Of a stretch of DNA of 64,000 bases, positions 1 through 64,000 are shown piece after piece; within the stretch, counting starts at the first letter, position 1; each line of letters starts with the position of its first letter. This stretch comes from Microterricola viridarii. Its GTDB lineage: Bacteria; Actinomycetota; Actinomycetes; Actinomycetales; Microbacteriaceae. The notes under the pieces are model-generated. The model was not told where the DNA came from. It was given only the letters and a program-made list of their open reading frames with translations, and made no database searches. The translations under genes were made by a program, and so were the position numbers. The stretch spans positions 1,984,001-2,048,000 of the forward strand of contig NZ_LT629742.1 of assembly GCF_900104895.1 (NCBI RefSeq), given 5' to 3'.

Positions 1-2072
<2,072 letters not shown>

Positions 2073-2089
2073 GCGAGAACGCACCACCG

Positions 2090-2118
2090 ACGGCCGGTCC
2101 CGACAGGGACCGGCCGTT
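2090..2118 (+). terminator. Intrinsic terminator of acnA
   Basis: A perfect 10-11 bp GC stem (CGGCCGGTCC / GGACCGGCCG) with a 6-base loop starts 17 bases after the aconitase stop. The U-tract is poor, as is usual in high-GC actinobacteria. Confidence 0.75.
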
Positions 2119-2151
2119 GTGCTTTCGGCACGCCGGGCGCAGCATGGAGGC

Positions 2152-2460
2152 ATGCCCGCACACCACTCACTGCTGCTGCCCAGCGACACCGCCGACGCCC
2201 TCGCCGGGACGGCGTTCACACACAAGCCGGGGAAGCTGGAGGCGGAGTACCAGACCGGCGACTTCTCCGGCGCCGTGCGCCTGTTGGACGCCGTCGCCCA
2301 GGTCGCCGCCCGGCTCAACCACCACCCCGATGTGCGACTCGGGTACGGCCGCATCGCCTTCGAGCTCAGTTCGCACGACGCGGGCGGGGTGACGGAGCGG
2401 GACGTCGCGCTGGCGCTGCGGATCCAGGCCCTCGCGGACGCCGCGGGCCCCCCGGCCTGA
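2152..2460 (+). CDS. 4a-hydroxytetrahydrobiopterin dehydratase-like protein
   Basis: A 102-residue protein with the pterin-4-alpha-carbinolamine dehydratase (PCD/DCoH) fold signature: a helix ending in LNHHPDV, then an aromatic strand (LGYGRIAFEL), then SSHDAGGVTERD. Family enzymes dehydrate 4a-hydroxytetrahydrobiopterin. The HHP, Tyr, His and Asp positions of the active-site pattern are present, but the acidic or basic residue normally four positions before the first His appears to be Ala, so activity is uncertain. The chosen ATG has a GGAGG only one base upstream, which is unusually close. No phenylalanine hydroxylase is nearby. It converges on the thioesterase gene. Confidence 0.75.
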   Translation: MPAHHSLLLPSDTADALAGTAFTHKPGKLEAEYQTGDFSGAVRLLDAVAQVAARLNHHPDVRLGYGRIAFELSSHDAGGVTERDVALALRIQALADAAGPPA

Positions 2461-2514
2461 TCGCGTGCTGGGCGCGGGCCCGATCGGCGGGTGCGCTGCC
2501 CCGCCGTGTCGGGG

Positions 2515-2982
2515 CTACGCCCGCTGTTCGGCGCTCAGGTACGTGGTCGGCACCTCGAGCACCGCGAGCGTGCACCTCGAGATGCAGACCAGGCGATCCT
2601 GGTCGTCGGCGATCCGCACCTCCCAGACCTGGGCCCGCCCGCCACGGTAGATCGGGCGGGCGACCCCGGTCACCCACCCCTCCGCCACGGGCCGGAGGTG
2701 GTTCGCGTTGATCTCCATGCCGACGACATGGAAGCGTGCGCGATCGACCGCCAGGAAGCCCGCAATCGACGCGAGCGTCTCCGCGAACGCGACGGACGCG
2801 CCGCCGTGGAGCATCCCGGCTGGCTGGGTGGTCCGCGAATCGACGGGCATCCGGCCCTGCAGGGAATCAGGCAAGACCGCGGTGACCTCGATTCCGAGCG
2901 TCTCGATGAGGGTGCCTCGCCGCATGGCGGTGAGGACGTCGGGTGGGACCTCGCCGTGCCAGATGGGTGGGGTGTTCATCAT
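2515..2982 (-). CDS. Hotdog-fold thioesterase, PaaI family
   Basis: A 155-residue hotdog-domain protein. It has the helix HGGASVAFAETLASIAG, where a catalytic Asp/Glu and Gly-rich turn are expected, followed by strands typical of PaaI/YdiI acyl-CoA thioesterases. Such enzymes hydrolyse acyl- or aryl-CoA esters in the cytoplasm. Two consecutive ATG codons are possible starts; AAGGA lies 4 and 7 bases upstream of them, so the second (2979) is equally likely. It is the last gene of a minus-strand trio, 41 bases after the methyltransferase. The substrate cannot be read from the sequence. Confidence 0.82.
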   Translation of the reverse strand: MMNTPPIWHGEVPPDVLTAMRRGTLIETLGIEVTAVLPDSLQGRMPVDSRTTQPAGMLHGGASVAFAETLASIAGFLAVDRARFHVVGMEINANHLRPVAEGWVTGVARPIYRGGRAQVWEVRIADDQDRLVCISRCTLAVLEVPTTYLSAEQRA

Positions 2983-3023
2983 GGATTCCTTTCATGGGTG
3001 GCGGTCGGCCGCCGGCCCGGGGG

Positions 3024-3695
3024 TCAGGCCCGCGCGATGCCGGCGATGTGGGTGTTGAACGGGAGAAGCGGGGTGTGCACCCGGTAGTGCCTGATCGTGA
3101 CGCTCGCGAACCCGGCGGCGCGCACGGCGGACTCCAGATCGCGTTGGCACGAGCAGCCCTCGAACGCCCAGGCCCACGGTCGGCGCAGGAGCCGTTGTGC
3201 GGCATGGGTGGGTGTGCCCCGGCGGGCGGCGACGTGTTCGAGGAAGCGGAAGCTGCCTCCCGGGCGCAGGATGCGCCGGATTTCGGTGAGCACGGCCACC
3301 GGGTCCTGCACGGAGCAGAGCACGAGCGAGGAGATCACGGTGTCGACGCTGGCCTCGGGGAGGCCGGTGTTCTCGGCCATGCACTCGTGCAGGTCGAGTC
3401 GCACCTCGCTGCGGCGGGCGGCGGCGCGGAGGGGGCCGTGCATGTAGCGGTTCGGCTCGAAGGCGACGAGGGTGCCGCCGGCCGGGAGGTAGCGGAGGTT
3501 GGCGCCGACGCCGGACCCGATCTCGACGACCTCCCGCGGGAGCCCGCCGAAGACGCGTCGCTTCTGCCGGCGCAGGCTCCACTCCAGGTACGGGTCGATC
3601 AGCCAGAAGAAGGCGGCGTTGAACCGGCCCCGGCCGGCGTGCAGCTCGAACCCGGTCGATGCCGGGGTGGCGGTGGGTGTGGCGCTGATGCTCAT
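3024..3695 (-). CDS. Class I SAM-dependent methyltransferase
   Basis: A 223-residue protein with a Rossmann-type methyltransferase core. Motif I VVEIGSGVGANLRYL (about residues 56-70) is followed by an acidic residue at the end of strand 2 (AFEPN), a DTVISSLVLCSV strand and the LRPGGSFRFLEH post-motif. Closest in style to UbiE/phospholipid N-methyltransferase-like enzymes; the substrate is not inferable. It lies 48 bases downstream of the hydrolase-LuxR gene on the same strand, so the two are probably co-transcribed and the regulator may control it. Confidence 0.85.
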   Translation of the reverse strand: MSISATPTATPASTGFELHAGRGRFNAAFFWLIDPYLEWSLRRQKRRVFGGLPREVVEIGSGVGANLRYLPAGGTLVAFEPNRYMHGPLRAAARRSEVRLDLHECMAENTGLPEASVDTVISSLVLCSVQDPVAVLTEIRRILRPGGSFRFLEHVAARRGTPTHAAQRLLRRPWAWAFEGCSCQRDLESAVRAAGFASVTIRHYRVHTPLLPFNTHIAGIARA

Positions 3696-3743
3696 GTCAC
3701 CAGCGTGCCGGACTCCGTTCGCGCCGTCAGGCGTGGAACTACC

Positions 3744-4754
3744 TCAGTTCGCCGAGCCCGGCCGGTCGCGCTGCGCGACGTACCACGCGGCAATCTGGGC
3801 GCGCGACCGGAAGCCGAGGCGCAGGCGGATCCGTTCCACGTGCCCCTCCGCCGATCGTTCGTCAATGCCCAGCCGTGCGGCGATCTCGCGGTTGGTGCAC
3901 CCCTCGCTGATCAACGCCGCGACCTCGTCCTGGCGGGCCGTCAACGCCCGGGCGCCGCGCCGCGGCGCCGGCAGGCCGAGAAACCGGCGGACCGACCCGA
4001 CGAGCGCGGCGGTGTCGCCCACGTACGGCAGATGGGAGCGGCCGGGCAGCACGACGAGCTGCGCACCGGCGATCCCTGCTGCGAGTGCCCTCGCCTGGGC
4101 GACGGGAGCGGCCCGGTCGCGGTCCCGGTGCACCACCAGTGTCGGGGCGTGCACGAGGGGGAGCAGGCTGCTGACGTCGAGCTCGTAGCTCAGCGCCAGG
4201 AGCGCTCGCGCCGTGGTGGCGGTCGCGCAGGCGCGCTGGTAGCGGCCGAACTCCCTGCGCGTCGCGTCATCGGCGTCCGGCGCGAAGATCTCGGTCAGAA
4301 CGTCGGACCCCAGCCCCCAGTGCGACTCGACCAGCCCCAGGACGTGTTCCCGGGCGCTGGGCGGGGAGATGTCCGCGCCGGACACCCAGCCGCCGTAGAG
4401 CACCAGTCGTCGGACGGCGCCGGGGTGCGCCGCCGCCCACGCCACGGCGACCAGCGCCCCCAGTGACGTTCCGACCAGGTCGAAGGGCTCCGCGTCGAGG
4501 GTTGCGACCACCGCGGAGAGCTGTTCGAGCTCGTACGCCAGCGACGGCGGCCGGGCCGAGGGCGCCGACAGCCCAGATCCGGCGCGGTCGTAGCGGACAA
4601 GCCGGCAGCCCTGCGCGAGGCTCTCATAGTAGGCCCGCTCTGCAGGCAGCTCCCAGCTCAGCTCCAGATGGCCGAGCCAGCCCGCGACATACACCACCGG
4701 CCGGCCGGCGCCGATCGAGGCGTACGCCAGTCCGGTGCCGTCGGTCGTCGTCAC
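3744..4754 (-). CDS. Alpha/beta hydrolase fused to a LuxR-type HTH domain
   Basis: Two domains in one chain of about 336 residues. The N-terminal 255 residues form an alpha/beta hydrolase with nucleophile elbow GTSLG, an acid in HRDRDR and a His in SHLPYVGD, so a complete Ser-Asp-His triad is visible. The last 65 residues are a LuxR/NarL-type helix-turn-helix (LTARQDEVAALISEG, TNREIAARLGI, EGHVERIRLRLG). The start taken is a GTG with AGGAGAG eight bases upstream; a GTG at 4775 is an alternative. It probably works as a transcription factor whose hydrolase-like domain senses or cleaves a ligand. It heads the minus-strand trio with the methyltransferase and thioesterase. Confidence 0.85.
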   Translation of the reverse strand: MTTTDGTGLAYASIGAGRPVVYVAGWLGHLELSWELPAERAYYESLAQGCRLVRYDRAGSGLSAPSARPPSLAYELEQLSAVVATLDAEPFDLVGTSLGALVAVAWAAAHPGAVRRLVLYGGWVSGADISPPSAREHVLGLVESHWGLGSDVLTEIFAPDADDATRREFGRYQRACATATTARALLALSYELDVSSLLPLVHAPTLVVHRDRDRAAPVAQARALAAGIAGAQLVVLPGRSHLPYVGDTAALVGSVRRFLGLPAPRRGARALTARQDEVAALISEGCTNREIAARLGIDERSAEGHVERIRLRLGFRSRAQIAAWYVAQRDRPGSAN

Positions 4755-4874
4755 CCGGGCTCTCTCCTGCTGCACGCACCCAGTGTGAGCGCCGAGTCTG
4801 GCAAATCGGGGCGGAACCGTGCTGCCGCCGAGCTCCTCCGTCCCGGAAGCGCGAGGCCCGGCCGCACACCCGTC

Positions 4875-4914
4875 TTGCCCCGCACACCCCGTGATTGTAT
4901 GGTCGTCTATACAA
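4875..4914 (+). promoter_or_regulatory. Promoter with overlapping GntR-type operator
   Basis: A -35 TTGCCC (4875-4880) and -10 TATGGT (4898-4903) are separated by exactly 17 bases. An inverted repeat TTGTAT-N8-ATACAA (4895-4914) covers the -10 and the predicted start point. Placement and symmetry suit autorepression by the GntR regulator encoded 20 bases downstream. Confidence 0.6.
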
Positions 4915-4933
4915 GCACACGAGGGAGGCAACA

Positions 4934-5653
4934 ATGGCTGCACAGGACTACCTGCCGCTGTACGCGCAGATCGGGCGCCATGTGCGCTCGCTCATCCTGA
5001 ACGGCGAGCTGCTCGACGGTGAGGCCATCCCCTCTGAGCCCTCGCTCATGGAGACGTTCCAGACCACGCGCGGCACGGTGCGGCAGGCCATCGGCGAGCT
5101 CGTCACCGAGGGGCTCGTGCGCCGGGTCCAGGGCAAGGGCACCTTCGTGCAGTTCCGCCCGATGACGCACAGCATCTGGAACTTCGGCGGCTTCAGCGAC
5201 ACCATGCGCGGCCGCGGCGGCATCCCGATCTCCCGCGTCGTCGAGCACGAGGTCATCGAGGCGGGCGGCACGCCGCAGCTGCGCCTGGTGCGCCTGCGCG
5301 GCGTGCGCATCGCCGAGACGGAGAGCATCTTCTCTCTGGACACCTCACACCTCTCGCTCGAGCTGTTCCCGGGGCTCGACACCCTCGACTTCGAGAATGC
5401 CTCGCTCTACGACACGCTGCGCGCCCACTACGGCGTGCACCCGTCTCGCACCGAGATGACCCTCAGCACCGTGATCCCGGACGCCGCCATGTGCGCCGTC
5501 CTCGGCGAGACGCGGGCCGCTCCAGCCCTCGTCACCCTGCATGGCGCCGCCTTCGACCAACACGACCGCGAGATCGAGCAGATCGAAATCGTCTACTCGT
5601 CCACGGTCCAATTCAACATTTCCACCACGCTGCCGGCCGCGCGCCAGGCCTGA
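4934..5653 (+). CDS. GntR-family regulator, HutC/UTRA type
   Basis: A 239-residue repressor-type protein. The N-terminal winged HTH (about residues 5-75: YAQIGRHVRSLILNGEL, SEPSLMETFQTTRGTVRQAIGEL, GLVRRVQGKGTFV) is followed by a UTRA ligand-binding domain. The ATG has GGGAGG six bases upstream. UTRA domains bind small effectors such as sugar phosphates or amino-acid derivatives. It is the first gene of a five-gene run with the BtpA-like, AllA-like, PfkB and binding-protein genes, so the effector is probably a pathway intermediate. A palindromic operator overlaps its own promoter. Confidence 0.92.
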   Translation: MAAQDYLPLYAQIGRHVRSLILNGELLDGEAIPSEPSLMETFQTTRGTVRQAIGELVTEGLVRRVQGKGTFVQFRPMTHSIWNFGGFSDTMRGRGGIPISRVVEHEVIEAGGTPQLRLVRLRGVRIAETESIFSLDTSHLSLELFPGLDTLDFENASLYDTLRAHYGVHPSRTEMTLSTVIPDAAMCAVLGETRAAPALVTLHGAAFDQHDREIEQIEIVYSSTVQFNISTTLPAARQA

Positions 5654-5673
5654 GACCCATCGGGACCCACCAC

Positions 5674-6414
5674 ATGACTTCCAGACGCACCGCCTTCCTC
5701 GACCGCCTCGCAGCGGCCCCCGTCGTTCTCGGCATGGTCCACCTGAAGGGTGAGACCGCCGAGGAGAAGCTCGACATCGCCCGCCGCGAGATCGAGACCC
5801 TCTACAGCAACGGCGTCGACGCCGTCATCGTGGAGAACTACTTCGGCACGCCGGACGACGTCGAGGCGGTGCTGCGCGTGCTGCAGCAGGAGCGCCCGAC
5901 GGCCTGCTACGGCGTCAACGTGCTCGACGACGACGAGCGCGGCTTCGTGCTGGCCGGGCAGTACGGCGCCAGCTTCGTGCAGCTCGACTCGGTCGCCGGC
6001 CACCTCGGCGCCGAGGACGAGCCGGCCTTCGCCGAACGGCTCGCCGGCTGGCGCGCGTCGACGGATGCCGCGGTGCTCGGCGGCGTGCGCTTCAAGTACC
6101 AGCCCTACCTGAGCGGCAACGACTTGGGCACCGACCTCGGCCTCGGCCGGGAGCGGGCAGACGCCATCGTCGTGACCGGAGAGGGCACCGGCATGGAGAC
6201 GAGCCTCGAGCGCATCCGCGAGTTCCGCGGCATCCTCGGCGAGTTCCCCCTCATCGTCGGCGCGGGCATCACCGCGGCCAACTGTGTGGCCCAGCTCGAG
6301 GACGCCGACGGAGCGATCGTGGGCAGCTTCCTCAAGGACACCCGCAAGGATGACGGCGATGTGCTGGCCGCGCACGTCGCGGAGCTCACCGCCATCGCGC
6401 ACGGTGCCCGATGA
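5674..6414 (+). CDS. BtpA/SgcQ family TIM-barrel protein
   Basis: A 246-residue protein with the BtpA/SgcQ pattern: VVLGMVHLKG at the N-terminus, a DAVIVENYFGTP strand, YGVNVLDDD, VRFKYQPYLSG and a GAGITAANC phosphate-binding-type loop near the C-terminus, all consistent with a TIM barrel. The family is poorly characterised; members occur in putative sugar operons such as E. coli sgc and in photosystem biogenesis. It starts 20 bases after the GntR gene, and its stop overlaps the next start (ATGA). Beside a PfkB kinase it is likely to act on a phosphorylated carbohydrate-like compound; this is inference. Confidence 0.85.
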   Translation: MTSRRTAFLDRLAAAPVVLGMVHLKGETAEEKLDIARREIETLYSNGVDAVIVENYFGTPDDVEAVLRVLQQERPTACYGVNVLDDDERGFVLAGQYGASFVQLDSVAGHLGAEDEPAFAERLAGWRASTDAAVLGGVRFKYQPYLSGNDLGTDLGLGRERADAIVVTGEGTGMETSLERIREFRGILGEFPLIVGAGITAANCVAQLEDADGAIVGSFLKDTRKDDGDVLAAHVAELTAIAHGAR

Positions 6415-6911
6415 GCCCGCAGACGCGCACGCTGACCGCCGAGCCGCTCAGCGCCGACTCCTTCGCCGCCTTCGGTGAGTACCTCGACCTCGGCGCGGGC
6501 GGTGAGCGCGTCATGACGACGCTCGGCGACGGCTGGACCGACCGCCGCTCGCTGCACGCGGTGCTGGAGACGCCCGGCCACCTCGGGTTCACGCTCGGCG
6601 CCGCCGCCCCCTTTCAGGTCACCGGAATGGAGCGCCACCACCACACCCGCGAGGTGCTGCTCTGCGCCGCCGAGCCCGTCGTCGTCGCCGTCGCGGCCAC
6701 CGCCGGCGAGCGGCCGGACGCCGCCGACCTCCGGGCGTTCCTGCTGCAGCCGGGCGACGTCATCGTGCTCGCCGAGGGCATCTGGCACACGGCCTGCCAC
6801 GGCGTCGGGAAGCCCGCGCACTACTACTGGATGGCGACCGCCGACGACAGCATCGCCGACGACTGGGTGCTGCCGACCGGGGCCGCGGTGACCGTGCAGG
6901 CCGCCGCATGA
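6411..6911 (+). CDS. Ureidoglycolate lyase (AllA)-like cupin protein
   Basis: A 166-residue single-domain protein resembling the AllA/ureidoglycolate lyase cupin fold: LSADSFAAFGEYLDLG at the start, a central MERHHHTREVLL, then LRAFLLQPGDVIVLAEGIWHTACH. The His cluster and the GIWH element match the usual family arrangement. AllA releases urea from ureidoglycolate, but no allantoin-pathway genes are present here, so the real substrate is probably different. It is translationally coupled on both sides by ATGA overlaps with the BtpA-like and PfkB genes. Confidence 0.65.
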   Translation: MSPQTRTLTAEPLSADSFAAFGEYLDLGAGGERVMTTLGDGWTDRRSLHAVLETPGHLGFTLGAAAPFQVTGMERHHHTREVLLCAAEPVVVAVAATAGERPDAADLRAFLLQPGDVIVLAEGIWHTACHGVGKPAHYYWMATADDSIADDWVLPTGAAVTVQAAA

Positions 6912-7879
6912 GCCCCCAGAGCACCATCTTCATCGGCGACGTCGCGCTCGACGAGTACTTCACGGCCGAGAGCTGGCCGGCCCTCGGCGACAAGGCCTGG
7001 CTCGACCCTCTGCCCGCGGTCGTCGGCGGCATGATCGCCAACGCCGCCTGCGTGCACGCCGCGCTGGGCGCGCCCACCCGCTTCGTGACCGCCATGAACG
7101 ACGGGGCCGTCAGCCAGCGGCTGCTCGCCGACCTCGAGCAGAGCGGGGTGGACACCGCGCTCTGCCTCGTCGACAACGAGCTGGCCGACTCGCGCTGCCT
7201 GATCTTCCTCGCAGGGGGCCAGCACGTCGTGCTGACGCCGCGCATCGGTGACCAGCGCTTCGAGCTGGACGCCGCGCGAATGGACCTGCTCGGCGCGGCC
7301 CGCAGCGTCTACAGCTCGATTGGCGACCTGCGCCGCCTCCGCCACGGCGCGCTCGGCCCGGCCGAGATCCTCCGCGCGCTCCGCGCCGCCGGCACCCGGA
7401 TCGTGCTCGACCTGGACGTGGCCGACCTCGAGCCGGGCGACCTCGAGCTGATCGGCACGGTCGACCTCCTCTTCGTCAACCGGATCGGCTTCGAGCGCCT
7501 CCGCTCCGGCCGGAGCGCCGCCGACTGCGCCGCCGCCCTCCTCGCCGGCGGCCTGTCCCACCTCGTGGTGACCCGCGACGCCGACGGCTGCATCGTCTAC
7601 TCCGGCTCCGAGCCCATCGAGGTCGCCGGCCTCGCGGCCGCCGTGCTCGACGTCACCGGCGCGGGCGACGCCTTCTGCAGCGCCTTCCTCTTCGCCCTCG
7701 ACCGCACCGCGGATGCCGGCCTCGCCGCGCTCTTCGCCAACGGCGCCGGCGCCCGGGCCACCGAGGCCCACGGCGCCCGCTCCGGCGCGGCATCCGTCGG
7801 CGAGGTCCTCGCCTACCTCGCCGCCGCCGGCACCGACATCGAACCCCTCTCCACAGCACTCACAGCAGAATCACACTAA
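6908..7879 (+). CDS. PfkB/ribokinase-family carbohydrate kinase
   Basis: A 323-residue sugar-kinase fold. The N-terminal substrate loop reads GGMIANAACVHAALG, and the C-terminal PfkB signature with the catalytic Asp is DVTGAGDAFCSAF. The family phosphorylates sugars, nucleosides or their derivatives with ATP. The middle holds VLDLDVADLEPGD and LLFVNRIGFERL, the usual strand-N-E region before the ATP site. Overlapping its neighbour by four bases and followed by a binding lipoprotein gene after 8 bases, it looks like the activating kinase of a small uptake and catabolism route. The specific substrate is unknown. Confidence 0.9.
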   Translation: MSPQSTIFIGDVALDEYFTAESWPALGDKAWLDPLPAVVGGMIANAACVHAALGAPTRFVTAMNDGAVSQRLLADLEQSGVDTALCLVDNELADSRCLIFLAGGQHVVLTPRIGDQRFELDAARMDLLGAARSVYSSIGDLRRLRHGALGPAEILRALRAAGTRIVLDLDVADLEPGDLELIGTVDLLFVNRIGFERLRSGRSAADCAAALLAGGLSHLVVTRDADGCIVYSGSEPIEVAGLAAAVLDVTGAGDAFCSAFLFALDRTADAGLAALFANGAGARATEAHGARSGAASVGEVLAYLAAAGTDIEPLSTALTAESH

Positions 7880-7887
7880 GGAGCACC

Positions 7888-8793
7888 ATGACTTCCGTTC
7901 GCCCCGCACGCCGCCTGCTCTTCGTGGCGGCCGCGTCCCTCCTCGCGGTCAGCCTCGTCGGCTGTGTCCAGAACGCGCCGACCACGGCCGCCCCGACCGG
8001 CGACGCGGTCGTCGTCGGCGCCGACGACGCCGTCACCGCCCTCGTCCCGGCCGCGATCGCCGAGAGCGGCGCGCTCCGCGTCGGCGTCAACCTGACCTAC
8101 TCGCCGAACGAGTTCAAGACGGCGGAGGGCGCCCCGACCGGCTGGGCCATCGAACTGATGGACGCCATCGGCGCCAAGATGGGCCTCGAGGTCGAGTACC
8201 AGGGTGCGGCCTTCGACAACATCCTGCCCGGCGTGATCGGCGGCAAGTACGACGTCGGACAGGGCTCGTTCACCGACACGAAGGAGCGCGAGAAGATCGT
8301 CGACTTCGTCAACTACTACTCGGCGGGCACCCGCTGGGCGGCCGCGGCCGGCAGCACGCTGAACCCGGACGACGCCTGCGGCCTCGTCATCGCGGCGGGC
8401 GCCACCACCTACCAGGAGACCGACGACATCCCCGCCCGCTCCGAGGCCTGCGTCGCCGCCGGCAAGGCGCCCATCAGCATCCTCAAGCTGGAGACGCAGG
8501 ACGACATCACCAACGCCGTCGTGCTCGGCCGCGCGGCCGGCTTCGCCGCCGACTCGCCGGTGACCGCCTACGCCGTCTCCGCCACGCAGGGGAAGCTCGA
8601 GCTGATCGGCGAGCAGTACGACTCCGCGCCGTTCGGCTTCGCCGTCGCCAAGGAGTCCGGCACGCTGGCCCAGGCCGTCGAGGCGGCCGTGCAGTCGATC
8701 ATCGACGACGGCAGCTACGGCGCGATCCTCGCCAAGTGGGGCGTCGAGGACGGCGCCGTCAGCACGGCCGGCATCAACGGCGCGCTGTTCTAA
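7888..8793 (+). CDS. ABC transporter substrate-binding lipoprotein, family 3
   Basis: A 301-residue exported lipoprotein: positively charged N-terminus, hydrophobic stretch and lipobox LVGC (Cys near residue 26). The mature part follows the amino-acid/polar-solute binding family (SBP_bac_3): GALRVGVNLTYSPNEF, GWAIELMDAIGAKMG, YDVGQGSFTDTKEREKIVDF. It has AAGGAG upstream of the ATG, 8 bases after the kinase gene. No permease or ATPase gene follows; a terminator comes 25 bases later, so its membrane partners must lie elsewhere. Ligand unknown, probably what the upstream enzymes metabolise. Confidence 0.9.
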   Translation: MTSVRPARRLLFVAAASLLAVSLVGCVQNAPTTAAPTGDAVVVGADDAVTALVPAAIAESGALRVGVNLTYSPNEFKTAEGAPTGWAIELMDAIGAKMGLEVEYQGAAFDNILPGVIGGKYDVGQGSFTDTKEREKIVDFVNYYSAGTRWAAAAGSTLNPDDACGLVIAAGATTYQETDDIPARSEACVAAGKAPISILKLETQDDITNAVVLGRAAGFAADSPVTAYAVSATQGKLELIGEQYDSAPFGFAVAKESGTLAQAVEAAVQSIIDDGSYGAILAKWGVEDGAVSTAGINGALF

Positions 8794-8818
8794 ACCCACA
8801 GCTCCCGATTGCAGAAAG

Positions 8819-8850
8819 GGCCGGCCCCGACGGGGCCGGCCGTCTCTGTT
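8819..8850. terminator. Bidirectional-looking terminator hairpin
   Basis: A 10-bp perfect GC stem (GGCCGGCCCC / GGGGCCGGCC, loop GAC) sits between the binding-protein gene and the convergent esterase gene. The T-run is weak. Confidence 0.7.
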
Positions 8851-8861
8851 GCCAAGGGCAC

Positions 8862-10382
8862 TCAGCGCCAGCGGGCGCGCTCGTCCTCCCGCGGCGCCAG
8901 CACGACGGCATCCGCGGCCCCGTCCCACACCTTGACCGGGCGCTCGGGCGACCAGGCCGGCCAGCCGGGGTCGCCGGTGGCGGCGAAGCGCACCCAGGCC
9001 GCGTGCATGTCGGTGGCCAGGCGCCGGGGCGCGCCGGGGCCGGCCATCGCGACGGCCTCCTCGCTGCCGACGTTGTCGAAGACGAAGCCGAGCTCGAGCG
9101 CGTGGCAGGCGCCCAAGCCGTCGACGGGGGAGCGCCAGGCGAACTCGTAGACGAAGCTCGGCGCCGCGCCCGGCACCCGCAGCCGGGCATCCGCGAGCTT
9201 GTTCAGGGGGATCCGCAGCAGCAGGTCGGTCGCCAGCGCGCCGAACAGCTCGCCGCGGCTGGCGCCCGGCCGGTTGCGCCGGTACAGCCGCACGGTCCTG
9301 GGCGAGATCCCGAACTTCGCCATCGCGACGGCGATGTGTGCCCTGCCGATCTTCGCGAGCAGCCCGGTCGGGATGAACCAGAGCCGGTACTCCTCGGTGT
9401 TCGCGCCCATCAGCACGGGGATGCCGGAACCGGCCCCGCCCGTCAACGCGGTCATCGGATGCCGCGGCACGGTCTCGGTGCCGAGGGTGAGCGCGAACGC
9501 GGGGCCGCCGGTGATCGGGGTCGTGCCGGCCGTGGCCCGGCGCTGGGCGTCGAGGAGGCGGGCGGGGGAGAGCTCGGCGAAGGCGGCGCGGAGCGGGGCC
9601 ACGCCGAGCAGCTTGGCCATGCGGCGGGTCACCGTGCCCGCGGTCTTCGCCGGTTTCGCGTCCGGCGGGCCGCTCTGCATGATGGCGCGGTCGAAGAGGC
9701 TCGCGGCGTCCGGCCGCGCCAGCAGGGCGGCGATCGTGATCGCGCCGGCCGACTCGCCCATCACGGTGACCCGGCTCGGGTCGCCGCCGAACGCCCAGAT
9801 GTTGCGGCGCACCCAGCGCAGCGCCGCGATCTGGTCGGCGAGGCCGAGGTTCGCCTCGCCGTCGGCGAAGACGGAGAAGCCCTCTGCGCCGAGGCGGTAG
9901 TTGACGCCGATGAAGATGACCCCGTCGCGGGCGAAGCGGGTGCCGTCGTAGGCCTCCAGGGCGTTGCTGCCGCGGCTGAGGGACCCGCCGTGGATCCAGA
10001 CGATGACCGGTGCGAGGGCGGCGTCGCGCCGCTCCGGCGCCCAGATGGCCAGGTTCAGGATCTCCTCGCCCGGCACGCTCACACTGCCGAGGAACCGCTC
10101 CATGCCGCCCCCGTAGGGCAGCTGCGGCGCCGTCGCCCCCGGTGTGGTGCAGTCCCGCTCGCCGGGCCAGGAGGGGACGGGCTGCGGCGGCCGGAAGCGC
10201 AGGGCGCCGAACGGCGCTGCCGCGTACGGCACGCCGAGGAAGCGGCGCACCCCGCCTGCCAGGCTGCCCCGAATGCGGCCGGACTCCGTGTCCACGCCGA
10301 CGTCTGAGGCCTCGCTGCCCCGGGGGACGTCGGTGCTCTCTGGGTCGTCGGTGCTCTCTGGGACCTCTGTGCTCTCTGGCAT
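8862..10382 (-). CDS. Type B carboxylesterase
   Basis: A 506-residue alpha/beta hydrolase of the carboxylesterase/PnbA type. It shows VRRFLGVPYAAAP at the N-terminus, the oxyanion-hole element VIVWIHGGS, nucleophile motif GESAGA, and a C-terminal LGACHALELGFVFDN region holding the catalytic His. It hydrolyses carboxylic esters and has no signal peptide, so is probably cytoplasmic. AAGGAG lies six bases before the ATG. The first 20 residues consist of a three-fold PEST repeat encoded by an 18-base tandem repeat, outside the conserved fold. It is not evidently in an operon. Confidence 0.92.
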   Translation of the reverse strand: MPESTEVPESTDDPESTDVPRGSEASDVGVDTESGRIRGSLAGGVRRFLGVPYAAAPFGALRFRPPQPVPSWPGERDCTTPGATAPQLPYGGGMERFLGSVSVPGEEILNLAIWAPERRDAALAPVIVWIHGGSLSRGSNALEAYDGTRFARDGVIFIGVNYRLGAEGFSVFADGEANLGLADQIAALRWVRRNIWAFGGDPSRVTVMGESAGAITIAALLARPDAASLFDRAIMQSGPPDAKPAKTAGTVTRRMAKLLGVAPLRAAFAELSPARLLDAQRRATAGTTPITGGPAFALTLGTETVPRHPMTALTGGAGSGIPVLMGANTEEYRLWFIPTGLLAKIGRAHIAVAMAKFGISPRTVRLYRRNRPGASRGELFGALATDLLLRIPLNKLADARLRVPGAAPSFVYEFAWRSPVDGLGACHALELGFVFDNVGSEEAVAMAGPGAPRRLATDMHAAWVRFAATGDPGWPAWSPERPVKVWDGAADAVVLAPREDERARWR

Positions 10383-10384
10383 CT
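10329..10384 (-). repeat. Three-copy 18-base tandem repeat within the esterase start
   Basis: The core GGTGCTCTCTGG recurs three times at an 18-base period and encodes PEST-containing hexapeptides at the esterase N-terminus. The period is a multiple of three, so gain or loss of copies keeps the frame. Confidence 0.85.
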
Positions 10385-10443
10385 CGCTCCTTCGCGATCC
10401 GGTGGGATCACTCTGTCACAGGACGGCGTGAGAGCGGGCGACC

Positions 10444-11142
10444 TCAGCGCGCGGCGAGCTCGTCTGCGGCCGGCTCAGCCGGGGCCGCTGCGGCCGAGCT
10501 CCGGCGCTTGGCGAGAGTCGCGCGGGCCGCCTTGCCGAGCTCGAGCAGGATCGGGATGCCGGAGATCAGGATGATCCCGATGATGAAGAACTCGGAGTAG
10601 CGGGCCACGAACTCGATCTGGCCGAGGAAGAAGCCGACCAGGGTGAGGCCGACGCCCCAGAGGAACGCGCCGATCAGGTTGAAGGTGATGAAGGTGCGGT
10701 AGGGCATCCGGCCCACGCCGGCCGCGACGGGCACGAAGGCGCGGAACACGGGCAGGAAGCGGGCCAGGATGATGGCCTTGCCGCCGTGCTTGTCGAAGAA
10801 CGCGTTCGTGCGCTCGACGTTGGCCGGGTTGAAGAACCGGCTCTGCTCGCGCTTGAAGATGGCCGGGCCGGCCTTGCGCCCGAGGTAGTAGGCCAGCTGG
10901 TCGCCCGCGAATGCGGCGACGAAGATGACGGATGCCGTCACCCAGATGGGGAACTGGACGAAGCCGGTCGCGGTCAGCAGGCCGACGGTGAAGAGCAACG
11001 AGTCGCCGGGGAGGAAGGAGAGCACGATGAGTCCGGTCTCGGCGAACACGACGGCGGCAACACCCAGCAGGATGAAGGGGCCGAACCAGTGGACGAGCCA
11101 ATCGGCGTCGAGGAAGTCGATTCCGAGGAGGGTGGGCTGCAT
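10444..11142 (-). CDS. DedA/SNARE-associated family membrane protein
   Basis: A 232-residue inner-membrane protein with the DedA core: FAETGLIVLSFLPGDSLLF, GDQLAYYLGRKAG, and a later ARFLPVFRAFVPVAAGVGRM containing the family's conserved Arg residues. About four to six hydrophobic segments are visible, and the C-terminal tail is Ala/Glu-rich. DedA proteins are thought to act as lipid scramblases or proton-dependent flippases for undecaprenyl phosphate and phospholipids. The start used gives the standard length, with AAAGGA upstream; the open frame continues further upstream but without DedA similarity. Transcribed divergently from dxs. Confidence 0.92.
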   Translation of the reverse strand: MQPTLLGIDFLDADWLVHWFGPFILLGVAAVVFAETGLIVLSFLPGDSLLFTVGLLTATGFVQFPIWVTASVIFVAAFAGDQLAYYLGRKAGPAIFKREQSRFFNPANVERTNAFFDKHGGKAIILARFLPVFRAFVPVAAGVGRMPYRTFITFNLIGAFLWGVGLTLVGFFLGQIEFVARYSEFFIIGIILISGIPILLELGKAARATLAKRRSSAAAAPAEPAADELAAR

Positions 11143-11274
11143 GGAGGGGCTGTTCCTTTCGGGTGGGCGCGAGTGCGCGGTCCGCCGATCGACGCTAGCA
11201 GAGGGCGTCTGTGCAAACAGTGGGCGGCAGCGGAGGACTCGGCGCCGAATGCGGGGGTCACAGCGCGATACGCG

Positions 11275-11280
11275 TAAACT
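11275..11280 (+). promoter_or_regulatory. -10 element of dxs
   Basis: TAAACT lies 49 bases before the dxs GTG and fits the TANNNT pattern. A -35 is not convincing. Confidence 0.4.
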
Positions 11281-11329
11281 CGATGGGTACCGCCGATGTG
11301 AGGCGGTCGCTTCTGAAAGGCGGTAGGGC

Positions 11330-13246
11330 GTGAGCCTTCTCGAGACGATCAAGGGTCCGCGAGACCTCGACGCACTCTCGAAAGACCAGCTCGTGCAACT
11401 CGCCGCAGAGGTGCGGGAGTTCTTGGTGCAGAACGTCGCCAAGACGGGCGGGCACCTGGGACCCAACCTGGGCGTCGTCGAGATGACGATCGCGATGCAC
11501 CGCGTCTTCGACTCCCCGCGCGACGCCATGGTCTTCGACACCGGCCACCAGTCCTACGTGCACAAGCTGCTCACCGGCAGGCAGGACTTCAGCACGCTGC
11601 GCCAGCGCGGCGGCCTGGCCGGCTACCCGCAGCGCTCGGAGTCCGAGCACGACATCGTCGAGAGCTCGCACGCCTCCAGCTCGCTGAGCTGGGCCGACGG
11701 CATCTCGCGCGCGTTCAGCATGACCGGGCAGAACGACCGGCACGTCATCGCCGTCGTCGGCGACGGCGCGCTCACCGGCGGCATGACCTGGGAAGCCCTC
11801 AACAACATCACAGACGACAACGCCCGTCGCCTGATCATCATCGTCAATGACAACGGCCGCTCCTACGCCCCGACCATCGGCGGCATGGCCCGCTTCCTCA
11901 ACACCGTGCGCACCCGCAAGAGCTACCGCGAGCTGTACATGTCCAGCCGCAAGGCCTTCGACAAGATGGGCGGCCCCGGCCGCGCCGTCTACCGCGGCGT
12001 GCGCGGCGGCCTGCACGGCTTCCTCAGCCGCTTCTCCAACAACGAGGCGCTCTACTCCAACCTCGACATCAAGTACATCGGGCCGGTGCACGGCCACGAC
12101 CTGGTGGCGATGGAGGAGGCGCTGCGCCAGGCCAAGGGCTACGGCGCACCGGTGATCGTGCACACGATCACCGACAAGGGCCGCGGCTACGAGCCCGCCC
12201 GCCAGGACGCCGCCGACCAGTTCCACGCGGTCGGCCAGATCGACCCGGAGACGGGGGAGTCGCTGGACTCCTCCTCCGTGGCCTCCTGGACCTCGGTCTT
12301 CGCCGACGAGATGGTGCGGCTCGCCGCCGTCAACGAGCGGCTCGTCGGCATCACCGCCGCCATGCTGCGCCCGACCGGCCTGCACCGCATGGCCGAGCGC
12401 TTCCCCGAGCGGGTGCTGGATGTCGGCATCGCCGAGCAGCACGCCGCGACCTCCGCCGCCGGCCTGGCGTTCGGCGGCATGCACCCCGTCGTCGCCGTCT
12501 ACGCCACCTTCATCAACCGGGCATTCGACCAGGTGCTGATGGATGTCGCGCTGCACAAGGCCGGCGTCACCTTCGTGCTGGACCGGGCCGGTGTCACCGG
12601 GCCGGACGGCCCCAGCCACCACGGCATGTGGGACCTCGCCATCCTGCAGGTCGTCCCCGGCATCCGCCTGGCCGCCCCGCGCGACGCGACCCGCCTGCGC
12701 GAGGAGCTCGCCGAGGCCGTGGCCGTCGACGACGGCCCGACCGTGCTGCGCTTCCCGAAGGGCAGCGTCGGCGTCGAGTTCGAGGCCGAGCGGCGCACAG
12801 AGGACGGCGTGGACGTGCTGCGCGAGTCGGCCACCAGCGATGTGCTCCTCGTCGCCGTCGGCCCGATGGCCAGCGTGGCACTCGAGGTCGCCGATCTGCT
12901 CGCCGAGCAGGGCATCGGCGCGACCGTCATCGACCCGCGCTGGGTCGTCCCCGTGCCGCGGAGCGTGATCGAGCTCTCCCGCGGGCACCGACTCGTGGTG
13001 AGCATCGAGGACGGCATCAAGGTGGGCGGCATCGGCACCCGCATCCGGCAGGACCTGCGCGGCGCCGGCGTCGAGACCGCCGTGACGGAGCTCGGCCTGC
13101 CCGACGAGTTCATCGACCACGCCACCCGCGGCCAGATCATGTTCGACATCGGGCTGACGGCACCGCAGATCGCCGGCGACATCGCCGCGATGTTCGCCGG
13201 CAGCAAGGTGCCGCATGTCGGCCCGCCGAAGAAGTCAGAGGGCTAG
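11330..13246 (+). CDS. dxs: 1-deoxy-D-xylulose-5-phosphate synthase
   Basis: First enzyme of the MEP isoprenoid pathway: condenses pyruvate and glyceraldehyde 3-phosphate with thiamine diphosphate. At 638 residues it is the normal length. Visible signatures are GGHLGPNLGVVEMT, FDTGHQSYVHK, the ThDP motif GDGALTGGMTWEALNN continuing to NDN, the transketolase-type GIAEQHAAT with its catalytic Glu, and DRAGVTGPDGPSHHG. The start is GTG. It ends 3 bases before the convergent reductase gene; both stop codons sit inside a short inverted repeat (GGCTAG-GCC-CTAGCC). Confidence 0.97.
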   Translation: MSLLETIKGPRDLDALSKDQLVQLAAEVREFLVQNVAKTGGHLGPNLGVVEMTIAMHRVFDSPRDAMVFDTGHQSYVHKLLTGRQDFSTLRQRGGLAGYPQRSESEHDIVESSHASSSLSWADGISRAFSMTGQNDRHVIAVVGDGALTGGMTWEALNNITDDNARRLIIIVNDNGRSYAPTIGGMARFLNTVRTRKSYRELYMSSRKAFDKMGGPGRAVYRGVRGGLHGFLSRFSNNEALYSNLDIKYIGPVHGHDLVAMEEALRQAKGYGAPVIVHTITDKGRGYEPARQDAADQFHAVGQIDPETGESLDSSSVASWTSVFADEMVRLAAVNERLVGITAAMLRPTGLHRMAERFPERVLDVGIAEQHAATSAAGLAFGGMHPVVAVYATFINRAFDQVLMDVALHKAGVTFVLDRAGVTGPDGPSHHGMWDLAILQVVPGIRLAAPRDATRLREELAEAVAVDDGPTVLRFPKGSVGVEFEAERRTEDGVDVLRESATSDVLLVAVGPMASVALEVADLLAEQGIGATVIDPRWVVPVPRSVIELSRGHRLVVSIEDGIKVGGIGTRIRQDLRGAGVETAVTELGLPDEFIDHATRGQIMFDIGLTAPQIAGDIAAMFAGSKVPHVGPPKKSEG

Positions 13247-13249
13247 GCC

Positions 13250-13780
13250 CTAGCCCCGTCCGACCCGGTAGCGCAGCTCGATCGCGCCGCCGGGGAACGG
13301 CGTCGTGCCCGTTGCGGTGAGCGCCGTGGTGCTGGCCAACGGCAGCAGCGGCCGGCCCGCGCCGAGCGCGATGGGCATGATCGTGACCAGCAGCTCGTCG
13401 AGCAGGCCGGCATCGGCGAACTGGGCCGCGACGTTGCCGCCGCCGATCACCCAGACCTGCTTGTCGCCCGCCGCCGCAACCGCCGCAGCGTGCACCTCGG
13501 CGATGGGGCCCTGGGCGAAGCGGATGTCGGCCCCGTCGATCCCGGGCATCTCGCGGTGCGTGAGCACCCAGGCTGGCATCGTGTAGCCCCAGCCTGAGGC
13601 GTCGTCGAGCAGGAACTGGTACGTGTCCGCACCCATCACGACCGCCCCGATGCCCGCCAGGAAGCGCTCGTAGTGGGCGCCGAACTCCTCGAAGCCGAAC
13701 TGCAGCAGCCAGTCGATCGAATTGTCGCGGTCAGCGATGAACCCGTCCAGGCTGCAGGCGACGTAGTACTGAGTAGTCAT
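13250..13780 (-). CDS. Dihydrofolate reductase / RibD C-terminal family protein
   Basis: A 176-residue member of the RibD_C/DHFR-like fold: YYVACSLDGFIAD at the N-terminus, GAVVMGADTYQFLL, WVLTHREMPG, and the nucleotide-binding VWVIGGGNVAAQF followed by LLDELLVTIMPIALGAGRPLL. It is distinct from true folate-pathway DHFR; substrates of these stand-alone NADPH reductases are mostly unknown. The ATG follows a TAGGCT -10 by only six bases, which predicts a leaderless message. It converges with dxs. Confidence 0.88.
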   Translation of the reverse strand: MTTQYYVACSLDGFIADRDNSIDWLLQFGFEEFGAHYERFLAGIGAVVMGADTYQFLLDDASGWGYTMPAWVLTHREMPGIDGADIRFAQGPIAEVHAAAVAAAGDKQVWVIGGGNVAAQFADAGLLDELLVTIMPIALGAGRPLLPLASTTALTATGTTPFPGGAIELRYRVGRG

Positions 13781-13792
13781 GCACCCAGCCTA
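13781..13792 (-). promoter_or_regulatory. Leaderless-type promoter of the RibD-like gene
   Basis: Reading on the minus strand, TAGGCT is followed by GGGTGC and then the ATG. The spacing puts the transcript start at or next to the start codon. Confidence 0.5.
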
Positions 13793-13822
13793 GAAGGGGC
13801 CTCCGACATCGGCGAGGGGGCA

Positions 13823-14488
13823 TCAGCTGTCTGGCTGCACGACCCGGTCTTGGTCCCAGGGCTCGGCCCAGCCCAGCTCGTCGAACAGGCGCGCCAGCAC
13901 GAGCGCGGTGAAGCCCCAGACCAGGCGTCCGCCGACGGTGAATGCCGGCATCCGATACTCCCCGTGCACGGTCACTGCCCTGTTCGCCGGGTGCACCAGC
14001 TCGGCGACGGGAACGCGGAACACCTCCACCGTCTCGGCATGGTCGATCGCGACGACCTCGGAGGGCCGGGTCCACCAGGCGAGCACCGGGGTGACGAGGT
14101 GGTTGCTCACCGCCAGCGGGATCTCCGGCAGGGTGCCCAGGGTGCGCACCCCTCCCGGGTCCACACCCGTCTCCTCGACGGCCTCACGCAGTGCGGCCGC
14201 CGTCGCATCGGCGTCGGTCTCGTCCAGCCGGCCGCCAGGGAAGGCGATCTGCCCGGGGTGGCTGCCGAGTGTCGAGGCGCGCCGCACGAGCAACACGTCG
14301 AGATCCTGCGGCACCCGGCCGCCCGTTGCCGCCGGCACGTCGTCGAGCACCCCGAAGAGCACCAGCACGGCGGCGTGCCGAGCGTGGCCGGCATCCGGCA
14401 GGCTGCGAATCCGGGTGGAGCTCCAGTCCAGGCTGCGCGCGGCCAGCGCCTCGAGATCCGCGAGGGGGCCGTCGGGGGAAGGGTGCAT
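13823..14488 (-). CDS. NUDIX hydrolase, CoA pyrophosphatase type
   Basis: A 221-residue protein with a complete Nudix box (GGRLDETDADATAAALREAVEETGV region: G-x5-E-x7-REAVEETGV) preceded by the NudL-type element STLGSHPGQIAFPGG, which is typical of coenzyme A diphosphatases. These cleave CoA and derivatives to acyl-phosphopantetheine and 3',5'-ADP using Mg or Mn. Downstream EVFRVPVAELVHPANR and GFTALVLARL match the family. The ATG is preceded by TAGGCT plus six bases, another leaderless arrangement. It is a single-gene unit ending 42 bases from the RibD-like gene start. Confidence 0.9.
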   Translation of the reverse strand: MHPSPDGPLADLEALAARSLDWSSTRIRSLPDAGHARHAAVLVLFGVLDDVPAATGGRVPQDLDVLLVRRASTLGSHPGQIAFPGGRLDETDADATAAALREAVEETGVDPGGVRTLGTLPEIPLAVSNHLVTPVLAWWTRPSEVVAIDHAETVEVFRVPVAELVHPANRAVTVHGEYRMPAFTVGGRLVWGFTALVLARLFDELGWAEPWDQDRVVQPDS

Positions 14489-14500
14489 GCCCCCAGCCTA
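14489..14500 (-). promoter_or_regulatory. Leaderless-type promoter of the NUDIX gene
   Basis: On the minus strand TAGGCT, six bases (GGGGGC), then ATG. Same geometry as the RibD-like gene. Confidence 0.5.
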
Positions 14501-14705
14501 GGCAGGAACCGTCGCGGCGTGCGCGAGAGTGGCGGCAGGCGCGCCGACGCCGGGCGCCCTCCGGACGCGGGCGTACTCGCGAGGTTGCTGGGTGTTGCTG
14601 CCCTGCCCTTGACCGGCGCCGCCGCCGCGGGTTTAGGTAGCGGTGTGCGAGGGTGCATGCGGGATCACCCTGGCGCGGTTCGCGAACAGGACGGGGAGTC
14701 CAGCC

Positions 14706-15680
<975 letters not shown>

Positions 15681-15682
15681 GA

Positions 15683-15706
15683 GGCTGAACGGCTGAACGG
15701 CTGAAC
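15683..15706 (+). repeat. Three tandem copies of an octamer
   Basis: GGCTGAAC is repeated three times head to tail immediately after the aldo/keto reductase stop. A degenerate fourth copy covers the last codons of the gene. Confidence 0.8.
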
Positions 15707-15750
15707 ACGCAGAGGGGCCCGACCACACCGTGATCGGGCCCCTCTGCGTG
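15706..15750. terminator. Bidirectional terminator hairpin
   Basis: A perfect 17-bp inverted repeat (arms 15706-15722 and 15734-15750, 11-base loop) lies between the convergent aldo/keto reductase and fatty-acid oxidation genes. There is no U-tract on either side. Confidence 0.7.
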
Positions 15751-15754
15751 GCGG

Positions 15755-17893
15755 TTAGTTGCCGACGCCCCGAATCTCGGGGTCGTGGAACGTGGCGCCG
15801 AACACGCGCCGGCTGGCGCCGACGCGGTCCAGGTATGGCGTCGCCCCGCCGGCCTGGAACGGCCAACCGGCACCGAGGATCAGGCAGAGGTCGATGTCCT
15901 CGGCCGCGGCCACCACCTTCTCGTCCAGCATCAGCTTGATCTCGCCGGCGAGCTCGTCCTCGACGCGGCGCAGGATCGTCGCCTCGTCGACGGGCGTCGA
16001 GCCCACGCTCATCAGCTTCTTCGCCTCCTTGGTGAAGTCGGTGACCTTGCCGGCCTTGTTCTTCTCCACCACCTGGGACAGCTGGGAGAGTTTGTGCATG
16101 TTCTCCGAGGCGTAGAAGCGCTCCGGGAACTTGTCCACCATGGTGTCCTGCACGTGGGCGGCGACCGCCCAGCCGACCAGGTCGATCAGCTCGAATGGGC
16201 CCATCGGCAGGCCGATCGGGGCCAGCGCCCGCTCGACGACCGGCACCGGGGTGCCCTCGTCGACGGCGCGCGCCGCCTCGCCCATCACCTTGGCCAACAG
16301 GCGGTTCACGACGAAGCCGGGGGCGTCGGCCGTGAGCACGGCGCTCTTGCGCAGCTTGGCCGCGGTCGCGAACGCCGTCGCCAGCGTGGCGTCGTTCGTG
16401 GCCGGGGCCTTCACGATCTCCAGCAGCGGCATCACGGCCACCGGGTTGAAGAAGTGGAAGCCGACGACGCGCTCCGGGTGCTCGAGCTTCTCGCCGATCC
16501 GCTCGACCGAGAGGGAGGAGGTGTTCGTGGCGAGGATCGTGGTGGGCGAGACGTGCTTCTCGACCTCGGCGAACACCTGCTGCTTGACGGCGAGGTCCTC
16601 GAAGACGGCCTCGATGACCCAGTCGCAGTCGCTGAAGTCGGCCTTGTCGGTGGTGCCGGAGACAAGGGCGCGCAGCCGGTTGGCCTCGTCCGGGGAGATG
16701 CGGCCCTTGGCCTCCAGCGCGCCGATCTCCTCGGCGATGTAGGCGAGGCCCTTGTCGACGCGGCCCTGGTCGAGGTCGGTGATGACCACGGGCACCTGCA
16801 GGCGGCGCACGAAGAGCAGCGCGAACTGGCTGGCCATGAGGCCGGCGCCGATGACACCGACCTTCGTCACCTTCTGGGCGAGCGCCCTGTCCGGGGCGCC
16901 GGCCGGGCGCTTGGCCCGCTTCTGCACGAGGTTGAACGCGTAGATGCTGGCCTGCAGCTGGTCGCTGATGATGCGATCGGCCAGGGCCTCGTCCTCGAGC
17001 GCGAAGCACTCCTCCTTGGTGCCGTTCTTGGCGGCCTTCAGCAGGTCGAGGGCGGCGTAGGGCGACTGCGGGACGGTGCCGATCTTGCTCTCGAGCATCT
17101 TGCGGGCGATGCCGATGGCGGCATCCCACTTGACCAGGCGCTCGATCTTGCCCGGCGCGTTCTTGCGCTCGACGGTGACCGTGCCGGAGAGCACCCCGTC
17201 GGCCCAGCGCAGCGAGTCCTCGAGGAAGTTCGCCGGGGCGAACATCGCGTCGGCCATGCCGAGCTCGAATGCCTGCGGGCCCTTGAGCATGCGGTTCTGC
17301 TTGAGCGGGTTCTCGATGACGACCTTGAGGGCGTTCTCGATGCCGATCAGGTTCGGCAGCAGGTAGGTGCCGCCCCAGCCGGGGATCAGGCCGAGGAACA
17401 CCTCGGGCAGCGCGATGGCGGGAACCGAGCTGTCGATCGTGCGGTAGTCGGCGTTCAGCGGCAGCTCGGTTCCGCCGCCCAGGGCGAGGCCGTTGATGAA
17501 CACGAAGGACGGGACGCCGAACGTGGCCTGCTTGCCGAGCACGTAGTGGCCGAGCTGGGCCATCTGCAGCCCGACGGCGCGACTCGGGATCTCGTTGATC
17601 TTGGAGAGGTCGGCGCCGGCCGCCAGGATGAAGGGCTTGCCGGTGGTGGCGACGGCGTGGATCTCGCCGCGCGCGGCGCGCTCGGTGAGCGCGTCGTAGG
17701 TGCGGCCGAGCTCGAGCATGGTCTTCGGGCCCATGGTGTTCGGCCGGGTGTGGTCGCGGCCGTTGTCGAGGGTGACGAGGGCGAGCACCTTGCCGCTCGG
17801 CAGCGGCACATCGCGCACGTAGGAGTGCGAGACGACCTCGTCCGGGTCGAGGGAGGCGATCAGCGAGAAATCGATCTTCGAGTAGTCAGTCAT
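15755..17893 (-). CDS. 3-hydroxyacyl-CoA dehydrogenase / enoyl-CoA hydratase (FadB/FadJ type)
   Basis: A 712-residue bifunctional beta-oxidation protein. The N-terminal crotonase half contains AVATTGKPFILAAGADLSKI (oxyanion-hole region) and ALGGGTELPLNADYR, with the glutamates expected for hydration. The central NAD-binding motif is VTKVGVIGAGLMAS, followed by HFFNPVAVMPLLEIV and GFVVNRLL, and a second dehydrogenase C-terminal domain near the end. The ATG has GGGAG seven bases upstream. It lies 13 bases downstream of the thiolase gene, forming a fadA-fadB type operon for fatty-acid degradation. Confidence 0.95.
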   Translation of the reverse strand: MTDYSKIDFSLIASLDPDEVVSHSYVRDVPLPSGKVLALVTLDNGRDHTRPNTMGPKTMLELGRTYDALTERAARGEIHAVATTGKPFILAAGADLSKINEIPSRAVGLQMAQLGHYVLGKQATFGVPSFVFINGLALGGGTELPLNADYRTIDSSVPAIALPEVFLGLIPGWGGTYLLPNLIGIENALKVVIENPLKQNRMLKGPQAFELGMADAMFAPANFLEDSLRWADGVLSGTVTVERKNAPGKIERLVKWDAAIGIARKMLESKIGTVPQSPYAALDLLKAAKNGTKEECFALEDEALADRIISDQLQASIYAFNLVQKRAKRPAGAPDRALAQKVTKVGVIGAGLMASQFALLFVRRLQVPVVITDLDQGRVDKGLAYIAEEIGALEAKGRISPDEANRLRALVSGTTDKADFSDCDWVIEAVFEDLAVKQQVFAEVEKHVSPTTILATNTSSLSVERIGEKLEHPERVVGFHFFNPVAVMPLLEIVKAPATNDATLATAFATAAKLRKSAVLTADAPGFVVNRLLAKVMGEAARAVDEGTPVPVVERALAPIGLPMGPFELIDLVGWAVAAHVQDTMVDKFPERFYASENMHKLSQLSQVVEKNKAGKVTDFTKEAKKLMSVGSTPVDEATILRRVEDELAGEIKLMLDEKVVAAAEDIDLCLILGAGWPFQAGGATPYLDRVGASRRVFGATFHDPEIRGVGN

Positions 17894-17906
17894 GTGTGCT
17901 CCCGCC

Positions 17907-19121
17907 TTAGTTCGCTGCGTTGGTGTGGGTGGGGCCGGTGTAGTGCGGGTTCTCCCAGATGACGGTGCCGCCCTGGCCGAGGCCGACGCACATCGCGGTG
18001 AGGCCGAAGCGCACCTCCGGGTGCTGCTCGAACTGACGGGCAAGCTGGATCATCAGCCGCACGCCGCTCGCGGCCAGCGGGTGGCCGATGGCGATCGCGC
18101 CGCCCCAGGGGTTGACCCGCGGATCCTCGTCGTCGATGCCGAAGTGGTCCAGGAAGGAGAGCACCTGCACAGCGAACGCCTCGTTCAGCTCGAACAGGCC
18201 GATGTCGGTGATGCTGAGGCCGGCCTTGCGGAGCGCCTTCTCGGTGGAGGGGACGGGGCCGAGGCCCATGATCTCCGGCTCGACGCCGGCGAAGGCGAAG
18301 CTCACCATGCGCATCTTGGCGCGGAGGCCGAGCTCGGCCGCGGTCTCGGCGCTGGCCAGCAGGCTGGCGGTCGCGCCGTCGGTCAGGGGGGAGGCGTTGC
18401 CCGCCGTGACCCGGCCGTGCGGGCGGAACGGCGTCTTCAGCGTGGCCAGGCCCTCCATGGTGGTCTCGGGGCGCATGCCCTCGTCCTGCGTGGCGAGGCC
18501 CCAGCCGGCATCCGTGCGCAGGGCGACCGGAACGAGGTCGGGCTGGATGTCGCCGGCGGCGTAGGCGGCGGCGACCTTCTGCTGGCTGCGCATGCCGAAG
18601 CGGTCTGCGCGCTCCTTGGTGAGCTGGGGGAAGCGGTCGTGGATGCGCTCGGCCGTGTTGCCCATGTTGAGCGCGTCGGCGCTCACCAGCCGCTCCGCGA
18701 GGAAGCGGGGGTTGGGGTCGGCGTTCATGCCCATCGGGTGGCGGCCCATGTGCTCGACGCCGCCCGCGATGACGAGGTCGTACGCACCGAAGCCGATGCC
18801 GGAACCGAGCGTCGTCACCGAGGTCATCGCGCCGGCGCACATGCGGTCGATCGCGAAACCGGGCACCGACTTCGGCAGGCCGGCCAGCAGCGCGGCCGTG
18901 CGGCCGAGGGTCAGGCCCTGGTCGCCCTGCTGCGTCGTGGCGGCGATGGCCACCTCGTCAATGCGGTCCTTCGGAACGCCGGGGTTGCGCTCGAGCAGCC
19001 CGATGATCGCCTTGACCACGAGGTCGTCGGCCCGGGTGTTCCAGTACATTCCCTTTTCGCCTGCTCGCCCGAACGGGGTGCGAACCCCATCCACGAACAC
19101 GACATCAGTTCTCTCGGCCAC
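17907..19121 (-). CDS. Acetyl-CoA acyltransferase (thiolase)
   Basis: A 404-residue thiolase of the FadA type that cleaves 3-ketoacyl-CoA to acetyl-CoA and a shortened acyl-CoA. The nucleophilic Cys is in IDRMCAGAMTS, the His in GHPLAASG and the second catalytic Cys in AMCVGLGQGG. The NEAFA motif (FELNEAFAVQ) is present. The start is GTG with GGAGG upstream. It is the first gene of the operon with the FadB-type protein 13 bases downstream. No acyl-CoA dehydrogenase or synthetase is in the window. Confidence 0.95.
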   Translation of the reverse strand: MAERTDVVFVDGVRTPFGRAGEKGMYWNTRADDLVVKAIIGLLERNPGVPKDRIDEVAIAATTQQGDQGLTLGRTAALLAGLPKSVPGFAIDRMCAGAMTSVTTLGSGIGFGAYDLVIAGGVEHMGRHPMGMNADPNPRFLAERLVSADALNMGNTAERIHDRFPQLTKERADRFGMRSQQKVAAAYAAGDIQPDLVPVALRTDAGWGLATQDEGMRPETTMEGLATLKTPFRPHGRVTAGNASPLTDGATASLLASAETAAELGLRAKMRMVSFAFAGVEPEIMGLGPVPSTEKALRKAGLSITDIGLFELNEAFAVQVLSFLDHFGIDDEDPRVNPWGGAIAIGHPLAASGVRLMIQLARQFEQHPEVRFGLTAMCVGLGQGGTVIWENPHYTGPTHTNAAN

Positions 19122-19199
19122 TTTGCCTCCATCGTTCAGATCGACTCTGAGTTGATCCTAGGGAGTGCCCGGGGCGGCCCCGGAATCGTTTGCCGGTTC

Positions 19200-20402
19200 C
19201 TACGAGGGGGCTTCGGACGATTCGAGCAATGATTGGTGGGCTTCTACAAAGGCGTCACTGATTCTCTGTGCACAAGCGTCAATCTGCCACGGGCGCGCGC
19301 CGAGGTCGCGCAGCGCAGCGGCGAGCGAGTCGGGGTCGACGGATTCCGGGGGAGTCCAGGCCAGCCGCCGCAGGTACTCGGGGGTGAGCAGGTTCTCCAG
19401 CGGGATGTTCAGCTCCTCCGACACCTCGGCCAGGGCGCCGCGGGCCGCCTTCAGGCGCAGGTCCGCCTCCGGGTTGCGCTCCGACCAGGCGCGAGGAGGC
19501 GGCAGGGTGTCGTTGCTGGCGCGCACCGCGGGCAGCTCGGTCGCGTTCAGCCCGCGCTCGACGGCCTCCCACCAGCGGGCGATCTCGCTGCGGCTGGCCC
19601 GCCCGGTGAACTCGCGGATGTCGGAGAGGGCCTTGCGGCTGCGCGGCATCGCCTTGACGACGGCGAGCAGCGAGGAGTCGGGGACGAGCCGGCCGGGAGC
19701 CGTGTCGATCTCCTGGGCGTAGGCGTCGCGGGCGAGCCAGAGCTCCCGGGCGACGGCGAGGCTGCGGCGGTCGCGCACGCCGTGGATCCCGGAGAGACGG
19801 CGCCACGGCTCGGCGGCGGCCGGCTTGGCCTCCTTGGTCAGGACGGCCGCGAACTCCTGCCGGGCGATCTCCTCCTTGCCGGACTCCTCGAGCAGCTTCT
19901 CCAGCGAGTCGCGCAGGTCGACGAGCAGCTCCACGTCGAGGGCGGCGTACTCCAGCCAGGAGGCGGGCAGCGGGCGGGTGGACCAGTCGGCGGCCGAGTG
20001 TTCCTTGGCCAGGTGGATGCCGAGCTGCTGCTCGATCACGGTGCCGAGGCCGACCCGGGCGAAGCCCAGCAGGCGGGCGCAGAGCTCGGTGTCGAAGATC
20101 GTCGCCGGGTCGAGGCCGACCTCGCGCAGGCAGGCGATGTCCTGGCTGGCGGCGTGCAGCACCCATTCGACGTCGGCGATGACGGCCTGCAGCTCCTCGA
20201 ATCCGCCGATGGCCGGCGGGTCGAACAGGAACACGCCGGCGCCGCGGCGGAACACCTGGATCAGGTAGGCGCGCTGCGAATAGCGGAAGCCGCTGGCGCG
20301 CTCGGCGTCGATGGCGATCGGGCCGGTGCCGGCCGCAATCAGCTCGACGGCCTCGAGGTACTCGGCCCGCGTGTCGATGACGTGGCGCTGCGGTTCAGCC
20401 AC
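19200..20402 (-). CDS. Ribonuclease D-like 3'-5' exonuclease with HRDC domain
   Basis: A 400-residue DEDD-superfamily exonuclease. Metal-binding motifs are visible: IAIDAERASGF (Asp-x-Glu), LHAASQDIACL (Asp) and the Y-x3-D-type LEYAALDVELLVDL. A C-terminal HRDC domain (about residues 215-290) and a further helical domain follow. RNase D trims tRNA and other RNA 3' ends. The GTG start overlaps the end of the DUF3000 gene by 8 bases, so the pair is translationally coupled, an arrangement common in Micrococcales. Confidence 0.92.
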   Translation of the reverse strand: MAEPQRHVIDTRAEYLEAVELIAAGTGPIAIDAERASGFRYSQRAYLIQVFRRGAGVFLFDPPAIGGFEELQAVIADVEWVLHAASQDIACLREVGLDPATIFDTELCARLLGFARVGLGTVIEQQLGIHLAKEHSAADWSTRPLPASWLEYAALDVELLVDLRDSLEKLLEESGKEEIARQEFAAVLTKEAKPAAAEPWRRLSGIHGVRDRRSLAVARELWLARDAYAQEIDTAPGRLVPDSSLLAVVKAMPRSRKALSDIREFTGRASRSEIARWWEAVERGLNATELPAVRASNDTLPPPRAWSERNPEADLRLKAARGALAEVSEELNIPLENLLTPEYLRRLAWTPPESVDPDSLAAALRDLGARPWQIDACAQRISDAFVEAHQSLLESSEAPS

Positions 20403-20991
20403 GGTTGTGTCGTTTCGGTGTCAGCATGCTCACGCCTTCCATTGTCGGGGGCAGCCCGGCGAGCATGCACAGGAGTTCACCCCAGCCTTCGACGTGAGGA
20501 GCAACGTTGTGATCGCGTGGCGTCCAGGACGCGCGCAGTTCGATCTGGGCGCCATCGCCTTGTGCAGAGAGCTCCCCGAAACCGGTGGAGAGAATTTTGG
20601 TTGCCGTGCCGGATGCCGCGGAGTATTCCGCCCCACGGGCGTCGAGCGCGTCGACAAGCCATGACCATGCTACGTCGGCGAGGAAGGGGTCGAGGCCAAT
20701 CTCGGTCTCCAAAGGCGCCTGGGCGAAGCAGACGACACGGAACCGCCCACCCCATTCCTCCGGCTCCGACGGGTCGTAGAGCAGGATGAATCGGCCCGTT
20801 CCGAAGTCGGAGTCGCTGCCGTGCCGGGAGGGCGAGACATCCGCAGCCAGGGCAAGCGCGTGCGGCGCCAGGCTGCCTGGCGCCGGGATCTCGGTGACGA
20901 TCAACTCCGGGCGGGTCGCGGCCCGACGTGCCGCGTCGATTGCCGCTTGGAACTCCGGCGGGAGGTGGGGCTCAGACGGTGATTCGGGCAC
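20395..20991 (-). CDS. DUF3000 domain protein
   Basis: A 198-residue actinobacterial protein of unknown function with the DUF3000 features: an N-terminal helix (LPPEFQAAIDAARRA), GRFILLYDPSEPEEWGGRFRVVCFAQ, and a conserved WGELLCMLAGLPP near the end. No catalytic motif, signal peptide or membrane segment is seen. It is regularly found directly upstream of the RNase D gene, as here. It starts with GTG six bases after a TAGTCT -10, giving a leaderless-type start. Confidence 0.85.
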   Translation of the reverse strand: MPESPSEPHLPPEFQAAIDAARRAATRPELIVTEIPAPGSLAPHALALAADVSPSRHGSDSDFGTGRFILLYDPSEPEEWGGRFRVVCFAQAPLETEIGLDPFLADVAWSWLVDALDARGAEYSAASGTATKILSTGFGELSAQGDGAQIELRASWTPRDHNVAPHVEGWGELLCMLAGLPPTMEGVSMLTPKRHNRG

Positions 20992-21007
20992 GAGTGCAGA
21001 CTAGAGT
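20992..21007. promoter_or_regulatory. Overlapping divergent -10 elements
   Basis: AGACTAGAGT holds TAGTCT on the minus strand (DUF3000 gene, six bases before its GTG) and TAGAGT on the plus strand (hydrolase gene). The two share a CTAG core, so the two polymerases should exclude each other. Confidence 0.5.
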
Positions 21008-21064
21008 TTTTTCAGGGCGCTGTCGGTGAGGCACGCCGCACGATGTGGCTGACGGGGAATTCGC

Positions 21065-22258
21065 ATGGATGCACACGGAACCGGGGGGAATGTGCGGGGT
21101 GGGCGTGCCCTCCGCCGCTGGCTGATCGGTGGTGGAATCGCACTGGGCGCCACCGTGCTCGCCGTCGGCGCCGCGCTGGCCGCCGTGGTCGCCGTCTTCG
21201 CCCGCACCGTGGTCACGCCGCCGCGCGGCAGGAAGGACGAGCTGCGCATCCTCGACGCCAACCTGGCAGATGCCACCATCGTCCTCGCCGCGGACAACGA
21301 CACGGTCGTCGACGGCCGGTACGGCCTCTGGTTCAGCGCCGACCAGGGCCACGCCCGCGTCGGCGAGGTGCTGCGGCGCTCCGAGTCCACCGTGACCCGG
21401 CGGCTGCTCGGGGTCGACTTCGGCCAGCTGGCGCTGGCCTCGGAGGGGCGGTGGAGCGGCTGGTTCTACCTCGGGCCGTGGGAGTTCGAGCTGCCATACG
21501 AGAACGTCACCGTGCCGACGCCGGTCGGCCCGGCCCCCGCCTGGTGGGTTCCGGCGGCCGAGCCGAGCACCCGATGGGTGGTGCAGGTGCACGGCCGCGC
21601 GGTGCGCAGGCAGGAGTGCCTGCGCGCCATCCCCGTCTTCCACGAGGCGGGCATGCACAGCCTCATCGTCTCCTACCGCAACGACGGAGAGGCGCCGGAG
21701 AGCCGGGACGGTCGCTACGGCCTCGGCGACACGGAATGGCAGGATGTCGCCGCCGCCCTGCGCTTCGCGCGCGAGCACGGCGCACGCGACATCGTGCTGA
21801 TGGGCTGGTCGATGGGCGGCGCGATCGCCATGCAGACGGCGCTCAGGGCCGAGGAGCGCGATCTGCTGCGCGGGATCGTGCTGGAGTCGCCGGCCGTCGA
21901 CTGGCACGACATTCTTCACTTCCAGGGGGCCGGCTACGGGCTGCCGCGCGCCGTCAACAGCGCCGCGATCCAGACCATCTCCTCCCCGTGGGGGCGCGCC
22001 GTCACCGGCCTCGAGCAGCCGATCGACTTCGAGCGCCTCGACATGGCGGTCCGGTCGGCGGAGCTCACGCTGCCGATCCTGCTCATGCACAGCGTGGACG
22101 ACGGCTTCGTCCCGATCGCGGGTTCCCGCGAGCTGGCGGCGGCCCGTCCGGACATCGTCACCTTCGAGGAGTTCGCGCGCGCCCGGCACACCAAGCTCTG
22201 GAACTACGACCCGGAGCGGTGGAACGGGGCGATCCGCTCCTGGCTGGCCGCGCTCTAG
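21065..22258 (+). CDS. Membrane-anchored alpha/beta hydrolase
   Basis: A 397-residue protein. One N-terminal hydrophobic segment (about residues 19-47) indicates a membrane anchor or signal anchor, placing the domain outside the cell. The hydrolase fold has the nucleophile elbow GWSMGGA, an acid in SVDDGFVPI and a His in ARHTKLWNY. Resembles the BEM46/YqkD-like serine hydrolases. The substrate is unknown. It runs convergently into the sufE-like gene, the two stops lying in adjacent copies of a 16-base repeat. Confidence 0.85.
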   Translation: MDAHGTGGNVRGGRALRRWLIGGGIALGATVLAVGAALAAVVAVFARTVVTPPRGRKDELRILDANLADATIVLAADNDTVVDGRYGLWFSADQGHARVGEVLRRSESTVTRRLLGVDFGQLALASEGRWSGWFYLGPWEFELPYENVTVPTPVGPAPAWWVPAAEPSTRWVVQVHGRAVRRQECLRAIPVFHEAGMHSLIVSYRNDGEAPESRDGRYGLGDTEWQDVAAALRFAREHGARDIVLMGWSMGGAIAMQTALRAEERDLLRGIVLESPAVDWHDILHFQGAGYGLPRAVNSAAIQTISSPWGRAVTGLEQPIDFERLDMAVRSAELTLPILLMHSVDDGFVPIAGSRELAAARPDIVTFEEFARARHTKLWNYDPERWNGAIRSWLAAL

Positions 22259-22282
22259 CCCGCGAGCGCTCTAGCCCGCGAG
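22251..22282. repeat. Abutting 16-base direct duplication
   Basis: CGCTCTAGCCCGCGAG occurs twice head to tail. The first copy carries the hydrolase stop (TAG), the second the sufE-like stop on the other strand. Confidence 0.85.
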
Positions 22283-22720
22283 GGCGAGGCGGGCGCGGAT
22301 CTGGCGCTTGGTGCGGCCGAGCATGCCCGTCATCCCGCGGATCCGCAGCGGCGAGACGGCCTGGGTCAGGCCGAGCGTCTGCGGGAAGTCGTCGGGCACG
22401 GCGAGCACCTGCTCGGCGCTCAGGCCGGACAGGCCCTGCGCCAGGATCGACGCGAAGCCGCGCGTCGTCGGCGACTCGGCCGGGGCCGTCGCGTACAGCT
22501 GCACGGCACCGGCGTCGTCGACCTCGACGAAGAGGAAGACGGGGGACTGGCACTCCTCGACGCGCTCGAACAGGTCAGGGTGGTCCTGGTAGCGCTCGGG
22601 CAGCTCGGGCAGCTCGTTCGAGAACTCGAGCAGAAGCTGCAGCCTGTCGCGCTGCTCGAGGGCGAGGAAGTCGTCGCGAATCTCGGCCAGTTGTTCCGGG
22701 AGCTCTGCAGTCGTGGTCAC
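22271..22720 (-). CDS. SufE-family cysteine desulfurase activator
   Basis: A 149-residue SufE-like protein that would accept persulfide sulfur from a cysteine desulfurase for Fe-S cluster assembly. The family pattern is LLLEFSNELPELP, then the active cysteine in EECQSPVFLFVEVD, then RGFASILAQGLSGLSAEQVLAVP and a C-terminal LGRTKRQIRARL. The start is GTG. It begins 4 bases after the rhodanese stop, so the two sulfur-transfer proteins form an operon; the SUF core genes are not in this window. Confidence 0.88.
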   Translation of the reverse strand: MTTTAELPEQLAEIRDDFLALEQRDRLQLLLEFSNELPELPERYQDHPDLFERVEECQSPVFLFVEVDDAGAVQLYATAPAESPTTRGFASILAQGLSGLSAEQVLAVPDDFPQTLGLTQAVSPLRIRGMTGMLGRTKRQIRARLALAG

Positions 22721-22724
22721 CCGA

Positions 22725-23642
22725 CTATTTTGCCACGCGTGTGTGCGGAGCGGGCGCGCTGCCGGGCTCGGCGCCCTGGGCGATCGGTGCGCGCACGGCG
22801 CTGCCCCACTCCGTCCAGGAGCCGTCGTAGTTGCGCACGCCCTCGAAGCCGAGCAGGTGCGTGAGCACGAACCAGGTGTGGCTGGAGCGCTCCCCGATGC
22901 GGCAGTAGGTGATGACGTCGTCGCCCTCGGCGAGACCCGCCTCGCCCTGGTAGATCGCCTCGAGCTCCGCGCGGCTCCTGAACGTGGCGTCCGGGGCGGC
23001 CGCCCGTGCCCAGGGCACGCTGGCCGCGCTCGGGATGTGGCCGGCGCGCAGTGCGCCCTCCGAGGGGTAGCCGGGGATCTCGGTGCGCTCACCGGTGTAC
23101 TCCTCGGCGGAGCGCACATCGATCAGCGGGTTGCCGAAGTGCGCGAGCACGTCCTCCTTGAAGGCGCGCAGGGTCACGTCGTCCCGCTCGATGACGGGGT
23201 ACTCGACGGATGCCGGGGCCGGGGCCTCCGTGGTGAGCTCGCGCCCCTCCGCGATCCACAGGTCGCGGCCGCCGTCGAGCAGCCGCACGTCCTCGTGGCC
23301 GAAGAGCGAGAAGATCCACAGGGCGTACGCCGCCCACCAGTTGTTCTTGTCGCCGTAGAGCACGACCGTGCTGTCGCGGCTGATGCCCTTCTCGCCGAGC
23401 AGGCGGGCGAACTCCTCGCCCTGCACGAAGTCGCGCAACACGTGGTCGTTCAGGTCGGTGTGCCAGTCGATCTTCACCGCGGTGGGGATGTGCCCCATCT
23501 CGTAGAGCAGGATGTCCTCGTCGCTCTCCACGACGACCAGACCGGGCTCGCCGAGGTGGGCGGCCAGCCACTCGGTGGAGACCAGCCGTTCGGGGTGCGC
23601 GTACTCGGCGAACTTCGAAGCGGTGTCGTTGTCGACGGGCAT
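22725..23642 (-). CDS. Thiosulfate sulfurtransferase (double-domain rhodanese)
   Basis: A 305-residue SseA/CysA-type sulfurtransferase with two rhodanese domains. The first (about residues 18-130) is inactive, holding [13 protein letters not shown] where a Cys would be. The second carries the active-site loop [14 protein letters not shown] with the persulfide-forming Cys. It transfers sulfane sulfur from thiosulfate or 3-mercaptopyruvate to acceptors. AGGAGG lies six bases before the ATG. Operon with sufE-like; TAATCT lies upstream as a possible -10, overlapping the divergent ZapE promoter. Confidence 0.93.
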
Positions 23643-23702
23643 GGTGGCCTCCTGGCTGGCGCCCTGGCGGGCGAAAGAATGTGGGGGAGCAGATTAGGCT
23701 GG

Positions 23703-24821
23703 ATGCCTGTCCACACCCCCAAATCTACGCGTCCTCGACTGAGCGTGCGCGTCTCCACAGCAGAAACGGCACGCGCGCGCATGCAGAGCTCCACCGCACT
23801 TCGTCTGATCGATCGTTCGCCGAGCATCACCGGCAGCGAGATCGCCGGTGGTCTCGTGCCGCCGCCCCAGTTCGCGCACGCCTCGTTCGAGTCCTACCGT
23901 CCCGACGCCGACTACCCCTCCCAGGCGGGGGCGATCGAGCACCTCAAGGAGTTCGAGGGGGTCTGGCGCGCCCAGCGCCCCGGCGGCTTCTTCTCGCGCA
24001 ACCGCAAGCCCAAGGCTGCGCTGCCCGGCATCTACCTCGACGGCGGCTTCGGCGTCGGCAAGACGCACCTGCTCGCCTCGCTCTGGCACGCGGCGCCCGG
24101 CCCCAAGTACTTCGGCACCTTCATCGAGTACACGGCGCTCGTCGGGGCGCTCGGCTACGCCGAGACCGTGGCGCTGCTGCGCGGCACCCAGCTGATCTGC
24201 ATCGACGAGTTCGAGCTGGACGACCCGGGCGACACGATGCTGATGACCCGCCTGCTCGGCGAGCTGATGGCCACGGGCACCCGCGTGGCCGCGACATCCA
24301 ACACCCCGCCGAACTCGCTCGGCGAGGGCCGCTTCGCCGCCTCCGACTTCCTCCGCGAGATTCAGGCGCTCTCCTCCAACTTCATGACCGTGCGCATCGA
24401 CGGCCTCGACTACCGCCGCCGCAACGTCGAGGGGCGGGCCACGACAGTGGAGGATGCCGCGCTGGCACACATGGTCGGAACGATGGCCGAGCGCGGCAGC
24501 GCGGTCAGCTCCGACAGCTTCGACGAGCTGATGGCGCACCTGGCGACGGTGCACCCGTCCAAGTACATCAAGATGATCCGCGGCATCGACGTGATCTCCC
24601 TCACGGGCGCGCACGTGCTGCACAACCAGACCGACGCGCTGCGCCTCGTCGCCTTCATCGACCGCGTCTACGACGCCGAAATCCCCATCATCGCCAGCGG
24701 CACCCCGCTCAGCGAGGTCTTCGACGACGACATGATGGGCGGCGGCTACCGCAAGAAGTACCAGCGCGCCATGTCCCGCCTGATCGCGCTGACCACGGGG
24801 GAGCTGCCCCCGCACGACTGA
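23703..24821 (+). CDS. zapE: ZapE/AFG1-family cell division ATPase
   Basis: A P-loop ATPase of about 372 residues. Walker A is GGFGVGKTHLLAS, Walker B LICIDEFELDDPGD, followed by sensor-1 ATSNTPP and the family motif GFDYR-like GLDYRRR. Family members associate with FtsZ in E. coli and act in mitochondrial protein quality control in eukaryotes. The start is uncertain: a TAGGCT -10 overlaps the region just before ATG 23703, and if used it would make ATG 23781 the real start. Divergent from the rhodanese-sufE operon. Confidence 0.88.
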   Translation: MPVHTPKSTRPRLSVRVSTAETARARMQSSTALRLIDRSPSITGSEIAGGLVPPPQFAHASFESYRPDADYPSQAGAIEHLKEFEGVWRAQRPGGFFSRNRKPKAALPGIYLDGGFGVGKTHLLASLWHAAPGPKYFGTFIEYTALVGALGYAETVALLRGTQLICIDEFELDDPGDTMLMTRLLGELMATGTRVAATSNTPPNSLGEGRFAASDFLREIQALSSNFMTVRIDGLDYRRRNVEGRATTVEDAALAHMVGTMAERGSAVSSDSFDELMAHLATVHPSKYIKMIRGIDVISLTGAHVLHNQTDALRLVAFIDRVYDAEIPIIASGTPLSEVFDDDMMGGGYRKKYQRAMSRLIALTTGELPPHD

Positions 24822-24825
24822 GCGC

Positions 24826-24872
24826 GAAACACGCCCGTTACGCGCGGCCGGCATTCGTAACGCCACTGAAAC
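24826..24872 (+). promoter_or_regulatory. Candidate GlnR operator upstream of amt
   Basis: GAAAC-N6-GTTAC (24826-24841) and GTAAC-N6-GAAAC (24857-24872) match the half-sites and 6-base spacing of the actinobacterial GlnR box (GTNAC-N6-GAAAC). They lie 77-123 bases before the ammonium transporter ATG. A further GAAAC is at 24891-24895. Confidence 0.55.
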
Positions 24873-24948
24873 ACGAGCGGCACTCTCGCCGAAACCTCCG
24901 AGGGCCACTGTGGGCACGTCCCCAATGGAAACTTCGAGAGGTGCAATC

Positions 24949-26169
24949 ATGGACACAGGCAGCATTGCTTGGGCGATCACGGCAACGGCACTCGTGCTGT
25001 TGATGACGCCGGGCGTCGCATTCTTCTACGGGGGATTGGTCAAGGCCAAGAGCGTCGTCAGCATGATGATGATGAGCTTCGGGGCACTCGGGCTGATCAG
25101 CGTGCTGTGGATCCTGTACGGGTTCAGCATGAGCGCGGTCGACGCTCCGACCGACTTCGCCGGCAACCCGTTCGCCGACTTCGGCCTCGGCTCGCTCGCG
25201 ACCGGCGAGACCTCGAACACCGACCTGCTCGGCGCCACGTTCGGGGCGACCTTCGCGATCATCACCGTCGCGCTGATCTCCGGGGCGATCGCCGATCGGG
25301 CCAAGTTCGGCGCCTGGATGATCTTCGCCGGCATCTGGGCAACCCTGGTCTACTTCCCGGTCGCGGCCTGGGTGTGGGGCGGCGGCTGGATCATGGAGCT
25401 CGGCAACACGCTCGGCCTGCCCGGCGTCATCGACTACGCCGGCGGCACGGCGGTTCACATCAACGCCGGAGCGGCGGCGCTCGCCCTGGCACTCGTTCTC
25501 GGCAAGCGCGTCGGCTTCCAGAAGGGCATCACGAAGCCGCACAACGTGCCGCTGGTGCTGCTCGGCGCCGCGATCCTCTGGTTCGGCTGGTTCGGCTTCA
25601 ACGCCGGAGCCGAGTGGCTGAACGGCCTCGCCAACGTCGGCCTCATCGTCGTCAACACGCTGGGCGCCACCGCCGCCGCCATCCTCGGCTGGATGGTCGT
25701 GGAGAAGGTCAAGGACGGCAAGGCCACGGCAGTGGGCGCGGCATCCGGTGCGGTCGCCGGCCTCGTCGCCATCACCCCGGCCTGCGCCAACCTCGAGCCC
25801 GGCTGGGCGCTGCTGCTCGGCGTGCTCGCCGGCGCCGTCTGCGCCCTCGCGGTGGAGCTCAAGTTCAAGCTCGGCTTCGACGACTCGCTCGACGTTGTCG
25901 GCATCCACCTGGTCGGCGGCATCATCGGCACCGTCTACCTCGGCTTCTTCGCGATCGACACCGGCCTGTTCACCGGCGGCGACCTCGGCCAGCTCGCGGT
26001 CCAGGTGATCGCGGCCGCCGCGGTGTTGCTCTACTCCTTCGCGGTGGCCTTCGGCCTCGGCTTCGCCATCGAGAAGACCATCGGCTTCCGCGTCAAGAAC
26101 GCCGACGAGGTGGCTGGCATCGACACCGTCGTGCACGGCGAGGAGGGCTACGCGCTGAGCGAGCTCTAG
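24949..26169 (+). CDS. amt: Ammonium transporter
   Basis: A 406-residue Amt/MEP/Rh channel with about eleven membrane helices. Pore residues are intact and nearly numbered as in E. coli AmtB: Asp162 (IDYAGG), His170 (TAVHINAG) and His320 (GIHLVGG); the Phe gate regions FGATFA and WFGFNAG and the Trp in VWGGG are also present. The position of AmtB Ser219 is Ala here. The chosen ATG has GAGAGG seven bases upstream; longer frames lack the conserved start MDTG. Unusually for actinobacteria, no glnK or glnD follows. GlnR-type boxes lie upstream. Confidence 0.96.
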   Translation: MDTGSIAWAITATALVLLMTPGVAFFYGGLVKAKSVVSMMMMSFGALGLISVLWILYGFSMSAVDAPTDFAGNPFADFGLGSLATGETSNTDLLGATFGATFAIITVALISGAIADRAKFGAWMIFAGIWATLVYFPVAAWVWGGGWIMELGNTLGLPGVIDYAGGTAVHINAGAAALALALVLGKRVGFQKGITKPHNVPLVLLGAAILWFGWFGFNAGAEWLNGLANVGLIVVNTLGATAAAILGWMVVEKVKDGKATAVGAASGAVAGLVAITPACANLEPGWALLLGVLAGAVCALAVELKFKLGFDDSLDVVGIHLVGGIIGTVYLGFFAIDTGLFTGGDLGQLAVQVIAAAAVLLYSFAVAFGLGFAIEKTIGFRVKNADEVAGIDTVVHGEEGYALSEL

Positions 26170-26177
26170 ACGACGTC

Positions 26178-26220
26178 GGCCCCTGCAGCGCGCCCGCTAG
26201 GGTGTTCTGCAGGGGCCTTC
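26178..26220 (+). terminator. Terminator-like hairpin after amt
   Basis: An 11-bp stem (arms 26178-26188 and 26207-26217) with an 18-base loop follows the amt stop by 8 bases. The loop contains TAGGGT, a possible -10 for the next gene. Confidence 0.55.
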
Positions 26221-26250
26221 TCGTGCGCCCGGCGCCCGGAGAGGACCGCA

Positions 26251-27318
26251 GTGAACTACGACGATCCCGGCTTCGTTCTGGCCTTCGCGGCGTTGCTGCC
26301 GGTGCTCGCCGCCGGCCTCGCGCTGCTCGGCGGGCTCCGCATGCAACAGCTACCCTGGGTCGCCGCCGCTGCCGCCCTCGTGCTGGCGCTCTGGGCGCTG
26401 GCCGGCGCCCAGAGCGTGCTCGGGGCCGACGCCTCGCCCGGGCTGAGCATCTTCTACGGTATGACGGTCGCGTTGACGGCGGTGCAGCTCGGTGCCGTGA
26501 TGCCCCGCGAGACCGCAGCAGCCGGCGGCAGGGTGCCGCTCATCGGCTGGCTCGTCTTCGTGGCCGGCTGGACCCTGATCGTGGCGTTCCCCGTGGCCGG
26601 GTGGACCCTCAACCTCGTCGACGGCTGGCTGGTCGTCGGCCTCGGACTGCTCGACTTCGGCGGCGCCGCCCTGCTGTTCCTCGGCACCTCGGCGGCCGGC
26701 CTGGGCTGGCTGCTCGTGGCCAGGAACCGGGGGCCGATCGTGGCCGTGGCCGCGCCGCGGCGGGCCGTGCTCACGATCGCCGCCCTGTGGATCGGCTTCT
26801 TCGCGGTGACGGTGGGCTCCGAGGCGGTGCCGGATGCCACGGCGCTCGGCGCCGCGGCAAACACCGTCGTCGCGCCGCTCTGCGCGGCGCTGGCCTGGGC
26901 CGTGGTCGAACGCATCCGGCACCGCCGCTTCAGCCTTGACGGGGCGGTGCGCGGGGTGTTCGCCGGGCTCGTCGCCATCTCGGCGGCGGCCGACGTGCTC
27001 AGCCCGTTCTGGGCCGGGGTGCTCGGCCTGGCGGCCGGCGCCGTTGCGTCGGCCATCGCCGGCCCGCGCGGCTCGGTGTTCGGGCTGCTGCTCACCCAGT
27101 TCGCCGCGGCCGCGCTCGGGCTCGTCTTCATCGGGATCCTCGGGGACGGGGTCGGCGGGCTGTTGACCGGCAGCTGGATGCAACTGGGCACGCAGTTGTT
27201 CTCCATCGCCGTCGTGACCGGGTTCGCGTTCGCCTTCGCCGCGACGCTCGCCTTCGTCATCCGCCGGGTCAGTGCGCAGCTGGTCTGGCTGCGCGAGCGT
27301 CCCGAGCTGGCCAAGTAG
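26251..27318 (+). CDS. Amt-fold membrane paralogue lacking conduction histidines
   Basis: A 355-residue polytopic membrane protein, about ten helices, not usually recognised by name. It aligns along most of its length with the adjacent Amt without large gaps: LWIGFFAVTVGSE with LWFGWFGFNAGAE, AWAVVERIR with GWMVVEKVK, GVFAGLVAIS with GAVAGLVAIT, VAFPVAGW with VYFPVAAW, LLDFGG with VIDYAGG. The Asp of the last motif (Asp135) is kept, but both pore histidines are gone (Leu142 or Phe143, and Gln283 or Leu280); the only His in the whole protein is His224, in a loop. GTG start with GGAGAGGA upstream. It is therefore unlikely to conduct ammonium by the known route and may be a sensor, partner or regulator of Amt. 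Confidence 0.8.
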   Translation: MNYDDPGFVLAFAALLPVLAAGLALLGGLRMQQLPWVAAAAALVLALWALAGAQSVLGADASPGLSIFYGMTVALTAVQLGAVMPRETAAAGGRVPLIGWLVFVAGWTLIVAFPVAGWTLNLVDGWLVVGLGLLDFGGAALLFLGTSAAGLGWLLVARNRGPIVAVAAPRRAVLTIAALWIGFFAVTVGSEAVPDATALGAAANTVVAPLCAALAWAVVERIRHRRFSLDGAVRGVFAGLVAISAAADVLSPFWAGVLGLAAGAVASAIAGPRGSVFGLLLTQFAAAALGLVFIGILGDGVGGLLTGSWMQLGTQLFSIAVVTGFAFAFAATLAFVIRRVSAQLVWLRERPELAK

Positions 27319-27323
27319 GCGCC

Positions 27324-27821
27324 ATGGCCGCGTTCACGAGGCTCTGGTCGGCGCTGCGCGGCGCGCTCCGGGCCAGCCCGCGCACCGACGGGGAGGCATC
27401 GCCGGGGCGGTACGGGAGGGAGGCGACGAGCGAGGTCGACCCGCGCACCGTCGGCCGGGTGCGGATGAGCTACAGCCCGAGCACCGACGGCAACCCGGAT
27501 CCGGGCGAGATCGTCTGGACGTGGGTGCCCTACCAGGAGCACGACGGCCGCGGCAAAGACCGCCCCGTGCTCATCGTGGCGAGCGGCCGGGGCGGGGCCC
27601 TGCTGGCCGTGCAGCTCACCAGCAAGGGCCACGACGGCGACCCGGACCAGCTGGCGATCGGCTCCGGCCCGTGGGATTCCAGCGGCCGGGCGAGCTGGGT
27701 GAAGATCGACCGGGTGTTCCGGGTCTTCCCGTCCGGGATGCGCCGGGAGGGGGCCTCGCTTGACCGGCGTCGCTTCGACGCGGTGGCGTCCGCCCTGCGC
27801 GCCCGACACGGCTGGAGGTAA
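27324..27821 (+). CDS. PemK/MazF-like protein
   Basis: A 165-residue protein. Residues about 55-160 match the PemK/MazF fold: PGEIVWTWVPYQE, then RPVLIVASGRGG, LLAVQLTSKGHD, SWVKIDRVFRV and a C-terminal LDRRRFDAVASALRA helix. A basic, Arg-rich N-terminal 45 residues precede it. MazF-fold proteins are mostly endoribonuclease toxins, but there is no antitoxin gene beside it, so it may be an orphan or have another role. It starts 5 bases after the Amt-like gene and is probably co-transcribed with it. Confidence 0.7.
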   Translation: MAAFTRLWSALRGALRASPRTDGEASPGRYGREATSEVDPRTVGRVRMSYSPSTDGNPDPGEIVWTWVPYQEHDGRGKDRPVLIVASGRGGALLAVQLTSKGHDGDPDQLAIGSGPWDSSGRASWVKIDRVFRVFPSGMRREGASLDRRRFDAVASALRARHGWR

Positions 27822-27852
27822 CCCGGGGCTGTGCTCCGTCGGTCGGTGGGGT

Positions 27853-27864
27853 TAGCCTGAGCGC
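27853..27864 (+). promoter_or_regulatory. Leaderless-type promoter of the SRAP gene
   Basis: TAGCCT (27853-27858), six bases, then the ATG. Confidence 0.5.
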
Positions 27865-28509
27865 ATGTGTGCGAGCTACGGACTGGAAACGACCCCGGAA
27901 GAGCTGGACGAGCACTTCGCCTTCGACGAGCGCGGCCGCAACGACGCCGTCGTCGACTGGTTGGCGCAGAACGCCGGCACCGTGGTCAAGCCGACGGGCC
28001 CGCGCGCGCTGAACCTCAACCCGTTGGTGCGCGAGCGCCTGCTCGACGGTGAGGCGGTGCGCCGGGTGGACTTGGCCTGGTGGCAGCTCTGGGTGGGCGG
28101 CCAGCGGCCGAAGTTCTCGACCATCAACGCCCGCAGCGAGAACCTATTGAAGGGTGCCTGGCTGGGGCCCGCGCGGGCGCGCCGGGCGCTCGTGCCCGTC
28201 ACTCACTACTTCGAGAAGGGGCGCCGCTTCGACCTCGGGGGAGAGCTGTTCAGCCTGGCCGCGATCTACAACGTCGATCGCTCCGACGCGGCGGGCACGG
28301 ATGACGGCTGGGTGGTGTCCTACGCGATCGTCACCAGGCCGGCCGCCAGCCACGTCGAGGAGATTCACGACCGGATGCCGCTGATCGTGCCGCCCGCGAT
28401 GTACGCGGACTGGCTCGCCCCCGACGTCACCGCAGACGCCACGCTCGTCGGCGCCACGGTCGCGGCCTCGAACGAGCTCGCCGACGCCGTCGTCCCGCAC
28501 GCCGCCTGA
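27865..28509 (+). CDS. SRAP-domain abasic-site processing protein (YedK/HMCES family)
   Basis: A 214-residue SOS response-associated peptidase. Met-Cys at the N-terminus gives the catalytic Cys2 after Met removal, which forms a thiazolidine crosslink to abasic sites in single-stranded DNA. The other active-site elements are FSTINARSENL (Asn), PVTHYFEK (Glu) and EIHDRMPLI (His). Length and motif order are standard. Leaderless-type start. The gene ends at the border of a repeat-rich non-coding stretch. No SOS box was recognised upstream. Confidence 0.93.
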   Translation: MCASYGLETTPEELDEHFAFDERGRNDAVVDWLAQNAGTVVKPTGPRALNLNPLVRERLLDGEAVRRVDLAWWQLWVGGQRPKFSTINARSENLLKGAWLGPARARRALVPVTHYFEKGRRFDLGGELFSLAAIYNVDRSDAAGTDDGWVVSYAIVTRPAASHVEEIHDRMPLIVPPAMYADWLAPDVTADATLVGATVAASNELADAVVPHAA

Positions 28510-28578
28510 GCCGCGTCGCGCCGTATCGGGGCCCGGGGGACCCGACCTCGCCAGCCTGCCCTCGCCTCCTCCGCCTCG

Positions 28579-28624
28579 CCCCACGTCGGCTGAGCGTCTC
28601 TCCCCACGTCGGCTGAGCGAGGAA
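28579..28624 (+). repeat. 23-base tandem repeat, two units
   Basis: Two units of CCCCACGTCGGCTGAGCG plus five bases, the same family as the six-unit array at 29152. The second unit runs into the left end of the 196-base element. Confidence 0.8.
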
Positions 28625-28800
28625 CGAGCGAAGCCCCGGAGCCAACCTGACACGGCTGCTCGTGTGCGCACCAGCGCCGCACGAACCCCGGGTGGCGTTC
28701 CCGTCGGATGCCGCAGGCGACTGTTCCCCGCCGGCTCCCGGGCTTCGGGGGCTGCGCTGCTCGTTCCTCGCGGCGCGGCCCCCTCCAGCCGACGTGCGGG
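28605..28800 (+). repeat. 196-base element with inverted ends, copy 1
   Basis: Bounded by CACGTCGGCTG (28605-28615) and its exact reverse complement CAGCCGACGTG (28786-28796). Inner arms GAGGAACGAGC and GCTCGTTCCTC are also inverted. Copy 2 lies exactly 250 bases downstream with about a dozen mismatches and no gaps. Confidence 0.85.
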
Positions 28801-28854
28801 GGAGCCGTCCGTGGCATGCGGAGGGCTGCCCGGCCTCCTCTCCACGTCCCTCCC

Positions 28855-29050
28855 CGCGTCGGCTGAGCGAGGAACGAGCGAAGCCCCGGAGCCAACCCGC
28901 CACGGCTGCTCGTGTGCGCGTCAACGCCGCACGAAGCCCGGGTGAGGTTCCCGTCGGATGCCGCAGGCGCCTGTTCCCCGCCAGCTCCAGGGCTTCGGGT
29001 GCTGCGCTGCTCGTTCCTCGCGGCGCGGCCCCCTCCAGCCGACGTGCGGG
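28855..29050 (+). repeat. 196-base element with inverted ends, copy 2
   Basis: Ungapped copy of 28605-28800. The left end reads CGCGTCGGCTG and the right end CAGCCGACGTG (29036-29046). It encodes no protein and has the shape of a small non-autonomous element. Confidence 0.85.
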
Positions 29051-29072
29051 ACACGTCTCGCACCTTTCCGTT

Positions 29073-29106
29073 GGTCGAGTAGGCGCGCCAGCGCCGTATC
29101 GAGACC
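29073..29106. repeat. REP-like imperfect palindrome
   Basis: GGTCGAGTAGGCGCGCC is followed by AGCGCCGTATCGAGACC, an imperfect inverted repeat of the kind scattered between genes in Microbacteriaceae. A partial copy is at 28519-28533. Confidence 0.6.
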
Positions 29107-29151
29107 CGGCGACCCAATCTCGCCAGCCTGCCCTCGCCCTCCTCCGCCCCG

Positions 29152-29289
29152 CCCCACGTCGGCTGAAAGCCCCTCCTCACGGCGGCTGAACGATCTTCCC
29201 CGCGTCGGCCAAAACTCCCTCCCCGCATCGGCTGAACGTCTCTCCCCAGGTGGGCTGAGCGTCTCTCCCCACGTCGGCTGAGTGAGGAA
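29152..29289 (+). repeat. 23-base tandem repeat array, six units
   Basis: Units start at 29152, 29175, 29198, 29221, 29244 and 29267, an exact 23-base period, with consensus CCCCRCGTCGGCTGAAC plus six bases. The units are diverged in sequence but not in length. Confidence 0.85.
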
Positions 29290-29443
29290 CGAGCGAAGCC
29301 CCGGAGCCAACCCGCAACACTCGCCCGCGAGGGCCTGCCCGAAAGGTCACGATCAGGTAACGACGGCGGAAGTTGTCCACATTGGCCCCGATTCGGGCCT
29401 GTTTTCGCCTCGGAGTGTCAGTGGTCGGTGAGACGCTTCAGTC

Positions 29444-30910
29444 ATGGAAACGCAGCCGCCGCAGGCCCCCGCAACCGGGTTCGACCCGCTGCTGGATGCG
29501 GACCTGGCCGAGCTGTCCTTGGGTGCTTCCGCGGAGTGTGTTCTGCAGGCGGAACGCTACCGGCGGATCGATTCCGCCGTGCGCCGGGCGGTGGCGATCG
29601 CCGACCCGCTCGGCGGCCGGCCGTCCCTGGACGAGCAGTTCGCGAGGCGCAGCATCACCGCCGAGCTCGCCCTGATCCTGCGCGTGCACGAGCGGACCAT
29701 GGTCGGCCTGATCTATGAGGCCGGGCAGCTCTGCGGCCCCTTCGCCAACACGCTGGCCGAGCTCTCTGCCGGGAGCATCACCGTGCGGCACGCGCGGGAG
29801 ATCCTCGCCGGCGCCGTCGTCCTGCCTCCCACCCTGCACGCCCGCTTCGAGCGGGAGGCGCTCGGCAAGGCCCGCACCATGAACGTGTCCGCGTTCCACC
29901 GGGCGGTGGCCCGCCTCCGCGACCGGCTGCACCCCGACGCCCTCGCCGACCGCGCGGCCCGGTCCCGGGCGGACCGCCGTCTGGTGTTCGAACCGGACGC
30001 CGACGGGATGGCCTGGCTGCACCTGTATCTGGAGGCGGAGAAGGCCCTCGCCATCAGCACCCGGGTGGGCGACCTCGCCACGGAGGCGCAGAAGGAGGCG
30101 GCCGAGGCCGGCGAGCTGGGGACAGACGTGGTGGCAGCAGACGAGGCCGCAGGCGAACTGACCGACGACATCCTGAGCGCGGGCACCCACGCTCAGCTCG
30201 AGGCCGACATCGCCGCCGAACTGCTGCTCGGCCTCCCCGCCCAAAACACGGAGGACGGCCAGACCCACATCCCGACGCTGGCATTCGCCCGCCCGGAGGT
30301 CTTCGTCGCCGTCCCGAAACTCACCATCGGCATCGACACCCTCATCGGCACCTCGGAGGAGCCGGCCGAGCTCCACGGCTACGGCCCGATCGACGCCGAC
30401 ACCGCCCGCCGGCTCGTCGCGCAGGCCCCCACACTGCACCGCATCCTCACCGACCCGCTCGACGGCACCCCGCTGCAGCTGGACCCGACCCAGTACCGGC
30501 TGAGCGCGTCGCTCCGGCGCTGGATCCTCTACCGGGACGAGACCTGCCGTTTCCCGGGCTGCACCCGCAAGGCGGAGCGCTCCGAGACCGACCACACCCG
30601 GGCATGGGAGGACGGCGGGCAGACCACCGAGGAGAACCTGGCGGTGCTCTGCAAGAAGCACCACCGGCTCAAGCACAACTCCCGCTGGCGGGTTCAGCAG
30701 ACCGGCGGCGGAAACCTCAGCTGGACCTCCCCGCGCGGCCGCGAGTACACGACGACCCCGTCCCGGATGCAACATGCACCACCGCGACCGCCGACCGGCC
30801 CACCGGAGCCATCCGTGTCGCAGGTTTCGATAGGCTCCAACGGCGGGGGAGAACCAGCGGGGAGGCGGGCCATGACCGGTTCAACCCGCGAAGTGGCGCC
30901 GCCGTTCTAG
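29444..30910 (+). CDS. DUF222 / 13E12-type HNH endonuclease
   Basis: A 488-residue protein of the multicopy actinobacterial 13E12 family. The N-terminal two thirds are a helical DUF222 domain (ITAELALILRVHERTMVGLI, AGSITVRHAREI, ARTMNVSAFHRAVARLRDRL). The C-terminus is an HNH nuclease: CRFPGCTRKAERSETDHTRAW, TTEENLAVLCKKHHRLKH, containing the DH, N and HH residues plus paired Cys ligands for zinc. The function of the family is unresolved. It lies between a repeat mosaic and a tRNA cluster, suggesting it arrived or spreads with the repeats. No clear Shine-Dalgarno; the proline-rich tail is non-conserved. Confidence 0.88.
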   Translation: METQPPQAPATGFDPLLDADLAELSLGASAECVLQAERYRRIDSAVRRAVAIADPLGGRPSLDEQFARRSITAELALILRVHERTMVGLIYEAGQLCGPFANTLAELSAGSITVRHAREILAGAVVLPPTLHARFEREALGKARTMNVSAFHRAVARLRDRLHPDALADRAARSRADRRLVFEPDADGMAWLHLYLEAEKALAISTRVGDLATEAQKEAAEAGELGTDVVAADEAAGELTDDILSAGTHAQLEADIAAELLLGLPAQNTEDGQTHIPTLAFARPEVFVAVPKLTIGIDTLIGTSEEPAELHGYGPIDADTARRLVAQAPTLHRILTDPLDGTPLQLDPTQYRLSASLRRWILYRDETCRFPGCTRKAERSETDHTRAWEDGGQTTEENLAVLCKKHHRLKHNSRWRVQQTGGGNLSWTSPRGREYTTTPSRMQHAPPRPPTGPPEPSVSQVSIGSNGGGEPAGRRAMTGSTREVAPPF

Positions 30911-31068
30911 AACCTCGTACCGCCGGGCCTGTGGTGCCGACAGCGGCTTCGGTCGCACGCTCCCTCCGGCCAGCGCGAAACCAGCGTGTGGACGGGCCGG
31001 AGCCCTCTCTGCCGCACCCCGAAACGCCGGGGCGCACGCTCGATGTGCATTGAGGCACCGGCGTCGGC

Positions 31069-31074
31069 TAGTAT
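31069..31074 (+). promoter_or_regulatory. -10 element of tRNA-Val(CAC)
   Basis: TAGTAT lies 52 bases before the tRNA. No good -35 at the normal distance. The rest of the 216-base gap after the HNH gene shows nothing recognisable. Confidence 0.35.
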
Positions 31075-31126
31075 CGGTAATCGCGATCACGGCACGTTGG
31101 TGAGAGCGAAAAACAGTTCCAGAAAT

Positions 31127-31199
31127 GGGCGATTGGCGCAGTTGGTAGCGCGCTTCCTTCACACGGAAGAGGTCATCGGTTCGAGTCCGGTATCGCCCA
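31127..31199 (+). tRNA. tRNA-Val(CAC)
   Basis: Seven-base acceptor stem GGGCGAT / ATCGCCC, anticodon arm CTTCC-TTCACAC-GGAAG giving anticodon CAC, T-loop GTTCGAGTC. Discriminator A; CCA is not encoded. Confidence 0.97.
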
Positions 31200-31204
31200 C
31201 ACAC

Positions 31205-31233
31205 AGCCCCCGGCCTCGGCCGGGGGCTTTTTT
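31205..31233 (+). terminator. Intrinsic terminator after tRNA-Val(CAC)
   Basis: A 10-bp stem AGCCCCCGGC / GCCGGGGGCT with a short loop, followed by six T. One of the few with a proper U-tract here. Confidence 0.9.
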
Positions 31234-31338
31234 GTTGCCCCGGCGCGGAACGTCGCGTAACGCTGCGGGGCGCGCCGAGCGGACCCAGCGCGCCGAGCGG
31301 ACCTAGCGTGCCGGCAGGCGGCGGAGTATCTTGCCCAC

Positions 31339-31632
31339 ATGGATGAGGACACGAACCGCGCCCCGGAATCCGAAGTCAACGACGCGGCGGCAGAGAACGC
31401 AGCGGCCGCAGCAGCCGGTGAAGCCGACGCCGCCGCAGCAGCCGCTGTGCGGGCAGAAGCCGAGGCTGCCGCAGAGGAGGAGGCCGAGGAAGACGCGGAG
31501 GAGCGCGAACTGGCCGAGCGGGTGGAGCGGGACCCGCACGCCGGCTTCAACGGCTTCTTCCCCGGGGAGGGCCAGCTGCACGAGATTGGCGGGTTCTCAA
31601 GCCCCGCGCGGCACCACGACGGCGATGATTGA
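31339..31632 (+). CDS. Small acidic, alanine-rich hypothetical protein
   Basis: A 97-residue predicted protein. The first 65 residues are low-complexity Ala/Glu (likely helical or coiled coil). The last 30 (RDPHAGFNGFFPGEGQLHEIGG) have a more ordered composition. No known family, membrane segment or signal is recognised, and no strong ribosome site precedes the ATG. It sits alone between two tRNA genes. It may not be expressed; the opposite strand overlaps the tRNA and is less likely to code. Confidence 0.45.
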   Translation: MDEDTNRAPESEVNDAAAENAAAAAAGEADAAAAAAVRAEAEAAAEEEAEEDAEERELAERVERDPHAGFNGFFPGEGQLHEIGGFSSPARHHDGDD

Positions 31633-31653
31633 ACACGCCCGGGTTTCGCCGGT

Positions 31654-31683
31654 TTGGTGATCGAGAGATCCATCGGTTAGAGT
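31654..31683 (+). promoter_or_regulatory. Promoter of the Gly-Cys-Val tRNA genes
   Basis: TTGGTG (31654-31659) and TAGAGT (31678-31683) are separated by 18 bases, 34 bases before tRNA-Gly. Confidence 0.5.
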
Positions 31684-31717
31684 TTCTGACGTCGCAGAAA
31701 TGCGGTGAAAAAGAAAT

Positions 31718-31789
31718 GCGGATGTGGCGCAGTGGTAGCGCATCACCTTGCCAAGGTGAGGGTCGCGAGTTCGAATCTCGTCATCCGCT
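31718..31789 (+). tRNA. tRNA-Gly(GCC), copy 1
   Basis: Acceptor GCGGATG / CATCCGC, anticodon loop TTGCCAA giving GCC, T-loop GTTCGAATC, discriminator T. CCA not encoded. Confidence 0.97.
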
Positions 31790-31841
31790 CGAGTGAAGCC
31801 GAGCAAGCCAGTTTCGGTAACACAGGTGGGGAACCCACAAT

Positions 31842-31912
31842 GGTGGCGTGGCCGAGAGGCGAGGCAGCGGCCTGCAAAGCCGTCCACACGGGTTCGAATC
31901 CCGTCGCCACCT
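31842..31912 (+). tRNA. tRNA-Cys(GCA)
   Basis: Acceptor GGTGGCG / CGCCACC, anticodon loop CTGCAAA giving GCA, T-loop GTTCGAATC, discriminator T. Only one copy, between Gly and Val genes. Confidence 0.96.
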
Positions 31913-31947
31913 CGTAGCACTCCACCCCCAAGCAACACCCCAGAAAT

Positions 31948-32022
31948 GGGCGATTGGCGCAGCGGTAGCGCGCTTCCCTGACACGGAAGAGGTCACTGGT
32001 TCGATCCCAGTATCGCCCACCA
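31948..32022 (+). tRNA. tRNA-Val(GAC), copy 1
   Basis: Acceptor GGGCGAT / ATCGCCC, anticodon loop CTGACAC giving GAC, discriminator A and an encoded CCA (32020-32022). Confidence 0.97.
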
Positions 32023-32028
32023 AGTGAA

Positions 32029-32052
32029 GCCCCCGGACCGCCGGGGGTTTTT
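32029..32052 (+). terminator. Intrinsic terminator after tRNA-Val(GAC) copy 1
   Basis: Stem CCCCCGG / CCGGGGG, loop ACCG, then five T. Confidence 0.85.
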
Positions 32053-32092
32053 GCTTGAAGCACAGGTGTAAGATCCTGGGCAGCAACACAAT

Positions 32093-32164
32093 GCGGATGT
32101 GGCGCAGTGGTAGCGCATCACCTTGCCAAGGTGAGGGTCGCGAGTTCGAATCTCGTCATCCGCT
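32093..32164 (+). tRNA. tRNA-Gly(GCC), copy 2
   Basis: Identical to the copy at 31718. CCA not encoded. Confidence 0.97.
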
Positions 32165-32179
32165 CAGAAACATGAAGAG

Positions 32180-32206
32180 CCCACCAGGAGATCTGGTGGG
32201 TTTTTT
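32180..32206 (+). terminator. Intrinsic terminator after tRNA-Gly copy 2
   Basis: Stem CCCACCAG / CTGGTGGG, five-base loop, six T. Confidence 0.88.
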
Positions 32207-32256
32207 GTGGCTCACGGGCGCTCTCAGCCCGCGAGTACAGGCAACACCCCAGAAAT

Positions 32257-32331
32257 GGGCGATTGGCGCAGCGGTAGCGCGCTTCCCTGACACGGAAGAG
32301 GTCACTGGTTCGATCCCAGTATCGCCCACCA
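32257..32331 (+). tRNA. tRNA-Val(GAC), copy 2
   Basis: Identical to the copy at 31948, including the encoded CCA (32329-32331). Confidence 0.97.
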
Positions 32332-32363
32332 CGCATCGCAGGAGCGTGTGGCAGCAACACAAT

Positions 32364-32435
32364 GCGGATGTGGCGCAGTGGTAGCGCATCACCTTGCCAA
32401 GGTGAGGGTCGCGAGTTCGAATCTCGTCATCCGCT
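32364..32435 (+). tRNA. tRNA-Gly(GCC), copy 3
   Basis: Identical to the other two Gly(GCC) genes. It lies 32 bases after Val(GAC) copy 2 with no terminator between, so the two are probably one transcript. Confidence 0.97.
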
Positions 32436-32448
32436 CAGAAACGCAGCA

Positions 32449-32479
32449 GGCCCGTCAGAGAAATCTGGCGGGCCTTTTT
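32449..32479 (+). terminator. Intrinsic terminator of the tRNA cluster
   Basis: A 10-bp stem GGCCCGTCAG / CTGGCGGGCC with one G-T pair, 6-base loop and five T. Confidence 0.88.
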
Positions 32480-32585
32480 CGCGCCCGCGGCACAGCCCAG
32501 GCGGCATTTGACCGCGTCCGACGGCGCTAAAGTTGATGAGTCCGCGAATTCGCGGGCATCAATCAATTTTTGGGAGTGGATGAAG

Positions 32586-34553
32586 GTGGCTGACGGCTTC
32601 GAGCTTTTCACCGACCGGTCCGTTGTCGCGATGCGCGTCAACGGTGAGCTGAAAGACCTCGCCACGCAGACTACGACCACCGACGTCGTCGAACCGGTGA
32701 CGATCGACTCCCCTGACGGCCTCAGCATCCTGCGCCACTCGGCGGCCCACGTGCTCGCCCAGGCCGTGCAGTCGATCAACCCGGAGGCCAAGCTCGGCAT
32801 CGGCCCGCCCGTCACCGACGGCTTCTACTACGACTTCGACGTCGCAGAGCCGTTCAGCACGGCCGACTTCAAGGGCATCGAGAAGGCCATGAGCCGCATC
32901 ATCCGCCAGGGCCAGCGCTTCGTGCGCCGCGTCGTGACCGAAGATGAGGCCCGCGCCGAACTCGCCGACGAGCCGTACAAGCTCGAGCTCATCGGGCTCA
33001 AGGGCGGTTCGGATGCCGGTGCGGACAACGAGAACGTCGAGGTCGGCGGCGCCGAACTCACGATCTACGACAACGTCGACCCGAAGACGGGGGAGACGGT
33101 CTGGAAGGACCTCTGCCGCGGCCCGCACCTGCCGAGCACCCGTCTGATCGGCGAGGGGCACGCTCTCATGCGCGTCGCCGCCGCCTACTGGCGCGGCTCC
33201 GAGAAGAACAAGCAGCTGCAGCGCATCTTCGGCACGGCCTGGCCGAGCAAGGACGAGCTGCGCGCGTACAAGGAGCGCCTTGAGGAGGCCGCCAAGCGCG
33301 ACCACCGCAAGCTCGGCGCAGAGCTCGACCTCTTCAGCTTCCCCGAGGAGCTCGGCAGCGGCCTGCCCGTCTTCCACCCCAAGGGCGGCATCATCCGCGC
33401 CGAGATGGAGAACTACTCGCGCTCCCGACACGTTGAGGAGGGCTACTCCTTCGTCAACACGCCGCACATCACCAAGGGCAAGCTCTACGAGGTCTCCGGG
33501 CACCTCGACTGGTACCGCGACGGCATGTTCCCCCCGATGCACATCGACGCCGAGATCGCCGAGGACGGCACTGTGCACCGCGAGGGCCAGGACTACTACC
33601 TGAAGCCCATGAACTGCCCGATGCACAACCTGATCTACCGCTCCAGCGCGCGCTCCTACCGCGACCTGCCGCTGCGCCTGTTCGAGTTCGGCAGCGTCTA
33701 CCGCTACGAGAAGTCCGGCGTCGTGCACGGCCTCACCCGGGTGCGCGGCATGACCCAGGACGATGCCCACATCTACACGACGCGCGAGAAGATGCGCGAG
33801 GAGCTCACCGGCACCCTGAACTTCGTGCTCAGCCTGCTCAAGGACTACGGCCTCGACGACTTCTACCTCGAGCTCTCCACCAAGGACCCGGAGAAGTTCG
33901 TCGGCAGCGATGATGCCTGGGAAGAGGCCACGGCCACGCTGGCCGAGGTGGCCGCGGAATCCGGCCTCGAGCTCGTCGCCGACCCGGGCGGAGCCGCCTT
34001 CTACGGCCCCAAGATCTCGGTGCAGGCGCGCGACGCCATCGGCCGCACCTGGCAGATGTCCACGATCCAGCTGGACTTCAACCTGCCGGAGCGCTTCGAC
34101 CTCGAGTACACCGCCCCCGACGGCAGCCGCCAGCGCCCGGTGATGATCCACCGCGCCCTGTTCGGCTCGATCGAGCGCTTCTTCGGCGTGCTCACCGAGC
34201 ACTACGCCGGCGCGTTCCCGGTCTGGCTCTCCCCGGTGCAGGTCGTCGGCATCCCCGTCGCCGAGCAGTACGCCGACTACCTGGGCGACGTCATCGACCA
34301 GCTCAAGAAGGCCGGCGTCCGTGCCGAGCTCGACCTCTCCGACGAGCGCATGCAGAAGAAGATCCGCAACCACACCATGGCCAAGGTCCCCTTCCAGCTC
34401 ATCGTCGGCGAGGAGGACCGCGCCAACGGCAGCGTCAGCTTCCGCTTCCGCGATGGCACGCAGGAGAACGGCGTGCCCGTGGCCGACGCCATCGCCCGCA
34501 TCACGAACGCCATCACGACCCGTGCCCAGGTCACCTCGCAGGGACAGATCTAA
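32586..34553 (+). CDS. thrS: Threonyl-tRNA synthetase
   Basis: About 655 residues. It charges tRNA-Thr and edits mischarged serine. The editing (N2) domain shows HSAAHVLAQ and LCRGPHLPS; catalytic zinc ligands are Cys in MNCPMH, His in MTQDDAHIY and His in MIHRALFGS; class II motif 2 is [11 protein letters not shown]. The start is taken as GTG, nine bases after GGAG; ATG 32580 is two codons earlier. The N-terminal TGS domain begins at RVNGELKDL after only about 16 residues and is some 20 residues shorter than in E. coli. The Ap4A phosphorylase gene follows immediately (TAA then ATG). Confidence 0.96.
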
Positions 34554-35117
34554 ATGACGGATCCAGGGGCGCCGGCCGGCGCGGTACCGGTGGAGAACTC
34601 CAGCGAGTTCGCCGCCGCGCCCGATGCCTTCCAGCGCCTCTGGACCCCGCACCGCATGGTGTACATCCAGGGTGGGCAGCAGCCGGCCGAGCACGAGTGC
34701 CCGTTCTGCGTCGCGCCGAAGCTGGACGATGAGAAGTCGCTGATCGTCGCCCGCGGCACCCACGCCTACGCGCTGCTCAACCTCTACCCGTACAACAGTG
34801 GCCACCTGCTGGTCTGCCCGTACCGCCACATCGCGACGTACGACCAGGCCACGCCGGAGGAGGTCGCCGAGATCGGCGAGCTCACCCAGATCGCCATGCG
34901 GGTCATCACCGAGGTCTCGCACTGCGACGGCTTCAACCTCGGCATGAACCAGGGCAAGGTCGCCGGCGCCGGCATCGCGGCCCACCTGCACCAGCACATC
35001 GTGCCGCGCTGGGAGACCGACGCGAACTTCTTCCCCATCATCGCCGGCACCAAGGCGCTGCCGCGCCTGCTCGGCGACGTCCGCCAGGAGATCGCGGAGG
35101 CGTGGCCGAAGGCCTGA
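34554..35117 (+). CDS. HIT-family Ap4A phosphorylase
   Basis: A 187-residue histidine-triad protein that is recognisably related to mycobacterial diadenosine tetraphosphate phosphorylase encoded beside thrS: LWTPHRMVYI at the start, VARGTHAYALLNLYPYNSGHLLVCPYRH, GFNLGMNQGKVAGAGI and the triad HLHQHIVPRW. A CPFC pair suggests a metal site. It degrades Ap4A, a by-product of aminoacyl-tRNA synthetases. It is directly coupled to thrS. In many actinobacteria pgsA and pimA follow; here they do not. Confidence 0.92.
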   Translation: MTDPGAPAGAVPVENSSEFAAAPDAFQRLWTPHRMVYIQGGQQPAEHECPFCVAPKLDDEKSLIVARGTHAYALLNLYPYNSGHLLVCPYRHIATYDQATPEEVAEIGELTQIAMRVITEVSHCDGFNLGMNQGKVAGAGIAAHLHQHIVPRWETDANFFPIIAGTKALPRLLGDVRQEIAEAWPKA

Positions 35118-35143
35118 CCGCCGCCCGAATCTGGCGCCTGCGC

Positions 35144-35155
35144 TAGAGTCGGCGG
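35144..35155 (+). promoter_or_regulatory. Leaderless-type promoter of the DUF4232 gene
   Basis: TAGAGT (35144-35149), six bases, then the ATG. Confidence 0.5.
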
Positions 35156-36235
35156 ATGCCTCGCCGCCCAGCACCGCTGACAGCCCTGCTCGTCGCGCTG
35201 CTCTGGGTGGCCAGCGACGCCGTCGCCCAGTTGGGCCTGGCGACGTCGGACCTGGTGCTGCGCACCCTCGTGCGCGCCGTCGCGCCCGACACCATGACAG
35301 TCGCCGTGGCCGCGCCCTGGCCGCAGGGTGCGCTGGCGGGCGCGGTCTGGGCGGCCGCCGTCGCCTGCGCCTACCTGCTGGTGCAGGGCCTGCTCCACCC
35401 CGATCGCAGCCGCAGCGGCTTCGCCGCCGGCTGGTTCGCCGTCATCGCGGCCGGGGCGCTCGTGCAGGGCGTGCTCGCCGTCGGCCTGGCCGCGATGGGC
35501 TGGCTCGACCCGAGTGCGCGCGCCGCGTTCTCGGTCGAGCCGGTGCAGGCCGCCGCCTACTGGGGCCTCGTCTGGGGCTGGCTGCCGGCGCTCCTGCACG
35601 CCCGCCTGCAGGCCCGGCGCCCGCGCGCCGCACGGCGCCCCGCCACGGCCGCCGTGGCCGCCCCGGCCGTGGCCGTGGCGCTCGCGCTGGTCGCCCTCCT
35701 CGCCCTGGTCCCGGCCGGCGAGGACGCATGGCACCGCGCCCTGGCCGCGGAGGAACCGGCCCCGGAGCCGGTGCCCACGGGCACGCCCGTGCCGGAGATC
35801 GCCCCGGGCGAGTGGCAGCTGGACCCGGAATGGTGCACGGAGAACCAACTGAGCCTAGCTGCATCCGAACCCGACGCCGCCGCGGGAAGCCGGGGGATGA
35901 GCGTCGTCGCGACGAACGTGAGCCAGGCCCCGTGCGTGCTCGACGGATACCCCGACGTGGCCTTCAGCGATCAGGAGACCGGCCTCGTCGACGTCCGGAT
36001 CCAGCACGGCTCGTCCATGGGCGGCACGGATGTCGGCCCGGTGCGCCTGCTGCTGGGCCCCGAGGAGCAGGCGGTCGCCTCGATCGCGTGGCGGGCGATG
36101 CCCACGGACGGGCTGGCCACGGCCGACTGGCTGCACCTGGCGCCCTACCACGGCGGACTCCGCGAAATGCTGGCGTTCTGCAGCGACGTGACGGGCGGCG
36201 AGGTCGTCGTCGGGGCGTGGCGCAGCGCGACATGA
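35156..36235 (+). CDS. Membrane protein with extracytoplasmic DUF4232 domain
   Basis: A 359-residue protein. The N-terminal 185 residues hold about four or five hydrophobic segments. A Pro/Glu-rich linker (EPAPEPVPTGTPVPEIAPG) leads to a C-terminal DUF4232 domain with WCTENQLSLAASE, SVVATNVSQAPCVLDGYPDVAF and FCSDVTGG; its Cys pairs may form disulfides outside the cell. DUF4232 function is unknown; it is common in secreted actinobacterial lipoproteins. It occupies the place where pgsA/pimA genes occur in relatives. Confidence 0.78.
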   Translation: MPRRPAPLTALLVALLWVASDAVAQLGLATSDLVLRTLVRAVAPDTMTVAVAAPWPQGALAGAVWAAAVACAYLLVQGLLHPDRSRSGFAAGWFAVIAAGALVQGVLAVGLAAMGWLDPSARAAFSVEPVQAAAYWGLVWGWLPALLHARLQARRPRAARRPATAAVAAPAVAVALALVALLALVPAGEDAWHRALAAEEPAPEPVPTGTPVPEIAPGEWQLDPEWCTENQLSLAASEPDAAAGSRGMSVVATNVSQAPCVLDGYPDVAFSDQETGLVDVRIQHGSSMGGTDVGPVRLLLGPEEQAVASIAWRAMPTDGLATADWLHLAPYHGGLREMLAFCSDVTGGEVVVGAWRSAT

Positions 36236-36277
36236 GGCGGCAGCCGTCATGGCGCGCAACCACCCACGGCCACGGAA

Positions 36278-36289
36278 TAGGATTGGGCC
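36278..36289 (+). promoter_or_regulatory. Leaderless-type promoter of pdxS
   Basis: TAGGAT (36278-36283), six bases (TGGGCC), then the pdxS ATG. Confidence 0.55.
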
Positions 36290-37192
36290 ATGACTGAGAG
36301 CACTTCTACCGAGCAGTTCGGCTCCAGCCGCGTCAAGCGCGGCCTCGCCGACATGCTCAAGGGCGGCGTCATCATGGACGTCGTCACCGCAGAGCAGGCC
36401 CGTATCGCAGAGGACGCCGGCGCTGTCGCCGTTATGGCCCTCGAGCGCGTTCCCGCCGACATCCGTTCGCAGGGCGGTGTTGCCCGCATGAGCGACCCCG
36501 ACCTGATTGAGGCAATCAAGGCCGAGGTGTCCATCCCCGTGATGGCCAAGGCCCGCATCGGCCACTTCGTCGAGGCTCAGGTGCTGCAGGCACTCGAGGT
36601 CGACTACATCGACGAGTCCGAGGTGCTGAGCCCGGCCGACTACGTCAACCACATCGACAAGTGGGGCTACAACGTTCCCTTCGTCTGTGGCGCGACCAAC
36701 CTCGGTGAGGCCCTGCGCCGCATCAACGAGGGCGCGGCGATGATCCGCTCCAAGGGCGAGGCCGGCACCGGCGACGTCTCTGAGGCGACCAAGCACATCC
36801 GCAAGATCAAGAGCGAGATCGCCCAGCTCAGCTCGATGAGCAAGGACGAGCTCTACGTCGCCGCCAAGGAACTGCAGGCTCCGTACGCGCTCGTCGCAGA
36901 GATCGCCGAGACCGGCAAGCTCCCCGTCGTGCTGTTCACCGCCGGTGGCGTCGCCACCCCGGCCGACGCCGCGATGATGATGCAGCTCGGCGCAGACGGC
37001 GTGTTCGTCGGCTCCGGCATCTTCAAGTCGGGCAACCCGGCGCAGCGCGCGGCGGCCGTCGTCAAGGCCACCACCTTCTACGACGACCCCGCGGTCATCG
37101 CCGAGGTGTCGCGCGGACTCGGTGAGGCCATGGTCGGCATCAACGTGTCCGACCTCGCCGCACCGCACCGCCTCGCAGAGCGCGGCTGGTAA
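36290..37192 (+). CDS. pdxS: Pyridoxal 5'-phosphate synthase subunit PdxS
   Basis: A 300-residue TIM-barrel synthase subunit. It makes PLP from ribose 5-phosphate, glyceraldehyde 3-phosphate and ammonia supplied by PdxT. The highly conserved family sequence is evident: [31 protein letters not shown] (active Lys87), [22 protein letters not shown] (second active Lys region) and [14 protein letters not shown] near the C-terminus. It forms an operon with pdxT 9 bases downstream. Confidence 0.98.
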
Positions 37193-37201
37193 CGCAGCAC
37201 G

Positions 37202-37795
37202 ATGACAGTTGGCGTTCTCGCCCTCCAGGGTGATTTCCGTGAGCACGCAGACGTGCTCCGCACCCTGGGGGCGGACGTCATCCACGTTCGCCGTCCGGAG
37301 GAACTGGCCGTCGTCGACGGACTCGTGATCCCGGGCGGCGAGTCCAGTGTGATGGACAAGCTGGCCCGCTCCTTCGGCCTGGCCGAGCCGCTGCGCGCGC
37401 GCATCCGCTCCGGCCTTCCCGTCTACGGCACCTGCGCCGGGCTGATCATGCTCGCCGACAGCGTGCTCGACGCGATCGTCGGGCAGGAGAGCCTCGGCGG
37501 CCTCGACGTCGTCGTGCGCCGCAACGCCTTCGGCTCGCAGACGCAGTCCTTCGAGACGGACCTCGACATCCCGGCCCTCGGCGCTGACCCGGTGCACGCC
37601 GTCTTCATCCGCGGCCCCGTCGTCGAGTCCGTCGGTCCGGCCGCGACCGCCCTGGCGACGCTGGCCGACGGCCGCGTCGTCGCCGTGGAGCAGGGCAACC
37701 TGCTCGGCACCAGCTTCCACCCGGAGATCACGGGGGAGCACCGCTTCCACGAGTACTTCCTGTCCAAGGTGCGCGCCCGTACACTCGCGGCATGA
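37202..37795 (+). CDS. pdxT: Pyridoxal 5'-phosphate synthase glutaminase subunit PdxT
   Basis: A 197-residue class I glutamine amidotransferase that releases ammonia for PdxS. The catalytic Cys78 is in YGTCAGLI, and the His/Glu pair in [25 protein letters not shown] at the N-terminus and [11 protein letters not shown] are typical. Its stop overlaps the ATG of the DUF1697 gene by four bases. Confidence 0.97.
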
Positions 37796-38361
37796 CCACC
37801 AGCGGCATGACCACACCCGGAGCGACCCGCTACGTCGCGCTGCTCCGCGGCGTGAACGTCGGCGGCGTCACCATCAAGTCCGCAGACCTCGCCGAGCTGT
37901 TCCGCTCGCTCGGCTTCGCGAATGTGAAGACGGTGCTGGCCAGCGGCAACGTCGTGTTCGACGCCGACTCCGATCCCGCGGATGCCGGGGCGACCGCCGC
38001 GCTCAAGGCCCGCATCGAGCAGGCCCTCGCCGAGCGCTTCGGCTACGACGCCTGGATCGTGCTCGAGACCCTGGAGCGCGTGCACCAGGTCATCGACGGC
38101 TTCCCGTTCGACGCGCAGCGGGAGGGCTGGCATCCGTATGTCCTGTTCAGCTCCTCGGCCGGCTCCCTCACCGAGCTGCTCGAGGCCGCCCCCGGCCTCG
38201 ACCCCGCCGACGAGAGCGTCGTCGCCGGCGACGGGGTGCTCTACTGGCACTGCCGGCGCGCCGTCGGCATCGACAGCCCGTTCAGCAAACTCGCCGCGCG
38301 CACCCGCTTTCGCAGCACAACCACCAACCGAAACCTCCGCACCCTGCAGAAACTCGCCTAG
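37792..38361 (+). CDS. DUF1697 protein
   Basis: A 189-residue protein of unknown function with the DUF1697 pattern: [39 protein letters not shown], a central alpha/beta section and the C-terminal [18 protein letters not shown] (TxRNxxT-type) motif. No catalytic residues can be assigned. It is inserted between pdxT, with which it overlaps by four bases, and yebC, positions that are adjacent or carry other genes in related genomes. Confidence 0.87.
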
Positions 38362-38374
38362 GCCCCCACTGTCC

Positions 38375-38380
38375 TAGACT
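38375..38380 (+). promoter_or_regulatory. -10 element of yebC-ruvCAB
   Basis: TAGACT lies 37 bases before the yebC ATG, which has its own AGGAG. Confidence 0.4.
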
Positions 38381-38417
38381 GGTCAAGCAGATTTCAGCGA
38401 GCACACTCAGGAGACTC

Positions 38418-39176
38418 ATGTCCGGGCATTCCAAATGGGCAACGACCAAGCACAAGAAGGCCATCACCGACTCGCGCCGGGCGAAGGCCTTCGCCAAGCT
38501 GATCAAGAACATCGAGGTCGCCGCCAAGATGGGCGGTGCGGACCTCTCGGGCAACCCGACCCTCGTCGACGCCATCCAGAAGGCCAAGAAGACCTCGGTC
38601 CCCAACGACAACATCGACCGCGCCGTCAAGCGCGGCGCCGGCCTCAGCGGTGAGTCGGTCGAGTACACGACGATCATGTACGAGGGCTACGCACCCAACG
38701 GCGTCGCCATGCTGATCGAGTGCCTCACCGACAACAAGAACCGCGCGGCCGCCGAGGTGCGCACCGCGGTCAGCCGCAACGGCGGCACCATGGGCGACCC
38801 GGGCAGCGTGGCGTACAACTTCCACCGCAAGGGCGTCATCGTCGTCTCCAAGACCGACGACCTCACCGAGGACACCATCCTGGACGCCGTGCTCGACGCC
38901 GGCGCAGAGGAGGTCACCGACGAGGGCGAGACCTTCGAGATCATCACCGATCCGAGCGACATGGTCGCGGCCCGCGTCGCCCTGCAGGAGGCCGGCATCG
39001 ACTACGACTCCGCCGACTCCGCCTTCGTGCCGACGCTGAAGATCGAGATCGACGCCGAGACCGCGACCAAGGTGTTCCGCCTGATCGACGCCCTCGAGGA
39101 CCTCGACGACGTGCAGAACATCTACACCAACTTCGACCTGACCCCCGAGGTCCAGGCGGAACTCGAGGCGCAGTAA
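38418..39176 (+). CDS. YebC/PmpR family transcriptional regulator
   Basis: A 252-residue YebC protein: [14 protein letters not shown] at the N-terminus, [50 protein letters not shown] and [13 protein letters not shown]. Members bind DNA as regulators, and some act as ribosome-associated factors relieving stalling. The conserved linkage yebC-ruvC-ruvA-ruvB is kept, with ruvC starting 4 bases after its stop. AGGAG lies six bases before the ATG. Confidence 0.96.
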
Positions 39177-39180
39177 CACC

Positions 39181-39789
39181 ATGGCCGTGCGTGTGCTCGG
39201 CATCGACCCCGGCCTCACCCGCTGCGGTGTCGGCGTCGTCGATGTCGAGCCCAACCGCACGGCCAGGCTCGTCGATGTGACCGTCATCCGGTCCTCGCCG
39301 GACGAGCCGATCGAGAAGCGCCTGCTCACCGTCGCCACCGGTCTGATCGAGCTGCTGGACCGCCACCAGCCGCACGCCGTGGCGATCGAGCGCGTCTTCG
39401 CCCAGCACAACGTGAGCACCGTGATGGGCGTCGCCCAGATCAGCGGCGTCGCCCTCTTCCTCTCCGCCCAGCGCGGCCTGGCCGTCGGCATGCACACGCC
39501 GAGCGAGGTGAAGGCCTCCATCACCGGCTACGGCTCGGCCGACAAGGCCCAGGTGGGGGCGATGGTCACCCGCATCCTCAAGCTCAGCGAGCTGCCGAAG
39601 CCGGCGGATGCCGCCGACGCCCTCGCCATCGCGATCTGCCATGCCTGGCGCACGGGCGTCAGCGGCGGCACCCTGCCGAGCGCGGCCGGCGCCCGGGCCT
39701 CGGGTCTCACCCCCGCGCAGAAGGCCTGGCGCGCCGCGGAGGCCGGCACCCGCATGTCGGCGGCGCCCCGTGGTCTGAAGGCCCCGTAG
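39181..39789 (+). CDS. ruvC: Holliday junction endodeoxyribonuclease RuvC
   Basis: A 202-residue resolvase with an RNase H-like fold. The catalytic acids are visible in VLGIDPGLTRCGVG (Asp), VAIERVF (Glu) and the C-terminal DAADALAIAICH (Asp pair). The last 35 residues, Ala/Gly-rich, are an extension beyond the core. It cuts Holliday junctions moved by RuvAB. The stop codon TAG is also the start of a TAGTCT promoter element for ruvA. Confidence 0.96.
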   Translation: MAVRVLGIDPGLTRCGVGVVDVEPNRTARLVDVTVIRSSPDEPIEKRLLTVATGLIELLDRHQPHAVAIERVFAQHNVSTVMGVAQISGVALFLSAQRGLAVGMHTPSEVKASITGYGSADKAQVGAMVTRILKLSELPKPADAADALAIAICHAWRTGVSGGTLPSAAGARASGLTPAQKAWRAAEAGTRMSAAPRGLKAP

Positions 39790-39798
39790 TCTGAAGCG
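39787..39798 (+). promoter_or_regulatory. Leaderless-type promoter of ruvA inside the ruvC stop
   Basis: TAGTCT (39787-39792) contains the ruvC stop. Six bases later comes the ruvA GTG. Confidence 0.45.
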
Positions 39799-40425
39799 GT
39801 GATCTCTTCCGTTCGTGGCCTCGTGCTCTCCGCCCTCGGGTCAACCGTCATCATCGAGGTCGGGGGAGTCGGCCTCGCCGTCAACGTCACCCCGGCCACC
39901 GCACTCGCGGCCCGCATCGGGCAGGAGCTGCGCCTGCACACCACCCTGGTGGTGCGCGAGGACGCCCTCACCCTCTACGGCTTCGACAGCCCCGACGAGC
40001 TGGCCGTCTTCGAGCTGCTCACCGGCGTCACCGGCGTCGGCCCCAAGTCGGGCCTCGGCGTGCTCGCCGTGCTCAGCCCGGACCAGGTGGCCCGGGCGGT
40101 CGCGGATGACGACGACGCGGCATTCCGGAAGGTCAGCGGCATCGGGCCCAAGACCGCGAAGCTCATCGTGCTCTCGCTCACCGGCAAGCTCGCCGTGACC
40201 GCCGCCAGCGCCCCCGCACTGGGCCGGCTCGCGCCGGCCGGCGTCGGCGAGAGCGTGCTGGCCGCACTGGTCGGCCTCGGCTGGTCGGAGAAGGTGGCCG
40301 CGCCCGTCGTCGAGCAGACGCTGGCCGAGGCCGGCGACGCCGACAAGGGCTCCGTCGCCGTGCTGCTCCGCCTCGCCCTCGGCAAGCTCGGGCCCGCCCA
40401 GCACACGATCGGCGGCCGCGCGTGA
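39799..40425 (+). CDS. ruvA: Holliday junction branch migration protein RuvA
   Basis: A 208-residue DNA-binding subunit that grips the four-way junction. OB-fold N-terminal domain ([25 protein letters not shown]), two helix-hairpin-helix motifs ([17 protein letters not shown] and [14 protein letters not shown]) and the C-terminal RuvB-contact domain ([16 protein letters not shown]). GTG start. Overlaps ruvB by four bases. Confidence 0.97.
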
Positions 40426-41468
40426 GCTTCGACGACACGCCCGCGGAGCTGCTGGCCCCCGAACTGGAGTCGGAGACCGAGCTCGCCTTCGAGGGCGCCC
40501 TCCGCCCGTCCTCCCTGGCCGAGTTCGTCGGCCAGGTCAAGGTGCGCGGCCAGCTGCAACTGCTGCTCACCGCCGCGACCATGCAGGGCCGCACCCCCGA
40601 CCACATCCTCTTCGCCGGCCCGCCCGGCCTCGGCAAGACGACGCTGGCCATGATCGTCGCGCACGAGGGCAACCGGCCGCTGCGCATGGCCAGCGGCCCG
40701 GCCATCCAGCACGCCGGCGACCTCGCCGCCGTGCTCAGCTCGCTCGTCCCCGGCGAGGTCCTCTTCATCGACGAGATCCACCGGATGGCGCGCTCCGCCG
40801 AGGAGATGCTCTACCTGGCGATGGAGGACTTCCGCATCGACATCATGGTGGGCAAGGGCGCCGGCGCCACCTCCGTGCCGCTCGAGCTGGCCCCGTTCAC
40901 CCTCGTCGGTGCCACCACCCGGGCCGGGCTGCTGCCGAACCCGCTGCGCGACCGCTTCGGCTTCACCGCCCACCTCGAGTTCTACGGCGACGAGGAGCTG
41001 GAGCGGGTGCTCAGCCGGGCCGCCGCCCTGCTCGGGCTGGACATCGACAAGGCGGCGATCGCCGAGATCGCCGGCCGCTGCCGCGGCACCCCGCGGATTG
41101 CCAACCGGCTGCTGCGCCGCGTGCGCGACTATGCGCTGGTGTACTCGACCGGGACGGGCACGGCCGATGTGCACGCCGTGCGGGCGGCCCTCGAGCTCTA
41201 CGACGTCGACGCGCTCGGCCTGGACCGGCTGGACCGGGCGGTCATGGAGATCATCCTCAGCCGCTTCGACGGCGGGCCGGTCGGGCTGAACACCCTCGCC
41301 GTCTCGGTGGGGGAGGAGGCCGAGACGATCGAGGCCGTTGTCGAGCCATTTCTGGTTCGCATCGGACTGTTAACGCGCACCCCGCGGGGACGCGTGGCGA
41401 CGGCCGCCGCCTGGCAACACTTCGGCATGCAGCCGGCTGCGGCCCGCTCCATGCAAGATGACCTATAA
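40422..41468 (+). CDS. ruvB: Holliday junction branch migration ATPase RuvB
   Basis: A 348-residue AAA+ motor. Walker [12 protein letters not shown], Walker [10 protein letters not shown], sensor region [10 protein letters not shown] with arginine-finger NPLRDRFG, and the C-terminal winged helix ending [18 protein letters not shown]. It drives branch migration with RuvA. GTG start overlapping the ruvA stop. Its own stop overlaps a TATAAT promoter element for the export genes. Confidence 0.98.
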
Positions 41469-41469
41469 T
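41464..41469 (+). promoter_or_regulatory. -10 element of yajC-secD-secF
   Basis: A consensus TATAAT covers the ruvB stop codon, 74 bases before the yajC ATG. No strong -35 at 17 bases. Confidence 0.5.
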
Positions 41470-41543
41470 TCAAGCTGGCTCACCAAGTGCCGCCCTCGAC
41501 TGAGGCGGGCGTACAGCCGCAAATCGGAAGGTTTTCCAACTTT

Positions 41544-41930
41544 ATGGATCCGTTGACAATGATCATGCTCGCCGTTCTCGCGGTGCTCATCTTCTTCATG
41601 TTCCGCAACAGCCGCAAGCGCCAGAAGGATGCAGCTCAGCTGCAGACCCAGGTCGTTCCCGGTGCCAAGGTCATGACCAACTCCGGTTTGTTCGGAACGA
41701 TCCTGTCGATTGACGACGAGGAGAACGAGGTCCTCCTCGAGTCCACCCCCGGCACCGTTCTGGCCCTGCACCGCCAGACCATCGCCCGCGTGGTCACTCC
41801 GGTCGAGGCCGTTGCCACCGCAGAGAGCGTCGTCGACGAGGCCGCTCCGGAGTTCGGTGAGCGCATCGAGGACGCCGGCACCGATTCCGGCGACGTCGAC
41901 GGTTCCGCCGACAAGAAGTCGAACGACTAA
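41544..41930 (+). CDS. yajC: Preprotein translocase subunit YajC
   Basis: A 128-residue small membrane protein with one N-terminal helix (LTMIMLAVLAVLIFFMF) followed by basic RNSRKRQK and the YajC core VVPGAKVMTNSGLFGTILSID. The acidic C-terminal tail is variable. YajC joins the SecDF complex that assists Sec export. Start chosen at the Met just before the helix (MDPLTM); an in-frame ATG at 41487 would add 19 residues without similarity. Followed by a strong hairpin and then secD. Confidence 0.93.
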   Translation: MDPLTMIMLAVLAVLIFFMFRNSRKRQKDAAQLQTQVVPGAKVMTNSGLFGTILSIDDEENEVLLESTPGTVLALHRQTIARVVTPVEAVATAESVVDEAAPEFGERIEDAGTDSGDVDGSADKKSND

Positions 41931-41943
41931 ATAGTCCGTTTTC

Positions 41944-41973
41944 CGTGCCCACGCCAATGATGGCGTGGGCACG
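41944..41973 (+). other. Perfect 13-bp hairpin between yajC and secD
   Basis: Arms CGTGCCCACGCCA and TGGCGTGGGCACG, loop ATGA, no T-tract. It lies 13 bases after the yajC stop and 23 before secD. It may terminate partially or protect the message end. Confidence 0.75.
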
Positions 41974-41996
41974 AACGTAGAAAGCTGAGTTCCGCG

Positions 41997-43745
41997 GTGG
42001 CAAAGTCGACCCCGGTCAAGAAAGCCTGGCGTAGCCTCTCCTGGCTCGCCGTCATCATTGTTGGCCTGTTTGCCATCAACGCAGCAGGCGTGATGTGGGG
42101 CGGTGGATCGTGGACGCCGAAGCTCGCACTCGACCTCGAGGGCGGAACGCAGATTATTCTCGCCCCGAAGACCGAGAGCGGCCAGACTGTCTCGCAGGAG
42201 CAGCTTGACCAGGCGGTGACGATCATTCGCCAGCGCGTGGACGCCTCCGGCGTCTCCGAGGCGGAGATCAGCACGCAGGGTGGGCAGAACATCGTCGTCG
42301 CCATCCCCGGCGAGCTCGACGATGAGACCCGCAACCGCATCCAGTCCTCCTCGAAGCTCGAGCTGCGGCCCGTCCTCGTCGCGGGAACCCCCACGGACCA
42401 GTCCGTCGGTGGAGACACCGCGACCCCCGAGCCCAGCGCAGAGCCGACCCCCGCGGCCACCCCGAGCGTCACGCCGAGCAACGGCAGCGACCTCGCCTGG
42501 GTGACCCCGGAGCTGCAGGCCCAGTTCGAGACCTTCGACTGCGCCTCCACCGAGGCAGACACAGCCAACGCGGCGCCCGCCGACCAGCCGCTCATCACCT
42601 GTGACGACACCGGCACAGTCAAGTACATCCTCGGCCCGGTCGAGGTCGAGGGCGCGAACATCTCCGACGCCACCGCCGGCATGGAGACCACCCAGTCCGG
42701 TGCCAGCACCGGCCGCTGGGTCATCAACCTCGTCTTCGACGGCCAGGGCACCAAGGACTTCGCCGAGGTCAGCACTCGCCTCTTCGGCCTGAAGTCGACG
42801 CCGCCGCTGGACCAGTTCGCCTTCGTGCTCGACGGCCAGGTGCTCTCCGCCCCGCAGATGAACGGCATCATCACCGACGGCCGCCCGTCCATCTCCGGAA
42901 ACTTCACGGAGGCCAGCGCCAAGGCCCTCGCCGACCAGCTCAAGTTCGGCGCCCTGCCGATCAGCTTCACCGTGCAGAGCTCCGAGACGATCTCCGCCAC
43001 ACTCGGCAGCTCGCAGCTGCAGAGCGGAATCATCGCCGGTATCTTCGGTCTGATCCTCGTCATCATCTACACACTGTTCCAGTACCGCCTGCTCGGCATG
43101 GTGACGATCGCGTCCCTCGTCGTCGCGGCGATCATGACCTACATCACGATCACGATCCTGTCCTGGACGCAGGGCTACCGGCTGTCCCTGGCCGGTGTCG
43201 CCGGTCTGATTGTGGCCATTGGTTTCACCGCGGACTCGTTCATCGTCTACTTCGAGCGTGTGCGCGATGAGCTCCGCGAGGGGCGCATCCTCACCTCGGC
43301 CGTCGAGGCCGGCTGGAAGCGCGCCGTGCGGACGATCTTCGCCTCCAAGGCCACCAACCTGCTCGCGGCCGTCGTGCTGTACCTGGTCGCGGTCGGCAGC
43401 GTGCGCGGCTTCGCCTTCACCCTCGGTGTGACGACGATCATCGACGTCATCATCGTGATCATGTTCACCCACCCGATGCTGCAGCTGCTCTCGCGCACCA
43501 AGTTCTTCTCGAGCGGCCACCCCTGGAGCGGTCTCGACCCGCAGGCGCTCGGCGCCGTCTACCGGGGGCGCGCGGAGTTCCGCAAGCCCGCGGCATCCCT
43601 CGACCCGAAGAAGGCCGCGTCCAGCGCCCGCGAGGCAGGCAAGCGCCAGACCATCGCCGAGCGCAAGGCCGCTGAGCTCGCCGCCGCGAGCCACGGCGCC
43701 TCCACCGGCGGCGACACCAAGACCACGGAAGGCAAGGAATCCTGA
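41997..43745 (+). CDS. secD: Protein export membrane protein SecD
   Basis: A 582-residue RND-type component that uses proton motive force to pull proteins out of the Sec channel. First membrane helix at about residues 13-33, followed by LALDLEGGTQIILAP, a large periplasmic P1 region with a Thr/Pro-rich low-complexity insert around residues 135-160, and five C-terminal helices with GFTADSFIVYFERVRDE. The C-terminal 75 residues are cytoplasmic and charged. GTG start. Its TGA overlaps the secF ATG by one base. Confidence 0.96.
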   Translation: MAKSTPVKKAWRSLSWLAVIIVGLFAINAAGVMWGGGSWTPKLALDLEGGTQIILAPKTESGQTVSQEQLDQAVTIIRQRVDASGVSEAEISTQGGQNIVVAIPGELDDETRNRIQSSSKLELRPVLVAGTPTDQSVGGDTATPEPSAEPTPAATPSVTPSNGSDLAWVTPELQAQFETFDCASTEADTANAAPADQPLITCDDTGTVKYILGPVEVEGANISDATAGMETTQSGASTGRWVINLVFDGQGTKDFAEVSTRLFGLKSTPPLDQFAFVLDGQVLSAPQMNGIITDGRPSISGNFTEASAKALADQLKFGALPISFTVQSSETISATLGSSQLQSGIIAGIFGLILVIIYTLFQYRLLGMVTIASLVVAAIMTYITITILSWTQGYRLSLAGVAGLIVAIGFTADSFIVYFERVRDELREGRILTSAVEAGWKRAVRTIFASKATNLLAAVVLYLVAVGSVRGFAFTLGVTTIIDVIIVIMFTHPMLQLLSRTKFFSSGHPWSGLDPQALGAVYRGRAEFRKPAASLDPKKAASSAREAGKRQTIAERKAAELAAASHGASTGGDTKTTEGKES

Positions 43746-44761
43746 TGGCCAACCGCATGGCTACCTTCGGCAACGACCTCTACACCGGCAAGCGCTCCTT
43801 CAACTTCGTGGGCAAGCGCAACACCTGGTACATCATCATCGGCGCGCTCGTGCTCGCCGCCATCCTGATCCCGATCGTCAAGGGCGGGTTCAACTTCGGC
43901 ATCGAGTTCCGCGGCGGCTCGCAGTTCGTCGTCACCAGTGTCGCGGACGCCAGCCAGGAGCCGGCCATCGAGGCCGTCGCCTCCGTGGTCCCCGAGGCCG
44001 TCGCCCGTGTCAGCACGGTCGGCGACAGCGGCGTGCGCGTGCAGACCGACCAGCTCACCCAGGAGCAGACCAGCGAGGTCGCCACCGCCCTCGCCGAGGC
44101 CTATGACGTGCCGGTGAGCGAGGTCGCATCCTCGTTCATCGGCCCGGTCTGGGGCGCGGACATCACCAGGCAGACGATCCAGGGCCTCATCGTCCTGCTC
44201 GTGCTCGCCGCCGTCGGCATGGCGCTCTACTTCCGCACCTGGAAGATGTCGCTGGCCGCCATCGGCGCCCTGCTCGTCGACCTCATCGTCACGGTCGGCA
44301 TCTACGCCGCCACCGGTTTCGAGATCACGCCGGCCGCGGTCATCGGAATCCTGACGATCCTGGCCTACTCGCTGTACGACACCGTCGTGGTGTTCGACAA
44401 GATCCGCGAGAACACGACAGAGGACGCCGTCAAGTCCAAGCACACCTTCGCCGAGTCGACGAACCTCGCCGTCAACCAGACCCTGGTGCGCTCCATCAAC
44501 ACCAGCGTCGTGGCCGCCCTGCCCGTCGCGGCGATCCTGTTCTTCGGCGCGTTCGTGCTCGGCGCAGACACCCTGCGCGACATCTCGCTCGCCCTGTTCA
44601 TCGGCATCCTCGTCGGCACCTGGTCCACGGTGTTCCTCGCCGCCCCGCTGTACTCGCAGCTGCGCGAGGGCGAGAAGGACGTCGTCAAGCACGACAAGCA
44701 GGTGCTCGCGGCCCGCGAGAAGGCCGCGGCCGCTGCAGCCGCCGACGCCGTCACGGCGTAG
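43745..44761 (+). CDS. secF: Protein export membrane protein SecF
   Basis: A 338-residue partner of SecD with six membrane helices. The SecF signature GFNFGIEFRGGSQFVV follows the first helix; ILAYSLYDTVVVFDKIRENT and RSINTSVVAALPVAAILFFGA lie in the conserved C-terminal half. Translationally coupled to secD. Its TAG stop is shared with a TAGGCT promoter element for relA. Confidence 0.97.
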   Translation: MANRMATFGNDLYTGKRSFNFVGKRNTWYIIIGALVLAAILIPIVKGGFNFGIEFRGGSQFVVTSVADASQEPAIEAVASVVPEAVARVSTVGDSGVRVQTDQLTQEQTSEVATALAEAYDVPVSEVASSFIGPVWGADITRQTIQGLIVLLVLAAVGMALYFRTWKMSLAAIGALLVDLIVTVGIYAATGFEITPAAVIGILTILAYSLYDTVVVFDKIRENTTEDAVKSKHTFAESTNLAVNQTLVRSINTSVVAALPVAAILFFGAFVLGADTLRDISLALFIGILVGTWSTVFLAAPLYSQLREGEKDVVKHDKQVLAAREKAAAAAAADAVTA

Positions 44762-44764
44762 GCT
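44759..44764 (+). promoter_or_regulatory. -10 element of relA
   Basis: TAGGCT begins at the secF stop codon, 34 bases before the relA ATG. Confidence 0.4.
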
Positions 44765-44797
44765 GACCGAGCGCATGGCACGCAGGGAGGAGATGAG

Positions 44798-47053
44798 ATG
44801 ATGAGCGATTCCACGTCGTCCACCGCCTCCCTGCGCCGCCTTGTGCCCCGCATCTTCTCGAAGGCCCAGCCGGCCGGCGCCGTCGACACCCTGGTGCGCA
44901 CGGTGCGCATGCACCACCCCAAGGCCGACCTCGCCGTCATCGAGCGGGCGTACACGGCGGCCGAGCGCGCGCACAGCGGGCAGAAGCGGCGCAGCGGCGA
45001 GCCTTACATCACGCACCCGCTGGCCGTCGCCCAGATCTTGGCCGACCTCGGCATCGGCTCCAAGACCGTCGCAGCGGCGCTGCTGCACGACACGGTCGAG
45101 GACACCGAGTATACGCTGGAGCAGCTGCGCGCCGACTTCGGCGACGAGATCGCCATGCTCGTCGACGGCGTGACCAAGCTCGACAAGGTCAAGTACGGCG
45201 ACTCGACGCAGGCCGAGACCGTGCGCAAGATGATCGTGGCGATGTCCAAGGACATCCGCGTGCTCATCATCAAGCTCGCCGACCGCCTGCACAACGCGCG
45301 CACCTGGGGCTTCGTGCCCGCGGAATCGGCCGCCCGCAAGGCGACAGAGACGCTCGAGATCTACGCCCCCCTGGCCCACCGACTCGGAATCCAGGCCATC
45401 AAGTGGGAGCTGGAAGACCTCTCCTTCGCCGTGCTCTACCCCAAGCTCTACGCCGAGATCGAGTCCCTCGTGCGCCAGCGCACGCCGCAGCGCGAGGAGT
45501 TCGTGCAGCAGGTCATCGACGCCGTCAACGAAGACCTGCGCGCCTCCAAGATCCGCGGCCAGGTCGTCGGCCGGCCCAAGCAGTACTACTCCATCTACCA
45601 GAAGATGGTGCTGCGCGGTCGCGACTTCGACGAGATCTACGACCTCGTCGGCATCCGCATCCTGGTGAACTCCGTACGCGACTGCTACGCCGTGCTCGGC
45701 GCTATCCACGCCCGCTGGACGCCGCTGCCCGGCCGCTTTAAGGACTACATCGCCACCCCCAAGTTCAACCTCTACCAGTCGCTGCACACCACCGTGCTCG
45801 GCCCGGAGGGGCGCGCCGTCGAGCTGCAGATCCGCACCCAGGAGATGCACCAGCGCGCCGAGTTCGGCGTCGCAGCGCACTGGAAGTACAAGGAGCAGAT
45901 GGCCACCGGCAAGGCCGGCAGCTCCGCCCTGCAGAGCGACACCGACATGGCGTGGCTCGCCCACATCTCCGACTGGCAGGCCGAGACGGCCGACCCCGGC
46001 GAGTTCCTCGACTCCCTGCGCTACGAGATCGGCGCCAAGGAGGTCTACGTCTTCACGCCCAAGGGGCGCGTCATCGGCCTCCCGGCCGGCGCGACCCCCG
46101 TCGACTTCGCGTACGCCGTGCACACCGAGATCGGGCACCGCACCATGGGGTCCAAGGTCAACGGCCGCCTGGTGCCGCTGGAGACCCCGCTGACCACTGG
46201 CGATGTCGTCGAGGTGTTCACCTCGAAGAACCCGGACTCCGGGCCCAGCCAGGACTGGCTGAACTTCGTCAAGAGCCCGCGTGCGCGCAACAAGATCCGG
46301 CAGTGGTTCACCAAGGAGCGCCGCGACGAGGCCATCGAGCAGGGCCGGGACGCCATCGCCCGCGCCATGCGCAAGCAGAACCTGCCGCTGCAGAAGTTGA
46401 TGAGCCAGGACTCCTTCGCCGAGGTGGCCGCCCAGATGAAGTACGTCGACGTCTCCGCGCTCTACGCGGCCGTCGGCGAGGGACACGTCTCCACGCAGTC
46501 CGTGCTGGAGAAGGTCGTCGCCGCCGTGCAGGCGGTCGACGACTCGGAGGGCCCAGAGCTCTCCCTGCCGGTCAAGGGCCGCACCCAGCAGCTGCGCAGC
46601 AGCGACTCCGGCGTGCTCGTGCGCGGGGCGCCGGACATCCTGGTCAAGCTGGCCCGCTGCTGCACCCCGGTGCCGGGTGACGAGATCGTCGGCTTCATCA
46701 CGCGCGGCTCCGGTGTCTCCGTGCACCAGGCCAACTGCCACAACGTGCAGTCGCTGCTGAACGAGCCGGAGCGGATGATCGAGGTGGCGTGGGCGCCGAC
46801 CTCCAAGAGCCTGTTCCTGGTGCAGATCCAGATCGAGGCGCTGGACCGGGCCGGGCTGCTCTCCGACGTCACCCGGGTGCTCTCCGAGCACCACGTGAAC
46901 ATCCTCTCCGCCAACGTCTCCACCTCCAGCGACCGGCTGGCGCTCAGCCGCTTCGTCTTCGAGATGGGCGACACCACCCACCTCGACCGCGTGCTGAACG
47001 CCGTGCGGCGCATCGACGCCGTCTACGACGTGTACCGCGTCAGCGATGGCTAG
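44798..47053 (+). CDS. relA: Bifunctional (p)ppGpp synthetase/hydrolase (RSH)
   Basis: A 751-residue long RelA/SpoT homologue that makes and degrades the stringent-response alarmone. Hydrolase HD domain: THPLAVAQILADLG, AALLHDTVEDTEY with the HD pair, KLADRLHNARTW. Synthetase: GRDFDEIYDLVGIRI and YQSLHTTVLGPEG. TGS: VYVFTPKGRVIGLPAGATPVDFAYAVHTEIGH. A C-terminal ACT domain begins near SLFLVQIQIEALDRAGLLSDVTRVL. GGGAGGAG lies before tandem ATG codons (44798 and 44801). Both catalytic domains look intact. Convergent with the next gene. Confidence 0.97.
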   Translation: MMSDSTSSTASLRRLVPRIFSKAQPAGAVDTLVRTVRMHHPKADLAVIERAYTAAERAHSGQKRRSGEPYITHPLAVAQILADLGIGSKTVAAALLHDTVEDTEYTLEQLRADFGDEIAMLVDGVTKLDKVKYGDSTQAETVRKMIVAMSKDIRVLIIKLADRLHNARTWGFVPAESAARKATETLEIYAPLAHRLGIQAIKWELEDLSFAVLYPKLYAEIESLVRQRTPQREEFVQQVIDAVNEDLRASKIRGQVVGRPKQYYSIYQKMVLRGRDFDEIYDLVGIRILVNSVRDCYAVLGAIHARWTPLPGRFKDYIATPKFNLYQSLHTTVLGPEGRAVELQIRTQEMHQRAEFGVAAHWKYKEQMATGKAGSSALQSDTDMAWLAHISDWQAETADPGEFLDSLRYEIGAKEVYVFTPKGRVIGLPAGATPVDFAYAVHTEIGHRTMGSKVNGRLVPLETPLTTGDVVEVFTSKNPDSGPSQDWLNFVKSPRARNKIRQWFTKERRDEAIEQGRDAIARAMRKQNLPLQKLMSQDSFAEVAAQMKYVDVSALYAAVGEGHVSTQSVLEKVVAAVQAVDDSEGPELSLPVKGRTQQLRSSDSGVLVRGAPDILVKLARCCTPVPGDEIVGFITRGSGVSVHQANCHNVQSLLNEPERMIEVAWAPTSKSLFLVQIQIEALDRAGLLSDVTRVLSEHHVNILSANVSTSSDRLALSRFVFEMGDTTHLDRVLNAVRRIDAVYDVYRVSDG

Positions 47054-47065
47054 ATTCAGCGACGG

Positions 47066-47617
47066 CTAGGCGCCGAGCAGGTCCAGCCGGCGCTCCGCCA
47101 GCGCCCGATTCGGCAGCGGCGGGCGGCGCCGCAGCGCCGAGCGCGCCGCGGCGGGGGAGAGCCCGGCACGCGCGCCCAGCGCGGACGCCGCGGAGAGCGC
47201 CTCCGCGTCCCCGAGCGCATCGTCCAGCAGCAGGTCGACGAGGGTGCGCGCCGCCGACGTCACCGGGCAGCCGCCGAGCAGCTGGAGCTCACCGGGGGAG
47301 ATCGCGACCTGGCGCAGGGCGAGCCTGCTGCTGCGGCGCGGCCGTGCCCCCACCCCGGTGGGCAGCGCGAACTGTCCCAGCGCGGGAGGATCCTCCACCG
47401 CGCCGTGCAGCCAGGCGGCGCTCAGCCGCTCCGCGAAGGCGTGCTCCGGGCGCAGCGCGAGCAGGACGGCCGCGCGTGCCGACGGGAACGGCGGCAGGTC
47501 GACCGGGCAGTACTGCTCCGCCAGCGGGTAGAGCTCCCCGTCCAGGCGGGCGGCGCTGAGCTCGGCGATGGAGAGCCCGGCTGGACCGGGACTCGGAGCG
47601 GAGGTGGACGAGTGCAT
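47066..47617 (-). CDS. AbiEi-antitoxin-like C-terminal domain protein
   Basis: A 183-residue protein without a clear name. The central part (PSARAAVLLALRPEHAFAERLSAAWLHG, then GCPVTSAARTLVDLLL) resembles the C-terminal region of actinobacterial AbiEi-type antitoxin-like proteins. It lacks the usual N-terminal HTH and no AbiEii partner is nearby, so a toxin-antitoxin role is unlikely. GGGGGC before the ATG gives a weak ribosome site, and CAGTCT six bases upstream is a poor -10. Function unknown. Confidence 0.55.
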   Translation of the reverse strand: MHSSTSAPSPGPAGLSIAELSAARLDGELYPLAEQYCPVDLPPFPSARAAVLLALRPEHAFAERLSAAWLHGAVEDPPALGQFALPTGVGARPRRSSRLALRQVAISPGELQLLGGCPVTSAARTLVDLLLDDALGDAEALSAASALGARAGLSPAAARSALRRRPPLPNRALAERRLDLLGA

Positions 47618-47723
47618 GCCCCCAGACTGACGCGGCGCGCCCCGTCGAAACGAGGCGCGCCGCAATCTGTGGAGCGTTGCCATCCCGCGTCCTGCTGTGC
47701 ACAACACGGGGGAGGCGGAAGGG

Positions 47724-48956
47724 TTAGCCCCCGATGGCCTTCAGCCAGGTGCGCTTCGTCTCGAGCTCCTCGCTCGCGGCGGCGGCCGCCTTCGCGTCGC
47801 CGGACGCGGTGGCCGCGGCGATCGTGGCCTCCAGCTTGGCGATGGCGTCCTCGAGCTGCCCGGCCAGGCCCTCGGCGCGTGCCTTGGTCTCCGGGTTGTC
47901 GCGCTTCCAGTGGTCCTCGTCCAGCACGCGCACGTGGTTCTCGACCTTGCGCAGGCGGTCCTCGATCGACTTGACCTGCTCGCGCGGGACCCGGCCGATC
48001 TCGTCCCAGCGGCGCTGGATGCCGGTGAGGGCGGCGCGCGCCTTGACCCGGTCCTTCTCGGACAGGATCGGCTCGGCCTCCTCCAGCAGGGCCTGCTTCG
48101 CGGCCAGGTTCTCCGAGAACTCCTCGTTCTCGACGGCGTCGACCTCGGACTTGGCCGAGTACAGCACGTCGCCGGCTGCCTTGAACCGGGCCCAGAGCGC
48201 GTCATCCTGCTTCTTGCCCGCACGGCCGGCGAGCTTCCACTCGTCCAAGAGCTTGCGGTAGGCGGGGATGCCGTCGGCACCCTTGCCCGCCAGCGCCTCG
48301 GCCTGGTCGATCAGGGCCTGCTTGCGGCTGCGGACATCCTTGTGCGCGCTGTCCAACTCGGCGAAGAACGCCTTGCGGTGCTGCTCGATCGTGGTGCGGG
48401 CGGCACGGAACCGCTTCCACAGCTCGTTCGCCTCGGCCTTGGGCAGGCGCGGGGCGTCGTGCTGGTGGGCCTGCCAGCGGGCGAAGAGGGAGTCCAGCGT
48501 CGCGGTCGCCTGCTTCCACTGGGTCTTGGCCGGGTCGCCGGCCGCCAGTTTCTCGGCCTCCTCGACGATCTGCGTGCGCTCGGCGACGGCTGCATCGATG
48601 GCGGCCTTCGTCTCTGCGCTCTGCTGCTCGGTGAGTTCCGAGACGGCGCCCCCGAGCTTCTCCAGCCGGGCCTTCAGCGCGGCGAGGTCGCCGACGGCGT
48701 TGGCGCCCTCGACGTTGGCGCTGATCGACGCGACCGCCTTGGCGATGTCGGACGCCGGTGCACCGCGCTTGGCGCGCTGCTCGAGGAGCGTCACCTGCCC
48801 GGCCAGGTCGACGAATTTACGTTCGAAGTACGCCAGAGCTTCCTCTGGAGTGCCGTCGGGGTACTGACCAACCGCGCGCTCACCGGATTCCTCGCGAACG
48901 AAGACGGTGCCCGTCTCGTCGACGCGCCCCCACGGTTGCTGATCTGCTTGAGCCAA
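47724..48956 (-). CDS. DUF349 coiled-coil protein
   Basis: A protein of about 410 residues, mostly helical, built of several DUF349 repeats: LDSLFARWQAHQHDAPRLPKAEANELWKRFRAAR, LLDEWKLAGRAGKKQDDALWARFKAA and ALTGIQRRWDEIGRVP, each with a conserved Trp and LWxRF element. The start is taken as TTG, eight bases after AAGGA, giving the expected MAQADQQPWGRVDE; an ATG three codons upstream (48965) has no spacing to a ribosome site. Function unknown; widespread in Micrococcales next to relA and the cyclophilin gene. Confidence 0.88.
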   Translation of the reverse strand: MAQADQQPWGRVDETGTVFVREESGERAVGQYPDGTPEEALAYFERKFVDLAGQVTLLEQRAKRGAPASDIAKAVASISANVEGANAVGDLAALKARLEKLGGAVSELTEQQSAETKAAIDAAVAERTQIVEEAEKLAAGDPAKTQWKQATATLDSLFARWQAHQHDAPRLPKAEANELWKRFRAARTTIEQHRKAFFAELDSAHKDVRSRKQALIDQAEALAGKGADGIPAYRKLLDEWKLAGRAGKKQDDALWARFKAAGDVLYSAKSEVDAVENEEFSENLAAKQALLEEAEPILSEKDRVKARAALTGIQRRWDEIGRVPREQVKSIEDRLRKVENHVRVLDEDHWKRDNPETKARAEGLAGQLEDAIAKLEATIAAATASGDAKAAAAASEELETKRTWLKAIGG

Positions 48957-49080
48957 GAGCCTCATCCTTGCTGAATGCCTGGGCCGCCAAATGGTGCGGC
49001 CATACCCGCCCCAGCCTATTCCACTTATGCGGGGCAGGCGGGGCGCTCTTCTATAACTGTTACGTGCGGCGGCTGTGCGC

Positions 49081-49872
49081 CTACTGCAGGGTGAAGCCGG
49101 TGATCGTCGTCGGCACGGCCGGCGCGCCATCGGAGAGGCCGCCCTTCACGCCGGCGTCGGTGATCTGCTCCTTCAGCTGGTCCAGGCCACTGGTGACGCG
49201 GCCGAGGACGGTGTAGCCGCCTGCGGCGTCCGAGCCGATGGTCGTGTCGCCGTAGACGATGAAGAACTGGCTGCCCATGCTGTACCCGTTGCCGGTGCTG
49301 CGCGCCATCGCGATGGTGCCCTCCGGGTAGACGTTGTCGGCCGGGGCGTTCTCGATCGGGCCGTAGCTGTAGCCGGGCCCGCCGGTGCCGTCGCCGGACG
49401 GGTCCCCGCACTGCAGAACGTAGAAGCCGCCGTCGGTGAGGCGGTGGCAGCTGACACCGTTGTAGAAGCCGCCCTCGGCCAGGCTGATCGTGGAGGCGAC
49501 GGCCTGCGGTGCCGCCGCGCCGTCCAGCTCGATCCCGAGCTCGACGTCGTTCAGGGTGAGCGTGCCCGTCCAGGTGCGGCCCTCGGCGAGGGAGGCCGGC
49601 GGCACGTCACCGATGTTCGTGCCCGCCTCCGGCGTGTCGGTCGGGGCCGGCGTGGCCGAGTCGGTCGGCGTGGGTACCGCCGTGCCCGGCCCGCCGTTGA
49701 AGAAGAGCAGCTGCGCCCCGACGGCGAGGACCAGGATCACCACGAGGGCGATCGCCGCGATCCAGTTGTCGCGCGCGCGACGGGTCGTGCGGCGCTCGTG
49801 CACGGCCTGGCGTGCCTGGTACGCACGCAGGCGTGCCCGTGCTTCGCGGTCCTGCTTCGGGTTCGAGGCCAC
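49081..49872 (-). CDS. Membrane-anchored peptidyl-prolyl isomerase (cyclophilin)
   Basis: A 263-residue protein. A basic N-terminus is followed by one membrane helix (about residues 37-58), a Thr/Pro-rich linker and an extracytoplasmic cyclophilin domain: [44 protein letters not shown] and [10 protein letters not shown]. It catalyses proline isomerisation in exported proteins. The usual FHR is CHR here and the second Cys in LQCGD may pair with it. Divergent from rarA. Confidence 0.93.
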
Positions 49873-49921
49873 ACTGCTCCTTCAAGATGATGCGCGGGGG
49901 GTGATCCTCAGGGGATCAACC

Positions 49922-51304
49922 ATGAACTCTACGCAAGCCGTGTCGCCAGCGCCAAGTACGCTGGGTGGCATGGTGAATTCGGGTCCCGGTCTGCGCTCTG
50001 GCGCGACCCCGCTCGCTGTGCGCATGCGCCCCAAGTCTTTGGACGAGGTGGCCGGGCAGCGGCATCTGCTGACCCCCGGGTCGCCGCTGGTCGCGCTGGC
50101 CAGCGACAAGACGGGGGAGAAGGGCTCGGTCTCCGTCATCCTCTGGGGTCCGCCCGGCACCGGCAAGACGACGCTCGCCCAGGCGATCGCCCACTCCTCC
50201 GGGCGCAACTTCGTCGAGCTCTCCGCCGTCACCGCGGGGGTGCGCGACGTGCGCCAGGTGATGGAGCAGGCGATGACCAACCGCGACCTGTACGGCACCT
50301 CCACCGTGCTCTTCCTCGACGAGATCCACCGCTTCACCAAGGCCCAGCAGGACGCCCTGCTGCCCGGCGTCGAGAACGGCTGGGTCATCCTGGTCGCCGC
50401 GACGACCGAGAACCCGTCCTTCTCCGTCATCTCCCCGTTGCTCTCCCGCTCGCTCCTGCTCACGCTGGAGCAGCTGAGCGACGAGTCCCTCGGCGTCGTC
50501 GTCGACCGCGCGGTCAGCGACCCGCGCGGCCTCGGCGGGCGCTTCACCCTCGAGGACGACGCCCGGTCGGCCATCATCCGGCTGGCGTCCGGCGACGCCC
50601 GCCGCGCCCTCACCGCGCTGGAGGCGGCATCCGTCTCCGCCGTGACCAGCGCAGAGGGCGAGGCGCAGCCGGCGATCACCGTCGAGCTGGTCGCGCTGGC
50701 CGTCGACCGGGCGCTGCTGCGCTACGACCGCAACGGCGACGAGCACTACGACGTGATCAGCGCCTTCATCAAGTCGGTGCGCGGCTCCGACGTCGACGCC
50801 GCCCTGCACTACCTCGCGCGCATGATCGAGGCCGGAGAGGACCCGCGGTTCATCGCCAGGCGCATCATTGTCTCCGCCTCCGAGGACATCGGCCTGGCCG
50901 ACCCGCAGGCGCTCGTCGTGGCGATCGCCGCCGCGGACGCCGTGCAGTTCATCGGCATGCCGGAGGGGCGTATCCCGCTGGCGCAGGCCGTCATCCACCT
51001 GGCGACGGCCCCCAAGTCGAACGCGGCATACATGGGCATCGACGCCGCCATCGCCGACGTGCGCGCCGGCAAGATCGGCCGCGTGCCCAAACACCTGCGC
51101 GACGCCCACTACCCGGGCGCCAAACGGCTCGGCCACGGCAAGGGCTACAAGTACCCGCACGACGAGTCCGTCGGCGTCTCCACCCAGCAGTACCTGCCGG
51201 ACGAACTGCGCGGCAGCCGCTACTACAGCCCGACCGAGCATGGCAACGAGCGGGAGATTGGCGCGCGCCTGGCGAAGATCCGCCGCATCATCAACGGCGA
51301 CTGA
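49922..51304 (+). CDS. rarA: Replication-associated recombination protein A (MgsA/RarA)
   Basis: A 460-residue AAA+ ATPase that acts at stalled replication forks. [17 protein letters not shown] at the N-terminus, Walker [14 protein letters not shown], Walker [10 protein letters not shown], sensor [10 protein letters not shown], and the C-terminal tetramerisation region with [15 protein letters not shown] and ASTHLA-like [15 protein letters not shown] 49922 has AGGGG eight bases upstream; ATG 49970 is a shorter alternative. Confidence 0.95.
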
Positions 51305-51485
51305 TCGCTGTGTTAGGCTATCCGAGGCCTAAAGCCTGTTTTTCGCGCGCGGCTGCTGCGAATCACAGGGCTTAAGGGGCAGGAGCTGTAGCCGCTCCGG
51401 ACCCCGCGGCTGACCCCTCTAACTTTGCCCGGGCGCAGCGCGCCCGCGGTACTTCATTGTTTGAGAATCATTTCGAAAGGAAACC
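51305..51485 (+). promoter_or_regulatory. rpsD promoter and 166-base leader
   Basis: TAGGCT (51314-51319) is a good -10, giving a leader of about 160 bases. It contains short hairpins (AGGC-CTAAA-GCCT followed by T5; AGCCGC / GCGGCT) and ends with GAAAGGA before the GTG. Length and structure suggest feedback control by S4, not proven. Confidence 0.45.
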
Positions 51486-52115
51486 GTGTCTACTAAGTCA
51501 CGTACCCGCAGCAAGACCCGCCTCTCGCGCGCGCTCGGCATTGCCCTCACCCCGAAGGCAGCCAAGTACCTCGAGAAGCGCCCCTACGCTCCCGGTGAGC
51601 ACGGCCGCACCAAGCGCAAGCAGGACAGCGACTACGCCGTTCGTCTGCGCGAGAAGCAGCGTCTGCGCGCCCAGTACGGCATCCGCGAGAAGCAGCTCAA
51701 GATTGCCTTCGAAGAGGCTCGTCGCACCAAGGGCCTGACCGGTGAGAACCTGGTTGAGATCCTCGAGACCCGTCTGGACGCCCTCGTCCTGCGTGCCGGC
51801 TTCGCCCGCACCACGGCACAGGCCCGCCAGATGGTTGTGCACCGCCACATCCTCGTTGACGGCCAGCTCGTCGACCGCCCCTCGTTCCGCGTGAAGCCGG
51901 GTCAGCAGATCCACGTCAAGGCGCGCTCCGAGGGCACCGAGCCGTTCCAGGTTGCAGCAGCCGGCGGCCACGTCGACGTCCTGCCCAAGACCCCGGCATA
52001 CCTCGAGGTCGAGCTCGACAAGCTGCAGGCGCGCCTCGTGCGTCGCCCGAAGCGTGCCGAGGTCCCCGTGACCTGTGAAGTACAGCTCGTCGTGGAGTAC
52101 TACGCGGCTCGCTAG
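51486..52115 (+). CDS. rpsD: 30S ribosomal protein S4
   Basis: A 209-residue primary rRNA-binding protein of the small subunit. KYLEKRPYAPGEHGRTKRKQDSDYAVRLREKQRLRAQYG is the standard N-domain start (no CxxC zinc motif, so the zinc-independent form), and an S4 RNA-binding domain follows (ILETRLDALVLRAGFARTTAQARQMVVHRHILVDG). GTG start. As in other Micrococcales it stands outside the alpha operon, with its own promoter, leader and terminator. Confidence 0.97.
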   Translation: MSTKSRTRSKTRLSRALGIALTPKAAKYLEKRPYAPGEHGRTKRKQDSDYAVRLREKQRLRAQYGIREKQLKIAFEEARRTKGLTGENLVEILETRLDALVLRAGFARTTAQARQMVVHRHILVDGQLVDRPSFRVKPGQQIHVKARSEGTEPFQVAAAGGHVDVLPKTPAYLEVELDKLQARLVRRPKRAEVPVTCEVQLVVEYYAAR

Positions 52116-52135
52116 TCGTCGTTGAACTACGCTGG

Positions 52136-52169
52136 AGGGCGGATCATCTTCGGATGGTCCGCCCTTCTT
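52136..52169 (+). terminator. Intrinsic terminator of rpsD
   Basis: A 13-bp stem (52136-52148 / 52153-52165) capped by a stable TTCG tetraloop, followed by a weak T-rich tail. Confidence 0.85.
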
Positions 52170-52213
52170 CGTTAAGCCTCACTCTGTAGGCCCACCCCAT
52201 TGGATGGTGATCA

Positions 52214-52588
52214 ATGTCTCTCGGAGACGTAGCTGGACTCCTGGCGGCCGGCGCCTTCGCGGTGCTCGTCGCACTGCTGGCAATCCCGCTGGTCAAACTG
52301 GGCGGGGTGCTGGACCAGACGCGCCAGTCCATCCGCGAGACCACCGAGGGCGTCACGCCCCTCCTCGAGGAGACGGCGGTGACGCTGCAGGAGACCAACA
52401 AGCAGCTCGCCCGCGTCGACGTGATCACCTCCAACGTCGCCGACGTGACGGGCAATGTGTCGGCACTCGTGGCGCTCTTCGCCGCAACCGTCGGCGGCCC
52501 GCTGATCAAGCTGGCCGGCTTCTCGGCCGGCGTGCGCGCCGCGTTTCGCACCGCGCGTCCGCGCACGGGCGGCACGCGCCGCGGCTGA
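52214..52588 (+). CDS. DUF948 membrane protein
   Basis: A 124-residue protein with one N-terminal membrane helix (VAGLLAAGAFAVLVALLAIPLVKLGGVLD) followed by a predicted helical region (DQTRQSIRETTEGVTPLLEETAVTLQETNKQL), the typical DUF948 layout. Function unknown; the gene is regularly found before alaS in Micrococcales together with the small gene that follows. Confidence 0.85.
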   Translation: MSLGDVAGLLAAGAFAVLVALLAIPLVKLGGVLDQTRQSIRETTEGVTPLLEETAVTLQETNKQLARVDVITSNVADVTGNVSALVALFAATVGGPLIKLAGFSAGVRAAFRTARPRTGGTRRG

Positions 52589-52636
52589 CGCACTACTGTT
52601 GTCAACGAACTCTCGGATCACAAGGAGCCTCTTCGC

Positions 52637-52834
52637 ATGAAAAACCTACTGTGGCTGATTCTCGGAATCGCGGGCGGATTCGTCATCGCGCACCAGATCA
52701 ACAAGACCCAGGAAGGCCATCGGTTCTTCACCGAGGTCGACGCCAAGGCCCGTGAATTCGGGGCGGCCGTCGCCGACGGGTACCACCAGCGCGAGGCCGA
52801 ACTGCGCAACGCCATCGACGAGGTGCTCGACTAA
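52637..52834 (+). CDS. Small single-pass membrane protein upstream of alaS
   Basis: A 65-residue protein: one N-terminal membrane helix (LLWLILGIAGGFVIAHQI) then a charged amphipathic helix (TEVDAKAREFGAAVADGYHQREAELRNAIDEVL). AAGGAG lies nine bases before the ATG. Found between DUF948 and alaS in related genomes, suggesting a joint but unknown function. Confidence 0.8.
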   Translation: MKNLLWLILGIAGGFVIAHQINKTQEGHRFFTEVDAKAREFGAAVADGYHQREAELRNAIDEVLD

Positions 52835-52903
52835 GCTCGGGCAACTCTCGCACCACCCATGCGCCGGACTCGGCGCTTCGACACACTACGTACTACGGGA
52901 CCC

Positions 52904-55569
<2,666 letters not shown>

Positions 55570-55570
<1 letters not shown>

Positions 55571-56064
55571 TGCGGCAGGGGGTACGGCTCGGCGTCGACG
55601 TCGGCAAGGCGCGCGTCGGGCTGTCCCGCTCCGATCTGCACGGCATGCTGGCCACGCCGGTGGAGACGGTCCCGCGCACCCTCGGCGCGGCGGTCGAGGC
55701 CGGCGCGGCCCCGACCGCCGACCTGCAGCGCATCGCGGCCGTGCAGGCCGAGCTGGACGCGATCGAGGTCGTCGTCGGCCTGCCGCTGGCGCTCTCCGGC
55801 GCCGAGACGGCATCGACGGCGGATGCCCGGCACTTCGCGATCGCACTGGCGGCCGCCCTGCCGGTGCCCGTCCGCCTCGTCGACGAACGCCTCTCGACCG
55901 TCTCCGCGACCTCGGCGCTGCGCGCCTCCGGCAAGAAGGCCAAGTCGCACCGCCCGGTGATTGATCAGGTCGCCGCGGTTATTATTTTGCAACACGCGCT
56001 CGACTCCGAGCGGGGGACGGGCACCGCCCCCGGGACCGTACTCAGCCTGAACGAAGGACTCTGA
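55570..56064 (+). CDS. ruvX: Holliday junction resolvase-like protein RuvX/YqgF
   Basis: A 164-residue RNase H-fold protein: LGVDVGKARVGLSRSD (catalytic Asp), VVVGLPLALSGAE and VRLVDERLSTVSA. YqgF proteins take part in 16S rRNA 5'-end processing or junction resolution. GTG start coupled to alaS. The mltG TTG follows its stop directly. Confidence 0.92.
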
Positions 56065-56065
56065 C

Positions 56066-57253
56066 TTGTCATCACTTCCCCCGGCTACCCCCGACGACGC
56101 GGGCGCCAGGCCCTCCTTCGACGAGGTCTTCTCTGTGCCGGGGCCAGCCGAGGCCTCCGGGCTCCGTCCGCGCCAGGCGAAGGGCCGGCGGGGCAGGCGC
56201 GGACTCGGCTGCCTGGTCGTGCTCGTGGTGCTCGCCGGTATCGTGACGGCCGGGTTCTTCCTGTTGCAGGGGCCGATCCAGCAGATCATCGCCGCGGCAT
56301 CCGGGCCGGAGGACTACCAGGGCAGCGGGACCGGCGAGGTCGTCGTCATGATCCATGAGGGCGACATCGGCTCCGACATCGCCACGACGCTGCACGACGA
56401 GGGCGTCACGAAGAGCTTCGACGCCTTCTACCAGCTGCTGCTGAAGCAGGCCAGCACCCACGTGTTCCAGCCCGGTGCATACAAGCTCGCCACGGGGATG
56501 AGCGCGCAGGCGGCGCTGGACGCGCTCATCGACCCGGCGAACAAGCTCGAGCAGACGGTCGTCATCCCGGAGGGCACCGTCGCCGCCGACGTCTACCAGC
56601 TGATCGCAGAGGGCACCTCGATCCCGCTCGAGGAGGTGCAGGCGGCCGCCGCCGACGTTGTCTCCTTCGGCCTGCCGGCCGAGGCGACGACGCTCGAGGG
56701 ATTCCTGTTCCCCGCGACGTACACCTTCACGCCGGGCATCGGCGCGCACGACGCCCTCGCCACGATGGTGAACCGCCAGTTCCAGGCGCTGGACAGCGCC
56801 GGCGTCGCCCCGGAGGACCGCTGGAAAACCATCGTGCTGGCCTCGCTGATCCAGAAGGAGGCAGGCCTCCGCGACGACTACTACAAGGTGTCCCGGGTGT
56901 TCCTGAACCGGCTGGACCCGAACCTGTGGGAGAGCGGGCTGATGCAGTCCGACGCGACCGTCGCCTACGGCACCGGCAACACCCACCGGGTCTCCACGAC
57001 CGACGCCGAGCGCGCCGATGCGGCCAACCCGTACAACACCTACGTGCACCCCGGCCTGCCCGTCGGTCCCATCTCGAACCCCGGCGACCTCGCCATCGAC
57101 GCGGCGCTGCACCCGGCCGACGGCCCGTGGCTGTTCTTCGTCACCTGGAACCTGGACACCGGCGAGACGATCTTCTCCTCCACCGTCGACGAGCACGACG
57201 CCGCCGTCGCCAAGTGGCTGGACTGGATGGACGAGCACCCGGAGTACCAGTGA
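56066..57253 (+). CDS. mltG: Endolytic transglycosylase MltG
   Basis: A 395-residue YceG-like protein that cuts nascent peptidoglycan strands. Cytoplasmic N-terminus with a basic segment, one membrane helix (about residues 53-75), then the LysM-like and catalytic region: VVIPEGTVAADVYQLIAEG, LEGFLFPATYTFTPG, IVLASLIQKEAGL (catalytic Glu), SDATVAYG and NPYNTYVHPGLPVGPISNPG. The start is TTG, eight bases after AAGGA. The stop overlaps aroE by four bases. Confidence 0.94.
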   Translation: MSSLPPATPDDAGARPSFDEVFSVPGPAEASGLRPRQAKGRRGRRGLGCLVVLVVLAGIVTAGFFLLQGPIQQIIAAASGPEDYQGSGTGEVVVMIHEGDIGSDIATTLHDEGVTKSFDAFYQLLLKQASTHVFQPGAYKLATGMSAQAALDALIDPANKLEQTVVIPEGTVAADVYQLIAEGTSIPLEEVQAAAADVVSFGLPAEATTLEGFLFPATYTFTPGIGAHDALATMVNRQFQALDSAGVAPEDRWKTIVLASLIQKEAGLRDDYYKVSRVFLNRLDPNLWESGLMQSDATVAYGTGNTHRVSTTDAERADAANPYNTYVHPGLPVGPISNPGDLAIDAALHPADGPWLFFVTWNLDTGETIFSSTVDEHDAAVAKWLDWMDEHPEYQ

Positions 57254-58134
57254 ACGCTGTACCCGTGAGCGCTGTGCCCGCGAGCCAGCCTGCTCAGAAC
57301 CGGCTCGCCGTGCTCGGCTCGCCGATCGCGCACTCCCAGTCGCCGGCCATCCACGCCGCCGCCTACACGGCCCTCGGGCTGGACTGGGGCTATGACCGGG
57401 TGGAGCTGACCGAGCCGGAGCTCGCCGGATTCCTGGCCGCGCGCGGGTCGGAATGGCGCGGCTTCTCGCTCACCATGCCGCTGAAGACCGAGGCGTTCGC
57501 CCTCGCCGACGAGCTCGACGACGCGGCGCGCGCGACCGGCGCCGTGAACACCCTGCTGTTGACGCAGTCGCAGGGCGGGCGTCGGCTGCTCGGGTTCAAC
57601 ACCGATGTCGCCGGCATCGTCAACTCGCTCGCCGAACACGGGGTTCAGCAGGCCGGCAGCGTCACCATCCTGGGCGGGGGAGCGACGGCCGGCTCCGCGA
57701 TCCTCGCCGCCGCCGAGCTCGGCGCCCACAGCGTGACCGTCGCCGTCCGCACCCCGGCCAAGGCGGCCGGCCTGCAGCGGCAGGCCGACGCGGTCGGCGT
57801 GGCCCTGCGCATCGTGCCGCTGGAGGGCGCCGTCGCCGCGGCATCCGCCAGCGACCTGCTGCTCAGCACGCTGCCAGGCGGCAGCGACACCGGACTGGTG
57901 TTCGAGCCCGGAGTGATCGGCGCCCTGCCGCTCTACGACGTCGCCTACGCGCCCTGGCCGAGCGCGCTCGGCGCGCAGTGGCAGGCGGCAGGCGGCCAGC
58001 TGATGTCCGGGCTCGGGATGCTGCTGCACCAGGCCCTCGTGCAGGTGCGCATCTTCGTCTCCGGCGACCCGCACGCCCCGCTGCCGGACGAGGCCGGCGT
58101 GTTCCGGGCGATGGTCGCCGCTGTGGAAGGATAG
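57250..58134 (+). CDS. aroE: Shikimate dehydrogenase
   Basis: A 294-residue NADPH-dependent enzyme reducing 3-dehydroshikimate to shikimate. The substrate site [16 protein letters not shown], catalytic Lys in LTMPLKTEA, and NTDVAGI (Asp) are present; the nucleotide loop reads [17 protein letters not shown] start overlapping the mltG stop; GTG codons a few residues later would also serve. First of four tightly packed shikimate-pathway genes. Confidence 0.93.
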
Positions 58135-58139
58135 ACACC

Positions 58140-59348
58140 ATGCTGCGTTGGCTCACCGCCGGGGAATCCCACGGCCCAGAACTCATTGCCGTGATCGAAG
58201 GACTGCCCGCGGGCGTCCCGATCGCGTTGGACGACATCCGTGCCGACCTGGCGCGCCGCAAGCTCGGCTACGGCCGGGGCGCGCGCATGAAGTTCGAGCA
58301 GGACGAGCTGAACATCTCCGGCGGTGTGCGCCACGGGCAGAGCCTCGGCAGCCCCGTCGCCCTGCGCATTGGCAACTCCGAGTGGCCGAAGTGGAAAGAC
58401 GTCATGAGCGCAGAGCCCATCGACGAGTCCAAGCTGGGCCGCGGCCGCGGCGCGGCGCTCACCCGCCCGCGTCCGGGCCACGCCGACCTCGTCGGCATGC
58501 AGAAGTACGACTTCGACGAGGCCCGCCCGGTGCTCGAGCGCGCCAGCGCGCGCGAGACCGCCGCCCGCGTCGCCCTCGGCGCCGTCGCCCGCTCCTTCCT
58601 CTCCGAGCTCGGCATCCGCCTGGTCAGCCACACCCTCTCCATCGGCCCCGTGCGCGTTCCGGAGGGCAGCGCGCTGCCGACCCCGGATGACGTCGACGCC
58701 CTGGACGCCGACCCGCTGCGCTGCTTCGACCCCGCCACGAGCACGCTCATGGTGGCCGAGGTCGACGACGCCCACAAGGAGGGCGACACCCTCGGCGGCG
58801 TCGTCGAGGTGCTCGCCTACGGCGTGCCGCCGGGACTCGGCTCCTACGTGCACGGCGACCGGCGCCTGGACGCGCAGCTCTCGAGCGCGCTGATGGGCAT
58901 CCAGGCGATCAAGGGCGTCGAGGTCGGCGACGGCTTCCTCACCACCACCCGCCGCGGCTCCCAGGCTCACGACGAGCTCTTCGTCGACGGCGGCGAGATC
59001 GTGCGCGCCAGCGACAAGGCCGGCGGCATCGAGGGCGGCATGAGCACCGGCACCCTGCTCCGGGTGCGCGCCGGCATGAAGCCCATCGCGACCGTGCCGC
59101 ACTCGCTGCGCACCGTCGACGTGGCCACCGGCGAGGCGGCATCCGCCCACCACCAGCGCTCCGACGTCTGCGCGGTCCCCGCGGCCGGCGTCGTCGCGGA
59201 GGCGATGGTCGCCCTCACCCTGGCCAACGCCATGCTGGAGAAGTTCGGCGGCGACTCAATCGGGGAGACCCGGCGCAACCTGGACGGATACCTGGCCGCC
59301 ATCCCGAGCCGTCTGGCCACCGGAAGCGCCAGCCGCGCCGTTGACTAG
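58140..59348 (+). CDS. aroC: Chorismate synthase
   Basis: A 402-residue FMN-dependent enzyme producing chorismate from EPSP. Signatures: [55 protein letters not shown] and the C-terminal [17 protein letters not shown]. Starts 5 bases after aroE; its end overlaps aroK by eight bases. Confidence 0.97.
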
Positions 59349-59910
59349 CGCGGGGGCGGGGCGAGAGCCGGTGCTGCCGCTCGTCTTCATCGGCCCGATG
59401 GCGGCGGGCAAGTCCAAGATCGGGCGCCTCGTCGCCCGCGGGCTCGACGTGCCGTTCCGCGACACCGACAAGCTGGTCAGCGCCGTGCACGGGCCGATCC
59501 CGGAGATCTTCGCCGCGCACGGCGAGGCGGAGTTCCGCCGGCTCGAGCGGGTGGCCGTCCGCGACGCGCTGGCCGAGGACGCCGTCGTCGCGCTCGGCGG
59601 GGGAGCCGTGCTGGATGCCGCGACCCAGGCCGAGCTGGCCGGGCACACCGTCGTGCTGCTGACCGTCAGCCGCGAGGCCGTCGGCCGCCGGCTCTCCGGC
59701 GGGAGGCCGCTCCTCGACAGTGACGGCGATGCGGACGCGGCCGTGGAGCGCTGGGCGGCGATCGCCGCGGCGCGCACGCCCATCTACGAGTCGCTGGCGA
59801 CCGTGACATTTGACACCTCCGCTCGGCCGATCTCGCACATCGCCGATGACATCGTGACCTGGGCGCGGCAGCGCGGCCTGGGCAAGGAAAGAGAAGCACA
59901 GCGTGACTGA
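59341..59910 (+). CDS. aroK: Shikimate kinase
   Basis: A 189-residue P-loop kinase. Walker [12 protein letters not shown], the shikimate-binding FRDTDKLV (Asp) and EFRRLE (Arg/Glu), GGGAVLD, and the lid Arg region RLSGGRPLL. It phosphorylates shikimate at the 3-OH. TTG start inside the end of aroC; its own end overlaps aroB by eight bases, giving full translational coupling. Confidence 0.94.
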
Positions 59911-60982
59911 ATCGACCACCACCATCCGCGTCGGCGGCGAAGCGCCATACGACGTGCTCGTCGGCCACGACATCCTGGACGGCATCGCCGCCCACCTCGG
60001 CACGAAGACCAGCAAGGTGCTCATCGTGCACAGCGCCACGGTCGCCGCCAAAGCCGCAGCGCTGCGCGAGAAGCTCGCCGAGCACTACCAGGTGCTCCTG
60101 GCCGAGATCCCGGATGCCGAGACGGGCAAGCGCATGGAGGTCGCCGCCTTCTGCTGGCAGGTCATGGGTCAGGCCGACTTCACCCGCAGCGACGCCGTCA
60201 TCGGCTTCGGCGGCGGGGCCGTCACCGATGTCGCCGGATTCGTTGCCTCCACCTGGCTGCGCGGCGTCACGCTCGTGCAGGTGCCGACATCCGTCGCCGG
60301 AATGGTCGATGCGGCCATCGGCGGCAAGAACGGCATCAACACCAACGAGGGCAAGAACCTGGTCGGCACCTTCTACGAGCCGAGCGCCGTGTTCTGCGAC
60401 TTGGACACCCTGGACACGCTGCCGCACAACGAGGTGCTCGCCGGGTTCGCCGAGGTCGTCAAGGCCGGCTTCATCTACTACCCGGAGATCCTGGACATCA
60501 TCGAGGCCGACGTGGCGCGCGTCACCGATGTGGCCACGCCGGAGTTCCGCCGGGTGCTGGAGCTCTCCATCGACATGAAGAGCCGCGTCGTCGCCGAGGA
60601 CCTGCGCGAGAACGGGCTGCGCGAGATCCTCAACTACGGCCACACCCTCGGCCACGCCATCGAGCACGCGGAGCGCTACCAGTGGCGCCACGGCGCGGCG
60701 GTCGCCGTCGGCATGGTCTTCGCCGCCGAGCTCGGCCGCCTGACCGGGGCTCTGAGCGACGAGATCGTCGACAGGCACCGCAGCATCCTCTCCTCGCTCT
60801 CGCTGCCGATCACCTACCCGGTCGGACGCTGGAACACGCTCCTGGCCACCATGCAGCGCGACAAGAAGGCGCGCGGTGCGATGATGCGCTTCATCGTGCT
60901 GGACGACCTGGCCCGCCCCACCGTGCTGCAGGGGCCGGACACCAGCCTGCTCTTCGCCGCCTATCAGGAGGTCGGCAACTAG
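59903..60982 (+). CDS. aroB: 3-dehydroquinate synthase
   Basis: A 359-residue NAD- and metal-dependent enzyme forming dehydroquinate from DAHP. GFGGGAVTDVAGFVASTWLRG, VPTSVAGMVDAAIGGKNGIN, EVVKAGFIYY with the metal-binding Glu, and LNYGHTLGHAIEH with metal ligands are all visible. GTG start. A GC-rich hairpin-forming stretch follows at about 60983-61040. DAHP synthase and EPSP synthase genes are not in the window. Confidence 0.96.
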   Translation: MTESTTTIRVGGEAPYDVLVGHDILDGIAAHLGTKTSKVLIVHSATVAAKAAALREKLAEHYQVLLAEIPDAETGKRMEVAAFCWQVMGQADFTRSDAVIGFGGGAVTDVAGFVASTWLRGVTLVQVPTSVAGMVDAAIGGKNGINTNEGKNLVGTFYEPSAVFCDLDTLDTLPHNEVLAGFAEVVKAGFIYYPEILDIIEADVARVTDVATPEFRRVLELSIDMKSRVVAEDLRENGLREILNYGHTLGHAIEHAERYQWRHGAAVAVGMVFAAELGRLTGALSDEIVDRHRSILSSLSLPITYPVGRWNTLLATMQRDKKARGAMMRFIVLDDLARPTVLQGPDTSLLFAAYQEVGN

Positions 60983-61080
60983 CACCGTGCCGAGCGCGCC
61001 GGTGCGGGCCGGGCGGCACTTGCCGCCGCCGCCCGGGTGTGCTGAGCTGGGGCAGGATCTCTCGCCACGAGGAGGACACG

Positions 61081-61281
61081 ATGGGCTCGGACTCTCGATC
61101 ACGCGTCATCGTCCGTGAGGGGCAGTGGGGCGTCTTCGCCTTCCTGGCCTACATTGGGGCGGCGATCTACTTCGTGTCCGTCTCCGACGGCTCCTTCTGG
61201 GGCGTCATCCTGGGGCTGCTGCAGGCGATCGTCTGGCCGGTCTACGTCGTCTACCACGTGCTCGTCCTGCTCGGGGCGTGA
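61081..61281 (+). CDS. Small two-helix membrane protein
   Basis: A 66-residue protein with two closely spaced hydrophobic helices (about residues 17-34 and 39-64) after a short charged N-terminus (SDSRSRVIVREGQWG). AGGAGG lies six bases before the ATG, a strong ribosome site, which supports a real gene. It lies between aroB and aroQ. Function unknown. Confidence 0.75.
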   Translation: MGSDSRSRVIVREGQWGVFAFLAYIGAAIYFVSVSDGSFWGVILGLLQAIVWPVYVVYHVLVLLGA

Positions 61282-61295
61282 ACTCGGCCTGCCGC

Positions 61296-61307
61296 TAGGC
61301 TGATCGC
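61296..61307 (+). promoter_or_regulatory. Leaderless-type promoter of aroQ
   Basis: TAGGCT (61296-61301), six bases, then the aroQ ATG. Confidence 0.5.
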
Positions 61308-61763
61308 ATGAACCACAAGCCCGTCACCCGCATCCTCGTGCTCAACGGCCCCAACCTCGGCCGTCTCGGCTCCCGCGAGCCGGAGGTGTACGGCTCCGGC
61401 AACCTCGCCGACCTGGAGGCGCTCCTCGTCGAGTCGGTGCCGCCCGGCATTGAGATCGACCTGCGCCAGACCAACGACGAGGGCGAGCTCATCGACTGGC
61501 TGCACGAGGCGGTCGATTCCGCCACGCCCGTCGTGCTGAACCCGGCCGCGTTCACCCACTACAGCTACGGGCTGCGGGATGCCGCCGCACTCGTCACCAA
61601 GGCCGGGCTGCCCCTCATCGAGGTGCACATCAGCAACCCGCACACGCGGGAGGAGTTCCGCCACGACAGCGTCATCAGCGGCGTGGCCACCGGCGTCATC
61701 GCCGGCTTCGGCTTCGACTCCTACCGGCTCGGCGTCGACCAGATCTTGCGCGCACGCTCCTAG
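61308..61763 (+). CDS. aroQ: Type II 3-dehydroquinate dehydratase
   Basis: A 151-residue dodecameric-type dehydratase converting dehydroquinate to dehydroshikimate. LVLNGPNLGRLGSREPEVYG holds the catalytic Tyr/Arg loop (with GSR), LNPAAFTHYSYGLRDA the Asn, and EVHISNPHTREEFRH the catalytic His. Separated from the aroECKB block by the small membrane gene and carrying its own leaderless-type promoter. Confidence 0.95.
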   Translation: MNHKPVTRILVLNGPNLGRLGSREPEVYGSGNLADLEALLVESVPPGIEIDLRQTNDEGELIDWLHEAVDSATPVVLNPAAFTHYSYGLRDAAALVTKAGLPLIEVHISNPHTREEFRHDSVISGVATGVIAGFGFDSYRLGVDQILRARS

Positions 61764-61799
61764 CCGCCCGTCCAAAGCCAGGCGGCGCCTGGACGCGGC
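61762..61799 (+). terminator. Possible terminator after aroQ
   Basis: Nested inverted repeats: CGTCCA / TGGACG outside or CCAGGC / GCCTGG inside. No T-tract. The rest of the 200-base gap to efp holds only its promoter. Confidence 0.35.
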
Positions 61800-61890
61800 G
61801 GGAGCAGTGGTCAGCACGCTGACAGCAGAGGGGGAGGCCTCGCGTGCCGCTCGGAAGTGGCGGCTTTCAGCGAAGCACGCGGTGATCGAC

Positions 61891-61896
61891 TAAACT
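61891..61896 (+). promoter_or_regulatory. -10 element of efp
   Basis: TAAACT, 66 bases before the efp ATG. Confidence 0.4.
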
Positions 61897-61962
61897 TGCA
61901 CGTCGGGCCGTGTGCGCGAGCATGCCGGCCGTGAAACTTTCCCAACTGAATGGACACAGACA

Positions 61963-62526
61963 ATGGCTTCTACCGCTGACATCAAGAATGGCGTCGTTCT
62001 CAACATCGACGGCCAGCTCTGGACCATCATCGAGTTCCAGCACGTCAAGCCGGGCAAGGGTGGCGCCTTCGTGCGCACCAAGATGAAGAACGTCGTCACC
62101 GGCAAGACCGTGGACAAGACCTTCAACGCCGGCGCCAAGATCGAGACCGAGAACGTCGACCGCCGCGACTTCCAGTACCTCTACGCCGACGGCGAGTCCT
62201 ACGTGTTCATGGACGTCACCGACTACGACCAGCTGCACGTTCCGGCCGCCGTCGTGGGCGACGCCGTCAACTTCATGCTGGAGAACCAGAACGTCACCCT
62301 TGGCCTGCACAACGGCAACCCGCTCTTCATCGAGCTGCCGGCATCCGTCACCCTGCTCATCACCCACACGGACCCGGGCCTGCAGGGCGACCGCTCGACC
62401 GGCGGCACCAAGCCGGCCACCGTCGAGACCGGTTACGAGATCCAGGTGCCGCTGTTCCTCGAGACCGGCACCAAGGTCAAGGTCGACACCCGCACGGGTG
62501 ACTACCTCGGCCGCGTCAACGACTAA
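61963..62526 (+). CDS. efp: Elongation factor P
   Basis: A 187-residue three-domain factor that relieves ribosome stalling at proline stretches. Domain I begins [34 protein letters not shown], where the tip Lys in PGKGG is the site modified in some bacteria. The C-terminal domain ends [27 protein letters not shown] chosen at the family start; the open frame upstream is not conserved. Its TAA overlaps the nusB ATG by one base. Confidence 0.97.
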
Positions 62527-62954
62527 TGAGCGCACGCACGAAGGCGCGCAAGCGCGCCCTGGACATCCTCTACTCCGCCGACATGCGGCAGATCTCGCTC
62601 GATGACGCCATCGCCGCCGAGGCGGCCCGCGCCGTCAGCGAGCCGGACCGCGCGGCCAGCTGGCTCTACGCCCGGGAGATCGTCGACGGCATCGTCGACA
62701 ACCGGGCCGAGATCGACGAGCTCATCGAGACGTACGCCGTCGGCTGGACGCTGCACCGGATGCCGGCCATCGACCGGGCCCTGCTCCGCATCGGCATCTG
62801 GGAGATCATATTCAACGACGAGGTGCCGGATGCCGTCGCCATCTCGGAGGCCGTCGAGGCGGCCACCGTGCTCTCCACCGACGACTCCGCCGGTTTCATC
62901 AACGGCCTGCTGGCCAAGATCTCGCAGGTGAAGCCCGCCGGCTCGGCACGCTGA
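62526..62954 (+). CDS. nusB: Transcription antitermination factor NusB
   Basis: A 142-residue all-helical factor for rRNA operon antitermination with NusE/S10. SARTKARKRALDILYSADM at the N-terminus, then REIVDGIVDNRAEIDELIETYAVGWTLHRMPAIDRALLRIGIWEI and the C-terminal AISEAVEAATVLSTDDSAGFINGLL. Coupled to efp. A strong hairpin follows 23 bases after its stop. Confidence 0.95.
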   Translation: MSARTKARKRALDILYSADMRQISLDDAIAAEAARAVSEPDRAASWLYAREIVDGIVDNRAEIDELIETYAVGWTLHRMPAIDRALLRIGIWEIIFNDEVPDAVAISEAVEAATVLSTDDSAGFINGLLAKISQVKPAGSAR

Positions 62955-62977
62955 GCACAGCGACTGCAGAAACAGAA

Positions 62978-63006
62978 TGAGGGCCACCCCGCCGGGGTGG
63001 CCCTCA
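62978..63006. terminator. Bidirectional terminator between nusB and the SDR gene
   Basis: A perfect 13-bp stem (TGAGGGCCACCCC / GGGGTGGCCCTCA) with a 3-base loop. Confidence 0.75.
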
Positions 63007-63022
63007 GTCGTTCTGCGGGGTG

Positions 63023-63778
63023 CTAGACGGCCGTGTAGCCGCCGTCGATCAGCACGTAGGAGCCGGTCATGAAGCTGGCCTTGTCAGAGAGCAGGAAGGT
63101 CGCGAGGTTGGCGACCTCCTCTGCCCGGCCGAGCCGGCCGAGCGCGTGCTTCTGCTTGAGGCCGTTCAGCACGGCCTCCGGGGCGTGCTCGAGCAGCGGG
63201 GTCTGGATGTAGCCGGGCCCGATCGCGTTGACGCGCAGGCCCTGAGCGCCGTACTCGACCGCCGCGTTCTTGGTCAGGCCGACGACGCCGTGCTTGGCTG
63301 CCGTGTACGCGGCGTTGCCCGGGACGGCGACGGAGCCGTGGATGGAGGCCATGTTCACGATCGCGCCCTCCGCTGCACCGGCCGCGAGGATGGCCGGGAT
63401 CTGGTAGCGCATGCCGTAGAGCACGCCGCTGAGGTTGATGGCGATGACCCGGTCCCAGTCGTCCAGGTCGACATCGCCGACGGGGGCGCTGGCGCCGCCG
63501 ATGCCGGCGTTGTTCACGGCGTAGTGCAGGGCGCCGAAGGTCTCGACCGCGAAGTCGACCGACTTCTTGCTGTCCTCTGCGACGGCGGTGTTCGCCTGGA
63601 ATGCCGCGGCGGAGCCGCCGGCGGCGGTGATCTCGTCGGCGACGCGCTGCGCGCCCTCCAGCGAGATGTCGGCCACGACGACGTTGGCGCCCTCGCGTGC
63701 CAGGTCCTTGCTGATGGCCTCGCCGAGGCCGGAGCCGCCGCCCGTGACGAGTGCGGTCTTGCCCGTGAAGTTGCCCAT
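63023..63778 (-). CDS. Short-chain dehydrogenase/reductase
   Basis: A 251-residue classical SDR. The cofactor motif is TGGGSGLG near residue 13, followed by VADIS (Asp, favouring NAD), NNAGIG, the catalytic Ser in VNMASIHG and Tyr-Lys in YTAAKHG, and PGYIQTPL. C-terminal SFMTGSYVLIDGGYTAV is typical. Substrate unknown; alcohol or acetoin/diacetyl-type dehydrogenases are possible. AGGAG-like GAAGGAGAA lies before the ATG. Single gene convergent with nusB. Confidence 0.93.
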   Translation of the reverse strand: MGNFTGKTALVTGGGSGLGEAISKDLAREGANVVVADISLEGAQRVADEITAAGGSAAAFQANTAVAEDSKKSVDFAVETFGALHYAVNNAGIGGASAPVGDVDLDDWDRVIAINLSGVLYGMRYQIPAILAAGAAEGAIVNMASIHGSVAVPGNAAYTAAKHGVVGLTKNAAVEYGAQGLRVNAIGPGYIQTPLLEHAPEAVLNGLKQKHALGRLGRAEEVANLATFLLSDKASFMTGSYVLIDGGYTAV

Positions 63779-63912
63779 GATTTCTCCTTCTTCGCGGGAT
63801 TGTGTCCCGCGACTGTTCCGGTGCCCGGCCCGTTCGGTCGGCCTCCATCTACAACCCTACGCCGCCCGCCGGCATTCCATGCATCTGCATGTAAATGCGC
63901 TGGCGACCGCCG

Positions 63913-64000
63913 CTACGGCTGCGGGTTGCGGGCGTCGTAGTTCCGGAAGGACGGCTGGGCGCGCATGATCAGGGCGATGAGCGCGATGATCAGCACGCCG
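63913..64000 (-). CDS. C-terminal end of a membrane protein (cut by window edge)
   Basis: Reading on the minus strand from the right edge gives a hydrophobic segment GVLIIALIALIM followed by RAQPSFRNYDARNPQP and TAG. Only about 28 residues are visible: the end of a membrane helix and a short polar tail. It would be the gene upstream of the SDR on the same strand. Too short to name. Confidence 0.5.
   Translation of the reverse strand, partial: GVLIIALIALIMRAQPSFRNYDARNPQP

Follow-up and report, generated by a model that had tools for sequence, protein, structure and literature searches.

Many actinobacterial genomes contain repeated DUF222-HNH genes of the 13E12 type, for which, to our knowledge, neither a role nor a means of spread has been established. 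The mycobacterial REP13E12 repeats, which resemble the genes treated here in belonging to the DUF222 family and in being repeated along the genome, show frequent gene conversion (PMC13061034 and PMC10589994, excerpts). Among small repeats, the closest described systems are the REP/BIME elements, i.e., short imperfect intergenic palindromes that are dispersed as singles, inverted pairs or tandem arrays and whose pairing is strand-biased. The Microterricola family described below shares this architecture, but it is actinobacterial, linked to DUF222-HNH genes and devoid of a RAYT, and the likeness to the enterobacterial or Pseudomonas REPs is meant as one of architecture. In the REPIN-RAYT systems, as in Microterricola, an inverted pair of palindromes of about 200 bp occurs and palindromes lie beside a DNA-processing gene (PMC3116915 and PMC2817692, excerpts), whereas Microterricola has no Y1 transposase (none in five genomes) and its full pairs are not dispersed. 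The CGTC-tagged REPs are also similar, with CGTC next to the palindrome and no dedicated transposase (PMC3733652, excerpt); the Microterricola palindromes differ from them in carrying CGTC at both ends (CGTC...GACG), and a term search of the accessible text of that paper did not return "Actinobacteria". No paper linking DUF222-HNH genes with REP-like palindromes was found in the literature searched, which is not proof of absence.

The window analysed here is a stretch of 64,000 nucleotides of Microterricola viridarii, whose genome (G000; 3.84 Mb in a single contig) was compared with four other Microterricola genomes (G001-G004). Downstream of a SRAP gene and a PemK-type gene, the forward strand of the window carries, as noticed in a first-pass annotation, two units of 196 nt each (28605-28800 and 28855-29050), which are offset by 250 nt and can be aligned without gaps and with 13 mismatches; since the second copy matches the first one with E = 3.7e-81 in a similarity search, a likeness by chance can be excluded. 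The inner arms, described as inverted (GCGAGGAACGAGC / GCTCGTTCCTCGC), are indeed perfect 13-mers in both copies, and the third left-end fragment that had been recognised further downstream was located at 29270-29312. The inverted outer ends (CACGTCGGCTG / CAGCCGACGTG) hold perfectly for copy 1 only, while copy 2 starts with CGCGTCGGCTG and has one mismatch. The same strand contains other features that the annotation had not mentioned: a palindrome named A2 (TTGGTCGAGTAGGCGCGCC...TATCGAGACC; 29071-29106), which belongs to a different dispersed type of the genus, a row of ~23-bp CCCCACGTCGGCTGA-like units (29150-29269) that precedes the third fragment, and a gene, W1 (29444-30910), coding for 488 aa. 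Both domains of the DUF222-HNH (13E12) type were matched in its product by Pfam (DUF222, 1.7e-14; HNH, 1.9e-7), and a weak B-type palindrome, CGGCTTCGGTCGCACGCTCCCTCCGGCCAGCG, follows its stop codon (30944-30975, forward strand).

Each 196-bp unit is composed of two related palindromes in opposite orientation, D on the left (CACGTCGGCTGAGCGAGGAACGAGCGAAGCCCCGGAGCCAACC) and C on the right (GGCTCC...GGGGGCTGCGCTGC-TCGTTCCTC-GCGGCGCGGCCCCC...CAGCCGACGTG), separated by a spacer of about 87 nt. In copy 1, D spans positions 28605-28647 and C positions 28735-28799; in copy 2, C is located at 28985-29049; and the fragment at 29270-29312 is a third copy of D, the type that precedes every gene of the W1 clade (see below). 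C, when reverse-complemented, can be aligned with D apart from an additional stretch of 12 nt on each side, by which its stem is extended; the C stem of copy 1 is 14 bp long, with two T-G pairs on the forward strand, and the palindrome ends with CAGCCGACGTG. As a whole, the unit is an inverted pair of REP-like palindromes and, as such, BIME-like. When its folding was compared with that of shuffled sequences, C gave z = -2.96 as RNA and z = -1.92 as DNA; D alone folded no better than its own shuffles, either as RNA or as DNA. The C stem shows covariation: in 66 distinct C-like elements, which were selected by their similarity to C, positions 7 and 41 of the stem are paired as G-C in 45 cases and as C-G in 20, and 875 out of 924 stem cells are paired on one strand versus 763 on the other. 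Rfam returned no family for positions 28400-29500 up to E = 1. A terminator scan, which gave two hits only (29044-29063 and 29384-29399), placed no T-tailed terminator on either palindrome; a plain terminator was rejected, neither hit coinciding with a D or C palindrome.

The analysis of the distribution of the unit revealed that it matches all five Microterricola genomes and none of the 25 genomes of other genera (30 searched). In the M. viridarii genome itself it has 66 matches, most of which correspond to C (query ~82-203) and a few to D, in agreement with the "structured repeat family" proposed at first. The other possibility that had been put forward, a purely local duplication, fails for the halves because of these 66 matches and of the presence of the unit in the five genomes of the genus: single palindromes are dispersed both in the genome and in the genus. 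The genome-wide search for the complete unit thus had a twofold outcome, in that the halves proved to be dispersed, whereas full coverage in G000 is limited to the two copies of the window. Among the matches listed, seven are near-full-length units belonging to three species (two in the window, three in G004 and two in G001), and all seven are located 198-644 bp upstream of a DUF222-HNH gene of the W1 clade. The dispersed palindromes are short and intergenic, their position being judged from the reading of the loci, and inverted pairs and mosaic clusters are found as well, as in REP/BIME families. In 400 kb of control DNA from G000, a palindrome scan counted ten A, eight A2, 12 B, four C and one D. 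The 28-nt core of D (up to three mismatches) has 18 matches in G000, only seven of which are placed before genes of the clade. An exact copy of this core was also observed at the end of a gene of Nakamurella leprariae (L138:3358-3385), which belongs to another actinobacterial family than Microterricola; its TGA is apparently the stop codon of that gene.

Solo C palindromes are gained and lost from one species to another. Twelve solo-C loci were prepared and, once one of them (L014, a clade site) had been dropped, 11 were searched in the related genomes. In G004, C is present at five and absent from four of the nine loci judged, two others being left out (L027, with a missing flank, and L007, split over two contigs); in G001, it is present at three and absent from five of the eight loci compared. 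Some of the empty sites retain the tail of C only and, at L012, the segment that differs is flanked by two direct copies of GGCGCGGCCCCCTC, a pattern that an insertion or a deletion would explain equally well. Five occupied/empty pairs of solo C were read and none displayed a target duplication; full units were not found at clean empty sites. These data bear on the MITE-like nature that the first-pass annotation had attributed to the unit. The short inverted ends and the existence of several copies stand, and would suit a classical MITE of a DDE-type insertion sequence, in which case the insertion sequence in question would have CCCCACGTCGGCTG ends; however, no full unit exists in G000 outside the window, no target duplication accompanies the pairs that were read, and the ends belong to larger palindromes, which are found as singles, and such an origin appears extremely improbable to us. 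In this analysis, matching palindromes were seen upstream of no other type of gene than that of the DUF222-HNH nuclease, which is no known transposase. As for the Y1/RAYT transposase (PF01797), it is absent from all five genomes of the genus and was found in five of the 14 control genomes; a RAYT was rejected as the mobiliser in view of this absence.

All 17 DUF222 matches of G000 were examined. Five G000 genes make up the clade of W1 (85-91% protein identity to W1), of which 14 members were found in total (five in G000, six in G004 and three in G001), with a mutual identity of at least 74%. Palindrome D is located before each of these 14 genes, ending 131-150 nt before the ATG, without gaps in 13 cases and with a one-base insertion in P4. 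The genes of a second subfamily, X, can be aligned with W1 in short stretches only (31-33% identity), yet possess their own variant of the palindrome, DX (GGCTGAGGGAGCGAGGAACGAGCGACCGAAGCC), placed 115-159 nt before the start in all the 18 X genes that were read (eight in G000, six in G001 and four in G004); one of the ten DUF222 genes of G001 and five of the 18 of G004 were judged by coordinates only. Seen from the side of the palindrome, 39 of the 45 DX matches (up to two mismatches) in these three genomes have a DUF222 match no more than 1.5 kb downstream. At one G000 locus (L075; G000:C1:1646322-1647182), five DX follow one another in tandem with a regular period of 207 bp, ahead of an X gene which falls ~70 aa short of its paralogs in length. 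Overall, a D/DX-form palindrome within 250 nt upstream is found for 13 of the 17 DUF222 genes of G000, the remaining four having neither D nor DX, and for none of the 278 genes called by a simple GC3 rule in the 400-kb control; the corresponding Fisher value (1.5e-19) overstates the evidence, since the paralogs are not independent and W and X represent few independent cases. On the other side of the genes, a B-type palindrome in reverse orientation is found within 120 bp after the stop in five of the 14 clade genes and in five of the 17 DUF222 genes of G000, versus two of the 278 control genes.

The borders are differently organized in the other two species-level relatives, G002 and G003. None of the seven X genes read in these genomes (78-84% identical) has DX, and some of them share their sites with G000; likewise, none of the four W-like genes read (60-62%) has D, other palindromes being visible by eye in front of them. 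In several genes of the same two genomes, a palindrome was recognised by eye after the stop instead. The inspection by eye of 30 DUF222 loci from eight other genera disclosed mostly no such palindromes, and a rule joining DUF222 genes and palindromes in the whole family was rejected accordingly. Since the G002 and G003 genes lack D and DX and most of the loci of other genera lack palindromes, the border is a lineage-specific trait rather than a constant component of the gene. A separate case was observed in genome G015, from another genus, where different long inverted repeats (GAGGGCAAGCGCGAAGCGCGCGGCAGC...GCTGCCGCGCGC...GCGCTTGCCCTCGA) adjoin four DUF222 loci, after the gene at L239, L247 and L255 and before it at L232.

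One might suppose that the DUF222-HNH nuclease, in the place of a RAYT, moves REPIN-like non-autonomous palindromes in trans, its gene being framed by palindromes of this family and the inverted 196-bp pair being the miniature of the gene. The presence of D or DX before two distant subfamilies, the excess of reverse B-type palindromes after the stop, the fact that near-full units (among the matches listed) occur only beside the clade and the lack of a RAYT would all fit this scheme, as would the CGTC-tagged REPs of other phyla, which are reported without a dedicated transposase (PMC3733652, excerpt). However, most of the copies are flanked by a palindrome on a single side, those of G002 and G003 have it on the 3' side, most of the other genera have it on neither, and no insertion at a new site with defined junctions was seen. 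Moreover, we know of no HNH nuclease that moves such hairpins, and we consider the scheme quite unlikely.

The leader between D and the ATG is conserved. The motif TGTCAG(T/A)GG is located at the same place of the leader in all 14 clade genes (in W1, within TGTCAGTGG... at 29416-29437, forward strand) and was found in one of 283 control genes. It is similar to the beginning of the PafBC/RecA-NDp-type DNA-damage promoter of mycobacteria (consensus tTGTCRgtg-8-TannnT; PMC5656591, excerpt); the -10 part of W1 (GACGCT) is a poor fit. This motif raises the possibility that the DUF222-HNH genes are part of the DNA-damage regulon. No paper naming both RecA-NDp and 13E12 was found, and a term search of the accessible text of PMC8151990 was also empty. 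Two further observations concern motifs of this kind: in six of the eight X leaders of G000 (L070 and L072-L076), the motif, with TAGCGT as -10, faces away from the gene and towards DX, and the PafBC/RecA-NDp-like motif, which in the form TGTCR(G/A)(T/A)GG stands before all 14 W genes, is matched by a loose pattern at 18 of the 30 DUF222 loci of other genera (L230-L259). An exact DnaA-box-like 9-mer, TT(G/A)TCCACA, lies a short way upstream of most DUF222-HNH genes of the genus (loci L070-L077 and L041-L067, besides W1 with TTGTCCACA at 29373-29381, forward strand). It is present in seven of the 14 clade leaders and in all eight X leaders of G000; in the four other Microterricola genomes, 21 of 24 DUF222 loci have it, as against two of the 30 loci of other genera, and no site exists in the 400 kb of G000 control DNA.

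This conserved leader, with its damage-promoter-like and DnaA-box-like motifs, together with the fixed distance of D and DX from the start and the strand-biased pairing of the C stem, might suggest that the palindromes are kept for an RNA or DNA hairpin function (transcription ends, insulation of a damage-inducible gene or mRNA stability), in which case their position before the DUF222-HNH genes would be regulatory. Such a function is at odds with the lack of a T-tailed terminator at D or C, with the frequent loss of solo C between species and with the folding of D alone, no better than that of its shuffles, and we regard it as unlikely.

According to flank searches, all five sites are occupied in G004 as well, and three of them (those of W1, W4 and W5) in G001. 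Although located at these three sites, the G001 genes are grouped together in the gene tree with 100/100 support; P1 and P3 are also grouped at 100/100, and W1 and W3 less firmly. The C-terminal tails and the downstream DNA exhibit, instead, a site-by-site kinship between G000 and G004. Since the tree groups the genes by genome while tails and downstream DNA match by site, the members of the clade evolve in concert within genomes, most simply by gene conversion, as read from the comparison of the tree with tails and flanks. The W2 site is empty in G001 (2,095 bp in G000 vs. 116 bp) and the W5 site is empty in G003 (2,052 bp vs. 54 bp) and occupied by other DNA in G002. At both empty sites, the gene and its palindromic border are missing as one block, and no recognisable duplication is present; in the comparison with a homing endonuclease element, two empty sites do exist in relatives. 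An extended proposal, which we hold to be very doubtful, is that the DUF222-HNH nucleases of these actinobacteria took over the role of the RAYT by acting on the hairpins at their own borders, and that DNA damage (through a PafBC-type control) and DnaA would govern a joint spread and homogenisation of hairpins, inverted pairs like the 196-bp unit and the gene itself.

In our opinion, it is rather probable that the palindromes represent a genus-specific REP/BIME family with no known mobiliser, and that they travel with the borders of DUF222-HNH genes, which undergo conversion. According to this reading, the D...C pairs would form the 5' border of the gene, and the two 196-bp copies would be the outcome of a local duplication; recombination between paralogs (gene conversion) would copy and homogenise the border palindromes along with gene and leader, and the single palindromes located elsewhere would turn over through small insertions and deletions. 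It is conversion, rather than transposition, that might have spread the 5' border, and the HNH nuclease might help by making breaks. In M. tuberculosis, the REP13E12 DUF222 repeats rank high for gene conversion (PMC13061034, excerpt). For the cell, the palindromes might perhaps act as transcription ends or as mRNA/DNA hairpins. The reading has to face the G002 and G003 genes devoid of D and DX, some of them at the same sites, and the other genera, which mostly lack the palindromes; moreover, D is not exclusive to the clade (seven of 18 D matches of G000 precede it), and the two species-level gains of whole blocks would need insertion, not conversion alone. The link of two distant DUF222-HNH subfamilies with lineage-specific palindromes in RAYT-less genomes represents a concrete and testable partner, and it serves both sides, i.e., the DUF222-HNH nucleases and the palindromes without a known mobiliser.
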